20,593 bases of DNA from a virus: positions 1-20,593 of the IMG/VR virus record IMGVR_UViG_3300048580_000569; one strand, 5' to 3'. The notes beneath the pieces were generated by a model, which did not search any database, had not been told where the DNA came from, and worked only from the letters and a program-made list of their open reading frames with translations. The stretch's first letter is position 1, and the number at the start of each line of letters is the position of its first letter. The position numbers and the translations under genes are program-made. Positions 1-20,593 of this stretch are shown one piece after another.

Positions 1-156
1 TTTACCAAATTTCAAAAGACGATCTATTGTTAACGGTCCAGAATGCACAAACGGTTCTACGATATATCGGTAATATCGATAATCGTCCACAGGATATTTA
101 GTGACACTGGATTTCCCTCCTACAGCGGGAGAGAAAAGACTTTTCCTTTTTTTCAT
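1..156 (-). CDS. Partial gene, possibly a D12-class (Dam-like) DNA adenine methyltransferase
   Basis: An open frame of 52 codons starts with ATG at 156 and runs off the window edge, so only the N-terminus is visible. The start lies four bases after the stop of the upstream gene, with AGG a few bases before it. The protein has a basic start, then SPAVGGKSS, then YRYIVEPFVHSG about 15 residues later. D12-class N6-adenine methylases begin with a GGK motif followed by a (Y)xEPFxGGG-type S-adenosylmethionine loop at similar spacing, which is the reason for the call. The loop here reads EPFVHSG rather than the common EPFxGGG, and the catalytic DPPY motif would lie outside the window. This is a tentative family guess; a different nucleic-acid enzyme is possible. 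It is last in the minus-strand replication operon. Confidence 0.4.
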   Translation of the reverse strand, partial: MKKRKSLFSPAVGGKSSVTKYPVDDYRYYRYIVEPFVHSGPLTIDRLLKFGK

Positions 157-160
157 GTTT

Positions 161-520
161 TTAACCTACACGAGTGTTATTCAAGATCTGTTCGATCGCT
201 CTTACATTGGTAAAAACGACGCATTCTCCGTTTTGTTCTGCCATATCAGAATTCGACAACATTCTCATATTAAGAGAGACAGTCTCGACAAAATGGCAGA
301 TATTGTTCCTAGACAATTCACCATCCAATCCCATATTGACAAGATATATTAATATCTTATTTTCGTTTTCACTGAATGCAGGTCGTCCTCTTTCTAAAAA
401 GGTGTGTAAACGCGCAAGAGTTTTATAAGCTTTAATTCTTGAATCGCGAAGACATTGATCTTTTTGTTTTATATCAGAGATTCTTTTATTTAGAACATCA
501 ATATCAAAATGGTCATTCAT
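161..520 (-). CDS. Small hypothetical protein (119 aa)
   Basis: Not recognised. The chosen start is ATG at 520, which overlaps the stop of the upstream gene by one base (TAATG) and has GGAG about 11 bases upstream; the frame extends to a TTG at 544, but that would place the GGAG inside the gene. The product is mixed-charge and apparently helical, with no signal peptide, membrane segment or metal-binding motif visible. It opens MNDHFDID and contains an LNKRISDIKQKDQCL segment that could form a short amphipathic helix. Position between the polymerase gene and the putative methylase, with overlaps on the upstream side and a four-base gap downstream, indicates one co-translated minus-strand operon. 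A replication-accessory or host-takeover role is only an inference from position. Confidence 0.7.
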   Translation of the reverse strand: MNDHFDIDVLNKRISDIKQKDQCLRDSRIKAYKTLARLHTFLERGRPAFSENENKILIYLVNMGLDGELSRNNICHFVETVSLNMRMLSNSDMAEQNGECVVFTNVRAIEQILNNTRVG

Positions 521-870
521 TAGAAGTACGTCTCCGAACGACAAACAATGTCAAAGCGATCTTCTAACCATGAGAAAAATTCAAGGGCGTCAATTTCATC
601 ATCGTTCAACCCTGTTGTTGTAAGATTCTCCACGGTGGTGATCTTATAGAAACTGACTAAGGTTCTATCACCGTTTTCGAGAATAATCCTATTGCGATCT
701 ACAAGAGTTTTTTGTAGATCAGATCGCGTCACGTCCGTCTCTCCGAACAGAAATAAAGAAACCATCTGTTCGACAGGACTGAAATCGTTCAGTAACTTTC
801 TAAATCGCACTTCTTGTAATACAGCGGTAATATAATTTGAAATTTTCTTGCGTCTTGTTAGTGGTGTCAT
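520..870 (-). CDS. Small hypothetical protein (116 aa)
   Basis: Not recognised. The ATG at 870 overlaps the stop of the polymerase gene as ATGA, so translation is probably coupled; no good ribosome-binding site precedes it. The N-terminus is basic (MTPLTRRKKISNY) and the C-terminus acidic (LNDDEIDALEFFSWLEDRFD), which would fit a small nucleic-acid- or protein-binding factor, but no known domain is evident. No membrane segment, signal peptide or cysteine cluster is seen. It lies directly downstream of the DNA polymerase and is followed by another overlapping small gene, so it probably belongs to the replication operon. Confidence 0.7.
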   Translation of the reverse strand: MTPLTRRKKISNYITAVLQEVRFRKLLNDFSPVEQMVSLFLFGETDVTRSDLQKTLVDRNRIILENGDRTLVSFYKITTVENLTTTGLNDDEIDALEFFSWLEDRFDIVCRSETYF

Positions 871-3092
871 AATTTTACCGGGGTTTCAGCTAGTACCGTA
901 TCGAATTGATCTAGATAATACTCAGGAGCATAGAATTCGCTAATATTGTCAGTAGCAACAAAAACTTTTTTTATCCTCTTTTTACCAGTTGTTTCTCCTC
1001 TCCAAGTGTAATGTATACATGGTCTACTACCTACTGGAAATCCCCATTCTACAAACTGTTTCCAGTTGGACGCAACAAGTACAGTTTTCTGTAGTTTTTC
1101 CAAAGGTAATGTACCGGAGGCTATCTGAGCCCTAACATCTAAGGCAAACTCCTTAGCCGCATGTTCACCATCATAAAACAGTTTGGTGATTAGATCAATA
1201 ACAAAATCCTTTTGTATCCAATTTTTATCTCTCTTCTTAAATTTACCTTTAGACTTTAATGTAAATTTACCTGTCAACTTGCCATCTTTATCCCGTTTGG
1301 CTACAGCATAGATATAGTTCTTGGATAATCCAGGGTCCAACTGATCTGGTGTAACATTTTCGTAACACTCTACACTGTTAAGTTTGTCAGCTAAAGTTTT
1401 ACCAGCATCTTTATCCTTTATATTAGGTGGAACCCACATAAACGGTATCAAGTCTTCGTAATCTACAGCGGTATACCCTGGCATGGTGCTATTGAGTTCC
1501 GATACCGTCTGCTTGAAAAACACATCCATCTTCGTGAGATTATCTAAAATCTCTTCTTCTGTGTAGTTATTTATACCTTTTTCAAATCCATGAATACCAT
1601 ATTCTTCTGGATTTATTAAACAGGCCATAGCAGCATCAGTATCGCAACCTCTTGTGTCGAGATTTTTATTCTCGTATAACCAATTGATCATATAGCGAGA
1701 TAATTGCCTACCATAAGCACATACAGCAGCACCAGCGTAAGGATCATTAAAATTCAATCCTTTAGTATTCCATAGCCCATACAATGAGTTAGCTGACCTC
1801 TTTGCCGTATTCTGACGACCATCAGCATCTAAACATTCGGGAGAACGATCGCCTCCATCGAAACGTATCCATTCAGGCGTCTTCTTAATTGACTTCCTAT
1901 ATTTGAGTAAAAAGAATAAAGTCTTCAATGCTATGTAATCACTGTCTTTGTGAGAACATACTAACCATGTAAGCATAATGCTAGGATACAGACCTGAGAA
2001 ATCACACTTCATCAAAGATCTATGTACTCCACTCATGTAGAATGTTAAAGCGCCTTGGTAAGAACACGTCTGCGTTTTCTTGGGTTTCATTTTAGTGCGA
2101 TCGATCATGAACGAATTCCACCATGATCCTGTACCTGTAGTGGTTATCCTCTGTAACGTCCATGACATGTAAGCTTTCATAAAATAATTTTGTGGCGTTA
2201 GAAAATTCCATAGAAGCTCTGTGTCTTCTAAGTCATAATCTAGATAAGTTTTAATAGTGTCTACATCTCCTTTACTCCAATATTCATGAATTTTATCGCC
2301 TATTTCTATACGACGATCTTTTCTCAAACCAAATCCAATAACACTATCTTTGAGACGATAGTTTTCTAATTTACGAACTAAAGAATCGTATAAAACAATC
2401 TGCGGATAAATATCGATAAGTTCATAAAGATCGCAATCCCACGCTGGTACTTCTAAGGGTTTTCCAAAGACGATCGCATTTTGCCATCGATAGGTATTAT
2501 ATTTACTCTCTGATGGCTTCCAAGGACATTCTAGGCCATGTAACAAGCAACGATGATATATCATGGCTAGATCAACCATGACCTCTTCAGAGTTCTTATA
2601 GAACCCATAGATCGCATAACCAGCGATCGTATGAACTTGTGGAAAACTTTCTATTCTAGCAAAAAACCATTGTAGTAATTCTTTTTCTGTTTTGTCTTTA
2701 TTACAGGCTAGATAAGACTTACCTCTGTATCGGACACCGATCGCTACGATAATATCATCTTTTGTACCTGTAGCAGATCCTCCATCTGGACCAACCCATT
2801 CCAGATCTAGAAGAACTACGCCTCTGGTGTAATCTGAGAACGGTTGTACATCAAAAAGTTTAACCTCAGATTCCCTGATAAACGTAGTATCAGGAACATC
2901 AAAAATATTAAATTCCGTATCATCCGATACTATGCGAGGTTTACTATCAGGATCCTTTTTCTTAGCTCCCTCACGAGCTTCCACATATCGCAATCCAGGG
3001 AAGCGATCGTCCTTTGATGGAATAGATGATGGTTCATTAGAAGAATTCTGATACGGATCGTTAATTCCGTAGTTAGGTATTGGTTTTAACAT
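867..3092 (-). CDS. Family B DNA polymerase with 3'-5' exonuclease
   Basis: Replicative DNA polymerase of family B (741 aa). The exonuclease domain has Exo I as LDLEWVG (Asp96, Glu98), a probable Exo II around VDLAMIYHRC (Asp174) and Exo III as YDLEDTELL (Tyr286, Asp290). The polymerase domain has motif A as DFSGLYPSIM (from Asp364), motif B as KRSANSLYG (from Lys431) and motif C as CDTDAAM (Asp484 and Asp486), followed by a thumb-like segment with KGKFKKRDKNW. All catalytic aspartates appear present, so it is probably active and proofreading. Motif C is unusual: the common form is YxDTDS, and here Ser is Ala with Cys before DTD. The first ~85 residues look poorly ordered. ATG at 3092 lies five bases after the helicase stop with only a weak ribosome site, suggesting coupled translation. 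Family B polymerases are known from Nostoc/Anabaena phages; family A is excluded by these motifs. Confidence 0.93.
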   Translation of the reverse strand: MLKPIPNYGINDPYQNSSNEPSSIPSKDDRFPGLRYVEAREGAKKKDPDSKPRIVSDDTEFNIFDVPDTTFIRESEVKLFDVQPFSDYTRGVVLLDLEWVGPDGGSATGTKDDIIVAIGVRYRGKSYLACNKDKTEKELLQWFFARIESFPQVHTIAGYAIYGFYKNSEEVMVDLAMIYHRCLLHGLECPWKPSESKYNTYRWQNAIVFGKPLEVPAWDCDLYELIDIYPQIVLYDSLVRKLENYRLKDSVIGFGLRKDRRIEIGDKIHEYWSKGDVDTIKTYLDYDLEDTELLWNFLTPQNYFMKAYMSWTLQRITTTGTGSWWNSFMIDRTKMKPKKTQTCSYQGALTFYMSGVHRSLMKCDFSGLYPSIMLTWLVCSHKDSDYIALKTLFFLLKYRKSIKKTPEWIRFDGGDRSPECLDADGRQNTAKRSANSLYGLWNTKGLNFNDPYAGAAVCAYGRQLSRYMINWLYENKNLDTRGCDTDAAMACLINPEEYGIHGFEKGINNYTEEEILDNLTKMDVFFKQTVSELNSTMPGYTAVDYEDLIPFMWVPPNIKDKDAGKTLADKLNSVECYENVTPDQLDPGLSKNYIYAVAKRDKDGKLTGKFTLKSKGKFKKRDKNWIQKDFVIDLITKLFYDGEHAAKEFALDVRAQIASGTLPLEKLQKTVLVASNWKQFVEWGFPVGSRPCIHYTWRGETTGKKRIKKVFVATDNISEFYAPEYYLDQFDTVLAETPVKL

Positions 3093-3097
3093 GGTTA

Positions 3098-5365
3098 TTA
3101 AAAGTTTATTTCTTGTATTTTGTCGTCTTCAGTTTTTTGAGATTCTGATTTGGTTTTAGGTTTAACAACAAAAGATCCAGGGAGATTTTCAAATAAAGAT
3201 GTTTCTGGTGTAAACATCAGTTCAAACATACCTGTAGGACCATTACGATGTTTAGTGATCAACACTTCAGTTTTTCCTTTATCAGAAGTTGAAGAATCAT
3301 AATAATCTTCCCTATATAACATTATGATCATGTCGCAATCTTCCTCAATACGTCCCGATTGACGTAAGTCACTATTCGATGGTCGTTTGTTAGTACGACT
3401 TTCTACTCCACGATTTAACTGAGATAAAATAAATATAGGGACGTTTAGTTCTCGAGCCAGTCCTTTTAACTGTGTTGTTATTTTACCAATTTCTCGCGTA
3501 GGATCGTCACCTTGTATCATTAATTGTAGATAATCTATGACGATCGCGCCTAACCCACCAACTTCTCTATTGAGTTTACGTGATTTAGCTAACACCTCAG
3601 CTATAGTTATGTAAGGAGTGTCATCTATATAAAATTTCATTTCTGAAACTTTAATAATACCCTCATGCAATCTTTCCCATTGATCAGATTCTAACCTTCC
3701 CGATCTAAGGGATGAAAAGTTGATCTGCGTCTCATTAGACAATAATTTGTAAGCTAACTGGGTTCTAGACATCTCTAGACTAAAGAAAGCTAGAGGAACA
3801 TCATTTCTAACGCATATATTTTTCGCAAGATTAAGAACAAAGGTTGTTTTACCTAAACCGGGTCTACCTGCTACCGCGATAAGATCAGTACGTTGAAAAC
3901 CTTGCGTGTTATTATCGATTTCATGGTATCCAGTTATCAATCCATGAAAAATATCTTCTTTAGCTCTACGGTCAATTTCATCATAAACATCAGTAAGAAA
4001 TTCACTGGTATGTAATAGATCATTAGTCTTAACCCGCTGTAGCTGTTTTGCTAAAACTTCCAGTTCATCTAAAGATAGACGGGTTCCTGTTATTTCCCCG
4101 TCCATCAGCTTACGACGATAAGGGATGAACTTAAAAGTATTACCAGAATCCCGTAGAGTTATATAGTTGGCTATACCTAAAATAAGTTTCTGTTCATCAG
4201 TAGCATTTTCCGGTATATCTTCTAAATTTACAGAAACCTGGTTTTCTCCAAAACTTTTTACTATACCGCCAACATTCAGTACGTCCTTGTTCGGAACGTT
4301 TTCCCACACCCACGTTCTAATACGGTTGATAATGTTTTTTGGTTCTAACGTAGTAGTGCGATCTTTCTTCTCAGCAGATCGCCACACAGTATCCCATTCA
4401 GAAAATCCCCAACCGCCACCATCAGAACATTTCTCACAGTATTCCACAAATAAATCATAAGGATCGCCACTATATCGTTGTTTCTCAGATTCTAAAAAAT
4501 ATGATGCTGCTATAAGATCGCAAGCTAACGAAAATGCTCCATTATTCCTATAGTCATCACTACCTTCTTTGATCTTGTTCTGATTTTCTATAGATAAACA
4601 AATAATTAACGGTACACTATCGTCTATCGGAAATTTAAAAGATTTACAGAACTCACCATAAGAAACGCCTTTACGAACTTCACTAACAGGAATTAGCGAT
4701 CGCAAGTCATTGTAATCATGAGGTTTTCCAGTACCTCCTACAATTCGAGCGTGTTCACCAGTTGTTACATTCAACATGCCAGCTAAGGCCATAATCCTAG
4801 AAGGATTCTTATTAACTGGATCCGCACTTGATAACGCGATCAAATCCTCCTGTAAAGCCCTCCATTGGGATTCTTCTAAGGGTTCTGATAGAGTCCAATA
4901 GTTGTGAATAGATTTGGAACCCGTGTCTACTTGAACGGTAGGTTCAGGTAGTCCTAACGCTAACCAGAAGGATTTCTGAGCGTCTTTAGGGAATATCCAC
5001 TTCTGTTTTTTCTCCTTTTCCTCCATTGGTTTAATGGGAAATTCTACCTCAGGGAGAAGCATTTTCATCTTCTCAAGAGTAGACTCATCTATATAGTCAT
5101 GTTCGTAGAAGATCGTTCTACAAGCAGTAATGTCCTTATCTTCATGTCCACCAGGATGAACAACCACATAGATTTTACGACCTTCATCTATCCACTTGGT
5201 TAAAGTCATAACCGGATATTGAGGCATCGTAAAGATCAGGTTGCGTGGTTTTGTATCATCGTAGGTCTTCGGTAAGAACGATCGCAACCTCACTTCTTCA
5301 CCGTCTGTATATCCAATAGCAGTCAAAAATGTCCTCAAATGGTCAAACAAGAAGGGTTTCTGCAC
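3098..5365 (-). CDS. Fused AEP-type primase and DnaB-type replicative helicase
   Basis: A 755-residue protein that looks like primase and replicative helicase in one chain. The N-terminal part matches the archaeo-eukaryotic primase layout: FYEHDYID (acidic motif near 86-93), GSKSIHNYW (the s-x-H motif, His154) and DPVNKNPSRIMALAG (near 182-196). Residues about 270-335 resemble a primase C-terminal (PriCT) region with NNGAFSLAC. From about 475 it is a DnaB/RecA-fold helicase: Walker A GRPGLGKTT (Lys506), FFSLEMS, Walker B GAIVIDYLQLM (Asp611), LSQLNRGVESR with its Gln sensor, and DMIIMLYRED. The start is GTG at 5365, one base after the previous stop, with AAGGA about 11 bases upstream. T7 gp4 has the same combination but with an unrelated TOPRIM primase. 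The helicase call is firm; the primase call is good but based on short motifs. Confidence 0.88.
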   Translation of the reverse strand: MQKPFLFDHLRTFLTAIGYTDGEEVRLRSFLPKTYDDTKPRNLIFTMPQYPVMTLTKWIDEGRKIYVVVHPGGHEDKDITACRTIFYEHDYIDESTLEKMKMLLPEVEFPIKPMEEKEKKQKWIFPKDAQKSFWLALGLPEPTVQVDTGSKSIHNYWTLSEPLEESQWRALQEDLIALSSADPVNKNPSRIMALAGMLNVTTGEHARIVGGTGKPHDYNDLRSLIPVSEVRKGVSYGEFCKSFKFPIDDSVPLIICLSIENQNKIKEGSDDYRNNGAFSLACDLIAASYFLESEKQRYSGDPYDLFVEYCEKCSDGGGWGFSEWDTVWRSAEKKDRTTTLEPKNIINRIRTWVWENVPNKDVLNVGGIVKSFGENQVSVNLEDIPENATDEQKLILGIANYITLRDSGNTFKFIPYRRKLMDGEITGTRLSLDELEVLAKQLQRVKTNDLLHTSEFLTDVYDEIDRRAKEDIFHGLITGYHEIDNNTQGFQRTDLIAVAGRPGLGKTTFVLNLAKNICVRNDVPLAFFSLEMSRTQLAYKLLSNETQINFSSLRSGRLESDQWERLHEGIIKVSEMKFYIDDTPYITIAEVLAKSRKLNREVGGLGAIVIDYLQLMIQGDDPTREIGKITTQLKGLARELNVPIFILSQLNRGVESRTNKRPSNSDLRQSGRIEEDCDMIIMLYREDYYDSSTSDKGKTEVLITKHRNGPTGMFELMFTPETSLFENLPGSFVVKPKTKSESQKTEDDKIQEINF

Positions 5366-5366
5366 G

Positions 5367-6635
5367 TTAAATAATTTCCTTTTTGAACAATAGTTTGATC
5401 AAGAATTTAGCGTAACGAGGTCTATCGTTACTACTTAACTCCTGATATAGCGTAACACCAGTTTTGTTTTGAACAAAGGGATGTAATTCATGGTGATCCA
5501 ATTGCCTAAACGTATTACAGCTTTCTTCGTTGCTATTCGTAGAGAAGTTTTTAACATACCTGTTTACTAAAGTGATCATTTTGTAACCAAGTTCATTTGG
5601 ATCCATTAAATCAATATCGTCAAGCATTCTCACCAGACGCGGATCCATCTTCTCACCATCTTCAGAAGAGTCGCCAGTACAGGAGTTACTAGCTAAGTAT
5701 TTATCATTGAACTCAATTAGATGGGATTTTGTAAAAAGGGTTTCAAATGCGTGTTTCTTGGGAGTGTTAGTTCTAGGGTCTACTGGACTACTCCACCATG
5801 GATCTATCTTAATGAATGCGATCGCATTTGTCCATATCTTGATCGCGTCATCACCATGTTTTTTTATAAACGATCGCAATTTCTTCTTACGATCGTCGTC
5901 AAGGATCCTTACATTGCTCCAACAAGGGGGAGTTTCATTATAAAGATCCACCATTTGTTTTATTAGAAGATCCACTGATGTGATCTCATTAGACGAAGAT
6001 CGTTCAACATTCGTGGATAAAGAAGGATCGCTATCAGATGTGGATAATGCCCCGTCAGGGGCGTCTTCAGTATATATATTCTCTTTAGTCTTTTTAGAAT
6101 ATAGAAGATCGGACCAAACTGATCCTTCCGAAGGTTTCAGACTGACCTCTTCGATTGGGTCAAATTGACCTGATCGATTATCTCTATCTGAATCAGTCGG
6201 TTGGGTCAAATTGGATTCACCGAAGCAAAAATTTTTTACGGCTTCTATGATCTCTGTTCTAGTCTTGGTTACACATGAGATATCCAGTAGAGATAGTCTC
6301 TCAACGGCGGTGTAGTTGATTGTGTAAGCTTTCGTATGGTCGTATGGATTCTTGTTGAATCTCCCACTGATCACAAGACCCATATTCTCTAGACTCGATA
6401 GGATCCGTTTAACAGTGGATACCGACCACCATGTAAACTGTTTAGCTTGCCACTCCTCAATCGTGTTAAGTATCCACCAATGCCCGTCTTTGAACGTGTC
6501 AGTACGTTCTGCTTCTTGGTTAAGTCGTAACCAATAGTTGATCTGTTGCAGTACGATCGCCGCTTCTAATCCAATCTTGTTGGATAGAGAAGGCAATACC
6601 ATCATTGGATATTCGTCAATTAGTAATCTACTCAT
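5367..6635 (-). CDS. Phage replication initiator / helicase-loader-like protein
   Basis: A 422-residue protein whose first ~110 residues form the winged-helix type seen at the start of many phage and plasmid replication proteins: SRLLIDEYPMMVLPSLSNKI, AIVLQQINYWL, WWILNTIEEWQ, WWSVSTVKRILSSLENMGL and YTINY. The middle (about 120-225) is acidic, Ser-rich and probably disordered. Residues about 240-315 (ILDDDRKKKLRSFIKKHG, then HAFETLFTKSHLIEFNDKYL) resemble the C-terminal helicase-loading region of replisome organisers. It probably binds the replication origin and brings in the helicase encoded immediately downstream. ATG at 6635 has a strong AGAGGA ribosome site five bases upstream. The origin might lie in its own coding sequence or the 6636-6735 gap, but I see no clear iteron set. 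Confidence 0.82.
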   Translation of the reverse strand: MSRLLIDEYPMMVLPSLSNKIGLEAAIVLQQINYWLRLNQEAERTDTFKDGHWWILNTIEEWQAKQFTWWSVSTVKRILSSLENMGLVISGRFNKNPYDHTKAYTINYTAVERLSLLDISCVTKTRTEIIEAVKNFCFGESNLTQPTDSDRDNRSGQFDPIEEVSLKPSEGSVWSDLLYSKKTKENIYTEDAPDGALSTSDSDPSLSTNVERSSSNEITSVDLLIKQMVDLYNETPPCWSNVRILDDDRKKKLRSFIKKHGDDAIKIWTNAIAFIKIDPWWSSPVDPRTNTPKKHAFETLFTKSHLIEFNDKYLASNSCTGDSSEDGEKMDPRLVRMLDDIDLMDPNELGYKMITLVNRYVKNFSTNSNEESCNTFRQLDHHELHPFVQNKTGVTLYQELSSNDRPRYAKFLIKLLFKKEII

Positions 6636-6663
6636 AGAGTCCTCTTTAGATACAGAAACAAAA

Positions 6664-6695
6664 CGTTCCTAATGGAACGCTTGATCAAAACTATA
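6664..6695 (-). promoter_or_regulatory. Candidate promoter (-10) and operator for the replication operon
   Basis: Upstream of the initiator gene the minus strand reads TATAGT (6695-6690), a possible -10 box without a good -35, followed by a perfect 16-base dyad CGTTCC-TAAT-GGAACG (6664-6679) roughly where transcription would begin. A symmetric site over the start point suits a repressor roadblock, and an HTH regulator is encoded next door. The dyad is seen directly; its role is inferred and no second copy was found in the 7207-7333 region. Confidence 0.4.
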
Positions 6696-6721
6696 GCTCA
6701 AATTGATGGAGAAGGAGGGAC

Positions 6722-6744
6722 GATCGCTACCTTAACTAGCGATC
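6722..6744 (-). terminator. Hairpin at the end of the HTH gene
   Basis: GATCGCTA and TAGCGATC (8 bp, 7-base loop) pair across the stop codon of the HTH gene. No U-rich run follows on the minus strand, so it may be an RNA-stability hairpin, a weak terminator or simply two HIP1-like sites facing each other. Confidence 0.35.
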
Positions 6745-7206
6745 TTTAACGAAGTGTTCGTAAAAGTCTCCAAACTCTGTAGATAGAGCTGCGGCCTGTG
6801 CTACAGCAAGCTCTACTCCTTTACCTTTACGTCTGGGTTCGATCTCCTTATTAGTGTAGGTACCGATGTACTCTACATAGGCTGTCCATGCCTCTATTAG
6901 CTCAAATACAGGCAACTGTACTAATAGAGTGCATCGAATATAAGTCTCTCCGTTGTATTCAAATTCTTTGGTGTATTTTTCTGTAGGGTCGATCGCTTCG
7001 TATAGTTCCTGTGCTGTACAGTTAAGGATCTCTATGATCTTCTGTCCAGCCTTAAATCCAGGATCCTTGAAGTGTGATCGTTCCCAGTTGTACCAAGTAC
7101 TTGGATGCACTCCCACAACACGAGCTATCTCTGCTATAGGTAGTTTCTTAGGAGCCAAACGATCCTGTTCCCTCTTTCTCAGCATTCTAAGGGTTAGTCT
7201 AGTCAT
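6736..7206 (-). CDS. HTH transcriptional regulator (XRE-like)
   Basis: A 156-residue protein with a helix-turn-helix in residues about 22-42: PIAEIARVVGVHPSTWYNWE, followed by FKAGQKIIEILNCTAQELYE, the usual fourth and fifth helices of the Cro/CI-type fold. The C-terminal part (from about 75) contains IRCTLLVQLPVFELIEAW and has no S24 peptidase motif, so it is not a self-cleaving CI/LexA-type repressor. It sits between the replication operon and the divergent plus-strand operon, the classic place for a genetic switch. ATG at 7206 lacks a clear ribosome site; the next in-frame ATG, seven codons later, also lacks one. It probably controls the 6664-6695 and 7214-7242 promoter regions, including its own. 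Whether it maintains lysogeny cannot be told. Confidence 0.8.
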   Translation of the reverse strand: MTRLTLRMLRKREQDRLAPKKLPIAEIARVVGVHPSTWYNWERSHFKDPGFKAGQKIIEILNCTAQELYEAIDPTEKYTKEFEYNGETYIRCTLLVQLPVFELIEAWTAYVEYIGTYTNKEIEPRRKGKGVELAVAQAAALSTEFGDFYEHFVKDR

Positions 7207-7213
7207 AAGATGC

Positions 7214-7242
7214 TACACAATATTGGATATCTGTATTATACT
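7214..7242. promoter_or_regulatory. Overlapping divergent promoter candidates
   Basis: On the plus strand TATACT (7237-7242) has TACACA 17 bases upstream (7214-7219), giving a sigma70-like promoter for the SSB-like gene and leaving a leader of roughly 85 bases. On the minus strand TATAAT (7241-7236) would serve the HTH gene, with a poor -35. The two -10 boxes share almost the same bases, so polymerase could bind only one direction at a time. Boxes are seen; activity is inferred. Confidence 0.5.
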
Positions 7243-7333
7243 GATTGGTGTGGTTCTTGAAGCCCAAGCTGAAGGAATACACGCTAGTCTAAAAATCATC
7301 CAAAAAACTCCCTCAATGGGAAAGGAACAAAAT

Positions 7334-8521
7334 ATGAACTTTGATCTATCCACGTTTCGTTTTGTATCGGACATGGAAGTTGACCATCATCAGAACGCAT
7401 GGAACAACATTACCTTGGCCGATCTAAAAAATCATGTAAAGTGCTTAAAGGATCAATACGGCATTACCGAAAAGGATATGCCAGATGTGTTTAATTCTGT
7501 AGAAAATGTAGAAGTTTTTCTAAATGCTATTGAAGGCGATCGTCTCGGTGATTCTGACGAAAGCGATCCCGAAGTGCTTTCCTATCACATGGAAAACGGG
7601 ATTATTGATCGTTTGTATGGACCGTGTTTTTATAAGACTGATGAAGGCCAATTTGTTTTACGTGTAGGACGAACACTTTATAAAGCTTCTCTAAGCGAAA
7701 GTAGACTTGTTGTTGGCAGCCTTCGTGGCCCAGTAGATGTTACTCCGCGAACCAATTCTGAAGGGAAGGTTCTTAAAGATGATAATGATAATGTGATTCT
7801 TAGCGTTACAGCTAAGCTTCGTGATCCAAAGGTAAAAGGAAATCAAGAACTGCTCTATATCCCTCTCATTTTAGATAGAGAGGTGAAAGTCTCCGAAGCT
7901 CTACTTGCAGCAGCTTTAGAAGATGGTAACATTTGTGACTACATGTCCACCGTCCCTAAAGGGGGTGGTAAATTCTATGATATGAGAATGTTACCGGTTG
8001 GTGATTATTTGGTAACTGACATCAGTGATCCTAAAAAGCTTCCTTATGATGGTAAAGAATTCGTTTCATGGAATATTACCATCGCAGATTTGGGAATCGT
8101 TTCTAGTCGAACTAAAGCTCTACAATCCCGTTTAGAGAAAAACCTGGTATTCTATCGCATGAAGGCTCAGAACGGTTCTCTTTGTTTAAGAATGTCAAAA
8201 CATCATGTCAAATATGTTGATATGAATGGTAATAGTGTGACCACGACATTCCCTGAATTTATTGTGAATCTACATAATAATAACGTAGCCAACTTACAAC
8301 CTGGGAAGATCGGTAGTAAAGAAGTTCAGCATCTCATGGACGTAGATTTTATCGTTAATGGCGTACCAGAAAACGTCAGTCCTATTCTTGTACAAACTGT
8401 ACAAAAGATTGGTGGTATGATTTCTGGTTCTCAAGATACGGTGAGTCTAATCGAACCCAGTAGGTCTGCTGCTCCTAAAGCAGATGAAGAACCCAAAAGT
8501 TACGACGACATCCCATTCTAA
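7334..8521 (+). CDS. Probable phage single-stranded DNA-binding protein with SSB-type tail
   Basis: A 395-residue protein that ends in KSYDDIPF. A short acidic linker ending in DDIPF or a close variant is the hallmark C-terminal tip of bacterial SSB, used to dock replication and repair proteins. Before the tail is SGSQDTVSLIEPSRSAAPKADEE, a probably disordered linker, again as in SSB; the main body is beta-strand rich but about three times the usual SSB length, so I cannot identify an OB fold by eye. The start is ATG at 7334 with AAAGGA seven bases upstream; an in-frame ATG at 7316 is less well placed. The open frame extends upstream through the HTH gene without a ribosome site, and that part is rejected. 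It leads the operon that continues with a RecD-type helicase, fitting a DNA-replication role. Confidence 0.68.
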   Translation: MNFDLSTFRFVSDMEVDHHQNAWNNITLADLKNHVKCLKDQYGITEKDMPDVFNSVENVEVFLNAIEGDRLGDSDESDPEVLSYHMENGIIDRLYGPCFYKTDEGQFVLRVGRTLYKASLSESRLVVGSLRGPVDVTPRTNSEGKVLKDDNDNVILSVTAKLRDPKVKGNQELLYIPLILDREVKVSEALLAAALEDGNICDYMSTVPKGGGKFYDMRMLPVGDYLVTDISDPKKLPYDGKEFVSWNITIADLGIVSSRTKALQSRLEKNLVFYRMKAQNGSLCLRMSKHHVKYVDMNGNSVTTTFPEFIVNLHNNNVANLQPGKIGSKEVQHLMDVDFIVNGVPENVSPILVQTVQKIGGMISGSQDTVSLIEPSRSAAPKADEEPKSYDDIPF

Positions 8522-8540
8522 CTAACGGGATAGATCGCAC

Positions 8541-8574
8541 AAGCAAGGATCGTTATGTTTAGCGATCCTTGCTT
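8541..8574 (+). terminator. Strong hairpin between the SSB-like and RecD2 genes
   Basis: A perfect 12-bp inverted repeat, AAGCAAGGATCG (8541-8552) and CGATCCTTGCTT (8563-8574), with a 10-base loop, lies 19 bases after the SSB-like stop. Only a short T run ends the stem, so termination may be partial, which would lower expression of the helicase relative to the SSB-like gene. Confidence 0.6.
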
Positions 8575-8612
8575 TAGAAATTCAAAAAAAACAGTTTACA
8601 AAGGAAAGTATA

Positions 8613-10775
8613 GTGAACACCTTTGACGTAGTTATATACTCCGTAATATTTTATAACGATGAAAATGGATACGCGATCTTGAAGGTCGGAGATCCAAATA
8701 ATTTTGATGATTTTATTGCTGTAGGTACGATGCCAGACCCTATAGTAGATAGTCCTGTTCGTTTAATAGGGGATTGGATAGAACATAAAAGATATGGTAG
8801 ACAGTTTAAATTTTCATCTTATACACTACCTGAACCCACTTCTAGAGAAGCGGCGATCGCATACTTACAAAGTGTTAAAGGTCTAGGTGGTAGTAAAGGT
8901 ATTGCTTTATACGATCATTTTGGTGAAGACGTATTTGATATTCTAGATAACGAACCAGATCGCCTTATAGAGGTTAAGGGAATTGGACCAAAGAGTTTGA
9001 AAAGGATTCTCGAAGATCATGGTAAGAAAAAAGGGATGCGACTTCTCATTCAATTCCTACATAGTATTGGGGTTTCAGCGGGTTACGCGAAAAATATTTA
9101 TAACCAATATGGAGATAATTCTATTTATGAAATAAAATCGAATCCTTATATTCTTTCTTCTTCTGTAAGAGGTTTTGGTTTTAAACGATCTGATGAGTTA
9201 GCCAGGGGACTTGGAATAGAAAATGATTCTTTTATTCGTTTAAGTGCAGGTATACACGAAGAGTTAAGACAAGCTTCTCAAAGGGGAGGACATTGTTTTT
9301 TAATGATGGATGAGCTTTGTAGTAAAGTATGCGATCTTATCCGTCTACCTGGTTATAGTCCAAAACCAGAGGATATACAGAAAGTTATAAAAGATCTTAA
9401 TAAAGCTAGCGTTCGTCATAGTCAACAGTTACATGTTGAAGATGATGCTGTTTATCGTTGGCCTATGTATTTAGCCGAAGCGGAAACAGCCGATTTTATA
9501 AGACAAATGGTAGGTGAATTCAGAGATCCTCCAGTAGATATCGACCTTTGGATCGATAGATTTGAAGACCCTAATAGACCTCTTGCTAAAGCTCAACGAC
9601 AAGCAATTAGAACGGCAGCATCTTGTAATTTTATGATCCTTACAGGTGGTCCTGGATCAGGTAAGACGCACACCTCTAACGCGATCATTCAATACTTCCA
9701 CAGTCGCGGACTACGAATTAAAGCTTGCGCCTTGGCTGCTAAGGCGGCGATGCGAATTAAAGAAGTAACAGGTATTGATGCTACTACAATTCATAGACTT
9801 TTAGGATGGAACGGTAGTAACTTTGTCCATAATAGAGACAATCCTTTAGAACTTGATGTCTTGCTGTTAGACGAAGCTTCTATGGTGGATATTAAATTGT
9901 TTCATTCGTTAATGGAATCTGTACCACGATACGCCAATGTCGTTCTTATTGGTGATGTCGATCAATTACCTTCTGTTGGTGCTGGTAACGTTCTTCGGGA
10001 TCTTATAAACTCTAAAGCGGTTCCTGTTATCAGATTGACTGAGGTGTTTAGACAATCCGCTGATAGTAAGATAATTGATGGTGCGCTAAGTATCAACGCT
10101 GGTAAAATTCCCGAATTGGAATCAATAGGACGAAGTACCACCGTTCCATATAGTGATTCGTTGTTTATCAAGTGTCCTAAAGAGACAATACCTGTCGCAA
10201 TCCAATGGTTATTGGATGTAAAGTTACCTGAATTGAATTGGAAAAAAGATGATATACAGGTTTTGTCTCCTATGCACAAAGGAGAATATGGTACACAAGA
10301 ATTAAACAAACGTATCCAAGATCTTTGGAATCCTAATGGGAAAGAACTTAAAGGTTTTAGATCAGGCGATCGCATTATTCAGCGATCTAATAATTACGAT
10401 AAATCAATTTTCAATGGTGAGATCGGTACTATCGAATATATAGATACTACCGAAAACGAGATGACTTGTAAATTTCCTGACATTTCCAATCCTGAAGAAG
10501 GACGATTGGTTGTTATTGATGATAACGAACGTGGTGATATGCAGTTAGCTTATGCGATATCTATTCACAGTTCACAAGGATCTGAGTTTCCTGTCGTGGT
10601 CATACCTGTAACCATATCTCATCACATTATGTTGATACGCAATTTGTTGTATACTGGATGGACTAGGGCGAAGAAACTCATCGTTCTAGTGGGCGAGGAA
10701 GAGGCTATTAAAAGAGCCGTTAGAAACAATTATGTTAATAAACGCAATACGAGGTTAAAGGAACGCCTGTGTTAA
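8613..10775 (+). CDS. RecD2-type superfamily 1B DNA helicase
   Basis: ATP-driven 5'-3' DNA helicase of the RecD2/RecD-like family, 720 residues, the usual length for RecD2. Residues about 85-135 hold the helix-hairpin-helix region (VKGLGGSKGIALYDHFGED, then IEVKGIGPKSLKRILEDHG), typical of RecD2 and absent from RecBCD-type RecD. Walker A is LTGGPGSGKTHT (Lys351), Walker B is LLLDEASMVD (Asp420, Glu421), then VLIGDVDQLPSVGAGNVLRD and LTEVFRQ, and the C-terminal motif IHSSQGSEFPVVVIP near 651 followed by LLYTGWTRAKK. The start is GTG at 8613 with AAGGAAAG a few bases upstream. No recB or recC homologue is in the window, so it probably acts alone in replication-fork restart or recombination. The next gene starts inside its last codons. 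Confidence 0.93.
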   Translation: MNTFDVVIYSVIFYNDENGYAILKVGDPNNFDDFIAVGTMPDPIVDSPVRLIGDWIEHKRYGRQFKFSSYTLPEPTSREAAIAYLQSVKGLGGSKGIALYDHFGEDVFDILDNEPDRLIEVKGIGPKSLKRILEDHGKKKGMRLLIQFLHSIGVSAGYAKNIYNQYGDNSIYEIKSNPYILSSSVRGFGFKRSDELARGLGIENDSFIRLSAGIHEELRQASQRGGHCFLMMDELCSKVCDLIRLPGYSPKPEDIQKVIKDLNKASVRHSQQLHVEDDAVYRWPMYLAEAETADFIRQMVGEFRDPPVDIDLWIDRFEDPNRPLAKAQRQAIRTAASCNFMILTGGPGSGKTHTSNAIIQYFHSRGLRIKACALAAKAAMRIKEVTGIDATTIHRLLGWNGSNFVHNRDNPLELDVLLLDEASMVDIKLFHSLMESVPRYANVVLIGDVDQLPSVGAGNVLRDLINSKAVPVIRLTEVFRQSADSKIIDGALSINAGKIPELESIGRSTTVPYSDSLFIKCPKETIPVAIQWLLDVKLPELNWKKDDIQVLSPMHKGEYGTQELNKRIQDLWNPNGKELKGFRSGDRIIQRSNNYDKSIFNGEIGTIEYIDTTENEMTCKFPDISNPEEGRLVVIDDNERGDMQLAYAISIHSSQGSEFPVVVIPVTISHHIMLIRNLLYTGWTRAKKLIVLVGEEEAIKRAVRNNYVNKRNTRLKERLC

Positions 10776-11416
10776 ACAAAAAAGACAAAGGTGGTCGTAA
10801 ACCAGGAGAGAATTACAACACTGGTTTGAACCAAAAGATTGATAATATACTTGATTCAAGAGCACGTCGTCTAAGTATACATTTAGACGAAGATCTTTAC
10901 CAATTTTATAGAAGACGATCTTTTGATCCTACAGGATTGTTGTCTCCTATGTACTGGGGATTACAAGCTCTTTGTGTTTATTATCCTCTCTATCTATCTT
11001 TAACCGGTCAGGAGTATTGGATATCATATCAAGAATCTTTAGTTATAAAGAATCCTAGAGAGGATAATAAACCTTGGAATATGAAGGTTCCCAAAGTTTT
11101 AATGGACTGGTATGATACGTTACCAGAAATTCGCTCTGTTATACCTTTCAGTATCGTTGACAGCTACGGGATAGGTAAACGTTTAGGAACTTACAGAACC
11201 ACTTCTAGAGTCTTCCATGTTAGAAGATCGCTTGTCTTCTATAGGAAGATCATTGAGATTGTGGATCCCGTGTTGATCGCTAGAGGACACTTACCTAGTG
11301 TCAAAATGAATTTCTTGACATTCACCCCTACTGAGATATATGATTTTTACATGTCAGCAGGGATTGATTTTTCAAGAGATCCTAAGAACATATACGGAAA
11401 TGGAAAAGGAAACTAA
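10769..11416 (+). CDS. Hypothetical protein, possible ribbon-helix-helix N-terminus
   Basis: Not recognised (215 aa). The start is GTG at 10769, overlapping the end of the RecD2 gene by seven bases, with AAAGGA six bases upstream. The first ~30 residues are basic and polar (NKKDKGGRKPGENYNTG), followed by ARRLSIHLDEDLYQFYRR, which has the strand-then-helix pattern of ribbon-helix-helix DNA-binding proteins; this is a weak resemblance only. The rest is rich in aromatic and basic residues (WISYQESLVIK, FHVRRSLVFYRKIIEIV) with no visible catalytic motif. Tight coupling to RecD2 suggests a DNA-linked role, but that is inference. Confidence 0.75.
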   Translation: MLNKKDKGGRKPGENYNTGLNQKIDNILDSRARRLSIHLDEDLYQFYRRRSFDPTGLLSPMYWGLQALCVYYPLYLSLTGQEYWISYQESLVIKNPREDNKPWNMKVPKVLMDWYDTLPEIRSVIPFSIVDSYGIGKRLGTYRTTSRVFHVRRSLVFYRKIIEIVDPVLIARGHLPSVKMNFLTFTPTEIYDFYMSAGIDFSRDPKNIYGNGKGN

Positions 11417-11702
11417 GGTCACCAACGATGGTGCAAACTGGTTGTTAAGAGGAATTATAGGGGCAGTCATCATTCTCTGTTCTGCTATAATTCTTGGCGT
11501 AGAAGGTAAAGGGTCTTCACAGAACTTTGCTGGTAGATCGCGTTGGTTAGCGACTTTTATTCTTAAGACGTTAGCTAGAGTGTTTCCCCAGTCTGTTCAA
11601 AAAGTGTTTGATGCTAGACGTTTTGTAAAATTAGCTTTTGATTTTATGAACGAACTTTTTGAAACAATATACGAAAATAATAGACCGACGGACGTTGATT
11701 GA
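11400..11702 (+). CDS. Small membrane protein (100 aa)
   Basis: Not recognised. The ATG at 11400 overlaps the end of the previous gene; a longer frame reading starts at 11340 but lies wholly inside that gene. After MEKETKVTNDGANW comes one membrane segment, LLRGIIGAVIILCSAIILGV (about 15-34), then a basic tail (RSRWLATFILKTLARVFPQS) with a second amphipathic stretch. One N-terminal membrane helix with a cationic cytoplasmic or periplasmic tail is compatible with a holin-like, spanin-like or membrane-anchoring protein, but none can be shown. It is followed after one base by another membrane protein gene. Confidence 0.7.
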   Translation: MEKETKVTNDGANWLLRGIIGAVIILCSAIILGVEGKGSSQNFAGRSRWLATFILKTLARVFPQSVQKVFDARRFVKLAFDFMNELFETIYENNRPTDVD

Positions 11703-11703
11703 G

Positions 11704-11880
11704 ATGGATAACAATATTTTATTAGCGATCGCGTTTTATCTGATAGCTTGTATGGCACTGGCTACTGCTATTGTAGCGATAACTATGGCGATCTTCAAAG
11801 TGTCTAGTTACCTTGTTTATACGGTGTTCGCTGTGTTGTATGAATTCGACCCGCTTGTAAAGGAGCATATTAACCGATGA
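11704..11880 (+). CDS. Very small membrane protein (58 aa)
   Basis: Not recognised. ATG at 11704 lies one base after the previous stop, and its own stop overlaps the next ATG as ATGA. Nearly the whole protein is hydrophobic: ILLAIAFYLIACMALATAIV and AITMAIFKVSSYLVYTVFAV could be two short helices, with the short polar end EFDPLVKEHINR. Size and shape would fit a small holin or a membrane regulator; no endolysin is seen next to it, so the lysis idea is weak. Pairing with the preceding membrane protein suggests the two may act together. Confidence 0.65.
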   Translation: MDNNILLAIAFYLIACMALATAIVAITMAIFKVSSYLVYTVFAVLYEFDPLVKEHINR

Positions 11881-12242
11881 TTTCAGAATTAGACTCAGCT
11901 TTTGAATCTTTTCGTATCGCTGGATTTACAAAGCCTCGATATGGTAGGACCATTACTAACGCACCCTTTTCTGGCACAAAGGTTTATGAGGTTCGCAAGC
12001 CTGTTCCAGAAAGAGAGTGTGATATTTGTGTATTGATTTACGATAATTCTTCAGTTGATGATTTGCCTTATATTCTCCCGTTGGTATATTTTGAATTGGT
12101 GGCATATTTTTCTATTTTTCATGATGATATCGAGAAAGTAGTGAACGTAACAACGATTGTGGAATCACCAGAAGAAGCGATCGCTACTTGGTATCATTTA
12201 GTAAAAGCGATCGATTTTGCCAATCAGATTGTGGTTGAATAG
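11877..12242 (+). CDS. Hypothetical protein (121 aa)
   Basis: Not recognised. The ATG overlaps the preceding stop (ATGA) and has AAAGGAG about 11 bases upstream. It contains two cysteines close together (ERECDICVLIYD) and a hydrophobic, aromatic middle (YILPLVYFELVAYFSIFHDD) that looks like a buried helix rather than a membrane span; the C-terminus is helical with SPEEAIATWYHLVKAIDFAN. It is the last gene of the plus-strand early operon, before the gap preceding the tail genes. No function can be offered. Confidence 0.7.
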   Translation: MISELDSAFESFRIAGFTKPRYGRTITNAPFSGTKVYEVRKPVPERECDICVLIYDNSSVDDLPYILPLVYFELVAYFSIFHDDIEKVVNVTTIVESPEEAIATWYHLVKAIDFANQIVVE

Positions 12243-12270
12243 CAATTAGCTTGATACACTTGAGGCAGAG

Positions 12271-12302
12271 TTAGTTAAGTTAGAATTATGTAGCTTAACT
12301 AA
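12271..12302. promoter_or_regulatory. Inverted repeat just before the first tail gene
   Basis: TTAGTTAAG (12271-12279) and CTTAACTAA (12294-12302) form a perfect 9-bp dyad with a 14-base spacer that contains TAGAAT (12281-12286), a possible -10 box. The right arm ends two bases before the ATG, and no ribosome-binding site is visible. It could be an operator over a promoter or an mRNA hairpin controlling translation. Confidence 0.45.
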
Positions 12303-12304
12303 TT

Positions 12305-14839
12305 ATGCCTCAAGTATTTCCAGAAATACAATTAGTATTATGGTATGAAAATTCTGTTAAAGTAGAGACCAAAAACTCTTTAATAGAATACGGTACTAAT
12401 GGTGTCATTGGTAGATCTAGAACTAACTTAGTAAATGATGTAAGAAAAACATTTAGTTTACAAGGTGTTTTAAGAGATAGAAATGAAATAAACGATTTTT
12501 TATTATCTAATAGAGGTAAACCGTTTGTATTTCGTCCGTATAATGACGATTACTGCGGTCTTTTTGTATGTAGCAGTTGGAGTTGGCGATGGACTGCATT
12601 AAATGTATGGGAATTTTCAGCTACTTTTAGTGAGGTATTCCGTCCTGGATGGATACCTACGGCCATCCCATACCGTTTATCTATAGGTTCAGAGTCCTCT
12701 GTAGATGCGATCTTCCCTGAGATTGTATTTTATAGTTTATTTGGTGGTTCATCATCTAATGCAGTATTACAAATTACTGATCTTTATGGTTTATACTTTG
12801 GTTCTGAAAGCAGCGGTTCTCTACAACTGGGTGTAGGTTTTTCAGATCCTTATCAATTATTTTCCGGTTTTGATGCAAGCGCTAGTTTACAAATAGGAGA
12901 TTTAATTAGTACTCCTTACAGTCTGAATTCTGGAAATGATAGCGGAAGTTCTTTATATATAACAGAGATATATGTAACGACATCGGGTACTGAGTCTAGT
13001 GCTATATTATCGCTAGGATTAGGTATATCCGAAAGTTTGTTACTAAATTCCGGGAATGAAACGAATGTTAATATAGAAATAGGAGACTTGATCTCGGTTC
13101 CATACACATTGAACTCTGGTAGTGATAATGGAACTATTCTGGTTTATGTAGAGTCTTATGCGCTAAATTCAGGTAATGAGTGTAGCGTGAATTTAGAATT
13201 AGGCCCTGGGTTTGTTGAATCTTATTTACTAACCTCTGGTATTGAATCTAATACCAATTTGCAGTTAGGAGATCCTGTAAGCATTCCTTACAATTTAAAT
13301 AGTGGTACAGACTCGGGATCTAATTTTGTTATGACACAAACAGATCCTTATTACGGCAATGTGTCTTTATTACTATTAGGTAACGGAACTAACAATAGTA
13401 CTAATTTTGTGGATTCTGGTCCAGCTAATAGAACAGTGACAGTTAGCTCTGGCACACCTATAATTACGACTTCTCAGTCTAAATACGGAAACGGTTCTAT
13501 TACGGGGGGTAAGATTGAAGTACCTTACAACTCAGCTTTTGACTGGGGCACTGGAGACTTTACTATAGAATTTTGGTTTAGATATAGTGGAACATTGGCG
13601 GATGCGTTTCGGTTTACGGAAGTAAAAGTTTCACCAGGATTTGCTTTTGGTGGACGTGTTGTATCTGGCATTAGATATATAAGTATTCTCCAAGAAGGTA
13701 TAGTATGGGAATCAGAATTCCCATGGACTCCTCCAAATCCCAACACTTGGGCTCATATAGCATTGACGAGATCTGGTAGTACTGTACGAATTTTCCAAGA
13801 TGGTGTCTCACTTGGAACTAGAACTAATACAAGAAATTGGTCGATGAACAATAGTGCTTTCATTATATCCCCAAGTTCTACTCCTTCTAGTGTTGGTATT
13901 GCATCTGGAGGTGCATGGTTTGATGACTTCAGGGTAACAAAAGGTGTTGCTCGATATACCACTGATTTTACTCCACCAACACAAGAATTAGAAGTTCCAA
14001 GAAACAGCGATCCTTACTCTTTAAGTGTCGGTGTGGAATCTAATGCAAGTTTCAATGATCCCTATTCCTTAAATGCTGGCATAGAGTCTAGCGCTGGTTT
14101 AAATGATCCCTATTCCTTAAATGCTGGCATAGAGTCTGGATCTGAACTTACTTTGTCTAGTGTAACAACATCTGACCCTTACTATAATAATGTGTCTTTA
14201 TTATTATTAAGTAATGGTACTGATAATAGTACTAATTTTATTGATTCTGGACCCGCTAATAGAACCGTGACAGTATTTAGCGGTACTCCTGTAATTACTA
14301 CATCACAGTTTAGGTATGGTAACGGCTCTATTACTGGCGGTAAGATTCAGACACCTTACAACTCAGCTTTTGACTGGGGTACTGGAGACTTTACTGTGGA
14401 GTTTTGGTTCAGATACAGTGGAACACTTGCTAACGAAGTGAGATTCTGTAGCGGTACTACAATTATCGGATCTGGCGCAAGCCCATGTTTTGCTTTTGGT
14501 TCTAGACTTTTTGGTGGTAGTCGATACATTGGCGTGCTGCAAGAAAACGTTGTATGGGACGTTGAATTTAATTGGACTCCCGTGGGTGTCAATACTTGGG
14601 CGCACATCGCCTTGACTAGACAAGGAACTACGATGAGAATTTTCCAAAATGGTATAAGTTTAGGGTCCGCCACAAATAGTAGGAATTGGAATATTAATAA
14701 CAATCCTTTCTTTGTGATGCCTGATATTGTAAATACGGCATCTGGAGGTGCGTGGTTTGATGACTTCAGAGTGACTAAAGGTATAGCGCGTTATACCGGC
14801 ACGTTCACTCCCCCGACAACAGAAGCTCCAGTTCAATAG
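12305..14839 (+). CDS. gpM-like tail protein fused to repeats and two LamG-like domains (probable adhesin)
   Basis: An 844-residue tail protein. Residues 1-116 resemble the lambda minor tail protein M family: FSLQGVLRDRNEINDFLLSN, then KPFVFRPYND, CSSWSWRW and WEFSATFSEVF follow the order of lambda gpM, which is only about 109 residues long. Residues about 123-345 hold about 11 imperfect ~20-residue repeats of the form PYxLNSGxESxxxLxLGD. Two concanavalin-like LamG (Laminin_G_3-type) domains follow (about 345-560 and 623-843), each with PYNSAFDWGTGDFTxEFWF, NTWAHIALTR, GGAWFDDFRVTKG and ARYT...FTPPT, separated by three more repeats. The layout suggests the first domain docks on the tail tip and the rest reaches the host surface glycans. 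No ribosome-binding site precedes the ATG. Receptor binding is inference from the LamG fold. Confidence 0.82.
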   Translation: MPQVFPEIQLVLWYENSVKVETKNSLIEYGTNGVIGRSRTNLVNDVRKTFSLQGVLRDRNEINDFLLSNRGKPFVFRPYNDDYCGLFVCSSWSWRWTALNVWEFSATFSEVFRPGWIPTAIPYRLSIGSESSVDAIFPEIVFYSLFGGSSSNAVLQITDLYGLYFGSESSGSLQLGVGFSDPYQLFSGFDASASLQIGDLISTPYSLNSGNDSGSSLYITEIYVTTSGTESSAILSLGLGISESLLLNSGNETNVNIEIGDLISVPYTLNSGSDNGTILVYVESYALNSGNECSVNLELGPGFVESYLLTSGIESNTNLQLGDPVSIPYNLNSGTDSGSNFVMTQTDPYYGNVSLLLLGNGTNNSTNFVDSGPANRTVTVSSGTPIITTSQSKYGNGSITGGKIEVPYNSAFDWGTGDFTIEFWFRYSGTLADAFRFTEVKVSPGFAFGGRVVSGIRYISILQEGIVWESEFPWTPPNPNTWAHIALTRSGSTVRIFQDGVSLGTRTNTRNWSMNNSAFIISPSSTPSSVGIASGGAWFDDFRVTKGVARYTTDFTPPTQELEVPRNSDPYSLSVGVESNASFNDPYSLNAGIESSAGLNDPYSLNAGIESGSELTLSSVTTSDPYYNNVSLLLLSNGTDNSTNFIDSGPANRTVTVFSGTPVITTSQFRYGNGSITGGKIQTPYNSAFDWGTGDFTVEFWFRYSGTLANEVRFCSGTTIIGSGASPCFAFGSRLFGGSRYIGVLQENVVWDVEFNWTPVGVNTWAHIALTRQGTTMRIFQNGISLGSATNSRNWNINNNPFFVMPDIVNTASGGAWFDDFRVTKGIARYTGTFTPPTTEAPVQ
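12671..13340 (+). repeat. Degenerate ~20-residue coding repeats in the adhesin
   Basis: About 11 copies of a motif such as PYSLNSGNDSGSSL, SYALNSGNECSVNLELG and PYNLNSGTDSGSNF follow one another, alternating shorter and longer units. Conserved are Tyr, Leu, Ser-Gly, an acidic residue and Ser, then a Leu-x-Leu pair, consistent with stacked beta hairpins in a fibre. Copies have diverged at the DNA level. Confidence 0.75.
13340..14836 (+). repeat. Tandem duplication of the LamG-like domain
   Basis: The segments 13340-13980 and 14174-14836 encode the two LamG-like domains. They share exact DNA stretches, for example 26 identical bases at 13523-13548 and 14354-14379 in the segment encoding PYNSAFDWG, so the duplication is fairly recent. 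The variable stretch between the conserved blocks (around 13600-13690 and 14430-14540) differs most and may be the ligand-facing surface. Confidence 0.75.
14054..14137 (+). repeat. 36-bp exact direct repeat, 48-bp period
   Basis: A 36-base sequence encoding NDPYSLNAGIES occurs at 14054-14089 and again, identical, at 14102-14137. The 48-base period equals 16 codons, so gain or loss of a unit keeps the reading frame of the adhesin. Confidence 0.9.
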
Positions 14840-14852
14840 CTTTTTAACTATA

Positions 14853-14896
14853 TGATAACAGTGTGAACGTTATCAGGTTATGGTACTATATAAGAT
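14853..14896 (+). promoter_or_regulatory. Inverted repeat and -10-like box before the 140-aa structural gene
   Basis: TGATAAC (14853-14859) and GTTATCA (14869-14875) form a 7-bp dyad with a 9-base loop, followed by CTATATAAGAT (14886-14896), a good -10 match without a clear -35. The ATG at 14918 has no ribosome-binding site. The dyad may be a weak terminator for the adhesin gene, an operator or a late activator site. Confidence 0.45.
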
Positions 14897-14917
14897 GAAA
14901 TAAAATTATTACGCAAA

Positions 14918-15340
14918 ATGGCTCAACCAAGTGGATTTACGCATTTTCAAGTAGGTCTTGCCAGACAGGCTAATTTATTATTTAATGCAGCCACTGCTGT
15001 CTCTGCTGGCGGTAAGATAAGACTCTGTACAAGTGCTGCTAACTATACAGCTACTAGCACAGCGATCGCAAATGAGCTGTCTGGAAATGGATATCCTGCT
15101 GGAGGTTTGTCATTAACAGTATCTACCTCAGCTTGGAATACGGCATCCAATCACCATAGAGTTAGCTTTAGTGATGTTATTCTTACTCCTACAGCCAACG
15201 TTAGTTTTAGATTTGCTGTACTTACCGATGCTGGTAACAATTTAATTGGTTTTTGGTCTTGGACGGCAGATGAAAACCTAATTGCCAATATTCAATATCC
15301 GTTCCAATCGTTGTACTATTTCACAAGAAACGCCGTCTAG
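14918..15340 (+). CDS. Small probable virion protein (140 aa)
   Basis: Not firmly recognised. The composition is typical of phage structural proteins: rich in Ala, Ser, Thr, Asn and aromatic residues, no Cys cluster, few charges, predicted mostly beta. Segments such as FSDVILTPTANVSFRFAVLT and NNLIGFWSWTADENL read like strands of a beta sandwich. It starts MAQPSGFTHFQVGLARQANL. It lies between the adhesin and the gpK-like peptidase, so it is probably part of the tail tip or a fibre accessory. Upstream there is a -10-like box but no Shine-Dalgarno sequence. A host-recognition or decoration role is inference only. Confidence 0.68.
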   Translation: MAQPSGFTHFQVGLARQANLLFNAATAVSAGGKIRLCTSAANYTATSTAIANELSGNGYPAGGLSLTVSTSAWNTASNHHRVSFSDVILTPTANVSFRFAVLTDAGNNLIGFWSWTADENLIANIQYPFQSLYYFTRNAV

Positions 15341-15424
15341 AATATCTGAAAAAGACTCGATTTAGAAAAAAGCTCATAAAGTTGTGGAATAGAAGATCTT
15401 CCAGATGGTTTTACACGCTTGTCA

Positions 15425-16240
15425 ATGTTTACGAAACCTAGCGATATATTGAACGATCGCGTTAAAGAGGCGATCGTTCGGGATTGTACGATCGACGTTA
15501 ATAATGAACGTTGCGGTTTCGTATTGAAAGATTTATCAGTTATTCCTGTTACTAACATATCTGAAAAACCAAACGATTCTTTTATACCAGAACAAGAATC
15601 ATTTGATCGCTATGAAGACGATATTATAGCGATCTATCATTCTCACAATACAGAATACACACCTGGGTATTTGTCATTAAGAGACATCGAACAATCTAGA
15701 TCTCATCAAATACCCTATATTATGTATCACACTACATTTGATATGTGGGATATGTTTGATGCTGACTATATATATCCTTATCCATTAAGAGAACCTGATA
15801 ATTATGGCACCTTAGATTATCTATTAAATGTACCATTTTCTTGGGCTAGAGCTGATTGTGCTTGGCTCATAAGAGCGTATTATAAAATGTTTTTTAATTT
15901 TGATATAACTGATTATCCAAGACCGTTGGGCGATGATTGGTATAAAGAAGCTAGTAAAAGTAGTAAGGATGGAATGTATTACGATCTATTACTAAATCAT
16001 CCAGGGCTGACACAAGTTAATACTGAAACCCCTAAAAAAGGGGATATCGTACTAATGCGATCGTTCGGTAGTCGTGTAGCCAATCATAGTGGTGTAATTG
16101 TAGAATCTGCTACAAGCGATCGTTATGCTACTATATTACACACGTTAGAATCGGGTACTTTCAGCCGTGTTGACCTATGGAGCGGTCCTAGATGGCATAC
16201 AGGACGTTTACATTCTGTATGGAGATTATCTCCTAGATAG
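15425..16240 (+). CDS. gpK-like tail assembly protein: JAB/MPN plus NlpC/P60 peptidase
   Basis: A 271-residue homologue of lambda gpK with two peptidase domains. The N-terminal JAB/JAMM metalloprotease-like domain has ERCGF (Glu28), HSH (His72, His74) and GYLSLRDIEQS (Ser84, Asp87), the complete zinc-binding signature. The C-terminal NlpC/P60 domain has RADCAWLIRAYY (Cys145), RVANHSGVIVES (His221) and ILHTLESG (His239), the expected Cys-His-polar set. In lambda-like phages this protein helps finish the tail tip and may cut peptidoglycan during entry. The start is ATG at 15425; the frame extends to TTG at 15419. Neither has a good ribosome site. It runs on the plus strand, opposite to its usual partners L, I and J, and overlaps the 3' end of L by 15 bases. 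Confidence 0.9.
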   Translation: MFTKPSDILNDRVKEAIVRDCTIDVNNERCGFVLKDLSVIPVTNISEKPNDSFIPEQESFDRYEDDIIAIYHSHNTEYTPGYLSLRDIEQSRSHQIPYIMYHTTFDMWDMFDADYIYPYPLREPDNYGTLDYLLNVPFSWARADCAWLIRAYYKMFFNFDITDYPRPLGDDWYKEASKSSKDGMYYDLLLNHPGLTQVNTETPKKGDIVLMRSFGSRVANHSGVIVESATSDRYATILHTLESGTFSRVDLWSGPRWHTGRLHSVWRLSPR

Positions 16241-16885
16241 TGTAGGAAAGGCACTTGTTGGCAATAGAAGATTATTACCAAAACGTAGTTTACAAGATCT
16301 TATTGATTTACCGCATTCGTCTTTTGTGGGATCTGCTGTAGCTTGATCAGCTAACGTGAACATATTCGTTCCTGTATATCCACACTCAGGGCCTCTATAT
16401 TCCCATACACAAGATCGCAGTGCATATCTACTAGGTAAAGTAGCTTGACCGAATTCTAATGGCGATGAGCCCTCAAATGTTATTTGCATCCAAGGTTCAT
16501 AAGATATTACTCTACTTATTATGTAATCTATTTCTTGTAACTTTGCAGTAGAATCTGGTGTAGATCCACCATCTGTGAATCTAAATTTTGTTCTTATTAT
16601 TTTTAGAGAAGAACCTTCTAGTCCATCTACAGAGTCAATTAAATTTGATATAACACCATTAGGATCTCCTACGGTGATTTCTAATCTTGGTACAGGGCCA
16701 GTAGATGTAATTTCTATAGTTTTGTGTGTAACAGGGATTAAACTTATGCTACCACCCCAAGACACTTGTTGGTTAGAGAAGCGAAATACATCGAATGGGT
16801 TATCAGGATTAAAATCCCTCAATATGTATATATAAACGTCACTAGATTGATCTAAGCTTATTAAAGACTGTTTGAATTGTGTCAT
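16226..16885 (-). CDS. gpL-like minor tail protein with four-cysteine Fe-S site
   Basis: A 219-residue homologue of lambda minor tail protein L. The N-terminal part has VSWGGSISLIPVTHKTIEIT and RLEITVGDPNGVIS, typical of this family; the C-terminal part carries four cysteines, SCVWEYRGPECGYTG (Cys159, Cys168) and DECGKSIRSCKLRFG (Cys191, Cys198), with the spacing used in lambda gpL to hold a 4Fe-4S cluster. It forms part of the tail tip that joins the tip protein J to the tube. ATG at 16885 overlaps the J stop as ATGA, so translation is coupled. In lambda L precedes K, I and J; here it follows J. The C-terminal 15 bases overlap the convergent K gene. Confidence 0.88.
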   Translation of the reverse strand: MTQFKQSLISLDQSSDVYIYILRDFNPDNPFDVFRFSNQQVSWGGSISLIPVTHKTIEITSTGPVPRLEITVGDPNGVISNLIDSVDGLEGSSLKIIRTKFRFTDGGSTPDSTAKLQEIDYIISRVISYEPWMQITFEGSSPLEFGQATLPSRYALRSCVWEYRGPECGYTGTNMFTLADQATADPTKDECGKSIRSCKLRFGNNLLLPTSAFPTLSRR

Positions 16886-19524
16886 GCTGCGATTATACCT
16901 AAACGTCTGTTAAAAGATAGATATAGATTTTGTGTAGCACCTGCGATCGCTGGTGACGATTCTACATATTGACTTATACCACCATTTAGTAAGACACTTG
17001 CTACACGGATATAGTAAGTGCCACTAGACAGATTTTCTATTATCAACTCACTAGTAGACACCGACAATATGGGCGACCACGAACCCGTAGCACCTCGTTT
17101 CCATTGGACTTGATAAGAAGTTATAAAAGATCCGCCCGTTTCGGGTTTACTCCATCGTCCTATTAATTTAAATACATTAGCGCTTTGTTCTACAAAACCG
17201 ACACCTAAATTTATAGGTGGTGGTGGTATAACAGGAATTTCTTCTTCTTTTTCTGTGGATTCTAACTCCCATCCATTTTCAATTATATTGAATTTGTCTT
17301 CTCGATATTCGGTAGCCAGAATTTCTATCAAACCACTGTCTTCAGCGTCTACTTTTATTACTTGTACTCTATATTTTTTTGTATTTATAACGTCTATAAA
17401 CCAGTTAGATTCTTGTAGCGGAATTGTAGTAAAAGGAGTTGATACTTGTATGGTATCCGTAGAACCTGCCCCGTTACTAATCGTCTTAGTTTCTATTGTT
17501 AAATCTGGCATGGTGCAAGTTATAGAATAACCTGACGCATTTGGTAATATTATTTCTTGATCTAATTCTATCGTTGTACTTGTAGCTGATGTTATCAAAC
17601 CGCCATAACGTTTTTTAGATCTCTTCCAATCTATGACGTTTATAATATCACCAGGTCGTACAAAAAGCCCAATTAATCTACACTTGAAGGACACGGTTTC
17701 TGTTTCTAGGAAATTAGAATAAACCTGATAACGTCCTTGTCTATAGGCTTGACCTCTAGATGTACATCCATAAGCTGCAAAATCAGTTTCTCTATAACCA
17801 AATTTTTTAAGAGCGTCTTGTACTTCTATTGATTCTACTGTTTGTCTATAGTAATCATCTGGATCATTCCATGTTACATAAGCGACTGAATATCTTGTTT
17901 GTATATCAGTTGATGAGTAACTGAACATACCGTTTTCTACATCAGCATTAGTAAATTGTTGAATAACATCACTAGGTTTATCCTGCCAGAATTTTAAGCA
18001 TGTACCATCCCAATAATAATGTGAGTTACAAGCACTCAAAAATCCTTCTAATACTTTATGTGCGGCTTCTCCTTGTTGAAGTACAGTATTACATCTAAAT
18101 CTACGTTCTGTACCACCAAAACCATTAGTTACAAACTCATTATTATATCTAGATATGTCATATAGATCATACGAGGACACCTGACAAGAATCTATCTGTT
18201 TACCTAAACCATAACGACTATTAGTTAGAATGTCATATAACTGCCACACCGGATCAGATGTCGCTATGGGTGGCTCATAAAGAGTACCATCCCATATCCC
18301 ACTGAAGTCCAAGCCGCGATCTGTGTCGTTAACTACAGCATTACTAGGAATGGCTACAGTCCTACCACCGATCTTATACCCTCTTTGTGGTTCACTAGAG
18401 AATTGTTCTGCGTCAAACTCAGCGCTCACTACAGCCGTATGAGCATAATTTATCTTGGTATCATTTACGACAGTGGTGTAACTTACAAATTGAATAGTAT
18501 TCTGTAAATTACTGTTAGGTGTTGGTTCTTGTACTAACTTTTCTACTCTTATAGTGATAGGTCTTGAAAAATTTGTATACGCGATCGGTATATTGTATTC
18601 AAATTCTGTAGCACTAGAAAATTTTACTGTGCGATCGTCGGAATGAACTGTTGCAACACCACCAATATCGGTTAATTGTATTCTGAACGCCATCCGACTC
18701 GCAACTACGTCACCATCTTCTTCATATTGTTGTACCTGAAATGCTAGTCTAACTCTTACAAAACTTATATCACTAACAGTGAAAGTTCTTGAAATAGGTA
18801 TATTATATTTTACTTCTGTATTAACACTGGTTTCAGATGTAAGTCCTTCTTTAACGGTGGCATCTAATAGTCTTTGTGAACCTGTACCATTTCTACTATC
18901 CCACTTAAAGCCCGTAAAGTTTTTACTACCATCACTATTACCTACAGGCGTTCTATCCAAATAAATAGAACGATCGCCTTCTAATAAGCCTTCTATTGGA
19001 CCTTCTGATAAAGCTTCTACTACTACGGCTCTTGCAGAACTGAGTGCCGTATCAGGATCTATGTCAGGGTTTTTAGATTTGCCACCACCACCGTTACTAG
19101 AAAAAATACCATGTTCACCTACAAGGTATGTATGGTAGTCATCTACAACAAAATTGTACACAGTGGTTCTTTCTAGTTCTTCTTCTACCTTTAGTAACGG
19201 TCTGTATTCTAAATATTTGTCAATAAAGAATTCGTCTATATTCCATTTACCAATCTCTTTAAAAGAATTACGTTCTGTGTAAAACGCATGATTGGGAGTC
19301 GCTATTACATAACCTCCCCAGTATGTGTATTTAAATACTTGTTGGTCGTGGTGAATGTTTGTAGATAATACTTTTTTGATAGATATTTTATTTTCGGGAG
19401 AGAAACAAAATACTTCATCCCCTGTTTTTATATTTTGTATGGGTATTAATCCTAATGGTGTCTGTATAAGAGTATCACCACTAAGACATCCTCCTCCTTC
19501 ACCCCAAAACTCATCAAATTTCAT
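16882..19524 (-). CDS. gpJ-like tail tip protein carrying an inserted Hint domain
   Basis: An 880-residue homologue of lambda tip attachment protein J. After a 12-residue start (MKFDEFWGEGGG) comes a Hint domain (13-144, listed separately), then GGGGKSKNPD and the J core: ALSEGPIEGLLEG, TEVKYNIPISRTFT, LDFSGIWDGTLYEP, YDILTNSRYGLGKQID, FVTNGFGGTERRFRCN, FWQDKPSD, WNDPDDYY and AAYGCTSRGQAYRQGR, closely parallel to lambda J in the same order. A fibronectin type III domain (about 770-865) ends the protein, so the long central fibre and receptor-binding end of lambda J (1132 aa) are missing. ATG at 19524 overlaps the I stop (TGATG) and has AGGTGG at proper spacing; a GTG one codon earlier is less likely. 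It forms the tail tip hub and central part of the DNA-delivery machine. Confidence 0.92.
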   Translation of the reverse strand: MKFDEFWGEGGGCLSGDTLIQTPLGLIPIQNIKTGDEVFCFSPENKISIKKVLSTNIHHDQQVFKYTYWGGYVIATPNHAFYTERNSFKEIGKWNIDEFFIDKYLEYRPLLKVEEELERTTVYNFVVDDYHTYLVGEHGIFSSNGGGGKSKNPDIDPDTALSSARAVVVEALSEGPIEGLLEGDRSIYLDRTPVGNSDGSKNFTGFKWDSRNGTGSQRLLDATVKEGLTSETSVNTEVKYNIPISRTFTVSDISFVRVRLAFQVQQYEEDGDVVASRMAFRIQLTDIGGVATVHSDDRTVKFSSATEFEYNIPIAYTNFSRPITIRVEKLVQEPTPNSNLQNTIQFVSYTTVVNDTKINYAHTAVVSAEFDAEQFSSEPQRGYKIGGRTVAIPSNAVVNDTDRGLDFSGIWDGTLYEPPIATSDPVWQLYDILTNSRYGLGKQIDSCQVSSYDLYDISRYNNEFVTNGFGGTERRFRCNTVLQQGEAAHKVLEGFLSACNSHYYWDGTCLKFWQDKPSDVIQQFTNADVENGMFSYSSTDIQTRYSVAYVTWNDPDDYYRQTVESIEVQDALKKFGYRETDFAAYGCTSRGQAYRQGRYQVYSNFLETETVSFKCRLIGLFVRPGDIINVIDWKRSKKRYGGLITSATSTTIELDQEIILPNASGYSITCTMPDLTIETKTISNGAGSTDTIQVSTPFTTIPLQESNWFIDVINTKKYRVQVIKVDAEDSGLIEILATEYREDKFNIIENGWELESTEKEEEIPVIPPPPINLGVGFVEQSANVFKLIGRWSKPETGGSFITSYQVQWKRGATGSWSPILSVSTSELIIENLSSGTYYIRVASVLLNGGISQYVESSPAIAGATQNLYLSFNRRLGIIAA
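19093..19488 (-). other. Hint (intein/BIL-like) domain within gpJ
   Basis: A ~132-residue insert between GGG and GGGGK. It opens with CLSGDTLIQTPLGLIPIQNI and KTGDEV (block A, nucleophile Cys13), has YVIATPNHAFYT (block B with the Thr-x-x-His pair) and ends with VYNFVVDDYHTYLVGEHGIF then SSN (blocks F and G). There is no room for a homing endonuclease. At its end, standard inteins have His-Asn followed by Cys, Ser or Thr; here it is Ser-Asn followed by Gly. That loss of the penultimate His and +1 nucleophile points to a bacterial intein-like domain that cleaves rather than splices. Cleavage after Asn144 would leave J starting GGGGKSK, close to the usual N-terminus of this family. The fold call is firm, the activity inferred. 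Confidence 0.88.
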
Positions 19525-20102
19525 CACGATCCACCTACATTAGTGGCTGTGATGTACGATCGCACGGTGGCAGATAATACCATAGATGGCGCTAGCATAA
19601 CACCATATACTACATATATACGCTGTCCTATTTCTGCTGTGTTGGAAACGCCAGAAAATATAAAAGATTTTTCGTTCTCTTTATCAGCATCATTTTTAGG
19701 TTTTTGTCCCATTAAGCCGGATACAAGTAATAAAGAACCTGTAACGATTAATTGAACAGCGCTCAGACCTAATAGACCTCCAGAGAATATCAATCCTCCA
19801 GCAATAAGAGCTGTACCAAGAATTATTTTTCCTACTTTACCAGCACCACTAGGTAAAGCTGTAATATGAACACTTTTATCTTTTACTATAGGATCTGATA
19901 GTTCATCTTCTCCTATTTCATAATTTCCGTGTCTGACTTTGAAGAATGTACCTTTTTCTGTTTCATCTAGGATGAATTGTCTGAAGTCTTTGAAATTAAC
20001 TTCTAGAAATCTAACACAATCTTTGGTGCTATGCGCTACACATCTAAATTCTTTACCATATTTCTTTCGTAGAGAACCATGTAAATAAATAGTAGTGTAC
20101 AT
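19524..20102 (-). CDS. gpI-like tail assembly protein with ubiquitin-like N-terminus
   Basis: A 192-residue homologue of lambda tail assembly protein I. Residues 1-83 fit its ubiquitin-like beta-grasp domain (MYTTIYLHGSLRKKYGKEF, FRQFILDET, DPIVKDKSVHITALP). A Gly-rich hinge (SGAGK) is followed by a hydrophobic region about 92-131 (ILGTALIAGGLIFSGGLLGL), and the end, IYVVYGVMLAPSMVLSATV then TATNVGGS, matches the lambda gpI ending with its YGxMxVGSxVxS pattern. ATG at 20102 overlaps the upstream stop (TGATG), with AAGGA seven bases before it; a GTG one codon earlier is too close to that site. In this family the ubiquitin-like part is thought to be processed by the JAB domain of gpK, here encoded on the opposite strand. 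It is translated just before J and likely helps assemble it. Confidence 0.88.
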   Translation of the reverse strand: MYTTIYLHGSLRKKYGKEFRCVAHSTKDCVRFLEVNFKDFRQFILDETEKGTFFKVRHGNYEIGEDELSDPIVKDKSVHITALPSGAGKVGKIILGTALIAGGLIFSGGLLGLSAVQLIVTGSLLLVSGLMGQKPKNDADKENEKSFIFSGVSNTAEIGQRIYVVYGVMLAPSMVLSATVRSYITATNVGGS

Positions 20103-20575
20103 CACACCGTCCTTGTTACATATGTTATGTTGTAACCAATTGTATTTGCACCATTGAGATTAATAACAAGAGCTGTATTCGCTGCGAGATCTAAAGGTGA
20201 ATGAGGATGATACTCAACGCGATCTCTAAAACCAACTGTACCTTTTGCTGACAGTAAAACTCTCCTGCGATCTGTAGATGTACCACTTCGAACGATCGCT
20301 AATGTTTCTACAGCGCTTTCGTTTTGAAGTTCTAAATTTAGTATTCTGATATAGTTACCACTACCAGGAGCCGCTACAATCGTATTGTTACCACTTGTAG
20401 AGATGGTTCCGCTTAGGTACACTTCAGCGATTCCATAATTTCCCATGTCAGCAAGCACCTCATCATAAGAATGAGGTGTGTATATAGGCACCGAACCAGA
20501 CAACCCTTTATCTTCTGAAAGGAGTATAGCCGGATTGGTATTACCGTCTAAAACTGATATGTTCCTGGTAGGCAT
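20102..20575 (-). CDS. Small probable virion protein (157 aa) ahead of gpI
   Basis: Not firmly recognised. It is beta-rich and low in charge, with GNYIRILNLELQNESAVE, TDRRRVLLSAKG and a C-terminal segment NTALVINLNGANTIGYNITY; similar segments ending in a strand pair occur in many phage head and tail decoration proteins. It begins MPTRNISVLDGNTNPAILLS, an extended N-terminal arm. It heads the minus-strand tail cluster and its stop overlaps the gpI start, so it is probably a virion component assembled with the tail. The start ATG at 20575 has no Shine-Dalgarno sequence and is preceded by a run of A residues and a TATATAA box at the window edge. Confidence 0.68.
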   Translation of the reverse strand: MPTRNISVLDGNTNPAILLSEDKGLSGSVPIYTPHSYDEVLADMGNYGIAEVYLSGTISTSGNNTIVAAPGSGNYIRILNLELQNESAVETLAIVRSGTSTDRRRVLLSAKGTVGFRDRVEYHPHSPLDLAANTALVINLNGANTIGYNITYVTRTV

Positions 20576-20585
20576 TTTTTTTAGT

Positions 20586-20593
20586 TTATATAG
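20586..20593 (-). promoter_or_regulatory. Possible -10 box at the window edge
   Basis: The minus strand reads CTATATAA (20593-20586), ten bases before the ATG of the first minus-strand tail gene. The same octamer occurs at 14886-14893 before a plus-strand tail gene. The rest of any promoter is outside the window. Confidence 0.35.

Follow-up and report, generated by a model that had tools for sequence, protein, structure and literature searches.

A Hint domain in the glycine-rich leader of the phage tail-tip protein J, a probable self-removing maturation module resembling type A BIL domains

BIL domains of type A can join their flanks when the freed amine attacks the N-terminal thioester (PMC4031507), and among the BILs characterised so far cleavage products predominate (PMC4031507, PMC7664689). 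For the Tetrahymena BIL2, ATP-free transfer of a ubiquitin-like domain onto substrates has been reported (PMC8616854). On the phage side, TipI carries a ubiquitin-like domain that a Gly-rich linker connects to a C-terminal domain, and Iyer et al. predicted its processing at the Gly region by the TipK JAB peptidase (PMC1779556). In lambda gpI only the post-linker residues 135-223 are resolved, where they plug the tail-tip lumen; T5 pb3 has its counterpart in gpL, gpI and the N-terminal region of gpJ taken together (PMC10721106). The N-terminus of lambda gpJ adjoins gpL and the gpI plug. To our knowledge, covalent self-maturation of the hub/receptor-binding protein in lambda-like tails is undescribed, and in the open-access literature, where few subscription journals are covered, neither gpJ nor TipI is reported to contain a Hint or an intein. 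Here we describe a Hint domain in the J protein of an uncultured phage, which we consider is probably a type-A-like BIL Hint, kept as a maturation module of this tail-tip hub/central-fibre protein and removing itself in tail maturation. The presence of a Hint at the same J site in many other uncultured phages suggests a self-maturation step in tail-tip building that has so far gone undescribed.

The stretch of DNA analysed (the window) comprises an entire IMG/VR contig from an uncultured phage, 20,593 bases in length. Along its minus strand lie in succession a TipI homologue devoid of a Hint (tail assembly protein, 19524-20105; PHROG 32, 2.3e-36), J (16882-19524; 880 aa, stop included in the coordinates, ATG at 19524 with an alternative GTG at 19527) and a gpL homologue (16226-16885; Phage_tail_L, 6e-29), faced on the plus strand by a gpK homologue convergent to L (15419-16240; weak JAB plus NlpC/P60/CHAP matches, PHROG 30 at 2.3e-29). 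The tail-tip genes are divided between the strands, plus-strand K meeting minus-strand L in a 15-base overlap (window 15419-16885). A large tail protein encoded at 12305-14839 has a minor-tail-like N-terminus, two Laminin_G_3 (lectin-like) domains and a degenerate SLxSGxES repeat. Searched as a whole protein, J matches FNIII-A_GpJ (2e-16) and Phage-tail_3 (4.9e-12), both beyond their curated cut-offs, as well as NCBIfam lambda_TipJ (3.4e-106) and PHROG 31, central tail fiber J (3.5e-174), and the best Foldseek matches of the J core in the full-length model are the lambda gpJ chains in 8k35 and 8iyk. With FNIII-A_GpJ, Phage-tail_3, the hub architecture and the neighbours I and L all in place, the protein belongs to TipJ (lambda gpJ), and outside residues 13-144 it is a lambda-type gpJ. 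Over the whole window CGATCG occurs 34 times compared to 2.5 expected from base composition (~13x), an excess that resembles the HIP1 bias of cyanobacteria; the DNA polymerase B is closest, by identity and by score, to those of Anabaena, Nostoc and Dolichospermum phages, and the host is likely a filamentous cyanobacterium.

The J reading frame starts with MKFDEFWGEGGG, continues with C13LSGDT...TPNH...VYNFVVDDYHTY...SSN144 and then reads GGGGKSKNP; downstream of N144 the sequence is GGGGKSKNPDIDPD, followed by lambda-type J. The initial annotation had placed a Hint domain at residues 13-144 (19093-19488, minus strand), between GGG and GGGGK, and both sequence and coordinates are as it described them: a full Hint/BIL domain of 132 aa with no endonuclease insert, in which none of the residues required for the N-S acyl shift or for Asn cyclisation is missing. 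Cys1 of the Hint, the nucleophile for the N-S acyl shift, is J Cys13 (19486-19488); block B TxxH is TPNH, J residues 76-79 (19288-19299); the block F His is His131 in VYNFVVDDYHTY (19132-19134); and the domain closes with Ser143-Asn144 (19093-19098). Ahead of it lies the N-extein or leader MKFDEFWGEGGG (residues 1-12, 19489-19524), the least confident part of the model, which L011 and L013 share at 11 of 12 residues with one Gly fewer. Behind it the C-extein starts with GGGGK (residues 145-149, 19078-19092), a flexible linker in the model whose +1 residue is Gly, a non-nucleophile. All of these features lie on the minus strand.

The profile search and structure prediction by which the initial annotation proposed to check the domain both support it. 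PT-HINT (PF07591) is matched by the whole J at 1.3e-8 with 35.7 bits, above the cut-off of 27.7. A family profile of 57 diverse Hint sequences, the window sequence first, retrieved from the PDB the C. thermocellum BIL domain 2lwy at full length (3.6e-18), followed by the gp41-1 intein (2.7e-13) and T. thermophila BUBL BIL2 (1.6e-11). Given the same alignment, AlphaFold2 returned a confident Hint fold (mean pLDDT 83.5, the domain mostly >85; block means of ~85-97 across residues 11-140, ends 1-8 and 146-153 disordered), for which Foldseek also ranked 2lwy first (E 1.7e-12, rmsd 1.5 Å, 31% identity, TM 0.89 by target) among top matches comprising BIL, intein and Hedgehog domains. The full-length model puts the folded Hint ahead of the J core on flexible linkers (1-10 and 146-153). 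The predicted Hint fold together with Cys1 and TPNH in the sequence places the domain in the Hint superfamily.

Relatives of the window were gathered in several ways. In close relatives, with J identity >93%, the Hint is present wherever the contig extends that far, and it is also present in L018, at 53% identity. When the Hint plus J start of a 31% relative served as the scan query, 452 stretches encoding a relative were met, of which 80 were kept, and the matches listed from a DNA pattern scan for WGG...ATPNH, which were selected for ATPNH, joined the sample. Among the matches listed in the two scans there are at least 139 distinct Hint sequences, at least 138 of them at the J N-terminus and one in TipI; the 138 J-borne Hints are all N-terminal and nearly all within a glycine tract. 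They measure 127-132 aa, no endonuclease being present, and share a mean identity of 66% (minimum 30%). Cys1, TPNH, the block-F His and the C-terminal Asn are kept in 139/139 of the matches listed, TPNH partly by construction as ATPNH was demanded in the pattern-scan part, the other loci having been found without the pattern. Since 139 distinct and diverse sequences all keep these residues, we dismiss a chance origin of the Hint. Their conservation would indicate that activity is retained; it does not indicate the role of the product.

Of the 139 Hints among the matches listed, 128 have Ala at +1, 10 have Gly and one has Ser; a further pattern scan contributed 15 more in J, of which L286 has Thr at this position and the other 14 have Gly. 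L286 and L153 (Ser +1) are the single J-Hint cases where ordinary class 1 splicing could be allowed. Beyond the J site, 80 of 120 matches of the further pattern scan have a Hint-like CFxAGT domain after a Gly tract at the C-terminus of fibre-like phage proteins; as their ORFs end soon after the Hint (e.g. L277, L281, L289, L355; at most 180 aa past the Cys, mostly 130-175), only N-terminal, Hedgehog-like chemistry would be available to them. Four Hint queries of 50,697 phage records yielded, among the matches listed, no J-borne Hint; the records gave inteins in helicase, terminase, RNR and similar proteins, or matches to the J part only. A query of type-2 Hint plus J start matched 300 phage records, and those listed match in the J part only, bar three Ruminococcus phages with weak Hint matches. 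Among the matches listed in one scan of bacterial genomes, L108 is a tail-tip cluster in a cyanobacterial MAG with the order TMP, L, K, I, Hint-J, and L109 (6386-6820) holds a related Hint, at 43% identity, in an unrelated non-phage Flavobacterium protein.

Taken across all its members the family agrees with type A BIL, of which the window clade would be a variant: the +1 residue is Gly, in keeping with the type A lack of a +1 Cys/Ser/Thr nucleophile, and the clade ends Ser-Asn in place of the type A His-Asn. Type B was rejected because block G is present, with its invariant terminal Asn, and a class 1 intein because the +1 residue is Gly145. The initial annotation had judged classical splicing unlikely, which stands in that the class-1 branched-intermediate route is not expected when the +1 nucleophile is missing; splicing as such could nevertheless proceed by the amine attack of type A BILs (PMC4031507). 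It had also pointed to the missing penultimate His. The residue is indeed absent, and its absence is weak evidence against activity and not disqualifying, splicing that lacks it being on record in work cited by PMC4031507 (its refs 74 and 87). Among the 139 matches listed, the penultimate residue is Ser in the window clade alone (8 sequences) and His in the other 131, and the same eight have Cys at Hint position 28, where Ser or Ala is found elsewhere. Npu and Ssp DnaE inteins end in Ser-Asn and Ala-Asn. In the window Cys28 is Cys40 of J (19405-19407), possibly a redox or a compensating residue; because the eight sequences are mutually related, the pairing of penultimate Ser with Cys28 may be a single inherited event.

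The sequence around the Hint bears on what its removal would leave behind. Several Hint-less J proteins begin with a short leader of the form hydrophobic-x-G-[AS]-Gly-run-Lys (e.g. MNKKKIIGSGGGGGGKGGGG, IIGSGGGGGGKGGGG and IEGAGGGGSK), and several others carry the motif only in weaker form. A hydrophobic-x-G-x motif is found ahead of the Hint in 131 of the 138 J-Hints among the matches listed, with the caveat that leader motifs and Gly tracts are low-complexity sequence. With Ala or Ser at +1, a second leader copy (AGLGxxIxGAGGGGGGGKGGGG) stands behind the Hint in 126/129 matches listed, compared to 0/9 with Gly at +1, the window included. One leader is here divided by the Hint, FWGEGGG / GGGGK, as also in ISGAGGGG / C...HN / GGGGGK and IKGSGGGG / C...HN / GGGGK; the later pattern scan provided further split cases (L282, L293, L351, L360, L389) and further repeated leaders (L286, L288, L292, L319, L325), and L163 is split, yet without the hydrophobic-x-G motif. 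As the Hint splits the ordinary J leader in the window class, only religation would rebuild it, whereas the repeated leader of the +1 Ala/Ser class means that cleavage alone suffices there. The self-removing leader suggested in the initial annotation is one possible fit among several, as a split leader would be restored by religation.

We propose that the acyl group of Gly12 would move to Cys13 as a thioester and that Asn144 would cyclise, freeing J with a new start, Gly145-GGGK. The freed Gly amine would then attack the Gly thioester, so that the Hint is excised and MKFDEFWGEGGG is rejoined to GGGGKSK..., rebuilding an ordinary J leader; an unhindered Gly-Gly junction would favour this attack. 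In the competing outcome the thioester would be hydrolysed and the leader simply lost. The religated form would be recognised by the junction peptide MKFDEFWGEGGGGGGGK and the cleaved form by an N-terminal GGGGK, and either way a 15-kDa domain would come off the gpJ N-terminus before or during tail-tip assembly. We consider it very probable that the Hint is removed from most virion J. That religation is the main outcome in the window class we hold tentatively, at somewhat less than an even chance, and it may be minor, because characterised BILs mainly cleave (PMC4031507, PMC7664689). Between a role in the control or timing of assembly and a neutral passenger we see an even balance.

A related Hint occurs in the neighbouring protein of another phage group. 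In L149 (4010-5329, minus strand), met in the ATPNH pattern scan, the Gly linker of TipI is interrupted by a Hint, GAGGGGGGGG / CFPAGT...FVHN / GGGGKGGGG, which separates the N-terminal tail-assembly-I part from the hydrophobic plug part; the N-terminal part matches PHROG 32 (5.9e-24), and no Pfam tail-I match was found at 0.01. A directed scan found 24 further loci of this separate group (L246-L269), of which the 15 viewed in full have the identical layout. By a regular-expression test each of the 24 holds a single Hint ORF, and 117 J-Hint loci have no Hint-like ORF in the upstream 1.5 kb; no phage with a Hint in both I and J was seen among them. Transfer of the Hint into TipI is likely. As T5 pb3 corresponds to gpL, gpI and the gpJ N-terminal region combined, the J and TipI insertion sites neighbour each other in one assembly. 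The parallel with BIL2 is a lead for the TipI Hint and no evidence for J. It is conceivable, if rather doubtful, that a dedicated Hint family forms a built-in, ATP-free Gly-to-Gly ligation/cleavage step of tail-tip assembly, in which the J leader is rebuilt with Gly at +1 and the Gly end of the TipI ubiquitin-like part is made a thioester, an in cis counterpart of the predicted TipK JAB action.

The Hint and the remainder of J appear to have evolved together. Between the window and L011 dN/dS is 0.036/0.549 for the Hint and 0.031/0.478 for the rest of J, pointing to purifying selection on the window-clade Hint as strong as that on the remainder of the protein. In a set of 80 representatives the distances between Hints are correlated with those between J proteins (r = 0.61, the highest of 2000 permutations reaching 0.25), and Hint and J were therefore largely inherited together, the J-Hint appearing to be a co-inherited module more than a fast-moving passenger. 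On the J tree the presence of the Hint has to change three times; the tree is compatible with one origin, with long branches that leave its deep part unsure. Close Hint-less alleles were not found among the relatives sampled.

These data bear on other explanations of the domain. It may be a parasitic mobile mini-intein residing in a permissive Gly tract and useless to the phage, in line with the Hint fold, the flexible insertion site, the way the window-class leader is seamlessly divided and the related Hint in TipI. The endonuclease is absent, however, from domains of 127-132 aa, the +1 residue is unlike that of inteins, and the distance correlation, the strong purifying selection, the invariable J site and the lack of close Hint-less alleles among the relatives sampled make a parasite unlikely. 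A catalytically dead or structural domain retained in the virion tip could be argued from the penultimate Ser of the window clade; we regard it as very improbable, as Cys1, block B, the block F His and the Asn are conserved throughout the matches listed (139/139) and in known Hint domains Gly at +1 with a penultimate Ser is no bar to cleavage (PMC4031507).

An active domain might serve as a leader peptide that is only cleaved off, Asn cyclisation and thioester hydrolysis yielding a mature J from Gly145 while the 12-residue leader and the Hint are discarded. The missing +1 nucleophile and the prevalence of cleavage in BILs (PMC4031507, PMC7664689) agree with this, as does the full leader copy behind the Hint in 126/129 Ala/Ser relatives among the matches listed, for which cleavage is enough. 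In the window class such a copy is missing (0/9 of the matches listed), so that cleavage would leave J with a shortened leader lacking its hydrophobic-x-G start, and the retention of hydrophobic-x-G-x in 131/138 listed leaders is needless in a throw-away peptide; cleavage as the sole outcome is a serious possibility that falls a little short of an even chance. The Gly12 thioester might instead be handed to an amine of another protein or to a Lys of J, by analogy with Tetrahymena BIL2. That domain ranks close to the J-Hint among solved structures and has been reported to act as a ubiquitin-dispensing platform that makes isopeptide bonds (PMC8616854). The second phage group, where the Hint is right behind a TipI tail-assembly-I part that ends in a Gly tract, in a protein class with a ubiquitin-like domain (PMC1779556), is consistent with conjugation. 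Nonetheless what J could donate would be a short peptide (~10-24 residues) devoid of any folded domain, and a dedicated acceptor was not identified, making conjugation by J quite unlikely.

With a probable type-A-like maturation module as the preferred reading, the window phage and a large set of uncultured phages are predicted to carry out covalent self-maturation of a lambda-like hub/receptor-binding protein. More than 130 distinct compact Hints make up a natural family for Gly/Cys...Asn/Gly junctions, attractive for traceless peptide ligation or for release of an N-terminal Gly. An old question is touched as well, namely why TipI has a Gly linker by its ubiquitin-like domain and a peptidase as neighbour, because a related Hint occupies exactly that linker in another phage group.

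Compared to known systems, the closest by both profile and structure is the C. thermocellum BIL 2lwy, alike in fold, length (132 vs 138 aa), Cys1/TxxH/F-His/Asn and the lack of a +1 nucleophile, from which the window clade differs in ending Ser-Asn and not His-Asn. The bacterial proteins that carry the BILs described so far are non-conserved, and the domain lies in their variable regions (PMC7765530), whereas the J-Hint occupies a fixed site in a phage tail-tip Gly leader and is apparently co-inherited with J. Tetrahymena BUBL BIL2 (6y75/6tmm), the second BIL family among the best structural matches, likewise comes after a segment that turns into an acyl group fit for transfer, and offers the closest parallel for the TipI insertion; it belongs, however, to a eukaryotic polyubiquitin-like locus, whereas a ubiquitin-like donor domain is absent from J. 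Class 1 mini-inteins (gp41-1, Npu DnaE) share the fold and the N-terminal chemistry, and unlike J with its +1 Gly they rely on a +1 Cys/Ser/Thr and a branched intermediate. With lambda the window phage has in common the J core, a TipI with a Gly linker and the JAB peptidase TipK, yet lambda gpJ is without a Hint, and in the window phage self-processing would be supplied in cis. The new elements are the protein that hosts the domain, the constancy of its site, the scale and the connection with tail-tip Gly tracts; the fold itself is known.
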